Below, piece by piece: positions 1-64,000 of a stretch of DNA of 64,000 nucleotides. Source of the stretch: Streptomyces sp. NBC_01754 (lineage in GTDB: Bacteria > Actinomycetota > Actinomycetes > Streptomycetales > Streptomycetaceae); the NCBI RefSeq assembly GCF_035918015.1, contig NZ_CP109132.1:1364001-1428000 (forward strand), in the 5' to 3' direction. Position numbers and translations under genes: made by a program. Numbering within the stretch: the stretch's first letter is position 1; the number at the start of each line of letters is the position of its first letter. The notes below the pieces were generated by a model. It had not been told where the DNA came from. It saw only the letters and a list, made by a program, of their open reading frames with translations, and searched no databases.

Positions 1-2826
1 GAGCGTGAACTCGTCCAGCTCCCTGGCCTCCACGTAACGCCCCCGGGTACGCAGGATGTTGGAGAGGTGGAAGCAGAGGTACAGGTACTGGAGGTCCCGC
101 TCCCCCAGCATGGCGAGCCATGCCTGGCGCAGCTCGTCACCCAGGATCCCGGCGGTCCTGACGTCCCCGCGCTTCCACAGGTAGCGCACCCGGTCGATCA
201 GCAGCCTGCGGGTCTCCGGCTCCTTGCAGTCGCGTGCGTCGGACGGGCCGAGGTGCGGCCAGATCGTCGCGAAACGCGGCCAGGTCTCCGGGTTGTCGAT
301 CGGCTCGTCGTCGTCGGGCCTGGCACCCGCCAGGATCCGGTGGACCACGTGCCGGGCCTCCCGCTGCTCCTCCTCACCGAGCTGGTCCCTGATCACCGCC
401 TGCACCAGGCGGTGCACCTGGATGGAGTTGGAGACCTGGTCGACCTTGGCGAGGGCGAAGCGGCCGATCTCCCGGATCACCCGGCCCAGGACCAGCTTCT
501 CCTGGAGCGAGGAGTCGTAGGGCTTCAGCGCGTCGATCATCTCCTTGCTGTAGAGGAGGTTCGCGGAGATCGGCTCGGGGGCGAAGAACGCGCAGAGCTG
601 GAGCAGCCGCACCGCGGCGGGCGAGCGCTCCTTGAGGCGCTCGATGGAGATGTTCCAGGTGGCGGCGACCGGCTCCGGGTAACCGGCCGGCTGGTTCAGG
701 GCCAGAACCCGCGGTGCCTGGCGGGCCAGCTGTTCCAGGTAGGCGTCGATGGGCGTGGCGGTCTCCGCGATCCAGGCCGCCGCCTGTTCCACCGCGAGCG
801 GCAGGTCACCGACGGCCGTGGCCACGTGGGCGGCGTCCTCCTCACTGAGCCCCGGGGCGCGGCGCTGGAGGTGTTCGATGGACTCCTCCCGCAGGAAGAC
901 GTCGACGGGCAGCGCGTCACCGTGCTGGGACCAGCTCTGGTTCCTGGAGGTGACCAGGATGTGGCCCGAGCCGCCCTGCGGGAAGTAGCGGCGGAGACGT
1001 TCGGGGTCGTCGGCGTTGTCGAAGACCAGCAGCCAGCGGTCCGAGGGCACCCCCCGGCGCAGCAGGTCCACCGCCTCCTTCGAGGCCGCGCCCATGTCGT
1101 CGCCGCCCTGGGCACCGAGCCGGACGGCCAGTTCGGCGAGGCCGGCCACCACGTCGTCGGTCTGCTCGGACGATATCCACCACACCAGGTCGTAGTCGGC
1201 CATGAAGCGGTGCACGTACTCCAGGGCCACCTGGGTCTTGCCGACGCCGCCGAGCCCGTAGAGGGCCTGCGGCTGCGGCAGGACGACGGCCATCCCGCCG
1301 CCGAGCTGGTCGCGCATCCGCTCCAGGACCAGGGAGCGGCCGGTGAAGCCGGGGTTGCGGGGCGGTGCGTTCCAGATCCTGGGCACGGTGCCGGGGAACC
1401 GCGGGCCGGGCGCCACCCCGTCACCGAGCTGGACCGGCCGGTCCACGGCACGCATCAGGGCGGTGGTGGCGTGGACCTCGTCCAGCCGGAACAGGTCCAC
1501 CGGGTTGCGGTCGATGTACGGTGCCGAGAGGCGGACGTCGCTGACCCTGAGCGGCAGCAGACGGCGCCGCCCGCCGCCCGGGTCCTCGGCGACCGCCCGG
1601 TCCCACAGGTCCACGGCACGCGGGGACTTGAGGTAGGCGCTGGAAAGCAGTACGACCGTACGGGCCGCGGTCTCGCCGTGTGCGGTGTCGTCCCCCGGGC
1701 CGGGGTCCGCCAGGACGTCACGCGGGACCACCCGGAACCCGGCCCGGGTGAGGACCGCCTCGATCCAGTCGGCCCACATGCGGTTCTCCGCCACATAGCT
1801 GAGGAAGAGGTCGGCGGGCAGCGCGGGCCTGCGCCGGGTGAAGGCGTCACGGATCCGCAGCCGGACCTCTTCGCTCACCGCCGGCATCGACGTGATCTCC
1901 CCCTCGGTGACCACGGCTGTCAGACGTTCGAACGCGGACAGCAGCGAGTTGCTGAGCCCGGCCTCGTCGCCGAAGGTGGCCAGCGTCTCCTCGTACGCGT
2001 AGTAGGGGCGGTAGGGGATCTCCACCGCGCCCCAGTAGGCGGTGAGTTCGTCACCGGAGAGGTCACGGGGCAGCCGGTCGAACTTCAGCCGGGCCAGTGC
2101 CCGGCCGGCGTCCGCCTTCTCCTTCTCGCCCTCGTCGATGCGCATCGGGACGGGGAAGACGGCGATGGGCCTGCCGGTGTAGCGTTCGGCGATCTGCCGG
2201 GCGACGGAGGCGGCCCCGTCGATGGACTGGTCGCTGAGGGTGAAGCAGTCCACCAGCACGTCCGGGAGGTGGACGGTGCAGATGTCGGCGATGTCGCTGA
2301 GACCGGTGCGGCTGTCGATGAGGACGTAGTCGTAGTTGGCCTTCATGTCGGCGCGCAGGGCGTCGAAGAAGTGCCCGCCGCCGAGCCGGTCGTAGAAGTT
2401 GTCCCAGTCGAAGGTGGAGACGGTCGCGGAGTACTCGCGGTTCTGCCGCCCGGCGGAGACGAAGTCGAGGGTGCCGCCCCGCGGGAACTCCCAGCCGAGC
2501 GCCTCGGGGTTGAGCGAGACCGCGTGCGGCTGGATACGCGCGTAGTCGTGGTGCCAGTCCTCGGCACGCCGGGCCGGGTTGGTCGCGGCCCAGGCGTATT
2601 CGGTGATCAGGTCGATCACACCGGTGGTGGCGCCGAGCGTGGACGGGTCGAGGAAGGGGTGGAAGAACCGGTGGAGCCCGGGGGCCTCCAGGTCCCAGTC
2701 GACGGCCAGTATCCGTCTGCCGTTGGCGGCCAGGATCCAGGCGGTGTTGGCGAGGGCCATGGTGCGCCCCGTACCGCCCTTGTACGAGTAGAAGGTGACG
2801 ATGCGCCCGTCACGGCCGGCTGTCAT
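1..2826 (-). CDS. fxsT: FxsT-like ParA/TIR/NB-ARC/TPR protein (C-terminus beyond window)
   Basis: The minus-strand frame is open from ATG 2826 to the window edge, giving 942 codons with no stop. Residues 1-300 are a MinD/ParA-like ATPase with a deviant Walker A (YSYKGGTGRT; the P-loop lysine is Arg, the signature lysine is kept). A TIR-like block starts near residue 333 (ADLFLSY). An NB-ARC ATPase follows, with P-loop GLGGVGKT near residue 525 and LLVFDNAD as Walker B. Helical repeats begin near residue 900 and continue past the edge. This order matches the FxSxx-COOH-system tetratricopeptide protein (FxsT). Its ATG overlaps the fxsC stop by four bases (ATGA), so translation is probably coupled. 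The TIR part lacks the usual Trp-Cys-x-x-Glu block, so it may be non-catalytic. The role in the system is unknown; sensing or regulation is inferred from the STAND architecture. Confidence 0.88.
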   Translation of the reverse strand, partial: MTAGRDGRIVTFYSYKGGTGRTMALANTAWILAANGRRILAVDWDLEAPGLHRFFHPFLDPSTLGATTGVIDLITEYAWAATNPARRAEDWHHDYARIQPHAVSLNPEALGWEFPRGGTLDFVSAGRQNREYSATVSTFDWDNFYDRLGGGHFFDALRADMKANYDYVLIDSRTGLSDIADICTVHLPDVLVDCFTLSDQSIDGAASVARQIAERYTGRPIAVFPVPMRIDEGEKEKADAGRALARLKFDRLPRDLSGDELTAYWGAVEIPYRPYYAYEETLATFGDEAGLSNSLLSAFERLTAVVTEGEITSMPAVSEEVRLRIRDAFTRRRPALPADLFLSYVAENRMWADWIEAVLTRAGFRVVPRDVLADPGPGDDTAHGETAARTVVLLSSAYLKSPRAVDLWDRAVAEDPGGGRRRLLPLRVSDVRLSAPYIDRNPVDLFRLDEVHATTALMRAVDRPVQLGDGVAPGPRFPGTVPRIWNAPPRNPGFTGRSLVLERMRDQLGGGMAVVLPQPQALYGLGGVGKTQVALEYVHRFMADYDLVWWISSEQTDDVVAGLAELAVRLGAQGGDDMGAASKEAVDLLRRGVPSDRWLLVFDNADDPERLRRYFPQGGSGHILVTSRNQSWSQHGDALPVDVFLREESIEHLQRRAPGLSEEDAAHVATAVGDLPLAVEQAAAWIAETATPIDAYLEQLARQAPRVLALNQPAGYPEPVAATWNISIERLKERSPAAVRLLQLCAFFAPEPISANLLYSKEMIDALKPYDSSLQEKLVLGRVIREIGRFALAKVDQVSNSIQVHRLVQAVIRDQLGEEEQREARHVVHRILAGARPDDDEPIDNPETWPRFATIWPHLGPSDARDCKEPETRRLLIDRVRYLWKRGDVRTAGILGDELRQAWLAMLGERDLQYLYLCFHLSNILRTRGRYVEARELDEFTL

Positions 2827-4208
2827 ACGTCCTCCGCATCCGTCGCAGGATCGTGCCTGTCGGGTATGAACCGTGTGGGGCCCATGAGCCCCATCGGCCC
2901 CATCAGTCGCGTCCGCTCGCTGTGCCGTCCTCCGGTCGCCGGCGGATAGGCCGTCGCGTGCCTGAGATACTGCTGGGCGGCCGCCTCCACCACCTGGGGG
3001 AGGATCTGTCCGAACGCCTCCATGGTGGGTACCCCCTTGGCCGCGGCACGGCAGAAGGCCCGCCCCTGCCGCATCTTGACCGGCATCGTCCGTTCGAGCT
3101 TCTCGATCAGTTCGGCCTCCGCCGCCCGGCTCTGGTGGTCGTCGCGGCACCACGGCACGACCATGGTCACCCAGGGCCGGTTCTCCGCGTCGAACGCGGC
3201 GAGCCTCCTGCGGCAGTCCTCGTCCTGGAGGGCCCAGCGGTCCACCAGGAGGATTTCCGGGGTGCTGGGCGCCTGCTTCCCCTCCGGCCGGCCGGTCTCC
3301 TCGTCGAACGTGGTGACGACGGCCTGGTAGTTGAGGGAGCGCACCAGCTCCTCCGCGACGTAGGCCAGGGGTCTGGCCGCGGCCGGATGGTACGGGTTCC
3401 ACTCCTGCGGGTTGTCGCCGTAGTACTCCGGACTGCGGCCTTCGGGCAGGTCGTGACGGGTGGGTGCGGCGATGGTGATCCGCATGGGCCGGGGAGCACC
3501 GGCGCCGCTGTCGGGAGGCCCGAAGGCGCTGGGCACGAGGCGGTAGTCGAGGGGCCGGCCGGTGTCGATCCGTACGGTGTCGGCCACGCTGACGATGCGT
3601 TTGGCCAGTTCGTAGACTGCCCGTTCGTAATCCTGGGCAAACAGCCTGAGCTTGATCAGTCCGTAGAGGCCGTCACTGACGTAGCGGTCGCCGAAGTCCC
3701 GGTGGTTGAACTGCAACCTCTCGGCAGGGCCGGGCAGTTGGCTCGGCGGCACCGGCACCCACAGCGCGGGGACGATCGCCTCCGCCGGCTGGTTGGAGCG
3801 CGCCCGGTGGTGGATGGCCCGCTGCTCGAAGGCGTACCACTCCTTGCCGCACATCACACTGGCGAAGTACCGGGGTGAGAACAGCGGTACGAAGACCCTG
3901 CAACTGGCCAGCACCGCGCCCAGACGTTCCGACCAGCCCTCGCCGGACCGGATCTCCCGGTCCATGAATCCGGCGGCCGCCCCCGCGGGCAGATCGGTCA
4001 TGGCCATCACATGGCCGCAAAGATCTTGGAAAAGCCGTTCGACCCACATATCCGGGTCCGATCCGCCGCCGTACCCCGGCGTGTGCGCATAACTCAGAAA
4101 GAAGTACGGCCGATGGTCCGCCCGCCGGTGCGTCAACGCGTACACACGACCCCCGTCCTGTGTGGCACTCGCATCCCTGATGAGGAGGGGCGCGAGAGAA
4201 ATCATCAT
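2823..4208 (-). CDS. fxsC: TIR-like protein FxsC
   Basis: 461 aa from ATG 4208. A TIR-like domain spans about residues 34-150: YFFLSYAHTPG opens it and SPRYFASVMCGKEW contains a Cys-x-x-Glu arrangement like the WCxxE segment that holds the catalytic Glu in TIR NADases. The C-terminal half (about 230-430) has a second alpha/beta region with no motif I can name. Size, order and TIR-like start match FxsC of FxSxx-COOH loci. The true start is uncertain: GTG 4148 (reading VYALTHRRADH) follows a purine-rich AGGACGGGGG and would remove the first 20 residues. It lies 75 bp after fxsB and overlaps fxsT by four bases, so co-transcription is likely. NADase activity is inference only. Confidence 0.85.
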   Translation of the reverse strand: MMISLAPLLIRDASATQDGGRVYALTHRRADHRPYFFLSYAHTPGYGGGSDPDMWVERLFQDLCGHVMAMTDLPAGAAAGFMDREIRSGEGWSERLGAVLASCRVFVPLFSPRYFASVMCGKEWYAFEQRAIHHRARSNQPAEAIVPALWVPVPPSQLPGPAERLQFNHRDFGDRYVSDGLYGLIKLRLFAQDYERAVYELAKRIVSVADTVRIDTGRPLDYRLVPSAFGPPDSGAGAPRPMRITIAAPTRHDLPEGRSPEYYGDNPQEWNPYHPAAARPLAYVAEELVRSLNYQAVVTTFDEETGRPEGKQAPSTPEILLVDRWALQDEDCRRRLAAFDAENRPWVTMVVPWCRDDHQSRAAEAELIEKLERTMPVKMRQGRAFCRAAAKGVPTMEAFGQILPQVVEAAAQQYLRHATAYPPATGGRHSERTRLMGPMGLMGPTRFIPDRHDPATDAEDV

Positions 4209-4283
4209 TCCGGAGCGGACCTTGCTCCACCCCCATGGCGTTCAGTCGATCAACGCGTCTTTCCAGTCATCCCTACCCAGGAT

Positions 4284-6563
4284 TCACCGAACACGTTCAT
4301 GACCCGGTGTATTCACCAGGAGCTTCTTCCCACTTGCCCCAAGCGCCCCCTCCGCCTCGGCCCGGAGGGAATTCAGGAGCAGCGTTCCCCCGGCGGTCGG
4401 CTCGGCGGCGGCGTCGAGCGTGTCGAGCGCCCGCAGCACTTCCTCCCCACCGTCCGGTCCGAGGGCGAGAAGACCCACCCGCTCATAGGTCTCGGCCAGC
4501 AGACCGGAAAAGGGGACGGTGGAATTCCGCTCCCATGGCAGCGGATATGTCCATGCCCCGTCCAGGGCGTACAGGTCCGTGACGTCCAGGAGCGCGCGCA
4601 GCCGGGTCCGCCGCAGCTCGCGCAGCAGAGCGCGTGCGGTCTCCCTCACACCGCCCGCCGTCGAAAGGCCGGCCGCCCCGTACCCGTGCGGCCGCCGTGC
4701 GTTCCGCCCGGGGCGGAGCGGGGTCAGTGTGGTCAGGCTTCCGGCGGCGTCCGCCGTGTACGCGGGAACGGCCTCGGTCAGCAGCGCCCACGCCCCGGCG
4801 ACCGTCTCGCTCCACGCGGCCGCTCCGGCCGGCCCCAGCCGGGGCGCCGCGGGCGCGCCGAAGCAGTCGCGGTACGGATCCACGTCGTCCAGGGCGACGG
4901 ATGGCGCCCCGGCCCGGCAGAGGTGCCGCACCGGCAGCCAGCCGGGGCCGTCCGCCTCCGCGAAGGGGATCCGACGCTCGGCGCCGCCCTCCTCACGGAC
5001 CGTGAATCCGTCACCGGAGCGGCGCACCCGCACCGCGCCCGACGTGCCGGGCGCCCCGATCCGCAGTTCACCGAGCGTGGGCAGGAGAAGCCTGCCGTCC
5101 TGGTACCCGGCCGGCACCACCACGTCGAGCCCGGCCCGCACCGCCGCGGCCGCCACGTACGCAGGCAGCCGCAGCGCCTGCCCCACGGCGTCCTGCCGTC
5201 CGGCCCGGAGTCCTTCGAGAACGTCCAGCAGCCAGGTGCGCGTGTAGGGGTGGGTCAGCACCCTCTCCAGCCCCTCGGCCCCCTCGTCCGTCTCCTCCAG
5301 CGCACCGGCCAGCTCCCACGCCTGCTCCCACCGGTCGCCCGCGCGGCCGTCCAGCGCCTGGTGCAGGCCGGCGAGGAGGGTGCGGGTCAGGTCGTACTGC
5401 GCGGCCGCCAGCTCGCGCCGGTCGGTCAGCACGGGCGATACGGCGGACGCCGCCGCGCCCCGCGCGATGCCGCCGACGAGGGCCTCCAGATCGGCGCAGT
5501 AGACGGACGGGTTGTCGAAGCCCCCGGCCGAGCTGTACCGATGGGTGTAGAGCCCGCCCCCGCACGAGCGGACGACGGGGCAGCGGCGGCACGTCTCGCT
5601 GACACCGGCCAGGCCCAACTGCCGCGCCCGGACACCCGGGTGGGCGGCGACCTCGTCGAAGGAGTGCGAGAACACGTCGAAACCGGTGGCCGCCGCCCCT
5701 TCGTAGGCGCTCTTGAGCGAGTCCACCTGCTCCAGCTGGCCGTCGGTCTCGACCACCACCAGGTCCGTGGGGGCCAGCCCCAGGGACTCGGTGAGGCTGG
5801 GGCCGCCGCTCAGCGTGGAGAGCACGGAGGAGAAGATCCGCACCGGGACGGGCCTGCCCTGCTCCTGCCAGCGGTCGAAGACCGCGAGGAGCCAGTCCGC
5901 GTACGCGGTGGGCTTGCCGGACGGGCGCGGCGGCGGGTCCTCCCAGGTGGCGTGCGGGAGAAGGAAGTCGATGAGCGGCGGTTCGAGCGCGACGAGCGCG
6001 TCCAGGACCGCGTGCGGGTCGTTCTCGATGTCGATGGTGCACAGGAGACCGAGGTTCAGATGCCGGTAGCGCTCCTGCCGCAGCAGTTCCACGGCCCTGA
6101 GCACGAGCGGGTGGCTGCTGCGTCCGTCGGCGAAGCGCCGGTGCCGGTCGTTGGCCGCGCGGTCGCCGTCGAGGGAGATCCCCACCCTGACGCCGAACTC
6201 GTCGAACAGGTCGAGGTAACGCGGGCTGAGCTGGAGGCCGTTGGTGTGGATCCGGAGGTCCAGTTCGGCGACACCCGCCAGGGCCGAGCCGAACTCCTCG
6301 CAGACGCGCCGCAGACGGGAGGGACCGGCCAGAAGTGGTTCCCCTCCGTGCAGGATCACTGACACGGAGGGCAGTGCATGTGTCTTGGCGTGCTCAGCGA
6401 GACGCTGCGCAGTCCGGGAAATCACATGATCAGAAACTGCTTTGGGCCGGGTTCTCCAGCTCTGATCTGCGTGTTCGTACACATAGCAATGATCGCAGGC
6501 GAGATCACACCTGCTATGAACCTTCAGAACGATTTCGCGGAATGGCACCGCGGGCCCTGTCAT
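4284..6563 (-). CDS. fxsB: Radical SAM/SPASM cyclophane-type maturase FxsB, inactivated metallohydrolase extension
   Basis: 759 aa. The radical SAM cluster motif is CDLACDHC (Cys19, Cys23, Cys26), followed by the glycine-rich HGGEPLL segment. A SPASM-type cysteine cluster lies near residues 320-365 (CRRCPVVRSC, then NPSVYC), expected to bind auxiliary Fe-S. The C-terminal extension (about 370-759) resembles the HExxH-containing extension of relatives, but the helix reads LLRELRRTRLRALL: RELRR stands where HExxH is expected, the known inactivated form. Related enzymes crosslink a Phe ring to a nearby residue in the precursor (three-residue cyclophane). The substrate is almost certainly the product of fxsA, 58 bp upstream. 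ATG 6563 has AGGA 8 nt upstream. The final crosslink is inferred from the family. Confidence 0.93.
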   Translation of the reverse strand: MTGPAVPFREIVLKVHSRCDLACDHCYVYEHADQSWRTRPKAVSDHVISRTAQRLAEHAKTHALPSVSVILHGGEPLLAGPSRLRRVCEEFGSALAGVAELDLRIHTNGLQLSPRYLDLFDEFGVRVGISLDGDRAANDRHRRFADGRSSHPLVLRAVELLRQERYRHLNLGLLCTIDIENDPHAVLDALVALEPPLIDFLLPHATWEDPPPRPSGKPTAYADWLLAVFDRWQEQGRPVPVRIFSSVLSTLSGGPSLTESLGLAPTDLVVVETDGQLEQVDSLKSAYEGAAATGFDVFSHSFDEVAAHPGVRARQLGLAGVSETCRRCPVVRSCGGGLYTHRYSSAGGFDNPSVYCADLEALVGGIARGAAASAVSPVLTDRRELAAAQYDLTRTLLAGLHQALDGRAGDRWEQAWELAGALEETDEGAEGLERVLTHPYTRTWLLDVLEGLRAGRQDAVGQALRLPAYVAAAAVRAGLDVVVPAGYQDGRLLLPTLGELRIGAPGTSGAVRVRRSGDGFTVREEGGAERRIPFAEADGPGWLPVRHLCRAGAPSVALDDVDPYRDCFGAPAAPRLGPAGAAAWSETVAGAWALLTEAVPAYTADAAGSLTTLTPLRPGRNARRPHGYGAAGLSTAGGVRETARALLRELRRTRLRALLDVTDLYALDGAWTYPLPWERNSTVPFSGLLAETYERVGLLALGPDGGEEVLRALDTLDAAAEPTAGGTLLLNSLRAEAEGALGASGKKLLVNTPGHERVR

Positions 6564-6621
6564 TCCACCATCCTAGCCAGCGGACGGAGCGGAATTTCAC
6601 AGTTGGTGACGGACGGTCGGG

Positions 6622-6816
6622 TTACAGCGCGGAGTTGAAGGTCGAGACCTGCTTCGGGCGACCGTTGGCCGCCCCGAGGACTCGTCCCATCTTCGCGGCG
6701 GCCACGCCACCGGAAGTCTCGATCTTCGCGAGGGGCACACGACGCTTCGCGACGGCGAAGTGCGGGGTTGATTCGTAGGTCTTCACGGCCGTCCTTGAGG
6801 GGCTCGTTCCGGACAC
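6622..6816 (-). CDS. fxsA: FxSxx-COOH RiPP precursor peptide FxsA
   Basis: Short peptide ending exactly in FNSAL, the F-x-S-x-x-COOH signature that names these systems. The body is basic and mixed (SGGVAAAKMGRVLGAANGR) and acts as leader. Two starts are possible. GTG 6816 gives 64 aa but has no clear ribosome site. GTG 6786 gives 54 aa and has AAGGA with a 5-nt spacer, so I prefer it. The stop is 58 bp before fxsB, so it is the first gene of the operon. The Phe and Ser of the terminal motif are the expected modification sites. The mature product and its export are not apparent: no dedicated protease or transporter lies nearby. Confidence 0.88.
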   Translation of the reverse strand: MSGTSPSRTAVKTYESTPHFAVAKRRVPLAKIETSGGVAAAKMGRVLGAANGRPKQVSTFNSAL

Positions 6817-6999
6817 GGAAACAGCACCGGAACGTGCACCATTGCAGTGTCCGGCGGCACGACTTTACTCTCATGACCCCGGTGCGCAACTCAGCACGCG
6901 CCTATGCGACCCGAATGATTTGCATAACTGCTCCATGTGGGCGATGCCCCCTTCATCCCGGAGACCGGTGACCCTCTCCAACGAATAACAGGAGTGACC
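6817..6999. promoter_or_regulatory. Divergent intergenic region between fxsA and the SLATT gene
   Basis: 183 bp between diverging genes, visibly less GC-rich than the coding DNA. It must hold the fxs operon promoter (minus) and probably the promoter of the SLATT gene (plus). I could not fix a confident -35/-10 pair in either direction. Confidence 0.4.
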
Positions 7000-7929
7000 A
7001 TGACGGCGATTCCCGGACCCCTGCGGAGCATGGTCTTCAGGAGCGCTGATCTGCCCGCACTCTTCCACCGCACCGACGCCGAGGCCGTCGCACGCCGGCG
7101 CGAGGCGGTCAACACCACCCGCGGACAACTGGCCCTGCTGGTCCTGGGCACCCTGCCCGCCGCGCTGCCCTGGCACCTCCAGGTCGGCGGCCCGGTGCGA
7201 CTGCTGGACTGCGTCGCGGTGACGGCGTACGTGGGTGTCCTGATGACGACGTATCTCGCCTCCCGGCGCAAAGCGAAGTCGCATTGGCAACTCAACCGCT
7301 CCGCAGCGGAGTTCATCAAGTCCAACTGCTGGCGCTACGCCGTCCACGGCTCCCCCTTCGACACCGGCACCCCCCACCCGGAGGCGGTGTTCGCCAACCG
7401 GCTGGAGGAGGGGTTGCAGGAGTTACGCAAGGTGGGATGGCAGGACCCCCGGGAGGAGAGGGACGACGAGGGCGGCGGTCTCATCACCGCGTCCATGCGG
7501 GAGTTGCGGGGCAAGGCGTTCACCGTGCGCAAGGAGACCTACGTCCGGGACCGGCTGATCGAGCAGCGGCGCTGGTACCGCAGGCGGCAGCAGGTGTCGC
7601 GCAAGGGGGCGCTCGTCTGGTCGGGCGCCATAGCCGCCCTGACGCTGCCCGCCCTGGTCCTCTCCGTGCTCCAGGCGCTCGGCAACGCCGGGTCCTTCGC
7701 CCTGACCGGGTCGTTCTCCGCCGCCGCTGCCGCCTGCCTCGCCTGGAACGAGATGCGGCGCCACCAGCCGCTGGTGTCGGCGCACTCGCTGGTGGAGGAG
7801 GACCTGGAGAACATGCAGGCGGCCATGGAGACCACCCTGACCGAACGGCAGTGGGCGGCGGCGGTCTTCGAGACCGAGCGGATCGTCAGCCCCGAGCACA
7901 CGGACTGGCTGGCCCGCCACCGGATGTGA
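7000..7929 (+). CDS. DUF4231 / SLATT-domain membrane protein
   Basis: 309 aa from ATG 7000, preceded by AGGAG 8 nt upstream; an in-frame earlier start at 6937 lacks a ribosome site. Two predicted helical pairs are visible: about residues 43-60 and 66-87, and two more between about 205 and 250. Between them is a soluble segment containing KSHWQLNRSAAEFIK, typical of DUF4231/SLATT proteins. SLATT proteins are known from comparative genomics as membrane effectors or sensors associated with nucleotide-second-messenger conflict systems. It converges on a SLOG-fold gene 12 bp away, and this SLATT/SLOG adjacency fits that theme. The actual function here is unknown. Confidence 0.78.
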   Translation: MTAIPGPLRSMVFRSADLPALFHRTDAEAVARRREAVNTTRGQLALLVLGTLPAALPWHLQVGGPVRLLDCVAVTAYVGVLMTTYLASRRKAKSHWQLNRSAAEFIKSNCWRYAVHGSPFDTGTPHPEAVFANRLEEGLQELRKVGWQDPREERDDEGGGLITASMRELRGKAFTVRKETYVRDRLIEQRRWYRRRQQVSRKGALVWSGAIAALTLPALVLSVLQALGNAGSFALTGSFSAAAAACLAWNEMRRHQPLVSAHSLVEEDLENMQAAMETTLTERQWAAAVFETERIVSPEHTDWLARHRM

Positions 7930-7941
7930 CGGCGTTTCGGC

Positions 7942-8421
7942 TCAGCCGCGGGTCACCCCGTCGCGCCAGATGACCGTGACCGGGCGGCCCAGGGTGCGGG
8001 CGTACGTCACGATGTCGCCGGTACCGCCCCGGCCCCGCGCCGGCCGTCCGTCCCAGACGGCGAGCAGCCGGTCGCAGTGGTCGGCGATGTAGGCGCCCGC
8101 GGCGTAGTAGGCCTCGTCCGTGGCGTGCGGGAAGTCCAGCCGGACCTCGCGGACCGCCCGCGCCCTCAGCGTCCGGTAGCGGGTCAGGTCCGCCGCGTCC
8201 TCGAAGTCGTGCTCGTAGTCGGCGCTGGGGATCACCGCGGTCAGCTCCGCCCCGTGGGCCAGGGCGAGGCCGGCGAAGATCTGGTCCGCGCCGACGGCCA
8301 GGCTGGAGAGGGCTTCGAGGGAGCCCTCGAGCCCGCACAACGCGCTCCGTATCCCCTCCCGCACATGGGCGTGCGCCTCCTCGGGGATGGAGCGGTGACC
8401 GGTCACTCCGATGCGTTTCAC
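7942..8421 (-). CDS. SLOG-fold (Rossmannoid nucleotide/ligand-binding) protein
   Basis: 159 aa from GTG 8421 (reading MKRIGVTGHRSI), with AGG close upstream; a longer frame back to 8499 is possible but low-complexity. The fold signature is RIGVTGHR at the first strand, SLAVGADQIFAG mid-protein, VIPSADYEHDF, and RLLAVWDGRPARGRGGTGDI. This is the pattern of SLOG/TIGR00725-like Rossmannoid proteins that bind nucleotide-derived ligands, where the GGTxD-like block is the ligand loop. It converges with the SLATT gene, stops 12 bp apart. A role in signalling with that neighbour is inferred only. Confidence 0.72.
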   Translation of the reverse strand: MKRIGVTGHRSIPEEAHAHVREGIRSALCGLEGSLEALSSLAVGADQIFAGLALAHGAELTAVIPSADYEHDFEDAADLTRYRTLRARAVREVRLDFPHATDEAYYAAGAYIADHCDRLLAVWDGRPARGRGGTGDIVTYARTLGRPVTVIWRDGVTRG

Positions 8422-8527
8422 GGACCTGGGACCCCCTGGGTGTCTGCGGGGGCCCGGAAGAGACACCTCCGGCCTTCCTCCGCGCCCGATCGCTCCCACA
8501 TCCTCTCAAAAGCCGCGGGCCGAGCGG

Positions 8528-8556
8528 GAGCCCCCGCCGGGATCCGGCGGGGGCTC
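8528..8556 (-). terminator. Stem-loop after the S1 protease gene
   Basis: Perfect 13-bp inverted repeat (GAGCCCCCGCCGG and its complement) around a 3-nt loop, 27 bp past the protease stop. GC-rich hairpin without a long T run, as is usual in Streptomyces. Confidence 0.7.
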
Positions 8557-8582
8557 GTGGAGGTGCGGCGGTGCCCGACGGG

Positions 8583-9494
8583 TCAGTACAGGGTGACGCC
8601 GTACGCGCTCAGCGCCTCCTTGACGGGCTGGAAGAAGGTCGTGCCCCCCGTGGTGCAGTTCCCGCTGCCGCCGGAGGTGAGCCCGACGGCCCGGGAGCCG
8701 GAACGGAGCGGGCCGCCGGAGTCACCCGGCTCCGCGCATACGTCGGTGCGGATGAGGCCCCGCACGATGTCCCCGCCGCCGTAGTTGACCGTGGCGCCGA
8801 GGCCGGTGACGGTGCCCGTGTGGACGCCGGTGGTGGATCCGCGGCGGGTGACACGCATGCCCACCGCGGCGTCGGCGGCCCCGGTGATGTCCTGGCCGCC
8901 GACCGCACCCTCCTTGGCGACGAGGTCGTTGGTGTAGCGCACGATGCCGTAGTCGTCGCCGGGGAAGCTGGAACCGCCGGTGACGCCGAGGACGACGGTC
9001 CGCCCGGGGTCCGCGTACCAGGTACCGGCGCCCTCGGTGCAGTGACCGGCCGTCAGGAAATAGGACGCCTCCCCCTTGCGCACGTTGAAGCCGAGGGAGC
9101 ACCGCCAGCCACCGGTGTGGACGGGGTCGCCGCCCGAGACGAGTGTGCGGAGCCTTCCGGGGGTGCGTTCGATGCGCAGGGCGCCCGCCTGGGCCCCCGC
9201 GGTCTGCTTGATCCTTTCGATGTCGGCCTGCGAGACGGTGCTGTCCACGGTGACGACGAGCCGCCCGCCCACCGGGTCGGGGTCCCAGGCGGTACCGGCG
9301 ACGTCGGCGTCGAGCACGGCCTGTCCCGCCGCGAGGAGTTGGTCGGTGCTGTACGTCTCGGCGGTGCCGGCACCGGCCGCGGGCACGGCCTGGGCGGTCA
9401 CGGCGGCGAGGCCGGTGACGACGGCGGCGGTGACGGCGGCCGTCCTGGTGCGTTTCGGGTTCTTTCCGTGGGGGGTGGTGCGCTTGATCCTCAC
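8583..9494 (-). CDS. Secreted trypsin-like serine protease (streptogrisin/alpha-lytic type, S1)
   Basis: 303 aa from GTG 9494 with GGAGG upstream. A basic N-terminus and hydrophobic stretch (residues about 18-40) form a signal peptide ending near AVPAAGA. A short pro-region follows (about 43-118, with [11 protein letters not shown] as in alpha-lytic-protease propeptides). The mature enzyme begins near residue 119. Catalytic residues are visible: His151 in TAGHC, Asp181 in GDDYGIV and Ser259 in GDSGGP. Cysteines flanking the His and Ser regions fit the family's disulfides. It should be exported and self-process. The pro-region is short compared with streptogrisin B/C-type enzymes. No adjacent inhibitor or regulator is seen. 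Confidence 0.9.
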
Positions 9495-9720
9495 TTCTTC
9501 GTTCCTCCCGAGCGGGATCCGGGGTCCGCGGCGAGATGGCCGGACCCGTGAGGCGCGGTCAGGAGGAGCACCCGCACCCCGGGCGCGGACGCCATGACGG
9601 CGCGTGGGGGTGCTCCGTGCTCCTGACGGGCGCTGATCGGGAGTATCGAGGCCGGCCGACGGGCCACACAAGGACGCCTTTTCGGACATCCTGCTCGTAC
9701 GTGGACGGGGCGGGGTATGT

Positions 9721-9749
9721 GGGGCGCCTCCGGTCGCATGAGGCGCCCC
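9721..9749 (-). terminator. Stem-loop after the DUF1684 gene
   Basis: Perfect 10-bp arms (GGGGCGCCTC and its complement) with a 9-nt loop, about 30 bp past the stop of the DUF1684 gene. The interval 9495-9720 upstream of the protease shows no other gene. Confidence 0.6.
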
Positions 9750-9778
9750 GGTCCCACGGGGCGCCCGTGCCGGACGGG

Positions 9779-10585
9779 TCAGGCGTCGAGGCGGTTACGC
9801 TCCCCCGCCGGGACCGCGACCGGCAGGGTGTTGCCCGGCGGCGGGAAGGGGCAGATGAAGTGGTCGGCGAAGGCGCAGGGGGGCAGCAGCGCCCGGTTGA
9901 AGTCGACCACCACCCCGCCCTCCGCGTCCGGGGCCGCCGGGCGCAGGAAACGGAAGCGGTAACTGCTGGTGCCGCTGGTGGCGTCGGCGAAGACGGCCCA
10001 GAGCGAGCCGTCGGGCTCCACCGCCACCCGGAGCGTGTGTGTGGCGCCGTCCAGCGTGAAGGCGATCTCTCCGCCGAGGCCGAGTCCCCGCTCGCGTCCG
10101 TCGGCGTTCTCGACCCGGACGGACCGGCCGGATTCGTACGGGCGGAAGACACCGTCCAGGGACCAGCGCGGGTCGTACGGGGTGGCCTCGACGGTCCGGA
10201 AGGCGTGCCGTGCGGGCGAGGCCGGGTCGAAGTCCCGTACCGCCCAGAGGCCTTCGCGGCGCAGCACGACGAGCCGGCGTTCGCCGCACGCGACCCGCGA
10301 GGTGTCGATGGGACCTCGGTCCGGACCGAGGCGTGCCTCGCCGGCCAGCGGTTTCGTGTCGAGGGTCAGTCCGTCGCCGGGGGCGGCGGTCAGCAGCACC
10401 CTGCCGCCGTCCTCCCGCCATACCCCGGGCACACCCGGGACGCGGCCGTCCGGGTGGTCGGAGAGCCAGTGGGTGCCGGTGAGGGAGAGCGGGCCGTGCG
10501 GTGCCGCCACGGCGACGATGCGCTGCTCGTGCCAGCGCCGCCATTCCGCGGCGCCCTGGCCGTCCTGTTGTGCGTCCGTGCTCAT
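9779..10585 (-). CDS. DUF1684 domain-containing protein
   Basis: 268 aa from ATG 10585, with GGAAGGG 7 nt upstream. The C-terminal block ([16 protein letters not shown], then [12 protein letters not shown]) is the conserved core of DUF1684, a family of unknown function widespread in actinobacteria. The N-terminus ([25 protein letters not shown]) also matches that family. No signal peptide or membrane segment is present, so it is cytoplasmic. It stands alone on the minus strand, 169 bp after the DUF5685 gene. No reaction can be assigned. Confidence 0.85.
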
Positions 10586-10754
10586 GCGGTCAACCCTTCC
10601 ACACCGGCTCGGCCCGCCCGGGGTACGACCTGAGCGTGGTGCCGGTGTACGACGGGGCGTGCGGCGGCGTCCTGGCGCAGTGGGGCACCGGCGTGTACGC
10701 GATCGTGGGGGTGCTGGTCCCGCCGCCCGGGGCCGGGGAGCCCGCGGGACGGGC

Positions 10755-11972
10755 TCAGCAGTCGCAGCCGGCGCAGCACTTGCCGCAGCAGTCGCACCCC
10801 TTGCAGCAGTCGCCGCAGCAGTCGCACCCCTCGCAGCAGCCCTCGCAGCAGTCGCCGTTGCGGCAGAGCCCCTCGTGCGGCTGCCCGCTCCACGGGCCGT
10901 GGAAGGTGCGGGCGCAGCACAACTGGCAGGTGCAGGCGAGTCCGGCCCAGACCAGGCAGCCGGCGACGAGGCCGCGTCGGTTGCGGGGCGGCTCGGGCGG
11001 GAGCGGGGGCCCGGAGGGACCGCCCGGGGCCGGCGCGTACGGGTTGCCGGGCGGCGGGCCGAAGTCACCGGCCGGCCGCGTCCCCTGCCGGTGGCCGTCC
11101 TGCCCGTGCGCGCACGCGGTCGAGCCGAACGCCCGGTCCACCGAGCGCCGCAGTTCGTGCACCAGCAGCACATGGGCCAGCGTGCCGTCGGTGAACTCCG
11201 CGTCCGCCAGCGCGAGGCGCACCCCGTGCAGCGCGTCGTCGCAGAGCCGGCGCGCCTCGCCGAGCGGGGTGCCGGTCGCGGTGAGCGGGTTCCAGGCACC
11301 CGACGCGGCGTCAGCTCCCTGGTCCTCCACCGCGTCCAGCAGATGCGCGAGCCGCCCGAAGAGCCGGCCGGCCTCGGCGAGCGGCCCGGCGTTCCCCGGC
11401 CTGCCGGCGAGTACGGCGGTGTGCGCGAAGGCCGCGGCGGTCGCCGTCTCGGTGGGTTCGGTGACCGTCAGGAGGCGGGTGCCGGGGCCGGCGAGCGACT
11501 CGACGCCGGTCTGCCGGTCGACGGCGTCGACCAGGACCGCGGTGTCGAAGCCGAGATCGGCCCCCGTACGCGCACCGGCTCTGTCCCACCCGGCGGCGAC
11601 CCGGCGGGCGGCGGCGGCCACCGGGCGCCGCTTCAACAGCCCGTCCCGGTCCGCCACGTGGTCGCGCACCTTCGCCGAGGCCAGCACCAGCGAGACGGCG
11701 GCCGCGAGCCGGGCCCCCTCACCGCGGGCGACGGGCGCGGTGCGCATCGAGCGCAGCGGGCAGGGGCCCGCAGTGCGCCTCCCCTCGGCGGTACGTCCGA
11801 CCTGAGCCTCCGTCAGGACCGAGACGATCAGACCGTCGTAGTTCGTGGCGATCCGGGCGAACTGCCCGTGGTCGGCGCGGAGCGCGAGGCAGAGCCCACA
11901 GAGGTGGGCCATCCATTCCACCTTGAGCCCCTCGGACAGCCGATGGGCGCAGGGCCTCACTATTCCGAACAC
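10755..11972 (-). CDS. DUF5685 family protein with a cysteine-rich tail
   Basis: 405 aa from GTG 11972 (MFGIVRPCAHRL), with GGGGGA upstream. The N-terminal CAHRL...HLCGLCLALR arrangement has three to four Cys/His that could bind metal. The middle is helical and Ala-rich. After a Pro/Gly-rich linker (about 310-345) comes a short hydrophobic Cys-containing segment (LVAGCLVWAGLACTCQLCC). The last 33 residues contain 16 cysteines in a near 10-residue period (CDCCGDCCKG, CDCCGKCCAG). Known members are of unknown function. The tail suggests metal binding or a cysteine cage, which is inference. The divergent region to the sepF-like gene (11973-12284) is locally AT-rich and likely holds both promoters. 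Confidence 0.85.
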   Translation of the reverse strand: MFGIVRPCAHRLSEGLKVEWMAHLCGLCLALRADHGQFARIATNYDGLIVSVLTEAQVGRTAEGRRTAGPCPLRSMRTAPVARGEGARLAAAVSLVLASAKVRDHVADRDGLLKRRPVAAAARRVAAGWDRAGARTGADLGFDTAVLVDAVDRQTGVESLAGPGTRLLTVTEPTETATAAAFAHTAVLAGRPGNAGPLAEAGRLFGRLAHLLDAVEDQGADAASGAWNPLTATGTPLGEARRLCDDALHGVRLALADAEFTDGTLAHVLLVHELRRSVDRAFGSTACAHGQDGHRQGTRPAGDFGPPPGNPYAPAPGGPSGPPLPPEPPRNRRGLVAGCLVWAGLACTCQLCCARTFHGPWSGQPHEGLCRNGDCCEGCCEGCDCCGDCCKGCDCCGKCCAGCDC

Positions 11973-12284
11973 GACCGTCCCCCGTACGCCGTTCCCCCGC
12001 ATTGCGGCGCGCCCGCGCGGGCACACGGCGTGCATCGTATCGAGTGACCCGTTCACCCGTACGTCCCCCATGTCACCCGTACGGACTGGAGCATCATATT
12101 TTCTTTCCGCAAGGCGCCTTATATGGGTGGAAACCTGACGAACCGCCACATGATCTGCACCAGTACCGTCACGAATACCCCCTGCGCCGACCATCCCCTT
12201 GGCGCACGATCCGCATCATGCACGACCATAGGGATAGGAAAGAGATGCGGAACACCACAGAACCGCGGTGAGAGGAGGCGTCCA

Positions 12285-12725
12285 ATGGGATCGGTGCGCA
12301 AGGCGAGTGCCTGGCTGGGCCTCGTGGAGGACAACGACGAGCGGTACTACGACGACGGGTACTCCGAAGAGGCGGACACCGGCACCAACCAGGCGTGGGT
12401 GACCGACCCGCGCGTGCAGGTCGCCTCCGAGGGGGCGCAGGACACGGGCCGGCGGATCGCCACCGTCGCCCCGGACAGCTTCCGCGACGCGCGCGCCATC
12501 GGCGAGCTCTTCCGGGACGGCGTACCGGTGATCGTCAACCTCACGGCCATGGACCCCACCGACGCCAAGCGCGTCGTGGACTTCGCCGCGGGGCTGACCT
12601 TCGGGCTGCGCGGTTCGATCGAGCGGGTGGCGACCCGGGTCTTCCTGCTGACCCCCGCCCACACCCAGGTGGTGAACGGCGAAGCCGCCGGCCGGCCCGC
12701 CGACGGCTTCTTCAACCAGAGCTGA
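12285..12725 (+). CDS. sflA: SepF-like cell-division protein (probably SflA-type paralogue)
   Basis: 146 aa from ATG 12285, preceded by GAGGAGG. The N-terminus [16 protein letters not shown] resembles the membrane-targeting amphipathic helix of SepF. The C-terminal domain (about 60-135) has the SepF pattern [25 protein letters not shown] in pieces and ends with TRVFLLTP. SepF anchors and aligns FtsZ at the membrane. Streptomyces carry SepF plus two paralogues, SflA and SflB, that affect tip growth. The surrounding gene set (acyl-CoA dehydrogenase, later cmk/der, ald, pyrG, recN) is the neighbourhood I recall for SflA, which is why I use that symbol. It is not next to ftsZ, which argues against the main SepF. 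Confidence 0.78.
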
Positions 12726-12756
12726 GCAGGGCGCTCGCCTCAGGCCTCCCGCGCCC

Positions 12757-13965
12757 CTAGCGGAAGGCGTCGAGGCCGGTGAGCGCCTTGCCCAGCACCA
12801 GCTGGTGCATCTCCACGGTTCCCTCGTAGGTGAGCACCGACTCCAGGTTCGTCGCGTGGCGCATCACCGGGTACTCCAGCGAGATGCCGTTGGCCCCGAG
12901 GATCGTGCGCGAGGTGCGGCAGATCTCGATCGCCTCCCGCACGTTGTTGAGCTTCCCGAAACTGACCTGCTCCGGACGGAGCCTGCCCGCGTCCAGCCGC
13001 CGGCCCAGGTGATGGGCGAGCAGGATGCCCTTGTGGAGTTCCACGGCCATGTCCGCGAGCTTGGCCTGGGTGAGCTGGAAGCCGCCGATCGGCCTGCCGA
13101 ACTGCTCCCGCGTCCGCGCGTAGTCCACGGCCGCCTCGAAGCTCGCGCGCGCCGCGCCCATGGAACCCCAGACGATGCCGTAGCGGGCGTGGTTGAGACA
13201 GCTGAGCGGTCCGCGCAGACCGGTGGCCTGCGGCAGGACGGCGTCGGCGGGCAGCCGTACACCGTCCAGGACCAGCTCACTGGTGACCGAGGCGCGCAGC
13301 GACCACTTGTGCCTGATCTCCGGCGCGCAGAAGCCCGGGGTGTCGGTCGGTACGACGAAGCCGCGGATGCCCGAGCCGTCCGCCGTCTCACCGGTCTGCG
13401 CCCAGACGACGGCGACCCCGGCGACCGAACCGTTGGTGATCCACGTCTTACGGCCGGTCAGCACCCAGTCCGCACCGTCCCGCACGGCGTGGGTGCGCAT
13501 CCCGGCCGGATCCGACCCGTGGTCCGGCTCGGTGAGGCCGAAGCAGCCGATGATCTCCCCGGCCGCCATACCGGGCAGCCAGCGCCGCCTCTGCTCCTCG
13601 GAGCCGAAGCGGTGGATGGCGTACATGGCGAGCGAGCCCTGCACCGAGACCAGGGAGCGGATCCCCGAGTCGGCGGCCTCCAGTTCCAGACAGGCCAGGC
13701 CGTACTGCACGGCGCTCGCGCCTGCGCAGCCGTATCCCTGGAGCGACATGCCGAGTGCGCCGAGCGCGCCGAGTTCGCGGGCGAGGTCACGGATGCCGGG
13801 GAGCTCGCCCTGTTCGTACCACTGGGCGATGTGCGGCAGGATGCGGCCGGTGGCCCAGGTGCGCACGGTGTCGCGGATCGCGAGGTCCTCCGGGTCGAGG
13901 AGGTCGTCGACGCCGAGGGGGTCGGCCGGGTCGAACGGGGGGAGTTTCGACGGCTTCGCGGACAA
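12757..13965 (-). CDS. Acyl-CoA dehydrogenase (glutaryl-CoA dehydrogenase-like)
   Basis: 402 aa from TTG 13965, chosen because GGAGG lies 5 nt upstream; a frame to 13995 is open but has no better site. FAD-dependent acyl-CoA dehydrogenase in three domains: N-terminal helices to about 130, the beta domain with GCFGLTEPDHGSDPAGM and WITNGSVAGVAVVWA, and the C-terminal helical domain with RTREQFGRPIGGFQLTQ. The catalytic glutamate is in LTYEGT near the C-terminus, the position used by glutaryl- and medium/short-chain enzymes. ILGANGISLEYPVMRH resembles glutaryl-CoA dehydrogenases. The substrate cannot be fixed from sequence, and no electron-transfer flavoprotein genes are adjacent. Confidence 0.88.
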   Translation of the reverse strand: MSAKPSKLPPFDPADPLGVDDLLDPEDLAIRDTVRTWATGRILPHIAQWYEQGELPGIRDLARELGALGALGMSLQGYGCAGASAVQYGLACLELEAADSGIRSLVSVQGSLAMYAIHRFGSEEQRRRWLPGMAAGEIIGCFGLTEPDHGSDPAGMRTHAVRDGADWVLTGRKTWITNGSVAGVAVVWAQTGETADGSGIRGFVVPTDTPGFCAPEIRHKWSLRASVTSELVLDGVRLPADAVLPQATGLRGPLSCLNHARYGIVWGSMGAARASFEAAVDYARTREQFGRPIGGFQLTQAKLADMAVELHKGILLAHHLGRRLDAGRLRPEQVSFGKLNNVREAIEICRTSRTILGANGISLEYPVMRHATNLESVLTYEGTVEMHQLVLGKALTGLDAFR

Positions 13966-14037
13966 GGGGGCCTCCGGCGGCTCGCACGGTACCAAAAACT
14001 AGCAGTGGTAGTCATCGCGTCGTGCAGACGTTACGGC

Positions 14038-15777
14038 TCAGCGTCCCACCCGTCCAGAGCCGGTCGCCTCCACGACCTCGCGCCGCCCCGGTGCCCGGTG
14101 GCGGTGCCCGGACGCGCCCTGCGACGGGAGCGTCCGGGCTTCCGGGTGCGGCCGGACCGGATCGGCCGCACGGAAGGGGTTCTGCTCCGGGACGGCCGGC
14201 GGCTCGGTGGCCGTCCCGGACTCCCCCGCCTCCGGGCCGCACTCCATGGCACGCGGCAGCCGGAGCGCGGCGAACGCTCCCAGCAGCAGCAGGCCCGCGC
14301 TGACCAGCAGCGTCACATGCAGCCCGTCGACGAAGGCGTGCCGGGCGGTGGTGCGCAGCACGTGCCCCGCGGGGCCGCCGAGCTGCCCGGCCACCTGGTA
14401 GGCCTCGCCGAGCGAGCGGGCGGCGGCCGACCCCGCGGCGGCGGGGACGCCTTCCTCGTGGAGCCGGGAGAGGCCGGGGGCGTAGGCCGCGTTCATGACA
14501 CTGCCGAGCAGGGCGATCCCCATACCGGCGCCCAGCTGGTAGGAGGTCTCACCGATCGCGGCCGCCCCTCCCGCCTGTTCCGCGGGTGCCTCGCTCAGCA
14601 TCGATTCGTAGGCCCCGAAGAGCGTGGACTGGAGTCCGAAGCCGAGCAGCACGAACCCGGCGGTGAGCAGTACGGGCCGGTCGTGCTGGCCCATCAGGGT
14701 CAGCAGGAGCACCGAGCCGGCGGTGAGCACGAAGCCCCAGCCGACCATGCGGCGCGGACCGACGCGGCGCAGTGTGTACGAGCCGGTCGCGCCGGCCGCC
14801 ATGGCGGCGAAGGTCAGGGGGAGCAGCCGCAGACCGGTTTCCAGCGGGCTGAGGTCCAGGACCAGTTGCAGGTACTGGACGGCGATCAGCTCCAGGCCGA
14901 CCAGGGCCAGCATGGCCAGGACGATGCAGCCGACGGCGGTGGTGAAGGCGGGCCGGGAGAACATCGCGATGTCGATCAGCGGATGGGTGCGGCGCCGCTG
15001 CCTGCGGACGAAGAGGACGAGGAGCGCGGCGCCCGCCAGCAGCGGGACCAGCGCGGCGGCGTCCGGCACCGGCCCCCCGCCGCCCAGGCGCTTTATCCCG
15101 AGGACGACGCCGAGCACCCCGGCCGCGGCCGTCAGCGCGCCGAGCACGTCCCAGGGCCCGTCGTCGCCTCCGCGTGATTCGGGCAGCAGCCAGCGTCCGG
15201 CCGGCAGGACCACGGCCATCAGCGGGACGTTGATCAGGAAGACCGAACCCCACCAGAAGTGCTCCACGAGGAAGCCGCCGACGACCGGGCCGGTGGCGGC
15301 CCCCACCGCGGCGACCGCGGTCCACACCCCGATGGCCAGGGCGCGCTCACGACGGTCGGGGAAGACCTGGCGGAGGATCGAGAGCGTCGCGGGCATGATC
15401 ATCGCGCCGCCGACACCGAGGAGGGCGCGCGCCGCGATCAGGACGGTGGGGGTGTCGGCCGTGGCGGCGAGCGCGGAGGCGGCGCCGAAGAGCGCGTAGC
15501 CGCACAGCAGGACGCGCCGCCGCCCGATCCGGTCACCGAGCGTGCCGAACAGGATGAGCAGCGAGGCGCAGACCAGCGGGTAGGCGTCCACGATCCACAG
15601 CAGGCCCGCGGCGCTCGGCCGCAGGTCCTCGGTGACGGCCGGGACCGCGACGTGCAGCACGGTCGCGTCGAGGGCGACCAGCAGCAGACTGAGGCAGAGG
15701 ACGACCAGGACGACCCACCGGTTGCCTCCACCGGCCGCTCCGCGCAGCCGTGTCACAGCCGTGGACGTCCCCGTCAT
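14038..15777 (-). CDS. MFS drug-efflux transporter, DHA2 (14-TMS) family
   Basis: 579 aa from ATG 15777 with GGGAGGAA upstream. About fourteen hydrophobic helices run from residue 20 to 500, followed by a hydrophilic tail. Family motifs are present: LDATVLHVAVPAV in TM1 (motif D1), GDRIGRRRVLL after TM2 (motif A) and GPVVGGFLVEHFWW in TM5 (motif C, typical of antiporters). Closest to the SmvA/QacA-like drug:proton antiporters. Located in the cytoplasmic membrane, it probably exports a hydrophobic or cationic toxic compound. No TetR regulator is adjacent. The polar tail of about 75 residues (PEARTLPSQGASGHRHR) is an unusual extension. Confidence 0.9.
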   Translation of the reverse strand: MTGTSTAVTRLRGAAGGGNRWVVLVVLCLSLLLVALDATVLHVAVPAVTEDLRPSAAGLLWIVDAYPLVCASLLILFGTLGDRIGRRRVLLCGYALFGAASALAATADTPTVLIAARALLGVGGAMIMPATLSILRQVFPDRRERALAIGVWTAVAAVGAATGPVVGGFLVEHFWWGSVFLINVPLMAVVLPAGRWLLPESRGGDDGPWDVLGALTAAAGVLGVVLGIKRLGGGGPVPDAAALVPLLAGAALLVLFVRRQRRRTHPLIDIAMFSRPAFTTAVGCIVLAMLALVGLELIAVQYLQLVLDLSPLETGLRLLPLTFAAMAAGATGSYTLRRVGPRRMVGWGFVLTAGSVLLLTLMGQHDRPVLLTAGFVLLGFGLQSTLFGAYESMLSEAPAEQAGGAAAIGETSYQLGAGMGIALLGSVMNAAYAPGLSRLHEEGVPAAAGSAAARSLGEAYQVAGQLGGPAGHVLRTTARHAFVDGLHVTLLVSAGLLLLGAFAALRLPRAMECGPEAGESGTATEPPAVPEQNPFRAADPVRPHPEARTLPSQGASGHRHRAPGRREVVEATGSGRVGR

Positions 15778-16279
15778 GTGCGTTCCTCCCGCAGTGTGTC
15801 CCTCGCGCTCGGCGGACCTCCCGGGCACCTGCTCACGGCGTCCCCAGGCCCGGCATCGACGGGCGAGTGAGCCGTCAGCGTACGCGAGTGCCCTCCGGTC
15901 ACACGTGGCCCATCTCATACCGCCGCCCGCCCCGGAGTGTGCCGTACCCCTCGCGCGCCCCCGCGGCGGGGGCCCGCCACCTGCCGGTGCCGCCGGCGTA
16001 CGAGCGGTGCGTCCGGCGCTCTCCGCGAGCGCGCTCGGGCGGCCGGCCGGAGACCGCCGGCGAATGACGGGGCACTTCCGGCGACCCCGTCGGGCCATTT
16101 ATCGAATATCAAACATTTCTGCGATTCAAAGGCGCCGGACGAATATCCCGCGCGCCTGGAGGCCATTCTCCGGACCACGCGGAATAGACGCCGCCCTGAG
16201 ACAAAGTCCACATCACATCGTCATCACAAAGAGGCGGGATGGACCAGACCACACACTCACTCGCTGTAACGTCCTTTGC
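15778..16279. promoter_or_regulatory. Divergent intergenic region, exporter / PAP2 phosphatase
   Basis: 502 bp between diverging genes. 16090-16270 is strikingly AT-richer than its flanks and probably carries the promoter of the PAP2 gene. No gene or clear operator palindrome was found. Confidence 0.35.
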
Positions 16280-17374
16280 GTGCGTACCGACATCTTTGCC
16301 CGTCTGGACCGGGAGCCGGAACCGCCGAAGATAGAGATCCCGCGGATGAGCCGTCACCGCATCGCTCTCTTCGGCGGGACTTTGGTGTTCTATCTCGCCA
16401 TCGTCGTCGCCGTGCTCGTCTCGTCCTGGCTGGTGGCCCTCGACTGGAAGGTCATGCTCTTCCGGCCGTACCAGCAGTGGCCCGAGCTCCACGCCTTCCT
16501 CGACTACTACGTCGTGCTCGGCCAGCGCGGCCCCACGGCCGTGATGGTCGCCGCCTGGCTCGGCTGGCGCTCCTGGCGGCAGCACACACTGCGCCCCCTG
16601 CTCACCCTGGGGACCTCGCTCCTGCTGCTCAACGTGTCGGTGGGCGCGGTCAAGCTGGGCCTCGGGCGGCTCGGGCCGCACTACGCCACGCAGATCGGCT
16701 CCGCCGAGCTGTTCGCGGGCGGCGATATATTTCCTTCGGGTCACACCGCGAACGCCGTCGTGACCTGGGGAATCCTCGCCTATCTGGCCACCACGCCACG
16801 CGCCCGGCGCTATCTGTCGGCCGTCTCCGCGGCCGTCTCGCTGGGCGTGGGCCTCACCACCGTCTACATCGGCACCCACTGGCTCAGCGACGTCCTGCTG
16901 GGCTGGGCGGCCGGCCTGCTGATCCTGCTGGCCCTCCCCTGGTTCGAGCCGCTCATCACCCGCGCCGAGATCTGGATCCTCTCGGTACGGGAGTCGTGGC
17001 GTGCCCGGCGCAGGCTCCGCGGGGCCGGCGAGGGCGTCCCCGGGGATCCGGTGCCGGTCCTGCTGCCGCACGTCCTGGGGGTCGCGGGCGACGGGAGCGG
17101 CGCGTGCGCCGAGGAGACCGGCGGCCCGGCCGGCGCGCGGGGCCCCGACGGGCCGGGGGAACCCGGGAGCGCGCCCGGCCCCACCACCGAGCCCCCGGGA
17201 GCGGCGCCTCCCCCTGGTACGGCGGGCCGCTCGCGGGCCCTCTCCGCCCACTCCGTCCGCTCGGAACGGACACCGCTCAGCCCGGCCGGCTCCTGTCGCC
17301 CGCCACACGCGGACCGCACGCCCCGGGGCGCCGCGGCAGCCCGCCCGGTGGCCGGCGGACCGGTCGCCCCCTGA
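16280..17374 (+). CDS. PAP2-family membrane phosphatase
   Basis: 364 aa from GTG 16280 (ATG 16346 is the alternative; neither has a good ribosome site, so leaderless translation is possible). About six hydrophobic helices lie between residues 25 and 220. PAP2 motifs: KLGLGRLGPH (motif 1, where the usual Arg-Pro is Arg-Leu-Gly-Pro), FPSGHTANAV (motif 2) and YIGTHWLSDVLLG (motif 3, with the nucleophilic His and following Asp). Such enzymes dephosphorylate undecaprenyl pyrophosphate or lipid phosphates at the outer membrane face. The last 130 residues are a Pro/Gly/Ser-rich disordered tail. Substrate unassigned. Confidence 0.87.
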   Translation: MRTDIFARLDREPEPPKIEIPRMSRHRIALFGGTLVFYLAIVVAVLVSSWLVALDWKVMLFRPYQQWPELHAFLDYYVVLGQRGPTAVMVAAWLGWRSWRQHTLRPLLTLGTSLLLLNVSVGAVKLGLGRLGPHYATQIGSAELFAGGDIFPSGHTANAVVTWGILAYLATTPRARRYLSAVSAAVSLGVGLTTVYIGTHWLSDVLLGWAAGLLILLALPWFEPLITRAEIWILSVRESWRARRRLRGAGEGVPGDPVPVLLPHVLGVAGDGSGACAEETGGPAGARGPDGPGEPGSAPGPTTEPPGAAPPPGTAGRSRALSAHSVRSERTPLSPAGSCRPPHADRTPRGAAAARPVAGGPVAP

Positions 17375-17386
17375 CCCGGCGACCGT

Positions 17387-17436
17387 CGCATACGCCTGCG
17401 AGCCCCGGCCGAAGCCGGGGCCCGCGGGCGTACGCG
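17387..17436. terminator. Long bidirectional terminator between PAP2 and I78 genes
   Basis: 23-nt arms closed by a CGAA tetraloop; three mismatches in the arms read as G-U pairs. It sits between the convergent stops at 17374 and 17446. Confidence 0.75.
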
Positions 17437-17445
17437 ACCGTCGTG

Positions 17446-17661
17446 TCAGCCGACCCAGCAGCGGGTCACGGACGAGTCGGCGACCTCGAAGTTGATCCGG
17501 CCGACACGGAACTCCATCGTGACCACCGTGCCGGGCGCCAGGGCCCGGACCGTGGTCCAGCCACGCTCTCTGGCCCGCTGTTCGGCGGTCCCGGCGTCGA
17601 GGCCGACGTACGACTCGGGGGCGTCGTCCGGCTGGGCGGGAGGAGTCGGTAGAGATGCCAT
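17446..17661 (-). CDS. Peptidase inhibitor I78-like small protein
   Basis: 71 aa from ATG 17661, with GAGG just upstream. The core resembles potato-inhibitor-I-like/I78 proteins: YVGLDAGTAEQRARERGW, then VTMEFRVGRINFEV and the C-terminal TRCWVG. The Gly/Leu...Ala/Glu helix followed by Arg-x-Asn in a strand is the family pattern. I78 members inhibit serine proteases; this one lacks a signal peptide, so it would act inside the cell, or the annotation reflects the fold only. It is unlinked to the S1 protease at 8583. 17662-18169 (508 bp) shows no convincing gene. Confidence 0.75.
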   Translation of the reverse strand: MASLPTPPAQPDDAPESYVGLDAGTAEQRARERGWTTVRALAPGTVVTMEFRVGRINFEVADSSVTRCWVG

Positions 17662-18169
17662 ACCCCTCACCGTAGGCGGCGGCGCACCGGGGCGGAAGCG
17701 GGGCCGGCCCGGGTGCGCCCCCGCATACCGAGGTACCCGGGCGGTCACGCTTGTGTCACAGGATCCCCACACCTGATCCCGCGGTGCGGCTTCACCCGAA
17801 CGGGCAGTTGTGCCGTCCCGTAAATGAATTGCCCGGTCCCCCGGGAAATACCTCCCGGGCACTTGCGGAGCGAAAGGGGCACCGGGCGCACTCTCCCCCG
17901 CATTCCTCGGCCCGCGTCAAATTGATGCCGAGAGACTCGCCGCCCGGAATTCACACCGCCTTTATACGGACGGGGCCGGCACTTCCCCCCGGTCCCCGCC
18001 GGTCCGCCACCGGGGGCCCCGGCGGGGACGGCGCCGCCCCGGCGCACTATCCGGAATCGAACGATCCGGGCGAGGCGCGGTACGGCGTCGCGGCGCGACA
18101 CCGGGAACGGTCGCGGGCGGCGGCCGGGGCGCCCCGGGGGACGCGGGCCGCCGCGACGCCGTCGAGGGA

Positions 18170-19453
18170 TCAGCGCCGCCTCCCGCCCCTGATCACATCG
18201 GCGGCCTTGTACCGCAGGGCGTAGGCCCCGTCCAGCACCGAGCCCCTGGAGCGGTGCAGCACCGTACGCAGAGCGCTCTGCGAACCGCCCGAGGAGCCCC
18301 GGGCGATCAGATCCGCGAAGAGCCGCTCGTGCCGTTCGGCGATCGGTCCGGGGTCGAACCGGGCGGACGCGTCCAGGGCGGCCCGCCCCATGCGGTGCCG
18401 CAGGGCGTCGTCGTCGACCAGGGAGAGGAGGGCCGCGGCGAAGGCCGGTGTGTCCCCCAGCGGCACCAGCCGCCCGTCCGAACCGTCCTGGATGATCTCG
18501 GCCGGGCCGTGCGGGCAGTCGGTGGCGACGACCGGCAGGCCGCTCCTCATCGCCTCCACGATGGTCATACCGAAGGACTCCCGCTCCGAGGTGACGGCGG
18601 CGATGGACCCCTTGGGCCACTCCGCCTCCATGGGGTGCACCGAGCCCATCAGCCGCACCCGCTCCCGCAGTCCGAGTTCGTCCACGAGCCCGCGCAGCGC
18701 GTCGCGCTCGTTGCCGGTCGTGTCACCGGCGCCGTAGATCCGCAGCCCCCACCCGGGGCGGACGGCCGCCACCTCGGCGAAGGCCCGTACCAGGACGTCG
18801 AACCGCTTCACCCGGTGCAGCCGTCCCGCGGCGACGATCCACTTGGCGTCGCAGGTGGCCGGCTCGCCCGCGGGCGCCGGGACACCGTTCGGGACGGACT
18901 CGATCCGGACGCCACGCAGCCGCAGCCTGGCCCGGTAGTCGCGGGCGTCGGCCTCGGTGACCGTCGTGACCGCGTCGAGCAGCCGGTACCGGTGCTGTAT
19001 CTCCCTGCGGAGCCGGTAGCCGTGGCTCTGCAGGGTGAGGTGCTCCTGGCCGACCCGTACCGGGCCGCGCCGGGCCTGCCTGCTGATGTGGACGTTGAGG
19101 CCCGGACGTGTCCCGACGACGACGTCCGCCCGCAGAGCACCCAGATGGGCGGCGATACGGCTGTCGGTGAGCCTGCTGTACTGCTTGTGCCGTGTGTCCC
19201 CTCTCGGGAAGACGGTGGCGGGCCGGGCGTGGTCGGCGTCCTCGCCCTCATAATCCGGGCTCCCCTTCCGCAGATCGACGAGGTGGCTCAGCCGTACGCC
19301 GTCGGGCGCGCCGAGGGCAGGACTCTCGCGGTGCCGGAAGACGGAGACGATCTCCACGTCGTGGTGCTCCGCCAGCGTGCGCGCGAGCGTGTGGGTGGTA
19401 CGGATCGTTCCCCCGATGCCGTACGCGTTGTGAAGCAGAAAAGAAATGTGCAT
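18170..19453 (-). CDS. GT4-type glycosyltransferase
   Basis: 427 aa from ATG 19453. It is a GT-B fold retaining glycosyltransferase. The N-terminal half starts ISFLLHNAYGIGGTIRTTHT (donor/acceptor glycine loop). The C-terminal half has IVAAGRLHRVKRFDVLVRAF, LRIYGAGDT and the family E-x7-E stretch within TSERESFGMTIVEAMRSGLP followed by VVATDCPHGPAEII. VRIESVPNGVP is the typical linker. Donor and acceptor are unknown; an envelope polymer or teichoic-acid-like role is common for such orphan enzymes. The promoter presumably lies in 19454-19750, shared divergently with the next gene. Confidence 0.87.
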   Translation of the reverse strand: MHISFLLHNAYGIGGTIRTTHTLARTLAEHHDVEIVSVFRHRESPALGAPDGVRLSHLVDLRKGSPDYEGEDADHARPATVFPRGDTRHKQYSRLTDSRIAAHLGALRADVVVGTRPGLNVHISRQARRGPVRVGQEHLTLQSHGYRLRREIQHRYRLLDAVTTVTEADARDYRARLRLRGVRIESVPNGVPAPAGEPATCDAKWIVAAGRLHRVKRFDVLVRAFAEVAAVRPGWGLRIYGAGDTTGNERDALRGLVDELGLRERVRLMGSVHPMEAEWPKGSIAAVTSERESFGMTIVEAMRSGLPVVATDCPHGPAEIIQDGSDGRLVPLGDTPAFAAALLSLVDDDALRHRMGRAALDASARFDPGPIAERHERLFADLIARGSSGGSQSALRTVLHRSRGSVLDGAYALRYKAADVIRGGRRR

Positions 19454-19751
19454 TACGCGGTCGTTTCCCCTGGTCGACTGGTCTGCGACGGACACTACGC
19501 GCGGCCGGGAAGACACACAGGAGTCGCTCAGGAGTCGTACAGACTCGTGACAATTCGAACGAACGCCCGTAAGCCTCCCCCTGGTTGACGGGTACGACGC
19601 CATCCCGACCGCTTTCGGGCTCTGTCGACCTGTCGTTCTACCGACACCCGCCTCCCGGTACCGATTCGCGCGTGACCCCGGCCCCCGATCGAACGTTGTC
19701 TTGATGAGCCGGGAACCACCCGGCCCACGCACCGAGTTCGAGGAGCCACCC

Positions 19752-20531
19752 GTGCCGCGCATGCTCGACGTCAGCGAGGACGTACGTGCCGAGATCGGCG
19801 ACGCCGAAGCCGACCGGCTGCTCGTCGGCGACAGCGCCCCAGGCAGTTACGACTGCACCTCCTGCCGCACGCCCGGCGACAGTGACCAGGAGCGCACCAG
19901 CACGGTGCTCTTCGTGGGTGACGAGACCGCCGTGCTCGCCTTCGCCCACGCGACCTGCATCCCCTCTCAGGTCGTCAAGGTCGCCGAGGACCAGCTCAAG
20001 GGCGCCATGCGGTCCATCACCGGCGACGAGACACCGACCCCGGAGGGACTCATGCCCGAACAGGCCGTCCTCGGTATCACCAGTGGTCTCGTCCTGATCG
20101 AGGACGACCTGCGTCCCGCCCTCGTCGTCGAACCGACCGGCCCGATCGCCAGGCCGGGCACGGACGGCCGCGACGGCGACCAGTTCCTCCAGCTCCTGCT
20201 CGAGCAGGGCTTCCAGTCCACGCAGGATCTGAACCGGCTGCCGGGCGCGCTCCCCGGCTGGTCGGTACTGCTCGCCGTGGGCCGGCTGCACGCCGTGCTC
20301 CAGCCGGGCCCCGGTGGGGGCCAGGTCGCCTGGTGGCAGGCCCATCAGCCGCTCCAGGTCACCGAGGGCTGGCGCACGGCGGCGAACAAGTCGCAGACGG
20401 TGCTCGTCTTCGCCGCTCCGGCCGGCGCGATCGGCCAGCAGCCGCGGGAGGACCTGCTGCGCGACGCCCTGGACAAGGCGGCGGCCAACGGGCAGCTGGT
20501 CGCCGCGGCCCTGCCGCTGGCCGGCACCTGA
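19752..20531 (+). CDS. Conserved hypothetical protein
   Basis: 259 aa from GTG 19752 (reading MPRMLDVSEDVRAEIG), preceded by GAGGAG; ATG 19701/19704 are less well placed. A CTSCRTPGD pair of cysteines near residue 35 could be structural or metal-binding. No membrane segment or catalytic motif is recognised. Composition and codon use look native. The pattern of strands and the GWSVLLAVGRLHAVLQ segment suggest a compact alpha/beta protein. I know similar proteins only as Streptomyces hypotheticals. Confidence 0.75.
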   Translation: MPRMLDVSEDVRAEIGDAEADRLLVGDSAPGSYDCTSCRTPGDSDQERTSTVLFVGDETAVLAFAHATCIPSQVVKVAEDQLKGAMRSITGDETPTPEGLMPEQAVLGITSGLVLIEDDLRPALVVEPTGPIARPGTDGRDGDQFLQLLLEQGFQSTQDLNRLPGALPGWSVLLAVGRLHAVLQPGPGGGQVAWWQAHQPLQVTEGWRTAANKSQTVLVFAAPAGAIGQQPREDLLRDALDKAAANGQLVAAALPLAGT

Positions 20532-20604
20532 GTCCGCCCTCCTGTGGCCGCCGTCTCGGGCCGGTACGGGCCGTCCCGGCCGGCGCACCGGCTCCTCGTG
20601 AGGA

Positions 20605-20629
20605 GCACGGGGCCCGGTCGGCCCCGTGC
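20605..20629 (+). terminator. Stem-loop after the hypothetical gene
   Basis: Perfect 10-bp arms GCACGGGGCC / GGCCCCGTGC around a 5-nt loop, 74 bp past the stop at 20531. Confidence 0.6.
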
Positions 20630-20793
20630 CGGTGCCGACCGGGGCACGGGGCGGTGCGTGGCTCCCCCGCGGGTCGGCCCGGCACACACCGGGTCGGCGC
20701 ACCGGCATGCCCGGCCCTCGCCGTCCCTCCCACCCGGACGGCGATTTCTCCGTCCGCCCGCATCCGACCGGCGGTGAAGTCGTTGGCACCTAT

Positions 20794-21147
20794 GTGCACT
20801 CATATGACCCTTCCCGCCAGCGGCAGAGCCCGATCCCGGCCATGCGTCCCGCCCGGGACCCCTCGGCCGGCAGGTCCCCCACTCCGATCTACGACGCGCT
20901 GTACGCCGAGTTCCGCCGGTCGTTCAGGGCGCTTCCCGGGGACCGGACCGGCGAGGAGAGTCTTGGCTTCCGGGGGTTCGGGACCGGGCTGTTCCCCGGC
21001 CGCGCGCCGTTGAGCGGCATGGCGGCGGCGAACAACCAGGGCAGCCAGAGCGCGCACGCCGCGAACCCTGGTTCGTGGCAGCGGGTCGGACGGCACGCCG
21101 GGCGTGCCCGGCCCGCGGCGCTGCCTCCTGGGTCCACGGACGTGTGA
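20794..21147 (+). CDS. Small hypothetical protein, possibly Streptomyces-conserved
   Basis: 117 aa if started at GTG 20794 (reading VHSYDPSRQRQSPIPAMRP); ATG 20866 would give a shorter form. The segment TPIYDALYAEFRRSFRALPG followed by DRTGEESLGF has the look of a conserved amphipathic core, unlike the random frames around it. The C-terminus is low-complexity. No ribosome site is convincing, so the start and even reality of the gene are uncertain. It lies just before the terminator shared with der. Confidence 0.42.
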   Translation: MHSYDPSRQRQSPIPAMRPARDPSAGRSPTPIYDALYAEFRRSFRALPGDRTGEESLGFRGFGTGLFPGRAPLSGMAAANNQGSQSAHAANPGSWQRVGRHAGRARPAALPPGSTDV

Positions 21148-21152
21148 GTGCA

Positions 21153-21204
21153 CGGCGAAGCCCCGGGTCCCCCGCTCGTGTGCGGGGGACCCGGGGCTTC
21201 GCCG
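21153..21204. terminator. Bidirectional terminator downstream of der
   Basis: Perfect 23-bp inverted repeat with a 6-nt loop (TCGTGT), 13 bp past the der stop. It lies between der (minus) and the small plus-strand frame ending at 21147. Confidence 0.85.
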
Positions 21205-21217
21205 TGGACCTTGGTGC

Positions 21218-22693
21218 CTACTTCTTGCGGCCGCGCTTCTCGCGCACCCGCACGGCGATGTGCAGCGGCGTCCCCTCGAAGCCGAACTCCTCGCGCAGCC
21301 GGCGCTCGACGAAGCGGCGGTAGCCGTGCTCCAGGAAGCCGGAGGCGAAGAAGACGAACCGGGGCGGCTTCACGCCGGCCTGGGTGCCGAAGAGGATCCG
21401 GGGCTGCTTGCCTCCGCGCACCGGGTGCGGGTGCGAGGCGACGATCTCCCCGAGGAAGGCGTTCAGCCGGCCGGTGGGGACGCGGGTCTCCCAGCCCTCG
21501 ATCGCGGTCTCGATCGCCGGGACCAGCTTCTCCATGTGCCGGCCGGTGACCGCCGAGACGTTGACGCGCGGAGCCCAGGCGATCTGGGCCAGCTCCGTGT
21601 CGATCTCGCGCTCGAGGTAGTAGCGGCGCTCCTCGTCGAGGGTGTCCCACTTGTTGAACGCGATCACGACGGCACGGCCCGCGTCCACCGCCATGCTGAT
21701 GATCCGCTGGTCCTGCACGCTGATCGACTCGCTGGCGTCGATCAGGATGACGGCGACCTCGGCCTTCTCGACGGCTGCCGCCGTACGCAGCGAGGCGTAG
21801 TAGTCGGCGCCCTCCTGGAGGTGTACACGGCGGCGGATACCGGCCGTGTCGATGAACTTCCAGGTGATCCCGCCGAGCTGGATCAGCTCGTCGACCGGGT
21901 CGCGCGTGGTGCCCGCGAGGGCGTTGACGACGACCCGGTCCTCACCGGCCACCTTGTTCAGGAGCGAGGACTTGCCGACGTTGGGGCGCCCGATGAGGGC
22001 GATACGGCGCGGGCCGCCGAGCGCGGTGCCGAAGGTCTGGGCGGGCGCCTCGGGCAGCGCCTCCAGCACGGCGTCGAGCATGTCGCCGGTGCCACGGCCG
22101 TGCAGTGAGGAGACCGGGTACGGCTCGCCGAGACCGAGCGACCACAGCGATGTGGCGTCGGCCTCTCCGCTCTGTCCGTCGACCTTGTTGGCGCAGAGCA
22201 CCACGGGCTTGCCGGCCCGGCGGAGCAGCTTGACGACGGCCTCGTCGGTGTCGGTCGCGCCGACGGTCGCGTCGACCACGAAGACGACCGCGTCGGCCGT
22301 CTCGATGGCGTACTCGGCCTGGGCGGCGACGGAGGCGTCGAGGCCCAGCACGTCCTGCTCCCAGCCGCCGGTGTCGACGACCTTGAAGCGACGGCCGGCC
22401 CACTCCGCCTCGTAGCTGACGCGGTCACGGGTGACGCCGGGTTTGTCCTGGACGACGGCCTCACGACGGCCGATGATCCGGTTCACCAGGGTCGACTTGC
22501 CGACGTTCGGGCGGCCGACGACGGCGAGCACGGGAAGCGGTACGTGACCGGCACCGGCCTGACCGATCGCGCCCTCGACCTCCTCGGGGTCGAACCCCTC
22601 CTGCGCGGCGAGCTCCATGAACTCCGCGTACTCGGCATCGCCAAGTGCTCCGTGCTCGTGGTCCGAGCCCTCGGAGTGAATCTGGTCGTTCAT
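21218..22693 (-). CDS. der: Ribosome biogenesis GTPase Der (EngA)
   Basis: 491 aa from ATG 22693. Two tandem Era-like GTPase domains each carry GRPNVGKS (P-loops near residues 59 and 234), DTGGW / DTAGI switch motifs, and ANKVD / FNKWD specificity motifs. A KH-like domain closes the protein ([25 protein letters not shown]). It acts in 50S subunit assembly. The N-terminal acidic extension of about 50 residues is usual in actinobacteria. It is the last gene of a run cmk-plsC-der, 67 bp after plsC, and ends at a strong terminator. Confidence 0.96.
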
Positions 22694-22760
22694 GAAGTCC
22701 GTTCCTCTTTGCATCATCATCGATGGGCCACGATCGCGCGGCCCACTACTCAAGTCTCGC

Positions 22761-23417
22761 TCAGCGCCCGGTGAGGCGCCTGGCGTTCTCCAGGTGCGCG
22801 GTCAGCTTCCCCTGGATCCGCAGCGTCGCCTCGTCCAGCGCCTTCCTGGTCCGCCGGCCGCTGCCGTCACCGGCCTCGAAGGCGTCGCCGAAGACGACGT
22901 CGACCCGGCTGCGCAGGGCGGGCAGCGCCGGTATCAGCCGTCCGCCGCGCCCGGTGCTGCCCAGGACCGCCACGGGGACGACCGGCGCCCCGCCGCGTAC
23001 CGCGAAGTACGCGAGGCCCGCGCGCAGGGAGGCGAAGTCGCCCTCCCCCCTGGTGCCCTCGGGGAAGATCCCGAGGACCCCGCCGTTCTCCAGGACGCCG
23101 AGGGCCTGGGTGACGGCGGTGCGGTCGACGGTCGTGCGGTCCACCTTCAGCTGGCCGATCCCGCGCAGGAACGGGTCGAGCGGACCGACGAACGCCTCCT
23201 TCTTGATCAGGAAGTGGACGGGCCGGGGCGCGGTGCCCATCAGCATCGGTCCGTCGATGTTGTGGGCGTGGTTCACGGCGAGTATGACGGGTCCGGCGGT
23301 GGGCACGCGCCAGGCACCGAGCACCCGGGGCCTGAACAGTCCGTACATCAGCCCGATGCCGATCCCGCGCCCGACGGCCGCTCCGCGCGGACCGGGCACG
23401 GCCGTGGCTCCGGTCAC
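22761..23417 (-). CDS. 1-acyl-sn-glycerol-3-phosphate acyltransferase-like (PlsC family)
   Basis: 218 aa from GTG 23417, which overlaps the cmk stop (GTGA), indicating coupling. Acyltransferase motifs: [11 protein letters not shown] (HX4D catalytic pair), then [11 protein letters not shown] (phosphate-binding), then [10 protein letters not shown] mild hydrophobic stretch near residues 12-30 suggests peripheral or single-pass membrane association. It transfers an acyl chain to lysophosphatidate or a related lysophospholipid. The cmk-plsC-der order is common in actinobacteria. Confidence 0.9.
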
Positions 23418-24118
23418 TTGGTGACCTGCTTCTCCCCGACGAGGGTGACGACGCACTCGATGACCTGGGAAAGCGTCAGCTCGGTGGTGTCCACCTCGAC
23501 GGCGTCGGCGGCCTTGGCCAGCGGCGAGACCGTGCGGCCGGAGTCGGCGGCGTCCCGCTTGATCAGCGCCTCCCGGGTCGCGGTGAGGTCGGAGCCCTTG
23601 ACCTCACCGCTGCGGCGGGCGGCGCGGGCCTCCGGGGAGGCCGTCAGGAAGATCTTTATGTGGGCGTCGGGGAGCACGGTGGTGCCGATGTCACGGCCCT
23701 CCACGACGATGCCCCCCTCGGCCGCGGCCGCGATGGACCGCTGGAGCTCGGTGATCCGGGTGCGCACCTCCGGGACGGCGCTGACGGCGCTGACCTTGGA
23801 GGTGACCTCCTGGGTACGGATCGGGCCGGAGGCGTCCTCGCCGTCCACGGTGATCGTCGGGGCGCTCGGGTCGGTGCCGGAGACGATGACGGGCTTGGCC
23901 GCGGCGGTGGCGATCTCGGCCGGGTCACTCACGTCGATGCCGTTGTTCAGCATCCACCAGGTGATCGCCCGGTACTGGGCGCCGGTGTCCAGGTAGCTCA
24001 GGCCGAGCTTGGCGGCGACGGCCTTGGATGTGCTCGACTTGCCGGTGCCGGAGGGTCCGTCGATGGCGACGATCACGGCGGCCGGGGCGGTCCGGGCGGC
24101 GGCGCTTACGGTTTCCAC
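23414..24118 (-). CDS. cmk: Cytidylate kinase
   Basis: 234 aa from GTG 24118 (METVSAAART), chosen because AGGAAGG lies 11 nt upstream, whereas GTG 24130 would abut it. The P-loop is DGPSGTGKSS; SYLDTGAQYRAITW binds CMP; VVEGRDIGTTVLP and the LID with RRSGEVKGSD, then IKRDAADSGRTVSPL, are standard for Cmk. It phosphorylates CMP and dCMP. It overlaps plsC by four bases and starts 115 bp after tyrA, so the aroH-tyrA pair may read through into it. Confidence 0.95.
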   Translation of the reverse strand: METVSAAARTAPAAVIVAIDGPSGTGKSSTSKAVAAKLGLSYLDTGAQYRAITWWMLNNGIDVSDPAEIATAAAKPVIVSGTDPSAPTITVDGEDASGPIRTQEVTSKVSAVSAVPEVRTRITELQRSIAAAAEGGIVVEGRDIGTTVLPDAHIKIFLTASPEARAARRSGEVKGSDLTATREALIKRDAADSGRTVSPLAKAADAVEVDTTELTLSQVIECVVTLVGEKQVTK

Positions 24119-24233
24119 TGTGGTGGACACCTTCCTGGTACACGGGGGCGGGCATAGCGGGGCCACGGGACGGCCTCCCCCCAAGGTTACCGAGTGCGCG
24201 CGGCGCCCTCGCACCCCTGTCGCCCGCCCTCCG

Positions 24234-25319
24234 CTACGGGCGGACCGGCCAGCCCCGTTCGCTGAGTGCCGCGCTCAGCACGGGGGCCCCGCTCGGCTCG
24301 ACCATCAGCTGGACCAGGCCGGCCTGCTGCCCGGTCGCGTGCTCGATACGGACGTCCTCGATGTTGACCCCGGCCTTCCCGGCGTCCGCGAAGATCCCGG
24401 CCAGCTCGCCCGGCCGGTCGCTGATGAGCACGGCCACCACCTCGTACACCGCCGGGGCCGCCCCGTGCTTCCCGGGCACCCTGACCCGGCCCGCGTTGCC
24501 CCGGCGCAGGATGTCCTGGATGCCGTCGGTTCCCGTACGGCGCTCGTCCTCGTCGGCGGAGTCCAGGCCGCGCAGCGCCCGGACCGTCTCGTCCAGGTCG
24601 GCGGCGACCCGGGCCAGCACGTCCGCGACGGGGCCCGGGTTGGCGGAGAGGATCTCCACCCACATGCCCGGGTCGGAGGCGGCGATCCTGGTGACGTCCC
24701 TGATCCCCTGCCCGCACAGGCGTACGGCGGTCTCGTCGGCCTCTTCCAGCCGGGCGGCGACCATCGAGGAGATCAGCTGCGGGGTGTGGGAGACCAGGGC
24801 CACCGCGCGGTCGTGGGCGTCGGCCTCCATGACGATGGGGACGGCGTGGCAGAGCGCGACCAGTTCCAGGGCGAGGTTGAGGACCTCGGTGTCGGTGGCC
24901 GGGGTCGGGGTCAGCACCCAGGGCCGGCCCTCGAAGAGGTCGGCGGTGGCCGCCAGCGGCCCGGAGCGCTCCTTGCCGGCCATGGGGTGGGTGCCGATGT
25001 ACGGCGCGAGGTCGATGCCCAGTGCCTCCAGCTCGCGGCGCGGGCCGCCCTTCACACTGGCGACGTCCAGGTACGCCCGGGCGATGCCGTCCTTCATGGC
25101 ACCCGCCAGCACGGAGGCGGTGTGCGCGGGCGGCACGGCGACGACCGCCAGGTCGACGGTCCCCTCCGGCGCCTCCTCCGTCCCCGCCCCGAGCGCGGCG
25201 GCCGTCCTGGCGGACGAGGCGTCCCGGTCGACGAGGTGGACCCGGACACCCCGCCCGGCGAGGGCGAGTGCCGCGGAGGTGCCGACGAGGCCGGTGCCGA
25301 TGACGACTGCTGTTCTCAC
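24234..25319 (-). CDS. tyrA: Prephenate dehydrogenase with ACT domain
   Basis: 361 aa from GTG 25319, overlapping the aroH stop by four bases. N-terminal Rossmann fold (VVIGTGLVGTSAALALAGRG) binds NAD(P). THPMAGKERSGP and SHTPQLISSM are active-site blocks of TyrA. Residues about 285-361 form an ACT domain (YEVVAVLISDRPGELAGIFA, then NIEDVRIEH), suggesting feedback control by tyrosine. It converts prephenate to 4-hydroxyphenylpyruvate, directly downstream of the chorismate mutase gene it is coupled to. Confidence 0.94.
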   Translation of the reverse strand: MRTAVVIGTGLVGTSAALALAGRGVRVHLVDRDASSARTAAALGAGTEEAPEGTVDLAVVAVPPAHTASVLAGAMKDGIARAYLDVASVKGGPRRELEALGIDLAPYIGTHPMAGKERSGPLAATADLFEGRPWVLTPTPATDTEVLNLALELVALCHAVPIVMEADAHDRAVALVSHTPQLISSMVAARLEEADETAVRLCGQGIRDVTRIAASDPGMWVEILSANPGPVADVLARVAADLDETVRALRGLDSADEDERRTGTDGIQDILRRGNAGRVRVPGKHGAAPAVYEVVAVLISDRPGELAGIFADAGKAGVNIEDVRIEHATGQQAGLVQLMVEPSGAPVLSAALSERGWPVRP

Positions 25320-25687
25320 TGGGCGATGTCCTTGCGGAGGGCGCCGGTGGCACCGAGGTAGACGTGGCTGATCTCGGCCTTGGAGAGAGGGGTCTCCACA
25401 TGGGCGAGGACACGGACGACCCGGGGCATCGCCCCGGTGACGTCCAGCTCCTGGGCGCAGATCAGCGGTACGTCGGTGATGCCGAGCCCCCGCGCCGCGG
25501 CGGCCGGGAAGTCGCAGCGCAGGTCGGGGGTGGCGGTGAACCAGACACTGATCAGGTCGTCGGCGACGAGCCGGTTGCGCTCCAGGACCGCGGTGAGCAG
25601 CGCGCTCACCCGCTCGTCCATGTGTCCGGCCTCGTCCCTCTCCAGCTGGACGGCTCCACGGACCGCTCGTACCGCTCGTACCGCCAC
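25316..25687 (-). CDS. aroH: Chorismate mutase, AroH type
   Basis: 123 aa from GTG 25687, with AAGGGG upstream. Trimeric AroH-type (not AroQ) mutase: VRAVRGAVQLERDEAGH, then ERNRLVADDLISVWFTATPD, PLICAQELDV and ISHVYLGATGALRKD are all family blocks with the active-site Arg, Glu and Arg. It converts chorismate to prephenate, the substrate of the overlapping tyrA product. The four-base GTGA overlap indicates a two-gene tyrosine operon. Confidence 0.94.
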   Translation of the reverse strand: MAVRAVRAVRGAVQLERDEAGHMDERVSALLTAVLERNRLVADDLISVWFTATPDLRCDFPAAAARGLGITDVPLICAQELDVTGAMPRVVRVLAHVETPLSKAEISHVYLGATGALRKDIAQ

Positions 25688-25844
25688 GTCGTAACCCCTT
25701 GTTCCCTCGTCCTGCGTGCGCTGCCCAGCCTAGAGGCGCGCCGGGCCCCCGGGCACCGTGCTCCGTGCTCTGCTCGGTTGCTCCGTGCCGCACGCGTAAG
25801 GCACCCGGCCGGGGGCGCCGGGCCGGCCCGAGGGCGCGCTTCGG

Positions 25845-26492
25845 CTAGTCGAACAGGGCGAAGAACGTCCCCCTGACCTCGCCGTCGTCCGGGAGACCCC
25901 AGGGGCCGGTGACATCTCCACGCGCCTTCGCCGTGTCGCCGGAGGAACCCGGCCGCAGGACGCGCGACACCGCGAGGGTCGCGATCTCCCCGTCGAGCAC
26001 GACATCGGTGCCCTGTCGCGTGTCCCGGACGGTCGCGGACGTGATCCCGGCCAGGTGTCCGTCACCGGCTGAGCGGACGGCCACGGTCGGATCAGGTGTG
26101 TCGCTCACGCTCTGTGCCTGCGGCTCGGCCTGTCCCCGCAGCAGGGCGAGCACCTGGGCGACCAGCACGGGGTCGTGGACGCCGTCGTACACCCAGCGGC
26201 GTCCGAGGACTCCGTGCTCGGTGGTGCCGATGAGCGCCTGGTCGGCACCGTCGAGCGCCGCCCCCCGGTAGGTGACCGGCACGAAGTAGGAGACGGGCAG
26301 GTCTCCCGAGATGTCCGTGACCACCATGAACTCCATGCCCACCGCGCCCTGCGGATCGTCGAGCCGGAAGCCGCCGGCCCGGGCGAGCCGCGGCTCACCC
26401 GCCGTGCCGGTGTACCAGGGTCTGGTGGGCAGCCAGGCGCTGAGGAGTTGCAGTTTGCCGGGCTCCATGGTGGTTCTGTGAATGACAGCCAT
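25845..26492 (-). CDS. Maltokinase N-terminal cap-like domain protein
   Basis: 215 aa from ATG 26492 with GGGGAG upstream. It resembles the N-terminal cap region of maltokinases/Pep2-type proteins: KLQLLSAWLPTRPWYTG near the start, FRLDDPQGAVGMEFMVVTD, VPVTYRGAALDGADQALIGT, and LGRRWVYDGVHDPVLVAQVL. No kinase catalytic lobe follows, so it is a stand-alone cap-like protein, not an active kinase. Its partner, if any, is not adjacent. Role unknown; a link to sugar-phosphate or glucan metabolism is inferred from homology only. Confidence 0.78.
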   Translation of the reverse strand: MAVIHRTTMEPGKLQLLSAWLPTRPWYTGTAGEPRLARAGGFRLDDPQGAVGMEFMVVTDISGDLPVSYFVPVTYRGAALDGADQALIGTTEHGVLGRRWVYDGVHDPVLVAQVLALLRGQAEPQAQSVSDTPDPTVAVRSAGDGHLAGITSATVRDTRQGTDVVLDGEIATLAVSRVLRPGSSGDTAKARGDVTGPWGLPDDGEVRGTFFALFD

Positions 26493-26585
26493 GCCTGGTG
26501 AACTCCCCGGCGGTGGGCCGGGTTCCCGTCCGGCAACCTGGGTTGACGCCGGACCGGGCGCGGGTGCCCGGGAGCAGGGCTACGC

Positions 26586-27608
26586 TCAGGCGTCCCAGAG
26601 CGCCCCCAGTGACAGCAGGTCGCTGCGGTACTCGATGCGCTCGGCCCATTCCTTCGGCCACGCCCCCGCCCCCAGATGCGCTCCGGCCAGTGCCCCCGTC
26701 AGACAGCCCAGCGAGTCGGAGTCGCCCCGGGTGCAGGCGGCCCGGCGCAGAGAGGTGACCGGTTCCCGGGGGAAGAGCAGGAAGCAGTGCAGGGCCGTGG
26801 CGAGGGCCTCCTCGGCGATCCAGCCGTCCCCCGTCCGCTCGCAGGGGTCGGTCTCCGGGGACGGGCGCCGGAGGGCCTCCTGGACCGCCGCCAGTGCCGT
26901 CAGGCACTCGTCCCAGCCGCGCCGGATGTAGGCCTCGGGCGAGGGATCGCCCGCGTGGCGCCAGAGGTCACCGAGCCAGCGGTGCCGGTAGCGGCCGCTG
27001 CTCTCGTAGGCGTAGCTGCGCAACTGGCCCAGCAGCCCCATCGGTTCGGCGCCCTGGGCGAGCAGGAAGACCGCCCGGGCCGTGAGGTCGGAGGCGGCCA
27101 GCGCGGTGGGGTGCCCGTGGGTGAGGGCGGCCTGGAGCTGGGCGGCGCCGGAGCGCTGCTCCTCGCTGAGGCCGGGGACGAGTCCGACGGGGGCGACCCG
27201 CATGTTGGCTCCGCAGCCCTTGGAGCCGGTCTGGCTGGCCTCCTGCCAGGGGCCGCCGTCTGCCAGCGTGCGGCAGGCCGTCATGCAGGTGCGGCCGGGG
27301 GCACGGTTGTTGTCGGGCGACCTGGACCAGTCGACGAACTCCTCGCGCAGGGGCGCGAGGAGCCGTTCCGGTGTGAGCGGTCCCCCGTCCATGGCGGTAC
27401 GGACCGCACGCCCCAGCGCGAGCGTCATCTGGGTGTCGTCGCTGACGGACGCGGGCATCGGGAGCCGCGTCCGCCGCCAGGGCCCGCACTTGGCGAGGAT
27501 CGCGGGGACGTCGTCGAACTCGGTGGGGTAGCCCAGCGCGTCGCCGAGCGCCAGCCCGGTCAGCGTGCCCGTGGCCGCCTGTGTGGTGAGGCTTCTCGTC
27601 GGCATCAT
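26586..27608 (-). CDS. ADP-ribosylglycohydrolase family protein (DraG-like)
   Basis: 340 aa from ATG 27608, which overlaps the stop of the Nudix regulator (ATGA) and has AAGGA upstream. DraG/ARH fold motifs: LALGDALGYPTEF near residue 20, ASVSDDTQMTLALGRAV (metal-binding Asp pair) near 55, and the C-terminal ACTRGDSDSLGCLTGAL with the second Asp cluster. The enzymes use two Mg2+ to remove ADP-ribose from proteins or small molecules. Coupling to a Nudix/winged-helix regulator suggests shared ADP-ribose or NAD sensing. Confidence 0.9.
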   Translation of the reverse strand: MMPTRSLTTQAATGTLTGLALGDALGYPTEFDDVPAILAKCGPWRRTRLPMPASVSDDTQMTLALGRAVRTAMDGGPLTPERLLAPLREEFVDWSRSPDNNRAPGRTCMTACRTLADGGPWQEASQTGSKGCGANMRVAPVGLVPGLSEEQRSGAAQLQAALTHGHPTALAASDLTARAVFLLAQGAEPMGLLGQLRSYAYESSGRYRHRWLGDLWRHAGDPSPEAYIRRGWDECLTALAAVQEALRRPSPETDPCERTGDGWIAEEALATALHCFLLFPREPVTSLRRAACTRGDSDSLGCLTGALAGAHLGAGAWPKEWAERIEYRSDLLSLGALWDA

Positions 27609-28348
27609 GGTGTCCGTCCTTCCGGGCGCCCTTCCGGACGCAGGAGTGGTGGGTGCAGGGCGGTCGCGGCACCCGCCCGGTAGAGGGCGGCGGGTTTGCC
27701 CCGTCCGCCGGTGCGTCGCGGCGGGCCCTGCACGGCCTCGACGAAGCCGGGGGTGGTCAGGACCTTGCGCCGGAAGTTGGGGCGGTCCAGCTCGACGCCC
27801 CAGACGGTCTCGTAGACCTGCTGGAGCTCGCCGAGGGTGAACGCGGAGGGGCAGAACGCTGTCGCCAGGCAGGTGTACTCGAGTCTGGCCCCGATCCGGT
27901 CGTGCGCGTCGGACAGGATCCGGTCGTGGTCGAAGGCGAGGGAGCCGGTACGGCCCGTCTCCCACCACCGGGCGCGGGCCGCGTCCCCGCCGCCCCGGGG
28001 CTCGGGAAGATCGGGCACGAGGGCGGCGTAGGCGACGGAGACGACCCGCATCCGGGGGTCGCGGTCCGGGTCGCTGTAGGTGCGCAGCTGTTCCAGGTGG
28101 AAGGCGCGGACGGACCGCCGGGTGAGGCCGGTCTCCTCGGCGAGCTCACGGCGGGCGGCCTCTTCCGCGGATTCGCGCGGCAGCACGAATCCGCCGGGCA
28201 GCGCCCATCGGCCCCGGTACGGGGCCTCGCCGCGTTCCACGAGCAGGACGTGCAGCCCGGCCTCGCGGACGGTGAAGACGGCGAGGTCGACGGCGACGGC
28301 GAAGGGGACGAAGGCGTGGGGGTCGTACCCGTCGGGGGCGGTGCTCAT
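27605..28348 (-). CDS. Nudix/winged-helix regulator, NrtR-like
   Basis: 247 aa from ATG 28348, with GGAGGAAC upstream. The N-terminal Nudix fold (about 15-150) has an intact catalytic box: GGFVLPRESAEEAAR then RELAEETGL. The C-terminal part (about 165-235, TLGELQQVYETVWG, then RPNFRRKVLTTPG) is the winged helix-turn-helix of NrtR proteins, which bind ADP-ribose and repress NAD-related genes. The box being intact means it could also hydrolyse ADP-ribose. It is translationally coupled to the ADP-ribosylglycohydrolase. The palindrome at 28505-28529 is a likely operator. Confidence 0.87.
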   Translation of the reverse strand: MSTAPDGYDPHAFVPFAVAVDLAVFTVREAGLHVLLVERGEAPYRGRWALPGGFVLPRESAEEAARRELAEETGLTRRSVRAFHLEQLRTYSDPDRDPRMRVVSVAYAALVPDLPEPRGGGDAARARWWETGRTGSLAFDHDRILSDAHDRIGARLEYTCLATAFCPSAFTLGELQQVYETVWGVELDRPNFRRKVLTTPGFVEAVQGPPRRTGGRGKPAALYRAGAATALHPPLLRPEGRPEGRTP

Positions 28349-28504
28349 GTTCCTCCGGAAGAGATGTGGTGAAGCGCCGGCCGCGGCGGGACGATCCACC
28401 GCGGCGGTCGTACGGGCGCGGCGCGGACCGCGGGTCCGGCGAACGGCCGCCCGTCGCGGGCGGGTTCGGAGCGTGAACGGTCCGCCGTCCAGGGCACCCC
28501 CTCG

Positions 28505-28529
28505 CTTTATAGTCACTCTGACTATAAAG
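28505..28529. promoter_or_regulatory. Perfect AT-rich palindrome, candidate operator of the Nudix regulator
   Basis: CTTTATAGTCA, a 3-bp centre, then TGACTATAAAG: perfect 11-bp arms in an otherwise GC-rich context, 157 bp before the regulator's ATG. The symmetry and AT content fit a dimeric winged-helix operator overlapping a promoter. Family consensus was not checked. Confidence 0.7.
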
Positions 28530-28548
28530 AAGGAACGGCGACGGCGAA

Positions 28549-28601
28549 AGGCCCGCGGCCGGTTCTCTGTTCGAAATCGAACGGGAACCGGCCGCGGGCC
28601 T
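28549..28601 (-). terminator. Terminator after the pseudouridine synthase gene
   Basis: 17-bp perfect outer arms (28549-28565 and 28585-28601) enclosing an inner GTTCG/CGAAC hairpin, 19 bp past the stop at 28621. Confidence 0.8.
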
Positions 28602-28620
28602 CCGGGTGTCGCCGGGGTGG

Positions 28621-29766
28621 CTACAGGCCGACCTCCTGCATCAGCATGCCCACCTCGGTGTTGGTCAGCCGGCGCAGCCAGCCGGACTTCTGGTCGCCCA
28701 GCGGGATCGGACCGAAGGACGTACGCACCAGGCGCTCGACCGGGAAGCCGGCCTCGGCCAGCATCCGGCGGACGATGTGCTTACGGCCCTCGTGGAGGGT
28801 CACCTCGACCAGGTAGTTCTTCCCGGTGTTCTCCACGACCCGGAAGTGGTCGGCGCGGGCGTACCCGTCCTCCAGCTGGATGCCGTCCTTCAGCCGCTTT
28901 CCGAGGTCACGCGGGAGCGGTCCCTGGATGGCGGCCAGATAGGTCTTCTTCACCCCGTACCGGGGGTGCGTCAGCCGGTGGGCCAGCTCACCGTGGTTGG
29001 TGAGCAGGATGATGCCCTCGGTCTCGGTGTCGAGCCGGCCGACGTGGAAGAGGCGCGTCTCGCGGTTGGTGACGTAGTCGCCGAGACTCTGGCGGCCGTC
29101 CGGGTCCCCCATCGTGGAGACGACTCCGGCGGGCTTGTTCAGGGCGAAGAAGAGGTACGACTGGGTCGCCACCGTCAGCCCGTCGACCTTGATCTCGTCC
29201 TTCTGCGGGTCCACCCGCCTGCCCTGCTCCAGGACGATCTCGCCGTTGACCTCGACGCGGGCCTGCTCGATCAGCTCCTCGCACGCCCGGCGAGAGCCCA
29301 TACCGGCCCGGGCGAGCACCTTCTGCAGCCGCTCACCCTCCTGCTCGGCGCCCGGATGCGTCCTGGGCGTCCGGATCTCCGGCTTGTCCGCGTACCGGTC
29401 GCGGTTGCGCTGCTCGATCTTGGCGTCGAGCTCGCGCGGCCGGGCCGGCGCGCCCTGACGACGGCCGCCCTTGCTCACGTTCTGTGCGGGCTTCGGGCCG
29501 CCCTTGGCTCCACCGCGCGCCGCCGCGCCGCGGCCCTTACGGGGACCGCTGCCCGGCTCCTCGGCGCCCGCGTCGTAGCGGCGCTCCTCGGGACGGGGCG
29601 TACGGGGACGCTGGTCCCGCTTGTCGTCGCGGCCTCCCGCGCCCGGGCCTCCGGCGCCTCCTGCCGCCTTCGGCCGGAAGGAGCCGCCCGAGCCGCTCCG
29701 GGGATTCCGGTTGCCGCCGCTCTTGCCGCCGCCGCCGCTTCCGCTGTTCCTGCCACTGCTTCGCAT
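28621..29766 (-). CDS. rRNA pseudouridine synthase, RsuA/RluB family
   Basis: 381 aa from ATG 29766, which overlaps the scpB stop (TGATG). Residues 1-140 are a basic Gly/Arg/Ser-rich disordered extension. An S4 domain follows (ERLQKVLARAGMGSRRACEE, about 145-205). The catalytic domain carries HVGRLDTETEGIILLTN with the catalytic Asp, and EVTLHEGRKHIVRRML. RsuA-family enzymes modify one uridine in 16S or 23S rRNA. RluB-type 23S modification is usual for the scpB-linked gene, but the target is not fixed by sequence. Confidence 0.92.
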   Translation of the reverse strand: MRSSGRNSGSGGGGKSGGNRNPRSGSGGSFRPKAAGGAGGPGAGGRDDKRDQRPRTPRPEERRYDAGAEEPGSGPRKGRGAAARGGAKGGPKPAQNVSKGGRRQGAPARPRELDAKIEQRNRDRYADKPEIRTPRTHPGAEQEGERLQKVLARAGMGSRRACEELIEQARVEVNGEIVLEQGRRVDPQKDEIKVDGLTVATQSYLFFALNKPAGVVSTMGDPDGRQSLGDYVTNRETRLFHVGRLDTETEGIILLTNHGELAHRLTHPRYGVKKTYLAAIQGPLPRDLGKRLKDGIQLEDGYARADHFRVVENTGKNYLVEVTLHEGRKHIVRRMLAEAGFPVERLVRTSFGPIPLGDQKSGWLRRLTNTEVGMLMQEVGL

Positions 29767-30416
29767 CAAAATTCCGTCTTGTCGTCTGCGTGAGTTTCCG
29801 GGGTGTCCGGTGCGTCCGGATCGAACGACGGCACACCCTCTGGCGTCTCAGCCTCGATCGCGTCCGCCTCCGGAAGGAAGGGCGCGAGTTCCGGGAGCTC
29901 GTCCAGGCCTCGCAGGCCCATGCGCTCCAGAAAGTAATTCGTCGTCCTGTACAGGATCGCACCTGTTTCGGGTTCCGCGCCCGCCTCCTCCACCAGACCC
30001 CTCTGGAGCAGGGTCCGCATGACTCCGTCGCAGTTCACCCCGCGTACCGCGGAGACCCTGGACCGGCTCACCGGCTGACGGTAGGCGACCACGGCGAGCG
30101 TCTCCAGCGCGGCCTGGGTGAGCCGGGCGTGCTGGCCGTCCAGGACGAAGCCCTCGACCGCCTCGGCGTACGCGGGGCGCGTGTAGAAGCGCCAGCCGCC
30201 CGCGACGAGCCGCAGGTCGAAGCCGCGGCGCTGGGCGGTGTACTCGTCGGCCAGCTCCCGCAGTGCGTCCGCGACGGCCCGGCGGGGACGCCGCAGGACC
30301 TGGGCGAGGTGTTCCTCGGTGGCGGGCTCGTCGACGACCATGAGGACCGCCTCCAGCGCGGGCTTGAGATCGAGCCCGGCGACCCCGGCCCCGGGCCCCT
30401 CGTCGTCTGCGTTCAC
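29766..30416 (-). CDS. scpB: Segregation and condensation protein B
   Basis: 216 aa from GTG 30416, overlapping the scpA stop by four bases. Two winged-helix domains of ScpB are recognisable: LKPALEAVLMVVDEPATEEH, GGWRFYTRPAYAEAVEGFV and TQAALETLAVVAYRQPVSRS, then VRGVNCDGVMRTLLQRGLVE. ScpB forms the kleisin complex with ScpA and SMC for chromosome condensation. The tail is acidic (DAPDTPETHADD). It sits in a compact run parA-31520 gene-scpA-scpB-pseudouridine synthase. Confidence 0.95.
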   Translation of the reverse strand: MNADDEGPGAGVAGLDLKPALEAVLMVVDEPATEEHLAQVLRRPRRAVADALRELADEYTAQRRGFDLRLVAGGWRFYTRPAYAEAVEGFVLDGQHARLTQAALETLAVVAYRQPVSRSRVSAVRGVNCDGVMRTLLQRGLVEEAGAEPETGAILYRTTNYFLERMGLRGLDELPELAPFLPEADAIEAETPEGVPSFDPDAPDTPETHADDKTEF

Positions 30417-31417
30417 AGCCGTACCTCCTCCTGTCCCTCGGGCACCTCTTGGTCGAACTCGCCGGTCACGACCGGTCCGCTCCCCTCCCCGCCCACCCAG
30501 CGCACCAGGAGCTCGCCGAGCGCCTCCTCCTGGTCGAGGGCGACCGCCTTCTCCCGGTAGAGCTCCAGCAGCGCCAGGAAGCGGGCGACGACCGTCAGGG
30601 TGTCCGGCGCGTCCTCGGTGAGCGCGCGGAAGCTGACCTCGCCCTCCGCCCGCAGCCGCGCCACGACGACCTCGGCCTGCTCGCGGACGCTGACCAGCGG
30701 GGCGTGGATGTGGTCGACGTACACCTGCGGCCTGGGCTTGGACTGCGTCGCCTTCACCGCGAGCCGGGCGAAACCGTCCGGGCCGACACTGATCACGACC
30801 TCGGGCAGCAGCTCGGCGTGGTGCGGCTCCAGCCCGACGGTTCGGGGGTGGCGGTGCGACTCCGACTCCAGCCGGTCCTGGAAGATCTCGGCGATCCGTT
30901 TGTACGCGCGGTACTGGAGCAGGCGCGCGAAGAGCAGGTCGCGCGCCTCCAGGAGGGCGAGGTCAGCCTCGTCCTCCACCTCGGCGGTGGGCAGCAGCCG
31001 GGCGGCCTTCAGGTCGAGCAGGGTGGCGGCGACGACCAGGAACTCCGTGGTCTGGTCGAGGTCCCAGTCGGGGCCCATGGCGCGGATGTGGGCCATGAAC
31101 TCGTCGGTGACCCTGGAGAGGGCGACCTCGGTCACATCGAGCTTGTGCTTGGAGATCAGCTGGAGCAGCAGGTCGAAGGGCCCCTCGAAATTGGCCAGCC
31201 GCACGGTGAACCGCCGCTCCTCGCCGGGCGACTCCGTGACGGGCGGCGGGGTGACGGGCGGGGCGGGGGCCACCGCTTGCGGAGCCTCTTGGCCCTCGCT
31301 GGCCGGCGGCGTGCCGGCGCCCGGCAGGGCCGCGCCGGGCTCCGGCGCGGCCCTGTGCCCCGGCCCGCGGCCGAGGGCACGGCGGGGTGGGCGGGGCGGG
31401 TCGTCGGCTGTCGGCAT
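30413..31417 (-). CDS. scpA: Segregation and condensation protein A (kleisin)
   Basis: 334 aa from ATG 31417. A Pro-rich leader of about 65 residues precedes the kleisin fold: FTVRLANFEGPFDLLLQLI, then LDVTEVALSRVTDEFM, TTEFLVVAATLLDLKA, and the C-terminal winged helix with VVARFLALLELYREKAV. It bridges SMC heads and binds ScpB. It overlaps scpB by four bases and begins 103 bp after the 31520 gene. The upstream spacer has a GC-rich repeat but no obvious terminator. Confidence 0.95.
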   Translation of the reverse strand: MPTADDPPRPPRRALGRGPGHRAAPEPGAALPGAGTPPASEGQEAPQAVAPAPPVTPPPVTESPGEERRFTVRLANFEGPFDLLLQLISKHKLDVTEVALSRVTDEFMAHIRAMGPDWDLDQTTEFLVVAATLLDLKAARLLPTAEVEDEADLALLEARDLLFARLLQYRAYKRIAEIFQDRLESESHRHPRTVGLEPHHAELLPEVVISVGPDGFARLAVKATQSKPRPQVYVDHIHAPLVSVREQAEVVVARLRAEGEVSFRALTEDAPDTLTVVARFLALLELYREKAVALDQEEALGELLVRWVGGEGSGPVVTGEFDQEVPEGQEEVRL

Positions 31418-31519
31418 GTGCTGGGGTCCAGGGGTGCGGCGGCGGGTCGGGCCGGGGCCCGGGGGCCGGGCCGCCCGTACGGCGGCCCTCTGTCCCGCAG
31501 GCTACCGGCGCCGCACCGC

Positions 31520-32101
31520 TCAGCGGCCCCGCAGCCTCCGGACGAGGATGCTCGCGTCGCCCCGCGATTCCAGGTCGGCGAGCACCACGGCGACCGCCTC
31601 GCGGACGATGCGCCCCCGGTCGACGGCCAGACCGTGCTCACCGCGCAGGACGAGCCGCGCGTGTTCGAGGTCCATCAGTTCCTCGGCCGACACGTAGACG
31701 GTGATCTTCTCGTCGTGGCGTTCCCGGCCGCTGGGCCGCCGGTTGGCCCCCCGCCCGCCTCCGCGTCCGCGCTGCGGCTGGACGGTGGGTGCGGCCTCCG
31801 GCTGCGGTGCACTGCGGGGCGGCGGCGGGACGGGGTCGGCTCGCCGGTGGGACGTGCCGTCCCCCGGGCCGGCCGTGGAGCTCTCGCCCCGGGGCGGGGG
31901 CGCCGCCGGGGACGGGCCTCCGGCCGGGTTCCGCGCCCCGCCCCGGCCCGTCGTGTCCCCCGCCGGGGAGTCGTTCGACCCGCCCGGGGCGGGCGCCTGC
32001 GCCTCGCCACTCGTCTTGCGTCGCCGGTCGGTGGGGGAAGATGCCTGGAGGCCCATGCCCCCGGTCGTACGGAACAGCTCGTCGGCACCGGGCAGACTCA
32101 C
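31520..32101 (-). CDS. Hypothetical basic protein between parA and scpA
   Basis: 193 aa from GTG 32101, chosen for its GTGA overlap with the parA stop (GTG 32113 is an alternative). Residues 1-125 are Pro/Gly/Arg-rich and disordered. The C-terminal 65 residues start HDEKITVYVSAEELMDLEHA and continue RGRIVREAVAVVLADLE. This strand-helix-helix pattern resembles a ribbon-helix-helix DNA-binding domain. Coupled to a ParA gene, it could be a centromere-binding or ParA-partner protein. The fold call is inference from pattern only. Confidence 0.75.
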   Translation of the reverse strand: MSLPGADELFRTTGGMGLQASSPTDRRRKTSGEAQAPAPGGSNDSPAGDTTGRGGARNPAGGPSPAAPPPRGESSTAGPGDGTSHRRADPVPPPPRSAPQPEAAPTVQPQRGRGGGRGANRRPSGRERHDEKITVYVSAEELMDLEHARLVLRGEHGLAVDRGRIVREAVAVVLADLESRGDASILVRRLRGR

Positions 32102-33258
32102 TCGGCGTGACACCGGGCGAGCACCTCCCTGGCGAGCTGGCGGTAGGCGGCGGCACCGACCGAGTTGGACGCGTACGTGGTGATGGGCTCACCGGCGACC
32201 GTGGTCTCCGGGAAGCGGACCGTGCGGCCGATGACCGTGTGGTAGACGTGGCTGTCGAAGGCCTCGACGACGCGGGCGAGCACCTCACGGCTGTGCACGG
32301 TGCGGGAGTCGTACATGGTGGCGAGAATGCCGTCGAGCTCCAGCTCCGGGTTGAGCCGCTCCTGGACCTTCTCGATCGTCTCGGTGAGCAGGGCCACACC
32401 GCGCAGCGCGAAGAACTCGCACTCGAGCGGGACTATCACCTTGTGAGCCGCCGTCAGGGCGTTCACGGTGAGCAGGCCGAGCGAGGGCTGGCAGTCGATC
32501 ACGATGTAGTCGTAGTCGGCCAGCAGCGGCTTCAGGGCGCGCTGCAACGTCGACTCACGGGCCACCTCGCTCACCAGCTGCACCTCGGCGGCGGAGAGGT
32601 CGATGTTGCTCGGCAGCAGGTCCATGTTGGGCACGGCTGTCTTCAGCAGGACCTCGTCGGCGGCCATGCCCCGCTCCATGAGCAGGTTGTAGACCGTGAG
32701 GTCGAGCTCCATCGGGTTGACCCCGAGACCGACCGACAGGGCGCCCTGAGGGTCGAAGTCGACGAGCAGGACGCGCCGTCCGTACTCCGCGAGTGCCGCG
32801 CCCAGGTTGATGGTCGACGTGGTCTTGCCGACGCCGCCCTTCTGGTTGCACATCGCGATGATCTTGGCGGGGCCGTGATCGGTCAGCGGACCGGGAATCG
32901 GGAAGTACGGCAGCGGCCGGCCGGTCGGGCCGATCCGCTCGCGGCGCTGGCGAGCGGCGTCGGGCGCGAGGGTGGCCGCGTACTCCGGGTCGGGCTCGTA
33001 CTCGGCATCGGGGTCGTAGAAGTGCCCCTCGGGCACCTCGGCGAAGTCGGCGAGGTGGGCGGAATCTCGGCCACTCTCGTTGCCGGCCATGGCGTTCACG
33101 TGTAGGCCGTCCATCATCTGGGGGGCTGTCGTCATGTGCTGGTGGGTGGCGAAGGTGCGGACTGCGACGGAGCCGACAGCTTCGAGCCCGCTCGGGCTCA
33201 GACCCCGTACAGGCATCCCTGGTCGACCACCCCCGGGAGTAATTGTCGACTCATTCAC
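32098..33258 (-). CDS. ParA family ATPase
   Basis: 386 aa from GTG 33258, with AAGGAGG upstream. After a disordered 130-residue leader, the deviant Walker A is CNQKGGVGKTTSTINLG; VLLVDFDPQGALSVGLG and YIVIDCQPSLGLLTVNAL are the Walker A' and B blocks. This is a ParA/Soj-type ATPase but not the origin-linked parA: no parB, gidB or rnpA is nearby. It heads the scpA-scpB run. I recall a ParA paralogue in this position in S. coelicolor. The 5' region 33259-33517 should contain the operon promoter. Confidence 0.9.
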   Translation of the reverse strand: MNESTITPGGGRPGMPVRGLSPSGLEAVGSVAVRTFATHQHMTTAPQMMDGLHVNAMAGNESGRDSAHLADFAEVPEGHFYDPDAEYEPDPEYAATLAPDAARQRRERIGPTGRPLPYFPIPGPLTDHGPAKIIAMCNQKGGVGKTTSTINLGAALAEYGRRVLLVDFDPQGALSVGLGVNPMELDLTVYNLLMERGMAADEVLLKTAVPNMDLLPSNIDLSAAEVQLVSEVARESTLQRALKPLLADYDYIVIDCQPSLGLLTVNALTAAHKVIVPLECEFFALRGVALLTETIEKVQERLNPELELDGILATMYDSRTVHSREVLARVVEAFDSHVYHTVIGRTVRFPETTVAGEPITTYASNSVGAAAYRQLAREVLARCHAE

Positions 33259-33517
33259 AAGTCGTCTTACCTCCTTGGGTGTGACCAGGAAACTTATCGA
33301 TAGGTCAGCGTGGCACCATGCCGACGATTGGCGACTCTATGGCGTGTCACCGGTTCGCAGCAACACAATCCGCCGGACCCGGCCCGATGTGTCGGCAATC
33401 GAACACCCTCCTGTCAAGAGCGCGGGGCGCCCGGCGTGCACCTTTCGCCGGGGTGCAAAAAGGGTAGAGGGTTACCTCTCCGGCGAGTTGGCGGGGGTCG
33501 CGTCCGCGGCCCCACGC

Positions 33518-33558
33518 GCGTCCGGCCGGACCTCGCGGTGCGAGATCCGGCCGGACGC
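33518..33558 (-). terminator. Terminator after ald
   Basis: 13-bp perfect arms (GCGTCCGGCCGGA and complement) enclosing an inner CTCGC/GCGAG hairpin, 28 bp past the ald stop. Confidence 0.8.
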
Positions 33559-33585
33559 ATGAGGTTGACGGAGGGTGTTGACCAC

Positions 33586-34710
33586 TCAGCCGAGAAGCGT
33601 GTCCAGTTCGACGTGGTCGAGTCCGTGGGCCTCGGCCACCCCTCGGTAAACCACGTGACCACCATGGGTGTTGAGCCCCTTGGCCAGCGCCGGGTCGCGG
33701 CGCAGCGCCTCGGCCCAGCCGCGGTCGGCGAGCTGCAGGATGTAGGGCAGCGTGGCGTTGGTGAGCGCGTAGGTCGAGGTGTTGGGCACCGCGCCCGGCA
33801 TGTTCGCGACGCAGTAGAAGACCGAGTCGTGGACCGTGAAGGTCGGGTCGGCGTGGGTGGTCGGGTGGGAGTCCTCGAAACAGCCGCCCTGGTCGATCGC
33901 GATGTCGACAAGAACACTTCCGGGCTTCATCCGGGCGACCAGCTCGTTGGTGACCAGCTTCGGCGCCTTCGCGCCGGGGATCAGCACCGCACCGACGACG
34001 AGGTCGGCCTCGACGACGGCCTTCTCCAGTTCGAGGGCGTTGGAGACGACGGTGCGCACCCTGGTGCCGAAGATCCGGTCGGCCTCGCGCAGCTTGTCGA
34101 TGTCCTTGTCGAGCAGCGTGACGTGGAAGCCCAGCCCCACGGCGATCTGCGTGGCGTTCCAGCCCGAGACACCGCCGCCGATGACGACGGCCCGGGCCGA
34201 GCCGGTGCCGGGGACACCGCCGGGCAGTACACCGCGCCCCCCGGCCGAGCGCATCAGGTGGTACGCGCCGACCTGGGGGGCGAGACGGCCCGCGACCTCG
34301 GACATCGGGGCGAGCAGCGGCAGTGCGCGGCCGGCGGTCTCGACCGTCTCGTAGGCGATCGCGGTGGTGCCCGCCGCCAGCAGCGCGTCCGTGCACGCGC
34401 GGGACGCGGCGAGATGCAGGTAGGTGAAGAGCGTCTGCCCCTCGCGGAGGCGGTGGTACTCCTCGGCGACCGGCTCCTTGACCTTGAGCAGCAGGTCTGC
34501 GGCGGCCCAGACCTCGTCGGCGGTGGCCAGGATCCGGGCGCCCGCGGCGAGGTACTCCTCGTCCGGGATGGAGGAGCCCTCACCGGCGCGCCGCTCGACG
34601 AGGACCTCGTGGCCGTGGCGGACGAGTTCATTGACTCCGGCGGGTGTGATCGCCACCCGGAACTCGTTGTTCTTGACTTCGCGGGGGATGCCGACCTGCA
34701 CGTCGATCAC
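33586..34710 (-). CDS. ald: Alanine dehydrogenase
   Basis: 374 aa from GTG 34710. The start motif [19 protein letters not shown], the GHEVLVE segment, the catalytic-domain [20 protein letters not shown], the Rossmann [19 protein letters not shown] and the C-terminal [19 protein letters not shown] are signature blocks of NAD-dependent L-alanine dehydrogenase. It interconverts alanine and pyruvate plus ammonia. Single gene with its own terminator. AAGGA lies just before the chosen GTG; GTG 34701 (reading VQVGIPREV) is an alternative. Confidence 0.95.
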
Positions 34711-34874
34711 GGTCCTTGGCTCGAAGGTGACTGGGACATGACGGGGGGTACCCGCATGGACCAAGCATAAGGAGAAGCACCGCAGGGATACGCGGCACAA
34801 TCATCATTAATGAAGGGGTTCTCCCTGTCCAGCCTTACAAAGCGCCAATTTTCTGACGAGGCACTGCGGATTTC

Positions 34875-36917
34875 TTAGGCCGTGGTGGCAGTACGCAGCA
34901 GTCGCTCGCCGGTCGCCCGGTGCAGCCCCGCGGACGCCGGGTCGCCGAGCCGGTCCAGCGTGTCCGCCAGCCTGAGCTCGAGGGCGGCGTGCAGCCGCGT
35001 GTCGCCCGCCCCGCGTGCCAGGGCGACCGCTTCACGGCAGGTGCGCAGCGACTCCTGTGGCCGTCCCGCGTACTCCTGCACCCTGGCCGCCTCGCTGAGC
35101 GCCCGCGCCTGGGCGGCCGGGTCGCCGAGCCTGCGGTGGCCCGCCGCGGCGGCCCGCCAGTTCCGCAGGGCCTCGCCGTAGCGCCCCTGGTAGGTGTGGA
35201 CGGCGCCCAGGCGCCCGTACAGCCGGGCCGCGTCGGCCCGCTCCCCGTGGGCGAGCCGCTGCGCGAGGGCCCGGCCGTACCAGTCCGAGGCCCGGCTGAA
35301 GTCCCCCAGTTCGGCGTGGGCGCCGGCCACGGACTCCATCGCGCGGCCGGTCGCGTAGAGGTCCTTCGCCTCACGTCCGGCGTCCAGGGCCGCCCGGTAG
35401 CGGGCCAGCGCCTCCTCCGTGCGGCCGGTCCCCGCGTCCAGGTCGGCGAGGTTGAGCAGGGCCGCGGCCTTCTCCCGGTGCAGGTTCCGCCGGTCGGCGA
35501 CGTCGAGGACCAACTGGTGCAGCCCGTACAGCTCCGGTGCCGCCTCCTCGGTACCCCGGTGGACGGCCAGCGCCCGTACGAGGGCGGCCACCAGACGGCG
35601 GGCCAGGGTGTCCAGCCCGCCGTCCCGGACGGCCGTCCGGGCGGAGGCCAGCAGTGCCGGCTGCCGCGTCCGCAGCCACTCGGCGGCCGCCTCGGGATGG
35701 GGGAAGCGCAGTGAGCGCGGCAGTCCGGCGAGCCTGCGGCGGGCCGGGGAGCCCTCCGGTTCGGTGACCGCCCGGCAGGACTGGAGCTGCCGCACGGTCC
35801 GCTCCAGCATCCGGGCCCGGGCGAGCTGGATCTCGGCCGGCCGGTCCAGCTCGTCCATCAGGGCGCGCAGCAGCGGTGCCAGGCAGCCGGGCACCTCGTA
35901 CTGCGGCCGGTCCGCGCCGTTCGTGCGCAGGAGCCCGAACCGGACGAAGTCCTCCAGGGCGGTGCGGGCCGCCGAGACCGAGCATCCGGCCAGCGCGGAG
36001 GCCGTGTGGGCGTCGGCCAGTCCGGCGGGGGCGAGGGCGAGCAGGCGCAGCATCCGCGCGGTGGCCGGCGGCAACGAGGCGTGGACCAGCCGGAAGGCGC
36101 GGGCCGACGGGCGCGTCCCGGCGGGGTGTTCGCCGTCGTCCGGCAGGTCCCGGAGCTGCTTGGTGACGTCGGCGACGGACGCTCCCGGGCGGGCCGCGAG
36201 CCAGCCGGCGACCAGGGTGAGTGCGGCGGGCTGCCCCCCGCACTCCTCGGCGAGCGTCTCGGCCGCCCGGGGATCGACGGTGATGCGGACCTGGCCGACG
36301 GTACGGGCGAGCAACTGGACGGCCGGGCCCGCCTCCAGGCCGCCGAGGGTGCAGGGGCGGACCCCGGGGATGCCGGTCAGCGGTCCCGTGGAGGTGGCCA
36401 CCACCAGGCAGTCCGGATTGTCCGGGAGTAGCGGGTCGACCTGTTCCGCGTCCACCGCGTCCTCGAGCAGGATCAGCGCACGGCGTTCGGCGAACGCGGA
36501 CCGGACCATATCGGAGAGTTCGTCCTCGTCCGCGCCGGGCGGTGCGGCCACGCCGAGCTGGTCCAGGAGCGCACGGGCGGCGCGCTCGCCGGGGACCCGC
36601 GCGCCGCCCGGTTCGGTGAGCGCGATCCGGTACACCCCGTCGGGGTGGTCACCCGGTTCGGTGAGCCGGCGGGCGAGTTCGGCGGCGAGCGCGGACCGTC
36701 CGGAACCGGGCCGCCCAGCGATCAGCAGGACCCGGGCGCGAGCCGCCTTGCGGCCGGCCAGGGTGTCCAGACCGGCGCGCCCGATATCCGCCTGAAGGGC
36801 TTTCAACTCCCGTTCACGGCCGAAGAATCGGGGTGGGGTGGCACCTGACGGCCTGTCGGCCGTGACTGTCCTGGCCGCTTCGGCCGGGCCGCTGGTGTCC
36901 ACCGCCTGATCGGTCAC
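34875..36917 (-). CDS. STAND (NB-ARC-like) ATPase with TPR repeats
   Basis: 680 aa from GTG 36917. A nucleotide-binding core starts near residue 30 (FFGRERELKALQ). Its P-loop reads GRPGSGRSA, with Arg in place of the usual Lys, so nucleotide hydrolysis may be impaired. ALILLEDAVDA is the Walker B. A winged-helix-like region lies at about 285-345. TPR-like repeats run from about 470 to the end (AALLNLADLDAGTGRTEEAL, then GRLGAVHTYQGRYGEALRNW and similar). The layout matches AfsR-type regulators without the N-terminal SARP domain. No DNA-binding domain is visible. Target unknown. Confidence 0.85.
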   Translation of the reverse strand: MTDQAVDTSGPAEAARTVTADRPSGATPPRFFGRERELKALQADIGRAGLDTLAGRKAARARVLLIAGRPGSGRSALAAELARRLTEPGDHPDGVYRIALTEPGGARVPGERAARALLDQLGVAAPPGADEDELSDMVRSAFAERRALILLEDAVDAEQVDPLLPDNPDCLVVATSTGPLTGIPGVRPCTLGGLEAGPAVQLLARTVGQVRITVDPRAAETLAEECGGQPAALTLVAGWLAARPGASVADVTKQLRDLPDDGEHPAGTRPSARAFRLVHASLPPATARMLRLLALAPAGLADAHTASALAGCSVSAARTALEDFVRFGLLRTNGADRPQYEVPGCLAPLLRALMDELDRPAEIQLARARMLERTVRQLQSCRAVTEPEGSPARRRLAGLPRSLRFPHPEAAAEWLRTRQPALLASARTAVRDGGLDTLARRLVAALVRALAVHRGTEEAAPELYGLHQLVLDVADRRNLHREKAAALLNLADLDAGTGRTEEALARYRAALDAGREAKDLYATGRAMESVAGAHAELGDFSRASDWYGRALAQRLAHGERADAARLYGRLGAVHTYQGRYGEALRNWRAAAAGHRRLGDPAAQARALSEAARVQEYAGRPQESLRTCREAVALARGAGDTRLHAALELRLADTLDRLGDPASAGLHRATGERLLRTATTA

Positions 36918-37094
36918 GGGGCACGCTCCACTTCACTGCACGCGGTTGCCCGCCGGAACTCCGGCCGGGCCCTTTCGAGCGTAGTTCAGTGATGCGGACG
37001 GTCCCGGCCGAGCGTGGCGGCCGCGTCCCCCGATCGGATCAGCGTTTCGTACGACCGGGACCCGAACAGCCCCGCCCGGTCCGCGGGGCCGCCC

Positions 37095-37721
37095 TCAGGA
37101 CTCGAACGGCCTGGCCGGCCACGGCGCCCCGGCCGGGCGCAGCGCGTCCAGGCCGTCACCGGCGAGGGCGGCGGTGAGCGACAGGACGCCCACGACCAGG
37201 CAGCTGTTGTGCAGGTGCCCGGCGAGTACGCCCCGGACCAGGTCGTCCAGCGGGACCCGGGCCTGCTCCATGTCGGCCTCCTCCTCGGAGACCGCGAAAC
37301 GCTCGCCCTCGGCCTCGGAGAGCTCCCGGGCCAGGAAGATCCGGACGGCCTCGTCACAGCCGCCGGGCGTGGTGTAGATGTCGGCGAGCACCCGCCAGTC
37401 CTCGGCCTTGACGTGCGCCTCCTCGTACAGCTCCCGCTGCGCGGCGTGCAGCGGGTTCTCGCCGGGGACGTCGAGGAGTCCGGCCGGGATCTCCCACAGC
37501 TTGTGGCGCACCGGGTGGCGGTACTGCCGCAGGACGAGGACCCGGCCGTCCTCGTCGAGTGCGAGTACGGCGACGGAGCCGGGGTGGACCTGGTAGTCGC
37601 GGCCGTGGACGCTGCCGTCGGGCATCACCACGTCGTCGGTGCGGACGCTGGTCTTGTTGCCGGTGAACCGCGTCACCGACGCGGTGACCCGCCACTCCTC
37701 GGGGGTGTCCTGGAAACCCAT
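37095..37721 (-). CDS. Nudix hydrolase, ADP-ribose pyrophosphatase type
   Basis: 208 aa from ATG 37721, with GGAAGGAC upstream. The Nudix box is GLLDVPGENPLHAAQ then RELYEEAHV, with one extra residue in the first loop and Ala for the usual Gly; the metal-binding Glu residues remain. VHGRDYQVHPGSVAVLALDE and VLVLRQYRHPVRHKLWEIPA are typical of ADP-ribose pyrophosphatases. It would clear ADP-ribose or related nucleoside diphosphates. It is followed 178 bp later by the STAND gene and preceded by pyrG on the same strand. Confidence 0.9.
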   Translation of the reverse strand: MGFQDTPEEWRVTASVTRFTGNKTSVRTDDVVMPDGSVHGRDYQVHPGSVAVLALDEDGRVLVLRQYRHPVRHKLWEIPAGLLDVPGENPLHAAQRELYEEAHVKAEDWRVLADIYTTPGGCDEAVRIFLARELSEAEGERFAVSEEEADMEQARVPLDDLVRGVLAGHLHNSCLVVGVLSLTAALAGDGLDALRPAGAPWPARPFES

Positions 37722-37747
37722 GCACGTCCTTCCACGAGCGAACGAAA

Positions 37748-37786
37748 ACCGGGGCACGCATCCGAATGAAGGATCCGCGCCCCGGT
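37748..37786 (-). terminator. Terminator after pyrG
   Basis: 16-nt arms (ACCGGGGC... and its near complement, two mismatches) around a GAATGAA loop, 13 bp past the pyrG stop. Confidence 0.65.
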
Positions 37787-37798
37787 CAACCGTATCGC

Positions 37799-39469
<1,671 letters not shown>

Positions 39470-39898
39470 AGCCAAAGGGGGCTCCCGTGGTCGCGATCGT
39501 GAGGTGCGTACCGGCGTGCCGCTCGGAGGATTCCGGGGGTGCCGTCGCTGCGGTTCGGGGGCCTCGTCCACTGTCGGGACGACCACCGGTCCACGGGCTA
39601 CCAGGGTATCAGCGACGGAGAGGGGCCGCTTCCGGCCATACCCGTCACACGAAGGTCACAGGGCCACCGCAGCCCCTTTACCTCACCGGCGTCCGGCTCG
39701 GACAACTTATGAACAGCGTCGCGCGGATCTTCCTGGTGCGTCGTATCCTGCTCGGACACTCGCTGCCGAGTCGGCCGGCGCAGCGGCACCACCCCAGCCC
39801 GCTCATCCGTGCAAGAGCTCGTCGGTTTTCTTACAACGACCCCTTGACCAGCAGTTAGCGCCCCCACGGGGCGACTGGCCGTTCGACTGGAGATACAC
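39470..39898. promoter_or_regulatory. Divergent intergenic region, pyrG / GH15 gene
   Basis: 429 bp between diverging genes. It contains a short plus-strand frame (39709-39858) but no ribosome site and no family match, so I treat it as non-coding and as the shared promoter region. Confidence 0.4.
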
Positions 39899-41701
39899 GT
39901 GGCCGGGCGCATCGAGGATTACGCACTCATCGGAGACATGCAGACCGCCGCCCTGGTCTGCCGGGACGGCACAGCAGACTGGCTGTGCCTTCCCCGCTTC
40001 GACTCGCACGCCGTTTTCGCCGGGCTCCTCGGCACGGAGGAGCACGGTTTCTGGCGGCTGGGACCCGCCCGTCCGGAAGGGGCCGAGCCTCCGGCCGCCG
40101 ACCGCCGACGTTACCGAGGGGACTCACTCGTCCTGGAATCGGAGTGGGACACCTCACGCGGCACGGTCCGGGTGACCGATTTCATGCCGCCGCGTGACGG
40201 CGCGCCCCAGCTGATCCGCATCGTGGAAGGCGTGAGCGGCCGGGTTCCGATGCGCTCGGAGCTGCGCATGCGCTTCAGCTACGGGCGGGTGGTGCCCTGG
40301 GTGCACAAGGTGGACGGCCGTACGGTCGCCGTCGCGGGCCCGGACTCCGTGTGGCTGGACACCGAGGCCGATACGTACGGGCGGCAGCTCACGACGTACT
40401 CGGACTTCACGGTGGCCCCCGGCGACCGGATCGCCTTCACCATCAGCTGGCAGCCCTCGCACCACGAGCCGCCCGCCCTGCCGGACCCCGAGGGGTCGCT
40501 GGAGGCGACGGAGCTCTTCTGGCGCGAGTGGGTCGATCAGTGCACGTACCACGGCCCCTACCGGGAGGCGGTGGTCCGCTCCCTGATCACGCTGAAGGCG
40601 CTCACCTACGGGCCGACCGGCGGCATCGTGGCGGCCCCGACCACCTCGCTGCCGGAGGAGATCGGCGGCGTACGGAACTGGGACTACCGCTACACCTGGC
40701 TGCGGGACGCGGCGATCACGCTCTCCTCGCTGTTGCGCACCGGTTACCGCGAGGAGGCCCGCGCCTGGCGCGAGTGGCTGCTGCGGGCGGTCGCCGGCGA
40801 CCCGGAGAACCTCCAGATCATGTACGGGATCGCGGGCGAGCGCGAGCTCGGCGAGGCGGAGCTGGACTGGCTGCCCGGATACGAGAACTCCCTCCCGGTC
40901 CGGGTCGGCAACGGCGCGGCGAACCAGTTGCAACTCGATGTGTACGGCGAGGTCACCGAGGCGTTGCACCTGGCGCACATGACGGGCCTGACCCGCAACG
41001 ACTACGCGATGGGCCTCCAGCTCAAGCTGATCGAGTACCTGGAGAAGCACTGGCAGGAGCCTGACGAGGGCATCTGGGAGGTGCGCGGGCCGCGTCGGCA
41101 CTTCGTGCACTCCAAGGTGATGGCCTGGGTGGCGGTGGACCGCACGATCAAGCTCATCGAGGCCGGGGACGTCGACGGCCCGCTGGAGCGGTGGCGCCGG
41201 CTGCGCGACGACATCCACCGCGACGTCTGCGAGCGCGGTTACGACAAGGAGCGCAACACCTTCACCCAGTCCTACGGGTCGAAGGAACTGGACGCGTCAC
41301 TGCTGCTGATCCCGCAGATGGGCTTCCTGCCCCCGGACGACAAGCGGGTCATCGGCACGATCGAGGCGATCCAGCGGGAGTTGTCCACCGAGGACGGCTT
41401 CGTGCTGCGCTATCCGACCGGCGGCGACGGCGCGGGCGTGGACGGCCTGGAGGGCGACGAAGGCGCGTTCCTGGCCTGCTCCTTCTGGCTGGCGGACGAC
41501 CTGGCGATGATCGGGCGGGTCGACGAGGCACGCCGGCTCTTCGAGAAACTGCTGTCCCTGCGCAACGACCTGGGGCTGCTGGCCGAGGAGTGGGACTCCA
41601 AGCTCCAGCGCCAGGTGGGGAACTTCCCGCAGGCCTTCAGCCATGTGCCGCTGATCGACACGGCACTGCGGCTGACCGCGAGCGGCGCGTACGTCGGCTG
41701 A
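39899..41701 (+). CDS. Glycoside hydrolase family 15 protein (glucoamylase/trehalase-like)
   Basis: 600 aa from GTG 39899, with GGAG 7 nt upstream. N-terminal beta-sandwich: RIEDYALIGDMQTAALVCRD, then GTADWLCLPRFDSHAVFAGL. The (alpha/alpha)6 catalytic domain carries EEIGGVRNWDYRYTWLRDA, the family hallmark, and LLAEEWD near the end, where the second catalytic Glu is expected. No signal peptide, so it acts in the cytoplasm. Actinobacterial relatives include trehalases and glucan 1,4-alpha-glucosidases, so the substrate (trehalose or alpha-glucan) is undecided. Confidence 0.92.
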   Translation: MAGRIEDYALIGDMQTAALVCRDGTADWLCLPRFDSHAVFAGLLGTEEHGFWRLGPARPEGAEPPAADRRRYRGDSLVLESEWDTSRGTVRVTDFMPPRDGAPQLIRIVEGVSGRVPMRSELRMRFSYGRVVPWVHKVDGRTVAVAGPDSVWLDTEADTYGRQLTTYSDFTVAPGDRIAFTISWQPSHHEPPALPDPEGSLEATELFWREWVDQCTYHGPYREAVVRSLITLKALTYGPTGGIVAAPTTSLPEEIGGVRNWDYRYTWLRDAAITLSSLLRTGYREEARAWREWLLRAVAGDPENLQIMYGIAGERELGEAELDWLPGYENSLPVRVGNGAANQLQLDVYGEVTEALHLAHMTGLTRNDYAMGLQLKLIEYLEKHWQEPDEGIWEVRGPRRHFVHSKVMAWVAVDRTIKLIEAGDVDGPLERWRRLRDDIHRDVCERGYDKERNTFTQSYGSKELDASLLLIPQMGFLPPDDKRVIGTIEAIQRELSTEDGFVLRYPTGGDGAGVDGLEGDEGAFLACSFWLADDLAMIGRVDEARRLFEKLLSLRNDLGLLAEEWDSKLQRQVGNFPQAFSHVPLIDTALRLTASGAYVG

Positions 41702-41718
41702 CCGGAGGGTCTGACGGT

Positions 41719-41757
41719 CCTGGTGGCACGGCGGGCGCCTTCCGCCGTGCCACCAGG
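41719..41757 (+). terminator. Terminator after the GH15 gene
   Basis: Perfect 16-bp arms (CCTGGTGGCACGGCGG and complement), 7-nt loop, 18 bp past the stop. Confidence 0.85.
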
Positions 41758-42828
41758 CTTGGTGTCCGGGCTCACCGCCGGCCGCGGAAGGGCTCCGGGG
41801 CGGTCTGCGGAGGGACGCCCCGCCGGCCCGTGCTCACCCGGGTCGGGGCGGATCCCAGGGGGACCGCGCGTCGCCGGCGCCTTCGGTCCCGCGCCGCGGA
41901 CGCTGCCTTCGGTCCGTCGGGAACCGGTGGCACAGCGGGCGTCGGGCGGACGGGTTCCCACCGCGCGCCGGACAGGTCGCCGAGGTCGGGCGGGCGTGGT
42001 CGCATGCGGCCGGGATATCGGTACCGACGGCTTTACGGGAGGGCGTACGAGGGGTCACTGGAGGCATGGGGCCGGTGCTTGCACTTTCTCGCACGCAGGG
42101 GGCGTACCGGAAATCGGGACAGGCCCCCGGCAGAATAGCCGACCCATCGAACGGCAATAGCTTCGTGTAATAGCCATGGCATACGGGTCAGATAATTCCT
42201 CTCGCGGAACTGAATCGGACCGGAATGGCACCGAAGTGCACCGGAAATAACCAAAACACTCGCTCCGGGGGCGCCGCACTCGGCTTCGAGGCGCACCGGG
42301 CGGCCCTCTTCCGGACGCTCCGCCCCTCCCGTCGCACGCACGGCCGACAGCCGACGTACGGCCATACCCCACCTGGCCTGCACCCCCGTCGGCCGGTGGC
42401 CGACGCCTGCCCGCAGCCACGGCCACCCCCACCGATTCCGACCGCCCGCAGGGGCGCGCCCCGGACATCCCGTACGACATCACGCACGTCCGCCAGGAAA
42501 GTATGGACTTCCGCACCGGCCCACGCTTTCCGGTGGAAGGGGAGGCTGCAAAAAAGTTCCGGCCTGGAATTAACCTAAATATGACTTTTACCGAATATCC
42601 TGGCGCGGGTTGCCGGACCAAAAGATGGGAATATCCATGGTGAGCAAGAAATGCGATGCCCATCGTTCGCAACCGGCATCGATTCGGCCAACCGAACGAA
42701 CAAGCGCATGAACTGGGCCGTTCTTCGGCCATCTGGCGAAACGTCGCCCTGACCGGTGGCAATGCACTTCTGCCGCGGGACGGCCGCCCCGGGCCCAGCG
42801 TGTGTGGAGAACCCATACGGGAGACACC
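41758..42828. other. Long non-coding interval before the collagen-like gene
   Basis: About 1.1 kb without a convincing gene on either strand. GC content falls near 42150-42260 and 42560-42700, where codon bias also disappears. The second AT-rich patch may contain the promoter of the collagen-like gene. It could be the remains of a lost gene, but I recognise no family. Confidence 0.45.
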
Positions 42829-43464
42829 ATGGTCACACCGCAGACGTCTCAGCCCCCGACCACCACCGCACAGGCCGCCCATCCGCCCGAAGGCGACGCC
42901 GCTCCCCCTCCTGGCCAGGCTTGCGTCCCCCCACCGCACCACCCGCCGGAACAGCCGTGCGGGACCCCGGGTCCGCCCGGTCCTCAGGGGCCCGCCGGTC
43001 CCCAGGGACCGCCCGGACGTACGGGGTGCACCGGCCCCACCGGTCCCACCGGGCCCGCGGGCGGGGCCGGATGCGCGGGTCCTGCCGGGCCTCCCGGGCC
43101 GGAGGGGCCGGCCGGTCCGCAAGGGCCGCGGGGGGTCGAGGGTCCGGCAGGCCCCGAAGGTCCCTGCGGCCCGCCGGGCCCTGACGGGGCCCAGGGACCC
43201 GAAGGCGCCGAAGGCCCGCCGGGCAGGGACGGCAGGGACGGCAAGCCCGGTGCTCACGGACTCGCCGGTGCCGACGGCCGCGAGGGCCCCCCTGGGCCGC
43301 GTGGGCCCCAGGGACCCCAGGGTGACCCGGGGCCCGTGGGTGCCGTCGGTCAGCGGGGGCCCCGGGGCCTGAAGGGCGACCCCGGTGACGACCCCACCCG
43401 GGAGTACCTGCGCCAGCTCATCAGGGAGTGCCTCGCCGAAGTGGGCTTCTGCACCCCGGCCTGA
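42829..43464 (+). CDS. Bacterial collagen-like protein
   Basis: 211 aa from ATG 42829, with GGGAG 6 nt upstream. Residues 1-44 are Pro/Thr/Ala-rich. Residues 45-188 are 48 uninterrupted Gly-X-Y triplets ([16 protein letters not shown] style), with cysteines inside three of them. The C-terminal 23 residues ([19 protein letters not shown] plus CTPA) look like an amphipathic helix that could trimerise the chain. No signal peptide or anchor is visible, so it is either intracellular or exported by another route. Charged triplets (GRD, GKP, GDP) suggest a stable triple helix without hydroxyproline. Function unknown. Confidence 0.88.
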
Positions 43465-43657
43465 TCGCCACCGGCCCCGCCGCCGGGACGGAGATCCGGC
43501 CCGGCGGTAGGGACGGGGCCCGGCGGTACGGACGGGCCCGGTGCCCCCTGCTCGACGCTCCCGGCCGACGAGCGGTGGCGCCACGGATGTCCGTTCCCCG
43601 GCCGCCGGGGCGCCTGCCGGGTACGCACGGCGGGCGCCCCGTCACGTCGGGTTCGCA

Positions 43658-44752
43658 TCACCCCCGGCCGGCCGCCGACAGCGGCCGGGCCAACTCGTCG
43701 TAGACGGACAGCACATGGGCGACGGTGTCCTCCTCGGTGGGCCAGCCGGCGGCCCGGAGCCGGCCGGCCTCGGCGAGCCGCTTCCGGCGGCCCGGGTCGC
43801 CGAGAAGCCGGACGACGGCACCGGCCAGCGCGCCGGCGTCCCCGTACGGCACCAGTTCGGCGGCCCCGCCGACCAGTTCACGCAGGCCGCGGGTGTCGGC
43901 GGCGACCAGGGGCACCCCGAGCCGCAGGGCCTCGCCCGCCAACATCGGCCGGGCCTCCTCCCGGCCGGGCAGCACGGCGAGGTCGGCGACGGTCAGGAGC
44001 TGACCGAGGTCCTCCCGGCGGCCGGTCAGGACCACGGGCAGCCCCTCGTCCATGACCCGGCGCCGCAGGGCCTCCTCGTCGCTCCCCTCCCCCACGACGA
44101 CCAGGAGCGGCGCGGGATCCAGCCCACGCCACAGACGTACGGCGTCCAGCAGGGTGCCGTCACCCCGGTACGGTGCGGCGGTGCCGGCCGATACGAGTAA
44201 CGGGCGTCCCACCGCGCCCAGTTCGGCCCGCGCCTTACCGGCGTTGACCGCGGGCCGGGGGCCCGCCGGGAGGGCGGTGGAGGCGAGCCGGGCGTCCCGG
44301 GCGCCGCGTATCCGGGCCCGGTCGACCAGCTCCGACGAGGTCGCGAGCACCACGGCCGCCGCGCGGGCGGCCCTGCGCTCCACCAGGTGCAGCATCCGGC
44401 GGCGGACTCCCTCGGCGGCGTGGGCCCGGGGGTGCCAGGTCATGACCAGCGGGGTACCGCGGCCGCTCAGCGCGAGCCCGGCGCGCACGGCGGCGTGCGG
44501 TCCGTGCGCGTGGACGACGTCCGCGTCGGCGCAGGCCGCGCGCAGGGCGGTGACGGTGGCCGGACCACCGCGACCGGGTACGGGGGTGAAGTGCGCGCCG
44601 GCCACGGGGAAGGCGGGGGCACGCGCACCGTCGGCCGGGGCGCAGACCGTGACCCGCACCCCCCGCGCGACCAGGCCGGTGGTGAGCGAGGTGACATGAG
44701 CGCTGCTCCCGGCACCGCCGCCCAGGACTTGGACCGTACGCAGCTGTGACAC
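43658..44752 (-). CDS. GT4-type glycosyltransferase
   Basis: 364 aa from GTG 44752 (MSQLRTVQVLGGG), with GGGAG upstream. GT-B fold: the N-terminal GGGAGSSAHVTSLTTGLVAR loop, VVHAHGPHAAVRAGLAL, then the C-terminal LLVSAGTAAPYRGDGTLLDA, LLVVVGEGSDEEALRRRV and the EEARPMLAGEALRLGVPLV block with the family acidic pair. It stands alone between the collagen-like gene and recN. Acceptor unknown; glycosylation of an envelope component is plausible. Confidence 0.87.
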   Translation of the reverse strand: MSQLRTVQVLGGGAGSSAHVTSLTTGLVARGVRVTVCAPADGARAPAFPVAGAHFTPVPGRGGPATVTALRAACADADVVHAHGPHAAVRAGLALSGRGTPLVMTWHPRAHAAEGVRRRMLHLVERRAARAAAVVLATSSELVDRARIRGARDARLASTALPAGPRPAVNAGKARAELGAVGRPLLVSAGTAAPYRGDGTLLDAVRLWRGLDPAPLLVVVGEGSDEEALRRRVMDEGLPVVLTGRREDLGQLLTVADLAVLPGREEARPMLAGEALRLGVPLVAADTRGLRELVGGAAELVPYGDAGALAGAVVRLLGDPGRRKRLAEAGRLRAAGWPTEEDTVAHVLSVYDELARPLSAAGRG

Positions 44753-44936
44753 GTCGAATGGCTCCCGGGGCTCCCGAGTCGGCGGAATGTACAGCGCCAA
44801 CCATGCCAGCTCGTACGCACGTTCCGGGAACGACGAAACGTTGCTCCTCTCGGGACCGGGACCAGAGAACGGACCACCCCACCGATTCGAGTGAGTTGAC
44901 CGGACGAAAGTTGACGCCCGTGGTACGGACGGACCC

Positions 44937-44993
44937 GGGCCCGGGGGCAGGAGCCCGGCGAACGGGACCCGCCGGGCTCCTGCCCCCGGGCCC
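44937..44993 (-). terminator. Terminator after recN
   Basis: Perfect 24-bp inverted repeat with a 9-nt loop (AACGGGACC), 57 bp past the recN stop. One of the strongest hairpins in the window. Confidence 0.85.
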
Positions 44994-45050
44994 CCCGTCC
45001 GCACCGCCCGCCGCCGGACCCCACGACCGGAGCGGATCCGCCCGGGGCGG

Positions 45051-46805
45051 TCAGCCGTCCGCCCGGGCGGTCGCCAGCAGTTCCTCCGCGTGGGCCCGCG
45101 CGGTCTCCGAGTCTTCCTGCCCGGCCAGCATCCGGGACAGCTCCCGCACCCGGTCCTCCCCTTCCAGGACCTTGACTCCGCTCCTGGTCACCGATCCGTC
45201 CACCGTCTTCTCGACCAGCAACTGGCGGTCGGCGAAGGCCGCCACCTGCGGCAGGTGCGTGACCACCACGACCTGCGCGGACCGGGCCAGCCTGGCCAGC
45301 CGGCGGCCGACCTCCACGGCCGCCTTGCCGCCGACCCCCGCGTCGACCTCGTCGAAGAGGTACGTCGGCACGGGGTCGGAGCCCGCGAAGACCACCTCGA
45401 CGGCGAGCATCACCCGGGACAGCTCACCACCCGACGCGCCCTTGGCGATCGGCCTCGGCCGGGCGCCGGGATGCGGGGCCAGCAGGAGTTCGACCTCGTC
45501 GGCCCCGGTCGGCCCGTGGACGACGCTGCGGCCGCCGACGTCGATCCCCGACTCCTCGTCCCCGGCCTCGGTCTGCCGGACGGCGAAGGAGACACAGGCG
45601 TGCGGCATCGCGAGCGAGGCCAGTTCCTCGGTCACCGCCTCGGCGAACCGGGCCGCCGCCTCCGTACGCGCGTCGGTCAGCGCCTGCCCGAGCCCGGAGA
45701 GCTCGCCGCGCAGCGCGTCCCGCTCGGCCGTCAGCTCGCCGATGCGCTCGTCGTCGCCCTCCAGCTCCGTGAGCCGGGCCGCGTTCTCCTCGGCCCAGGC
45801 CAGCACGGCCGCCGTGTCCTGGCCGTCCCTGCCGTACTTGCGGGTGAGCGCCGTGAGCGCGGCGCGGCGCTCCTCGACGGCGGCGAGCCGCAGCGGGTCG
45901 GCGTCCAGCTGGTCGGCGTACCCGGCGAGCTCCCCGGCCACGTCGGCGAGCAGGATGGAGATCTCGCCGGTCCGGTCGGCCAGCGCGGCCAGCGCGGGAT
46001 CGTGGGCGCGTACGGCGTCCAGGGACTGCCCGGCCGCCGCGACGATCGTGGTGGCGTCCACGGCCTCGGGGTCCTCGGGGTTGCCCGCGAGCGCCCCGTG
46101 CGCGAGGGCCGCCGCGGAGGCGAGGGCCTCGGCGTGGCCCAGCCGCTCGGCCTCGGCGGCGAGTTCGGTGTCCTCCCCGGGCAGCGGTTCGACGGCCGCG
46201 ATCTCGTCGAGGCCGAAGCGCAGCAGGTCCGCCTCCTGGGCCCGCTCCCTGGCCCGGACGGTCAGCTCGTCCAGTTCCGTGACGACGGCGCGCAGCCGCC
46301 GGTAGGCGGCCGTGTACGCGGCGAGCGGCCGGCTCACCCCGTCGCCCGCGTACCGGTCGAGGGCCTGCCGCTGCCTCGCGGGCTTGAGCAGCCCCTGCTG
46401 GTCGGTCTGGCCGTGTACGGCGACGAGTTCGTCGGCGAGTTCGGTCAGGACCCCGACGGGTACGGATCTGCCCCCGAGGTGGGCCCGCGAGCGGCCTTCC
46501 GCGGAGACGGTGCGGCTGATGAGCAGCGCCCCGTCCTCGACCTCCCCGCCGGCCTCCTCCGCGCGCCGCGCCGCCGCGTCGCCCTGGGCCACCGTGATCC
46601 TGCCCTCGACCACCGCGGCCTTGGCGCCGACCCGCACGAGGGCGGGATCGGCGCGCCCGCCGAGCAGCAGCCCCAGGCTGGTCACGACCATCGTCTTACC
46701 CGCGCCGGTCTCGCCCGTCACCGCGGTGAAACCGGGTGACAGCTCCACCACCGCGTCGTCGATGACCCCGAGCGACCGTATCCGCATCTCCTCCAACACG
46801 GACAT
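45051..46805 (-). CDS. recN: DNA repair protein RecN
   Basis: 584 aa from ATG 46805. SMC-like ATPase of recombination repair. Walker A is TGETGAGKTMVVTSLGLLLG near residue 32; long coiled-coil segments fill the middle; the signature and Walker B are KGASGGELSRVMLAVEVVF and YLFDEVDAGVGGKAAVEVG. VVVTHLPQVAAFADRQLLV closes the ATPase. It acts at double-strand breaks. It follows nadK and tlyA in the usual order, with 279 bp and a hairpin in between, so it may have its own promoter. Confidence 0.96.
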   Translation of the reverse strand: MSVLEEMRIRSLGVIDDAVVELSPGFTAVTGETGAGKTMVVTSLGLLLGGRADPALVRVGAKAAVVEGRITVAQGDAAARRAEEAGGEVEDGALLISRTVSAEGRSRAHLGGRSVPVGVLTELADELVAVHGQTDQQGLLKPARQRQALDRYAGDGVSRPLAAYTAAYRRLRAVVTELDELTVRARERAQEADLLRFGLDEIAAVEPLPGEDTELAAEAERLGHAEALASAAALAHGALAGNPEDPEAVDATTIVAAAGQSLDAVRAHDPALAALADRTGEISILLADVAGELAGYADQLDADPLRLAAVEERRAALTALTRKYGRDGQDTAAVLAWAEENAARLTELEGDDERIGELTAERDALRGELSGLGQALTDARTEAAARFAEAVTEELASLAMPHACVSFAVRQTEAGDEESGIDVGGRSVVHGPTGADEVELLLAPHPGARPRPIAKGASGGELSRVMLAVEVVFAGSDPVPTYLFDEVDAGVGGKAAVEVGRRLARLARSAQVVVVTHLPQVAAFADRQLLVEKTVDGSVTRSGVKVLEGEDRVRELSRMLAGQEDSETARAHAEELLATARADG

Positions 46806-46924
46806 GACCTTACGAGGTCCGGAGGCCGCCGCGCTAACGACCTGCCCCGCGACAGGGGGTGCTGATCGGCGCGCGGCCTCCACGGCGGGACCGCGGCTCC
46901 GACGGGGAGGCGCGGGGAGGGGCG

Positions 46925-46964
46925 ACGCCCCGGAGGCTCCGCCCGCGCGGGCGGAGCCGGGCGT
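46925..46964 (-). terminator. Stem-loop between nadK and recN
   Basis: A 24-nt perfect palindrome (46935-46958, GGCTCCGCCCGC and complement) flanked by ACGCCC/GGGCGT arms, 121 bp past the nadK stop. Confidence 0.55.
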
Positions 46965-47084
46965 GGGGGGCCGCCGGGTGACGCCGGGGCCGCGCGCGGA
47001 CGCGCGGCAGGGATCCGCTCCCCGCCACGGGGAGGGCCCGGCCAGCCTGCCGGGGGACACCGGCACCGCACACGGTGTTGACGC

Positions 47085-48034
47085 TCAGTGCGGGGCGCCC
47101 CGCCAGCCCTGCACGGGCAGCGCGAACTTGGCGACCAGCCGGTCGGTGAAGGAGGCCTGGTGCAGCCGTGCGAGGCGTACCGGCACCGCGCCGCGCCGCA
47201 CCTCGACCCTGGCCCCGGCGGGCAGTTCGACGGTCCTGCGCCCGTCGCACCACAGGACACCGTGCGGGGTGTGCGGCTGGACCTCCACCGCGAGGACCGA
47301 TGTGGGCGAGGTCACCAGCGGCCTGGCGAAGAGCGCGTGCGCGCTGATGGGCACCATCAGCAGGGCTTCGACCTCGGGCCAGACGACGGGGCCCCCGGCG
47401 GAGAAGGCGTACGCGGTCGAGCCGGTGGGGGTGGCGCAGACGATCCCGTCGCAGCCGAACCCGGTCACCGGCCGGCCGTCGATCTCCAGGACGACCTCCA
47501 GCATCCGCTCGGGCGAGACCTTCTGCACGGCGGCCTCGTTGAGCGCCCAGTCGCTGTGCACGACGTCGCCGTTGCTGTGCACGAGGACGTCGATCGTCAT
47601 GCGTTCCTCGACCTTGTAGGCGCGGGTGACGACCCGGTCGACGACCTTGTCCAGGTCGTCGCGCTCCGCCTCGGCGAGGAATCCGACCCGGCCCAGGTTG
47701 ACCCCGAGCATCGGTACGCCGGAGGCCCGGGAGATCTCGGCGCCGCGCAGCAGGGTCCCGTCGCCGCCGAGCACGATCAGCAGTTCGCAGCCTTCGACCG
47801 CCGCGGGTGTGGCGTCGGTGACCTTCACCACGGACGACGGCAGCGGCAGGTCCTGGGCCTCCACGGCCAGTACCCGGACACCCAGGCCGCTGCGGAGCAG
47901 CCCCTGGACGACGAGCTCGGCGCTGCGGATCGCCGCCGGACGCCCGGTGTGGGCCAGCAGGAAGACGGTCCGTGGCGCCACCCCCTCTCCCGTCGGCTCG
48001 CCCGTTCCCGGATTCTCTTGTGCCGTCCGTGTCG

Positions 48035-48038
<4 letters not shown>
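47085..48038 (-). CDS. nadK: NAD kinase
   Basis: 317 aa from TTG 48038, which overlaps the tlyA stop by four bases. The ATP/NAD-binding signature LLIVLGGDGTLLRGAE is near residue 90; GVNLGRVGFLAEAE, DWALNEAAVQK and GIVCATPTGSTAYAFSAGGP are conserved blocks. It phosphorylates NAD to NADP. An N-terminal extension of about 25 residues is usual here. The operon order 48874 gene-tlyA-nadK-recN is typical of actinobacteria. Confidence 0.96.
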
Positions 48039-48873
<835 letters not shown>

Positions 48874-48877
<4 letters not shown>

Positions 48878-49212
48878 TGGGCGTCGGTACGGGTGGTGGG
48901 CGGGGCGTCCAGAGCGCTCAGCTCGTCGCGTAGTCCACGGTGTACATCCTCGTACACCTCCGTGTGCCCGTCCGCCGGGAGGTGGTCCGCGTCGGCCAGC
49001 CGCTCCAGCCTCGCGTCCACACCGGGGTGCCCGGTGGGGGCACGCGGAATCCCCAGAGGGGCGGGCGGCACGGGGTCGTGGGAGGGCGTGGGGGCCTCGG
49101 CCCCTGGTACGGGGCCGTCGGGCCCGGACACGGGTGCGGGAGCCCCGGGCGCGGGGGCCCCGGGCAGCGCTGTGCCGGGCGTCGTGTCCGGCTCCGGCAT
49201 CCAGTCGTTCAT
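48874..49212 (-). CDS. Small hypothetical protein upstream of tlyA
   Basis: 112 aa from ATG 49212. The first 60 residues are Pro/Ala/Gly-rich and disordered. The C-terminal half (GHPGVDARLERLADADHLPA, then YEDVHRGLRDELSALD) is a predicted helical pair. Coupled to tlyA by a GTGA overlap. Small proteins with this helix pattern precede tlyA in many Streptomyces; their function is unknown. Confidence 0.75.
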
Positions 49213-49254
49213 GCCGGAACGCTACCGCGAAGGGCCGGTGTACCGTCGATCACG

Positions 49255-49602
49255 ATGGCGACCATGGCGGAGTGCCGCAGCGCACTCGACACACTTTCCG
49301 ACAACCTCGCGGGGGCCGACGGCCACGTACGCGGTGCCACCGCGCTCGACCGCTCGCTGAGCTGCCACATCCGGGACCTCGACGTGACGTTCACCGGACG
49401 GCTGGCGGATGGCCGGATCCATGTGCTGGACACCTTCGAGGGGCCGCCCCGGGAGAAGGCCCAGATCCGGCTCGCCATGACCGGGGACGACCTGGTGGCC
49501 ATGGTGAACGGCGAGCTGAACTTCGCGAAGGCCTGGGGCTCGGGCCGGGTCCGGCTGGAGGCGGGCTTCCGTGACGTGCTGAAGCTGAAGTCCCTGCTCT
49601 GA
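49255..49602 (+). CDS. SCP2 sterol-binding-like protein
   Basis: 115 aa from ATG 49255 (ATG 49264 is possible). The fold is SCP2-like: CHIRDLDVTFTGRLADGRI, then AQIRLAMTGDDLVAMVNGEL, NFAKAWGSGRVRLEAG and VLKLKSLL. These proteins bind lipid-like ligands in a hydrophobic tunnel. It is divergent from the 48874 gene and converges on the ABC ATPase gene. The first copy of the 20-bp tandem duplication begins within its last two codons. Confidence 0.82.
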   Translation: MATMAECRSALDTLSDNLAGADGHVRGATALDRSLSCHIRDLDVTFTGRLADGRIHVLDTFEGPPREKAQIRLAMTGDDLVAMVNGELNFAKAWGSGRVRLEAGFRDVLKLKSLL

Positions 49603-49640
49603 GCGGTCAGACGGCGGCCGGAGCGGTCAGACGGCGGCCG
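49601..49640. repeat. Perfect 20-bp tandem duplication between two convergent stops
   Basis: GAGCGGTCAGACGGCGGCCG occurs twice with no gap (49601-49620 and 49621-49640). The first copy spans the SCP2 gene's stop; the second encodes the last codons and stop of the ABC ATPase. Confidence 0.95.
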
Positions 49641-50427
49641 TGCGCTTCCTGCGGGCGGCCGGGACGACGAGCGGTGTGCCGGTCTCCGGATCGTCGATGA
49701 TCTGGCAGCGCATGCCGAAGACCTCCTCGACCAGTTCCGCCGTGACGATGTCCCCGGGGGCTCCCTCGGCGATGATCTCGCCCTGACGCATCGCGATGAG
49801 GTGGGTGGCGTACCGGGCGGCGTGGTTGAGGTCGTGCAGTACGGCGACCAGGGTGCGGCCCTGTGTCTCGTGGAGTTCGGCGCAGAGGTCGAGTACGTCG
49901 ATCTGGTGCTGGATGTCGAGGTACGTCGTCGGTTCGTCGAGCAGCAGCAGCGGAGTCTGCTGGGCGAGGGCCATGGCGATCCAGACGCGCTGGCGCTGCC
50001 CGCCGGACAGCTCGTCGACGTAACGCCCGGCGAGCTCGTCGACGCCGGTCGACTCCATGGACTCCCGCACGACCCGCTCGTCCTCGGGCGACCACTGGCG
50101 CAGCAGCCCCTGGTGCGGGTAACGGCCGCGCGAGACGAGGTCGGCGACCGTGATGCCGTCGGGGGCTATGGAGGTCTGGGGCAGCAGCCCGAGCATCCTG
50201 GCGACCTTCTTGGCGGGCAGCCCGTGGATGGACTGCCCGTCCAGCAGCACCTCCCCGCGGCCGGGCTTCAGCATCCGCGCGAGCGCCCGCAGCAGGGTCG
50301 ACTTGCCGCAGGCGTTGGGACCGACGACGACCGTGAAGGAGTTGTCCGGGATCTTGACCGAGAGGTTCTCGGCGATCGTGCGGCGGTCGTAACCGAGGGT
50401 CACCGATTCTGCGGTGAGGCGCTGCAT
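49627..50427 (-). CDS. ABC transporter ATPase, ferric-siderophore type (FepC/FecE-like)
   Basis: 266 aa from ATG 50427. Walker A GPNACGKSTLL near residue 37, Q-loop LGLLPQTSIAPDGITV, signature LSGGQRQRVWIAMALAQQ, Walker B LLLLDEPTTYLDIQHQ, and H-loop VLHDLNHAARYA. The DLVSRGRYPHQG segment is characteristic of iron-siderophore/cobalamin importers. No permease or binding protein is nearby, so it must work with permeases encoded elsewhere. An iron box lies 102 bp upstream, indicating iron repression. Confidence 0.92.
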   Translation of the reverse strand: MQRLTAESVTLGYDRRTIAENLSVKIPDNSFTVVVGPNACGKSTLLRALARMLKPGRGEVLLDGQSIHGLPAKKVARMLGLLPQTSIAPDGITVADLVSRGRYPHQGLLRQWSPEDERVVRESMESTGVDELAGRYVDELSGGQRQRVWIAMALAQQTPLLLLDEPTTYLDIQHQIDVLDLCAELHETQGRTLVAVLHDLNHAARYATHLIAMRQGEIIAEGAPGDIVTAELVEEVFGMRCQIIDDPETGTPLVVPAARRKRTAAV

Positions 50428-50528
50428 GGTCGTACTCCTCGAGTGGATGGCGTGGGTCCGAGGGGCGGTGCCGGAGCGGCGGCGCGGTTGCGGGTCCGAA
50501 CGCGGCCCGGGGACTCTCGACCGACACG

Positions 50529-50547
50529 AGGTAAGGCTAACCTACCT
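50529..50547. promoter_or_regulatory. DtxR/DmdR-type iron box
   Basis: AGGTAAGGCTAACCTACCT, close to the 19-bp DtxR/IdeR/DmdR1 consensus TTAGGTTAGGCTAACCTAA. It precedes the ABC ATPase gene by 102 bp and should overlap its promoter, giving repression when iron is plentiful. Confidence 0.85.
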
Positions 50548-50633
50548 CCCCTTCTGCCTCGTCCGCCTCGTCGTCTCGTCCGGAAGGCCGACCGGCCGAC
50601 GTCCGCTTCCGCGTGGGCCCGCCCCGTACGCCC

Positions 50634-51662
50634 TTACAGCCCGAGCCCGGCCACCGCCTGCGCCGCGTCCAGTCCGCACACATCGTCACCGGCGGTCGTC
50701 CATGCGGCCCCGCAGAGGGCCCGGAGCCCGTCCAGGGGACGCCCGTCGCCCTCCAGCGCGAGCACGTCACCGCGCACAGCGGCCGTCCAGCCCCCGCACC
50801 GGAACGCGCCACCCTCCACCGTCACCTCGGGCTGGCCGGTGAGCAGCCCCCGCAGGTCCCGGTCCACATAGGTCGGCCGGTGCCGCGGCTCTGCCGCGAG
50901 CAGCCGCGCGGCGTCGGTCACCCCGGTGAGCACCAGCAGCGAGTCCACACCGCCGTTGAACGCGCCCTCGATGTCCGTGTCCAGCCGGTCCCCGACGACG
51001 AGCGGCCGCTCGGCCCCGGTCCGCAGCACGGTCTCGCGGTGCATCGGAGGCAGCGGTTTGCCCGCGACCTGCGGTTCGGCCCCCGTGGCGATGCGTACGA
51101 CCTCGACGGCCGCGCCGTTACCCGGCGCGATGCCCCGGGCGGAGGGGATGGTCAGGTCCGTGTTGGACGCGAACCACGCGGCACCTCCCGCGATCGCGTA
51201 CGCGGCCTCCGCGAACCGGCCCCACGGCAGGTCGGGGCCACCGAAGCCCTGGGCCACCGCCACCGGTTCGTCGTCCGCCGACTCCACGGGCACCAGGCCC
51301 CGCTCTCGGAGCGCGACCCGCAGTCCCTCGCCGCCGACGACCAACACCCTTGATCCCGTAGGCAACTGATCGGACATCAGCCGGGCCACCGCCTGAGCCG
51401 AGGTGATCACTTCGGTGGGCTCGGCAGGCACCCCGAGCTCCGTCAGGTGCTCGGCCACCGCGGCGGGGGTCCGCAGCGCGTTGTTCGTCACATACGCCAA
51501 CCGCATCCCGCCGTCCCGTGCGGTGCCCAGCGATTCGACGGCGTGCACGATGGCGTGCCCGCCCGCGTACACCACTCCGTCGAGATCGAGCAGGGCCGTG
51601 TCGTACGCCTCGCTCAACGCCGTGCCGCTTCCGCTCGGGAGGGACCTGTACCGCTGGCTCAT
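50634..51662 (-). CDS. HAD-IIA family phosphatase (NagD-like)
   Basis: 342 aa from ATG 51662, with AAGGAG upstream. The first HAD motif is LLDLDGVVYAGG; AYVTNNALRTPAAVAEHL is motif II of the NagD type with its cap; GKPLPPMHRETV carries the motif III lysine; PLVVGDRLDTDIEGAFNGG is motif IV. Candidate substrates are p-nitrophenyl phosphate in vitro and nucleotides or phosphoglycolate-like compounds in vivo. A C-terminal extension of about 75 residues after the HAD fold (GWTAAVRGDVLALEGDGRPL) is not explained. Confidence 0.9.
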   Translation of the reverse strand: MSQRYRSLPSGSGTALSEAYDTALLDLDGVVYAGGHAIVHAVESLGTARDGGMRLAYVTNNALRTPAAVAEHLTELGVPAEPTEVITSAQAVARLMSDQLPTGSRVLVVGGEGLRVALRERGLVPVESADDEPVAVAQGFGGPDLPWGRFAEAAYAIAGGAAWFASNTDLTIPSARGIAPGNGAAVEVVRIATGAEPQVAGKPLPPMHRETVLRTGAERPLVVGDRLDTDIEGAFNGGVDSLLVLTGVTDAARLLAAEPRHRPTYVDRDLRGLLTGQPEVTVEGGAFRCGGWTAAVRGDVLALEGDGRPLDGLRALCGAAWTTAGDDVCGLDAAQAVAGLGL

Positions 51663-51739
51663 CGTGCTCCTTCTTCCTCGCTTCTCCCCCGATCATCGCT
51701 CATCACGGGAGCGCACATACGATGCACAATTGGCTTCCT

Positions 51740-51759
51740 CCCCGGCTTGGAGGCCGGGG
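51740..51759. other. Hairpin resembling an IS200/IS605-type element end
   Basis: CCCCGGC / GCCGGGG arms with a 6-nt loop, set in TTGGCTTCCTCCCC...GGTATCCAC, a context I associate with the subterminal hairpins of IS200/IS605 elements. It lies 20 bp before the DUF1015 start, between the ribosome site and the promoter. No transposase is present. Confidence 0.35.
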
Positions 51760-51779
51760 TATCCACTCAGAAGGAAGAG

Positions 51780-53081
51780 ATGAACACATCAGGGCGCGCC
51801 ACCGACCACGGGCTGCGGCTGATCCCCTTCCGCGGGCTGCGGTACGTCCCCGAACGGGTCGGCAGTCTGGCCGCGGTGACGTCACCGCCGTACGACGTCG
51901 TCGTACGGCCCGACGGTCTGCACCACCTGGAGTCGCTGGACCCGCACAACATCGTGCGCCTGATCCTTCCGCAGGCGGGCAGCGCCGCGGCCCGCCACCG
52001 CCAGGCCGCCTCCGCCCTGAGGCTCTGGCTGGCCGAAGGCATCCTGGCCGCGGACCCGGAACCGGTGCTCTACGTCTACGAGCAGCGGTCCGGCGACCTC
52101 CTGCAACGCGGGGTGATCGGGGCACTGTCCCTTTCGCCCGCGTCCGAGGGCGTCGTGCTGCCGCACGAGGACGTCATGGCGGACGTCGTCGCGGACCGGG
52201 CCGACCTGATGCGCACGACGGGGGCCCATCTCGAACCGCTGCTCCTGAGCTACACCGGTGACGGCCGGCCGGCCGGTGCGGCGGCCGTCATCGAGCGGAC
52301 GGTGGAACGGGCACCGCTCCTGACCACGACGACCGAGGACGGCGTCGCCCATCGGCTCTGGGCCGTCACCGATCCTGCGGAACAGGCCCGCATCCAGGCG
52401 GACCTGGCGATCCGTCAGGCGTTGATCGCGGACGGCCACCACCGTTGGGCCACCTATCTGCGGCTCCAGCGGGAGCAGTCGCGTCCCGGCCCCTGGGACT
52501 TCGGGCTGGTACTGCTCGTGGACACGGTCCGCTATCCCCTGCGGGTACGCGCCATCCACCGTCTGCTGCACGGCCTTCCGGTCGCGGATGCGCTCTGGAC
52601 GCTCGACGGTCACTTCCGGGTCCGGGACGTCGGGGGACCGCTCCCCCGGGCGCTCGACGCACTCGCCAAGGCGACCGCCGGAGGGAACGCCTTCCTGCTC
52701 GCGGGCGACGGAGGTTTCCACCTCATCGACCGGCCGGACCCGCTGCTGCTGGCCCGCACGGTCCCCGCCGACCGGCCGGCGGCGTGGCGCGAACTGGACG
52801 CCACGGTGCTGCACTCGACCCTCCTGGACGCGGTGTGGCGGATCCCCGACGACCCCGAGCACATCGCCTACATCCACGACACCGAGGCGGCGGTCGAACA
52901 GGCCGAGCGGAACGGTGCCACGGCGGTCCTGATGCGTCCGGTGCGCGAGGACGTCGTACGGGACCTGGCCAGGCAGGGCGTCACCATGCCTCGCAAGTCG
53001 ACGTCGTTCGGCCCGAAGCCGGCCACCGGTCTGGTGCTGCGCAGTCTCGGGGCGGACGCGGGCGGCCCCGAGGTCGACTGA
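51780..53081 (+). CDS. DUF1015 domain-containing protein
   Basis: 433 aa from ATG 51780, with AAGGAAGAG upstream. The family opening LRLIPFRGLRYVPE and TSPPYDVV, and the central IRQALIADGHHRWATYLRL with the DGHHR motif, identify DUF1015. The rest is alpha/beta with no signal peptide. Members are widespread and of unknown function; the HHR cluster suggests a phosphotransfer or kinase-like active site, which is inference. It starts 118 bp from the divergent HAD phosphatase gene, a common pairing in Streptomyces. Confidence 0.9.
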   Translation: MNTSGRATDHGLRLIPFRGLRYVPERVGSLAAVTSPPYDVVVRPDGLHHLESLDPHNIVRLILPQAGSAAARHRQAASALRLWLAEGILAADPEPVLYVYEQRSGDLLQRGVIGALSLSPASEGVVLPHEDVMADVVADRADLMRTTGAHLEPLLLSYTGDGRPAGAAAVIERTVERAPLLTTTTEDGVAHRLWAVTDPAEQARIQADLAIRQALIADGHHRWATYLRLQREQSRPGPWDFGLVLLVDTVRYPLRVRAIHRLLHGLPVADALWTLDGHFRVRDVGGPLPRALDALAKATAGGNAFLLAGDGGFHLIDRPDPLLLARTVPADRPAAWRELDATVLHSTLLDAVWRIPDDPEHIAYIHDTEAAVEQAERNGATAVLMRPVREDVVRDLARQGVTMPRKSTSFGPKPATGLVLRSLGADAGGPEVD

Positions 53082-53106
53082 CGTCGCTTCCTCCCATGCT
53101 CCGAAA

Positions 53107-53150
53107 CAGGGAGAGGGCGGCACCCGTGTGCGGGTGCCGCCCTCTCCCTG
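53107..53150. terminator. Bidirectional terminator, DUF1015 / TPR gene
   Basis: Perfect 20-bp arms with a TGTG loop between convergent stops at 53081 and 53199. Confidence 0.85.
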
Positions 53151-53198
53151 TAACGCTGTTGTGCTGTTCAGCCATGTCCAGCTGTTCGGCTTCGGCGC

Positions 53199-55517
53199 TT
53201 ACGCCTTCGCGGGTCCGTCCGCGTCTCCGTCCGCGCCCTCACGCCCCGCATCGGCCTGCGGGGCGTCGTCGCCACCGGCGTCGCCCTCTGCGTCCGCCTC
53301 CACGCCGGTGTCCGCCGCGTGCCGCGGGTTGTCCGGGACGTCGTCCGGGACGTCGTCCGGGAGATCCTCGTCGTCGTCTTCGCCCAGGGCGTCGACGAAC
53401 TCGACGCCGTCGAGCTCGGCCAGCCGGTCCGAGGCGTCGGTGGAGCCGTCCTTGTCCGCCTCCAGCGCCTTCCCGAACCATTCGCGTGCCTCGTCCTCAC
53501 GCCCGGCCTCCAGGAGGGCGTCCGCGTAGGCGTACCGCAGCCGCGGGGTCCACGAGTGGACGGCGTGGGAGGCGAGTTCGGGGCTCTGCAAGGTGACGAT
53601 GGCGGCGTCGAGCTGCCCCATGTCCCGACGGGCCCCGGCCGCGACGAGGCGCATCTCCACCTGCCCGGCCTTGTCCAGCTTCTGTACCTCGGGCTCACCG
53701 GCCATGGCCATGGCCCGCTCGGGCCGGCCCAGGCCGCGCTCGCAGTCGGCCATGACGGGCCACAGCTCCACGGCCCCGGTCATCCGGCGCGACGCCCTGA
53801 ACTCCGCCAGCGCCTCGGAGTACCTCTGCGTGGCGTAGGCGGCGAAGCCGGCCGCCTCACGAACGGCGGCGACGCGCGAGGCGAGACGCAGGGCGATGCG
53901 TGAGTAGGCGTAGGCCTGCTCGGGGTCCTCGTCGATCAGGCGGGCGACCATGACGAGGTTGCGCGCGACGTCCTCGGCAAGGGTCTTCGGCAGGCTCATG
54001 AGCTCCTGCCGCACGTCCTTGTCGATCTCGTCGCCGATGACCTCGTCAGGGATCGGGAGACGCTTGATCGGCTCCCGATCGCGGTCGTCACGCCCCTGGT
54101 AGCCACCACGGTCGTCACGGCCCTGATAGCCACCACGGCTGTTGCCCCGGTCGAAGCCACGGTCGTTGCCCCGGTCGTTGTCCCTGCGCGGGCCACGGTC
54201 CCGGTCACGGCTCCGGTCGTCACGGCTGAAGCCGCCAGCACCGGTGCCACCACCCCTGCTGTCATCACGCCGGTTGTCGTCGCGGCGGAAGCCGCCGGCG
54301 GGACGGTCGTCCTCCCGACGCGGAGCGCCACCCCGGTACCCACCACGGTCGTCGTCGCGGCGCGGAGCTCGGTCGTCGCGGCGGAAACCACCGCCACCGG
54401 TGCGGTTGTCCGCCCGGCTGTCGCCGCCCCGGTACCCGCCACGCTCGTCGTCACGGCGCGGAGCACGGTCGTCACGGCGGAAACCGCCACCGCCGGTGCC
54501 ACCACCACGACTGTCGTCACGACGGAAACCACCGGGACGGTCGTCATCACGACGCGGGCCACGAGGCCGGTCGTCACGACGCTCGAAACCACCACCGCCA
54601 CGCTGCCCGCCACGGTCGTCGTCCCGACGCGGAGCGCCACCCCGGTACCCGCCACGCTCGTCGTCACGGCGCGGAGCACGGTCGTCACGGCGGAAACCAC
54701 CACCGCCGGTGCCACCACCACGACTGTCGTCACGACGGAAACCACCGGGACGGTCGTCATCACGACGCGGGCCACGAGGCCGGTCGTCACGACGCTCGAA
54801 ACCACCACCGCCACGCTGCCCGCCACGGTCGTCGTCCCGACGCGGAGCGCCACCCCGGTACCCGCCACGCTCGTCGTCACGGCGCGGAGCACGGTCGTCA
54901 CGGCGGAAACCACCTCCACCGGTGCCACCACCACGACTGTCGTCACGACGGAAACCACCGGGACGGTCGTCATCACGACGCGGGCCACGAGGCCGGTCGT
55001 CACGACGCTCGAAACCACCACCGCCACGCTGCCCGCCACGGTCGTCGTCCCGACGCGGAGCGCCACCCCGGTACCCGCCACGCTCGTCGTCACGGCGCGG
55101 AGCACGGTCGTCACGGCGGAAACCACCTCCACCGGTGCCACCACCACGACTGTCGTCACGACGGAAACCACCGGGACGGTCGTCATCACGACGCGGGCCA
55201 CGAGGCCGGTCGTCACGACGCTCGAAACCACCACCGCCACGCTGCCCGCCACGGTCGTCGTCCCGACGCGGAGCACGGTCCCGGTCGCGGTCGTCACGGC
55301 GGAATCCGCCGCCGCCCGCGCTGGGACCGCCGGCGCCACGGCCGCTGTCACGACGCGGGCCACGATCGCGGTCATCTCGACGGAAGCCGCCTCGGTCACC
55401 GTCGCGTCGGGGCGCGGAGGAGCGGTCGTCACGGCCTCCCCGGAAGCCGCCCCTGTCACCGTCTTCACGGCGACGCGGCTCGCGCTCCGGACGGTCGTCG
55501 GAAGAGTTGGTGGACAT
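53199..55517 (-). CDS. TPR protein with a long Arg/Asp/Gly (RGG-like) repeat N-terminus
   Basis: 772 aa from ATG 55517 (MSTNSSDDRPEREP), with AGGAG upstream. Residues 1-480 are low-complexity Arg/Asp/Gly with GGFRRDDR, GGYRGG and RAPRRDDE units; within this are four 71-residue near-identical blocks. Residues about 480-700 are TPR-like: LAEDVARNLVMVARLIDEDP, YAYSRIALRLASRVAAVREA, AAYATQRYSEALAEFRASRR, LRYAYADALLEAGREDEARE. The tail is acidic. The repeat region should be disordered and RNA-binding or condensate-forming; the TPR part a protein scaffold. It ends immediately before the rRNA operon, same strand. Role unknown. Confidence 0.88.
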   Translation of the reverse strand: MSTNSSDDRPEREPRRREDGDRGGFRGGRDDRSSAPRRDGDRGGFRRDDRDRGPRRDSGRGAGGPSAGGGGFRRDDRDRDRAPRRDDDRGGQRGGGGFERRDDRPRGPRRDDDRPGGFRRDDSRGGGTGGGGFRRDDRAPRRDDERGGYRGGAPRRDDDRGGQRGGGGFERRDDRPRGPRRDDDRPGGFRRDDSRGGGTGGGGFRRDDRAPRRDDERGGYRGGAPRRDDDRGGQRGGGGFERRDDRPRGPRRDDDRPGGFRRDDSRGGGTGGGGFRRDDRAPRRDDERGGYRGGAPRRDDDRGGQRGGGGFERRDDRPRGPRRDDDRPGGFRRDDSRGGGTGGGGFRRDDRAPRRDDERGGYRGGDSRADNRTGGGGFRRDDRAPRRDDDRGGYRGGAPRREDDRPAGGFRRDDNRRDDSRGGGTGAGGFSRDDRSRDRDRGPRRDNDRGNDRGFDRGNSRGGYQGRDDRGGYQGRDDRDREPIKRLPIPDEVIGDEIDKDVRQELMSLPKTLAEDVARNLVMVARLIDEDPEQAYAYSRIALRLASRVAAVREAAGFAAYATQRYSEALAEFRASRRMTGAVELWPVMADCERGLGRPERAMAMAGEPEVQKLDKAGQVEMRLVAAGARRDMGQLDAAIVTLQSPELASHAVHSWTPRLRYAYADALLEAGREDEAREWFGKALEADKDGSTDASDRLAELDGVEFVDALGEDDDEDLPDDVPDDVPDNPRHAADTGVEADAEGDAGGDDAPQADAGREGADGDADGPAKA
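54431..55275. repeat. Four tandem 213-bp units coding for the RGG-like blocks
   Basis: Unit starts at 54431, 54644, 54857 and 55070 (GGTACCCGCCACGCTCGTCG opens each). The spacing is exactly 213 bp (71 codons), and copies differ only at a few positions. The last copy is truncated near 55275. Flanking shorter repeats extend to about 54100 and 55420. Confidence 0.95.
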
Positions 55518-55577
55518 GCGGGTGACTCCTGTCATCGGGTACCACAGACATTCTCGCGCAATCGGCCGACCGACGCG

Positions 55578-55633
55578 CTTCAGGAAAACAAAAAGACCCT
55601 TGGTCCCAGCGTTGAACGCTGGGACCAAGGGTC
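55578..55633 (-). terminator. rRNA operon terminator
   Basis: 17-bp perfect arms (55595-55611 and 55617-55633), 5-nt loop, followed on the minus strand by a T-rich run (TTTTTGTTTT). It lies 11 bp past the 5S 3' end. A classic intrinsic terminator, rare in this genome. Confidence 0.92.
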
Positions 55634-55643
55634 CTGAAAGATT

Positions 55644-55762
55644 GTTCGGCGGCGTCCTACTCTCCCACAGGGTCCCCCCTGCAGTACCATCGGCGCTGAA
55701 AGGCTTAGCTTCCGGGTTCGGAATGTAACCGGGCGTTTCCCTAACGCAATGACCACCGAAAC
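55644..55762 (-). rRNA. rrf: 5S ribosomal RNA
   Basis: 119 nt. The minus strand starts GTTTCGGTGGTCATTGCG, contains CCGAACCCGGAAGCTAAGCC and ends GGACGCCGCCGAAC; the ends pair as expected for 5S helix I. Last gene of the operon. Confidence 0.97.
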
Positions 55763-55880
55763 ACTATCGGCCACTCCCGCGCAGGGCGGGAATATCGGCA
55801 CTTAGCGAACAAGCACACTCTTCAGTTAAATAAGTGACGTTGTTCAACCGGCGCGATAACTGTTCGCAGCCTGGGAACAA

Positions 55881-55897
55881 CACAGTGGACGCGAGCA
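55881..55897 (-). ncRNA. 3' half of the 23S processing stem
   Basis: CACAGTGGACGCGAGCA on the plus strand is the exact inverse of the 17 bases at 59031-59047. In the precursor RNA the two segments pair across the ends of 23S, giving an RNase III-type processing stem. Confidence 0.85.
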
Positions 55898-55902
55898 ACT
55901 GA

Positions 55903-60850
<4,948 letters not shown>

Positions 60851-61330
60851 ATGTTTTCCCGTAATCGGGACCACACACACGAGAGCGGAACAACCAGGTC
60901 GGAATAAGACCGGTCGTTCACAGCGTCCTCGCTGTGTTTCGCCTGCCGGCACCCCGAAGGGCCCGACAGGTCTTTTCAAAGGAACCACCAACCTGTCGTC
61001 ACCGACAGGCCGGGGTATCAACATATCTGGCGTTGACTTTTGGCACGCTGTTGAGTTCTCAAGGAACGGACGCTTCCTTCGGTCCCGTTTCACCGGGGCC
61101 CTCCGGGCGCTTCCCTTCGTTCTTGCGTTTCCGACTCTATCAGACTCTTTCGTGTCCGATTCCCGGTCGAAGCGGGTCCCACAATGTTCTGCTTTCCAGT
61201 TCTTCGCTTTCGCGTTTCCCTTTCGGCGTGGGCACTACGTTAACCGATTTCCCCGGCGACTCATAATCGAGTCCGTCGGGATGAATTCCGGCGTGCCGAA
61301 ATTACACCCGCCAGGGTGAATCGAAAGTAG
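60851..61330 (-). promoter_or_regulatory. rRNA operon promoter and leader region
   Basis: 480 bp, AT-richer than its surroundings, with no gene. A candidate -10 (TAGAGT, at 61134-61139 by complement, in TCTGATAGAGTC) resembles conserved Streptomyces rrn promoters. The palindromic TTGAGTTCTCAA at 61051-61062 recurs in part in the 16S-23S spacer, and may be an antitermination or processing signal. Several promoters in series are usual for these operons. Confidence 0.65.
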
Positions 61331-61542
61331 TGGGTCGCCCTCTCCCGGTGCTCCGGCCCGGTCCGATGGACCACGCCAACCACAACTGCATCCGTTCAAG
61401 CGGCTCGGACCACATTAGGGAAGCCGCAGACGCGAGTCAAGTCGGTCAGTCCGGTGAGGGCCTCCAGCCCGGCCCAGGTCTCGGCGGCGTCGACAGCCGT
61501 TCACCCTGCCGGGAACGAGCAGTGCGCAAGGGGCACAACGGC

Positions 61543-62154
61543 TCAGGCTCCGGAGGACGGCTTGGCTCTCGGGCTCAGTCGGTAGGCCGAGACCGTTGGA
61601 TCACCGGCGAGATGGAACCGGTGTTGCCAGTCGTGGGCCTTGCTCACACCTACCCGCGGACCGACCTGGATGAGCGCGGCAGGTACCGACTCGCCCTCGG
61701 ACAACATGACCGAGGTACCTGTCAGGAGATCCGCGCCGTTGTGCTCCGCCGTGACGCCGAGTGCCTGACAGAAGTTTCCCGGACCCCGGGCGAGACGGGG
61801 AGTCTCGACCCTCTCCCCTCGCCGCCCGCGTGCCAGGTCTTCCCCCTCGATGACTCTGCCTGCCCGGACGAGGACGGCCGAGGCGATGCCGTCCGTCCCG
61901 GTGACGACGTTGGCGCACCAGTGAAGACCGTGGGACCGGTAGACGTACAGGTGTCCCGCGGGTCCGAACATGACGGCGTTACGGGACGTCCGGCCCCGGT
62001 AGGCATGGGAAGCCGGGTCAGCCGTACCTGAGTACGCCTCGGTCTCCGTGATGGCGATGCTCACGGTGCCCTCGGGGGTCTTGCAGGTGAGAACGCTCCC
62101 GAGCAGCTTGGGGGCGATCTCTTCAGCAGGATGGGCGAGGAGGCCGACGTTCAT
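61543..62154 (-). CDS. DNA-3-methyladenine glycosylase (AAG/MPG family)
   Basis: 203 aa from ATG 62154, with GAGGAGGG upstream. The family blocks are ITETEAYSGTADPASHAYRG with the catalytic Glu, RNAVMFGPAGHLYVYRSHGL, CANVVTGTDGIASAVLVRAG and ARGPGNFCQALGV. It excises alkylated purines in base-excision repair. Length is normal. It stands alone, divergent from the Spo0M-like gene, downstream of the rRNA promoter region. 61331-61542 shows nothing. Confidence 0.92.
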   Translation of the reverse strand: MNVGLLAHPAEEIAPKLLGSVLTCKTPEGTVSIAITETEAYSGTADPASHAYRGRTSRNAVMFGPAGHLYVYRSHGLHWCANVVTGTDGIASAVLVRAGRVIEGEDLARGRRGERVETPRLARGPGNFCQALGVTAEHNGADLLTGTSVMLSEGESVPAALIQVGPRVGVSKAHDWQHRFHLAGDPTVSAYRLSPRAKPSSGA

Positions 62155-62372
62155 GCCGCCCTCCTCGACGTCCCGTACGTCAAGTGGGCGTACGAGTGGC
62201 CCGGCGGGCCGGGGGCCATCTCCATGACGGATCGGTCGGAGAAGTCCCGCGTCGGCGGCGTACGGTCCATGCGCTCTTCCATGCTGTCCGAGGGTACTGG
62301 GAGGCATGGAGGGAACCGGCTACGGTCACCACGCGTATGTAGGGGGCAGGGGCGGGACCAAGGAGGAAGAAC

Positions 62373-63155
62373 ATGGGCTTCAAGCGGCTGCTCGCGAGCA
62401 TGGGTGCCGGCGGTGCCTCGGTGGAGACCGAGCTCACCGAACTCAACGTCGTCCCCGGCGGAGTCGTCCAGGGCGAGGTGCGCATCCAGGGCGGTTCCGT
62501 GGCCCAGCAGATCGAAGGCCTCTCGGTCGGTCTGCGAGCACGTGTCGAGGTCGAGAGCGGGGACCAGGAGACCAAGCAGGACATCGAGTTCACCAAGCTG
62601 CGCCTCGGTGGTGCCTTCCAGGTCCAGGCGGGCGCCGTGCACGTCGTCCCCTTCGGGCTGGAGATCCCCTGGGAGACGCCGATCACGATGTTCGGCGGAC
62701 AGCACCTGCGGGGCATGGACATAGGGGTGACCACGGAACTGGAGATCGCCCGCGCCCTGGACTCCGGCGACCTCGACGCCGTCAACGTGCACCCGCTCCC
62801 GGCGCAGCAGGCCGTCCTCGACGCCTTCGGACAGCTGGGCTTCGGCTTCCGCAGCGCGGACATGGAGCGCGGCCACATCCGGGGCACGCGCCAGCGGCTG
62901 CCCTTCTACCAGGAGATCGAGTTCTTCCCGCCGCAGCGGTACCGCGGGCTGAACCAGGTCGAGCTGACCTTCGTCGCCGACGACCGTGAGATGGACGTCG
63001 TGCTGGAGATGGACAAGAAGCCTGGCCTCTTCAGCGAGGGCAGCGACTCCTACCGCGCCTTCACGGTCGGGCTGCACGACTACCGGAACACGGACTGGGC
63101 CGCCTACCTCAACCAGTGGCTCTCCCAGGTCGGCGGCCGGCGCAGCTGGCTGTGA
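62373..63155 (+). CDS. Spo0M-like sporulation-control protein
   Basis: 260 aa from ATG 62373 (GGAGGAAG upstream). Arrestin-like beta-sandwich protein of the Spo0M/SpoOM family: MGFKRLLASMGAGGASVETE, VPGGVVQGEVRIQGG, FQVQAGAVHVVPFGLEIPWE, and the DLDAVNVHPLPAQQAVLDAF, GFGFRSADMERG blocks. In Bacillus, Spo0M affects sporulation and cell division; Streptomyces homologues are little studied. The C-terminus (AAYLNQWLSQVGGRRSWL) is conserved in actinobacterial forms. Confidence 0.9.
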   Translation: MGFKRLLASMGAGGASVETELTELNVVPGGVVQGEVRIQGGSVAQQIEGLSVGLRARVEVESGDQETKQDIEFTKLRLGGAFQVQAGAVHVVPFGLEIPWETPITMFGGQHLRGMDIGVTTELEIARALDSGDLDAVNVHPLPAQQAVLDAFGQLGFGFRSADMERGHIRGTRQRLPFYQEIEFFPPQRYRGLNQVELTFVADDREMDVVLEMDKKPGLFSEGSDSYRAFTVGLHDYRNTDWAAYLNQWLSQVGGRRSWL

Positions 63156-63189
63156 GGCGCCGCGGTGGGGCACCCCGCACCGGCGGCCC

Positions 63190-63240
63190 GCACCCACCGC
63201 ACCCACCGCACCCGGCCACCCGGCCACCCGGCCACCCGCA
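63190..63240. repeat. Short tandem repeats downstream of the Spo0M-like gene
   Basis: Repeats of CGCACCCAC and then CGGCCACC-type 8-9-bp units, about three copies each. Non-coding simple repeat. Confidence 0.7.
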
Positions 63241-63255
63241 CCGCTCGGACCGGCC

Positions 63256-63289
63256 CACCGGCCCGGCTATGGCCGCGGCCGGGCCGGTG
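63256..63289. terminator. Stem-loop between convergent genes
   Basis: Perfect 12-bp arms CACCGGCCCGGC / GCCGGGCCGGTG, 10-nt loop, between the Spo0M-like gene and the pseudogene end at 63295. Confidence 0.65.
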
Positions 63290-63294
63290 CCCGC

Positions 63295-63956
63295 TCATAC
63301 CGGGGAAGACCGCTCCTGCTCCGCCTCGGCGGCCCGCTCCATGAGTCGCCGCCGGTCCGTCTTGCGGTTGGCGTTGAGCGGGAACGCGTCCAGGCGGTGG
63401 ATCCGGTGCGGGAGGAGATACGCCGGGAAGACCCGCCGCAGCTCCTCCTTGAACGCTGCCTCGGGCGGTGGGGAGCCGTGACGAAGGCGTGCAGGGCGCC
63501 CTCGACGGCGACCGCCACCGCGTCCTGGACGCCCGTGCACCGGCGCAGGCCCCATTCGACCTCGGCGAGTTCCACGCGCACTCCACGGATCTGCACCTGG
63601 TGGTCGGTGCGGCCCAGACAGGCGAGCGAGCCGTCGTCGAGCAGCCTGACGGGCAGGGGATGGTCGGGCGTCGAGGTGGCGAGCAGCACGGTGTCCACCG
63701 GCCCGGTGCCGGCGAGCGCGCGGGCCGCCGCCTCCGCGGCCAGGTCCGACGTGCTCACACCGGGGCCCGCCCGGTGCCGGCCGGCCACGCCCGTACGCGA
63801 CCGCACCCAGGCGTCGGTGACGTCCCAGTCGGCCGGCAGCGCGCTGTTGACCACCCGGGTCGGGGGCACGTATCCGGCGATCCGTTCCACCACACACGCC
63901 CGTGCGGGTACGCGACCACGGGAACCTCCGGGACCTTGTGGTGCTGCCTCGCTCAC
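63295..63956 (-). pseudogene. KAS III N-terminus fused to a frameshifted adenylation-domain C-terminus
   Basis: GTG 63956 has an excellent GAGGAGG site. Residues about 18-95 read as a FabH/KAS III N-terminus ([19 protein letters not shown], then [14 protein letters not shown] and [14 protein letters not shown]). At about residue 100 the sequence changes to the C-terminal sub-domain of an adenylating enzyme ([20 protein letters not shown], the A8 motif). At the G4 run 63470-63473 a -1 shift moves the rest ([34 protein letters not shown], the A10 motif) into another frame ending at 63295. The KAS active-site Cys is absent, so neither half can work. It looks like a deletion scar in a biosynthetic cluster. 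Confidence 0.82.
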
Positions 63957-64000
63957 CAGACCTCCTCACGCTGCGGGGCGGGCTGACGCCGCACAGGCGG
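63953..64000 (-). CDS. C-terminal end of an upstream coding region (partial)
   Basis: An open minus-strand frame enters from the right edge and stops at 63953, overlapping the pseudogene start by four bases (GTGA). Last residues [14 protein letters not shown]. The coupling suggests a gene upstream in the same operon, but too little is visible to name it. Confidence 0.35.

Follow-up and report, generated by a model that had tools for sequence, protein, structure and literature searches.

The FxSxx-COOH locus of Streptomyces sp. NBC_01754 is part of a conserved island that also includes the genes for a SLATT protein, predicted to be of the pore type, and a SLOG-fold protein. The membership of these two genes is new, whereas the core of the locus, namely, the peptide, its maturase and an AP-ATPase, was already known from a 2020 eLife paper (PMC7159879). 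In an earlier note, the window, that is, the whole stretch of 64,000 nt that was analysed (GCF_035918015.1, NZ_CP109132.1 positions 1,364,001–1,428,000), was described as containing a four-gene locus, fxsA, fxsB, fxsC and fxsT. This delimitation is too narrow because the SLATT and SLOG genes (7000–8421) belong to the conserved island, of which an alpha/beta-hydrolase gene located just beyond the window is a conserved neighbour.

The identity of the four fxs genes and their order on the minus strand, fxsA-fxsB-fxsC-fxsT, are borne out by family scores above the curated cut-offs. The first gene, fxsA (6622–6816), encodes a 64-aa precursor that belongs to the FxSxx-COOH precursors by both its score with TIGR04268 (46.3 bits versus a cut-off of 28, E 3.4e-12) and its F-x-S-x-x-COOH end, here FNSAL. 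The earlier note had staked its reading beforehand on the conservation of the fxsA frame in relatives, and a frame ending in F-x-S-x-L-COOH is indeed present upstream of fxsB in all 80 named relatives, the C-terminus being F[NSQ]S[AS]L throughout. FxsA was found by tblastn in 74 of these relatives, and the 73 that were read out end in FNSAL (50), FSSAL (18) or FNSSL (5); in L047, whose match was misread, and the six loci without a tblastn match, it was located by a pattern search of the frames upstream of fxsB.

The product of fxsB (FxsBH; 4284–6563, minus strand) scores 593 bits with TIGR04269 (cut-off 370), 442 with NF040587 (cut-off 225) and 41.5 with TIGR04267. Residues 8–366 make up a radical SAM/SPASM maturase, assigned by a score over the cut-off and by the CxxxCxxC motif, which is kept as CDLACDHC in all 78 aligned FxsB sequences. 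Membership in TIGR04269, which NCBI names cyclophane-forming, links FxsB to the triceptide or three-residue cyclophane radical SAM enzymes; the product predicted here is a small, probably cross-linked peptide. Phan and Morinaka reportedly treated FxsB in 2022 (ACS Chem Biol 17:3284). According to a review, MscB forms a cross-link between Phe C4 and Ser C-beta.

Judging from the alignment, the hydroxylase/peptidase-like extension of FxsB (mod_HExxH, residues 375–737), the only match to TIGR04267 in the genome, is degenerate, which also is new. At the HExxH site, FxsB carries RELRR (4608–4622, minus strand), where the aligned counterparts are HELQH (L114 and L116), HEFLH (L119) and HEYQH (L132). 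Lacking an intact metal site, the extension does not qualify as an aKG-HExxH beta-hydroxylase or zincin-like peptidase of TIGR04267, and NF040587 is itself the 'inactivated' form. HExxH is absent from 79 of the 80 extensions extracted from named FxsB proteins, not all of them full-length. The lone exception, L104, is a shortened FxsB with a wrongly read frame. The absence of a protease, as originally proposed, holds for the operon, with the qualification that fxsB contains this degenerate domain and that the alpha/beta-hydrolase gene lies nearby. Kaur et al. (eLife 2020; PMC7159879) describe standalone FxSxx peptide-processing systems which share with the present locus the FxSxx peptide, the radical SAM/SPASM enzyme and an AP-ATPase with TPRs and a MinD/ParA-like domain, but their core contains an active metallopeptidase, whereas here a degenerate domain is fused to the maturase. 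Given that the FxSxx parts are present and the metallopeptidase site is degenerate, the locus would work like these systems, as a derived form. The names FxsA, FxsB, FxsC and FxsT are absent from the text of that paper, which treats SLATT in GAP1 sections 28 and 29.

The third gene, fxsC (2823–4208, minus strand), encodes a protein of the TIR family (TIR domain, residues 34–210) with an FxsC C-terminal domain (residues 242–435), scoring 233 bits with NF040588 (cut-off 130) and 255 with TIGR04276 (cut-off 55); the structure model is of moderate confidence. From the TIR consensus and a weak profile alignment to 3h16, we take Glu123 (3840–3842, minus strand) to be the catalytic residue. It is kept in 121 of 121 near copies (the window and the best 120 of 728 matches) and in 27 of 29 more distant ones, the latter being tblastn stretches of more than 110 residues from L114–L153, some of them congeneric; in the alignment of the named loci, the 73 FxsC rows have 70 Glu, two Gln and one gap at this position. 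FxsC thus possesses the conserved Glu expected of TIR NADases and is likely a catalytic TIR, its NADase activity being predicted.

The last gene, fxsT, overlaps fxsC by 4 bases. The locus had been called complete, which is correct for fxsA, fxsB and fxsC but not for fxsT, only 942 of whose 1310 codons (1–2826, minus strand) lie in the window; the full 1310-aa frame (L002:8894–12826, equivalent to G000:C1:1362894–1366826) extends past the window edge. The N-terminal part within the window scores 651 bits with NF040586 (cut-off 300) and comprises a KGGVGR ATPase (NF047398, 149 bits versus 90), TIR_2, NB-ARC, DUF7779 and the first TPRs. Pfam matches to the full protein are AAA_31, TIR_2, NB-ARC, DUF7779, TPR_12 and TPR_10; the TPRs match kinesin light chain, and the P-loop GLGGVGKT is present in 74 of 74 FxsT. 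The TIR domain of FxsT is probably non-catalytic: the column aligned to the catalytic Glu, positioned by the TIR consensus, is occupied by L, V, F, I, A or M in all 74 proteins. The preceding column holds 30 Asp and 25 Glu among the 74, and with an acid so frequent there, a shifted catalytic acid is possible. Among the PADLOC models (E ≤ 0.001), none matches FxsA, FxsC or the SLATT and SLOG proteins, PDC-M28B models match FxsT over the ATPase part, and pVip weakly matches FxsB.

In the window, the SLATT gene (7000–7929, plus strand; SLATT_3 and SLATT_1 by Pfam and NCBIfam) is divergent from fxsA and lies outside the operon, with a start that we read as the ATG at 7000, preceded by AGGAG. No sigma-70-type site was found in the intergenic region (6817–6999) separating it from fxsA. 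Where the block is inverted, SLATT comes after fxsT and shares its strand, with a gap of 69–72 bases in four of the ten listed loci (start read as MTDS). The SLOG gene (7942–8421, minus strand) appears from the alignment to start at the GTG at 8421, the automatic ORF start being 8499, and would encode a protein of about 159 aa. Its AlphaFold model forms one domain (pLDDT 86.6), for which Foldseek retrieves YpsA as the best match (2nx2, E 1.4e-8, TM 0.66), followed by DprA, and the SLOG domain of ThsA with 3′cADPR as a weak one (E 4e-3). The predicted structure hence places the protein in the SLOG superfamily (YpsA/DprA/LOG fold); a Pfam search with its sequence gave no match at E ≤ 1. According to PMC9503650, phage SLATT genes adjoin TIR genes, SLATT is predicted to be a membrane effector regulated by an ADPr derivative, and the YpsA-like SLOG clade is linked to cADPR sensing.

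Across 121 congeneric genomes, the SLATT and SLOG orthologues share the same 34 genomes, all of which carry FxsC (Fisher 1.9e-21 for the association with the 44 FxsC genomes, kinship ignored), and SLATT is located within 15 kb of FxsC in 32 of the 34. Genome-search counts are lower bounds, the best candidates having been scored (150 of 557 for FxsA, elsewhere 53 or 6 per genome). Of the 60 FxsC loci in these genomes, with tandem copies counted separately (G386, G396), 43 have the hydrolase gene (Abhydrolase_1 and a sub-threshold S33 match) no more than 15 kb away, and the gene is found beside fxsT in 8 of 8 long-FxsB loci examined from other genera; that it adjoins fxsT beyond the genus is new as well. 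In the six genomes that carry the hydrolase gene but lack FxsC, the SLOG-SLATT pair is nowhere intact (matches above 60 bits): four have the order protease-hydrolase(-SPFH)-protease with no SLOG, SLATT or fxs match, one has a partial hydrolase gene next to a SLOG remnant, and one has FxsB but no FxsC, FxsT, SLOG or SLATT match. SLATT-SLOG is missing from 10 of the 44 genomes with FxsC and from 18 of 20 additional loci chosen by hand, mainly outside the genus, so that not every fxs locus requires this output module. On an FxsB tree obtained by a quick search (29 of the 80 named loci, 32 of the 40 loci L114–L153 and the window), the SLATT label, read from the fetched stretch of each locus only, changes at least five times, four of the changes being forced by starred branches. 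Nor do all four fxs genes constantly co-occur, as had been suggested for examination: FxsB is over the cut-off in at least 77 of the 121 genomes and FxsC in at least 44. Within the subtype of the window, fxsC and fxsT are both present in 69 of the 73 loci with enough flank.

The distribution bears on whether SLOG-SLATT might be an independent two-gene conflict system that merely shares an insertion site with fxs. SLATT is divergent in most named loci, persists without fxsC and fxsT in L081, L104 and L105, lies with SLOG 466 kb away from FxsC in G350, and has weaker homologues without FxsC in at least 6 of 16 class-level genomes. Against this stand the presence of FxsC in 34 of 34 congeneric genomes with a SLATT orthologue, the retention of SLATT alongside the inverted block, and the recurrence of the pair beside distant fxs subtypes, at L141, which is from another family, and at L150, which has a short FxsB and lacks a hydrolase match, so that we regard independence as unlikely.

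We found no experimental role for the FxSxx peptide in the literature, in which subscription journals were little covered, and a 2025 paper (PMC12257519) states that the bioactivities of triceptides have not been elucidated. We tentatively favour a peptide-gated STAND/TIR conflict system that resides in the chromosome and operates inside the cell, with a nucleotide signal passing via SLOG to SLATT. The gene identities, the predicted SLOG fold, the Glu pattern of the two TIR domains, the lost HExxH site and the linkage of SLOG, SLATT and FxsC within the genus are shown, whereas every biochemical step, the order of these steps and the role of the peptide are inferred. FxsB would form a cyclophane by cross-linking F-N-S at the C-terminal end of FxsA, and either the mature tail or the entire modified precursor would be retained inside the cell, where it would set the trigger level as a ligand or restraint of FxsT. 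FxsT, a STAND NTPase with the KGGVGR ATPase, a Glu-less TIR and TPRs, would act as sensor and assembly platform and, once triggered, cluster FxsC through TIR-TIR contacts. FxsC, the Glu-bearing TIR, would then convert NAD+ to a nucleotide signal, and its binding by the SLOG protein would open or license the SLATT membrane protein, which would permeabilise the membrane. In L091 and L098, the only FxsC of the locus has Gln in place of Glu123 with SLATT and SLOG retained, which counts against required FxsC catalysis in these loci and slightly lowers the odds of the peptide-gated model.

Thoeris shares with the island a TIR with a catalytic-type Glu and a SLOG-fold protein, the SLOG of ThsA being a weak fold match, but in ThsA a SIR2 or other effector is fused to SLOG, whereas here SLOG stands alone and no effector domain was found in it, SLATT is encoded separately, and a RiPP and a STAND protein absent from Thoeris are present; the island thus lies outside Thoeris proper. 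SLOG-SLATT or TIR-SLATT pairs are similar in that SLOG and SLATT genes adjoin (TIR-SLATT in phages, according to PMC9503650), and differ in that the genes here are tied to the fxs cluster. It is a rather doubtful proposition that the cyclophane RiPP serves inside the cell to trigger a Thoeris-like, nucleotide-signalling death pathway or to hold it in check, a pathway in which a STAND protein with a non-catalytic TIR would recruit the separate catalytic TIR, FxsC, and the lone SLOG protein would read the NAD-derived signal of FxsC and open the SLATT pore.

RiPP precursors usually give rise to diffusible products. The modified peptide might itself act as effector or be exported as an antibiotic-like signal, with FxsT and FxsC regulating its making or conferring immunity; PMC7159879 allows a reading as a peptide toxin or signal. 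Of the 73 named loci with enough flank, 29 have, next to fxsB, an AAC(3)-like acetyltransferase gene that could tailor or silence the product, placed between fxsB and fxsC where fxsC is present, and an MFS transporter gene (14038–16098) lies outside the island, 4.3 kb past the flanking protease gene. However, the FxsA C-terminus is near-invariant, unlike that of arms-race peptides, the HExxH domain formerly called a peptidase is degenerate, and, in keeping with the earlier note, the island in the window contains no exporter gene, there being no space for one between the SLOG and hydrolase genes. This lack points to an intracellular role of the peptide, which is the better bet, and a peptide effector or exported signal appears improbable. 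Least probable is a developmental or metabolic regulator, with FxsT an AfsR-like STAND protein, FxsA its coregulatory ligand and SLATT/SLOG passengers: the AfsR family model matches the NB-ARC part of FxsT (39.8 bits versus a cut-off of 1430), and the fact that most named relatives carry the locus amid the same neighbouring genes suits housekeeping better than mobile defence, but full FxsT has no DNA-binding domain among its Pfam matches, FxsC over the cut-off is missing from 77 of the 121 congeneric genomes (its count being a lower bound), and the gain and loss of SLATT-SLOG go together with FxsC.

The tie of FxsC to SLOG-fold and SLATT proteins supplies a concrete output for the peptide that can be put to experiment, and FxSxx loci are common, with FxsC over the cut-off in at least 44 of the 121 congeneric genomes. 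The RELRR site corrects the expectation that FxsA is cleaved or hydroxylated by its own cluster. Finally, the distinction between the likely catalytic TIR of FxsC and the probably non-catalytic TIR of FxsT shows experimenters which residue to mutate.

The four fxs genes lie on the minus strand, and for each product the match to its NCBI family exceeds the curated cut-off: the precursor FxsA (6622-6816), the radical SAM/SPASM maturase FxsB (4284-6563), the TIR protein FxsC (2823-4208) and the STAND NTPase FxsT, whose gene starts at 2826, overlaps fxsC by 4 bases and is cut by the window edge. The description of this locus as complete in the earlier note stands for gene order but not for fxsT, which runs past the window start; its full frame (1310 aa) was read in the flanking stretch L002. 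Among the best 150 of 557 first-look candidates scored, one FxsA in the genome exceeded the cut-off. The closest named FxsB relatives are from Streptomyces, and FxsA had a tblastn match in 74 of the 80 named loci, with the 73 C-termini read out ending in FNSAL (50), FSSAL (18) or FNSSL (5). For the remaining seven (the misread L047 and six lacking a tblastn match), fxsA was recovered by pattern search upstream of fxsB, ending in FNSSL, FNSAL or FQSSL. The reading frame is thus present in 80/80 named loci, and the refuting condition of the earlier note, a lack of fxsA conservation in related strains, does not hold.

Most named loci share one arrangement: protease, SLOG, a divergent SLATT, fxsA-B-C-T and a convergent alpha/beta-hydrolase, often followed by a second protease and then DnaE. 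The two S1 protease genes bordering the island (SLOG, SLATT and fxs genes) are located at 8583-9689 of the window, encoding an alpha-lytic protease prodomain, and at L002:6416-7501; they are kept at island-free sites. A group of 23 named loci among L071-L101, all with an acetyltransferase gene, has the fxs block in the opposite orientation (e.g. L075:8717-20172) with the flanking genes unchanged, which places SLATT downstream of fxsT instead of in a divergent position and puts the hydrolase ahead of fxsA. This AAC(3)-like gene (PF02522), which follows fxsB (L091:12174-12968 and equivalents), occurs in 29 of the 73 named loci whose sequence extends at least 3.5 kb ahead of FxsB and 8.5 kb past it, as well as in other genera, is absent from the window, and may serve in peptide tailoring. 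Elsewhere in the window, a 479-aa frame (10755-12194, minus strand) has a strongly Cys-rich tail of the CDCCGDCC type, and GC content drops to 0.56-0.62 at 56001-62000, with strongly negative GC skew, which may reflect an rRNA operon or foreign DNA.

Both fxsC and fxsT are present in 69 of these 73 loci, accompanied by SLATT in all 69 and by the hydrolase in 68. Because the named loci are close kin, a wider sample was taken. Across 121 congeneric genomes, FxsB exceeded the cut-off in 77, FxsC in 44 and FxsA in at least 48; the hydrolase was found in 46 (E<=1e-60), SLATT in 34 (E<=1e-40) and SLOG in 62 (E<=1e-15), 34 of the latter scoring at least 146 bits and the next 113 bits. The 34 SLATT genomes are the same as the 34 high-scoring SLOG genomes, and all fall inside the FxsC set. 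SLATT lies within 15 kb of FxsC in 32 of them, the exceptions being 466 kb away (G350) or on another contig of a broken assembly (G322). Within 15 kb of the 60 FxsC loci over the cut-off, we found FxsB at 50, the hydrolase at 43, SLATT at 32 and SLOG at 31.

All six hydrolase-positive, FxsC-negative congeneric genomes were inspected for matches above 60 bits. Four sites (L128-L131) consist of protease, hydrolase, SPFH in three cases, and protease, with no SLOG, SLATT or fxs match; in the three whose retrieved sequence is long enough, DnaE lies beyond the second protease. At L125, a partial hydrolase adjoins a SLOG remnant, and L126 carries FxsB on the opposite flank of the hydrolase, with no match to FxsC, FxsT, SLOG or SLATT. 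At the hydrolase/protease site, the SLOG, SLATT and fxs genes are thus gained and lost as one.

Beyond the genus, FxsC passes the cut-off in 29 of 316 class-level genomes, and SLATT (E<=1e-12, six candidates scored per genome) occurs in 16, of which 10 are FxsC-positive and 6 FxsC-negative. Among 20 hand-picked loci, the hydrolase adjoins fxsT in 10, the acetyltransferase is present in 6 and the SLOG-SLATT pair in 2, one from another family (L141) and one congeneric (L150), whose FxsB is short and which lacks a hydrolase match. On the FxsB tree (62 rows), the SLATT label requires at least five changes, four of them forced by well-supported branches; the placement of L150 is unsure because of its long branch. 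Tandem FxsC pairs at L132:10864-12673 and L152:8409-10222 combine one copy with the TIR Glu and one with Gln. The four-gene core is known, having been described, with its AP-ATPase and MinD/ParA-like domain, as a standalone system in PMC7159879, a paper that treats SLATT in its GAP1 sections. Among the matches listed, no paper in the open-licence literature links SLATT to FxSxx loci, so that this tie is apparently new.

The SLATT gene product (7000-7929) clearly matches SLATT_3 and SLATT_1. The SLOG protein (7942-8421) matches no Pfam family at E<=1; its structural model (pLDDT 86.6) resembles YpsA (E 1.4e-8) and DprA, LOG proteins more weakly, and the ThsA SLOG domain with 3'cADPR at E 4e-3. 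The hydrolase belongs to Abhydrolase_1, with a sub-threshold S33 match. Given that a Glu-keeping TIR, a STAND platform, SLOG and SLATT share one island, the simplest reading is that a TIR-made nucleotide signal would act on a membrane effector, for which parts of PMC9503650 offer a precedent. The island has no room for an exporter gene, in line with the earlier claim that there is none; an MFS transporter gene (PF07690, 160 bits) lies outside it (14038-16098, minus strand). Since the C-terminus is nearly fixed and the island leaves no such room, we favour the view that the peptide would act on FxsT inside the cell, either as its ligand or as a restraint.
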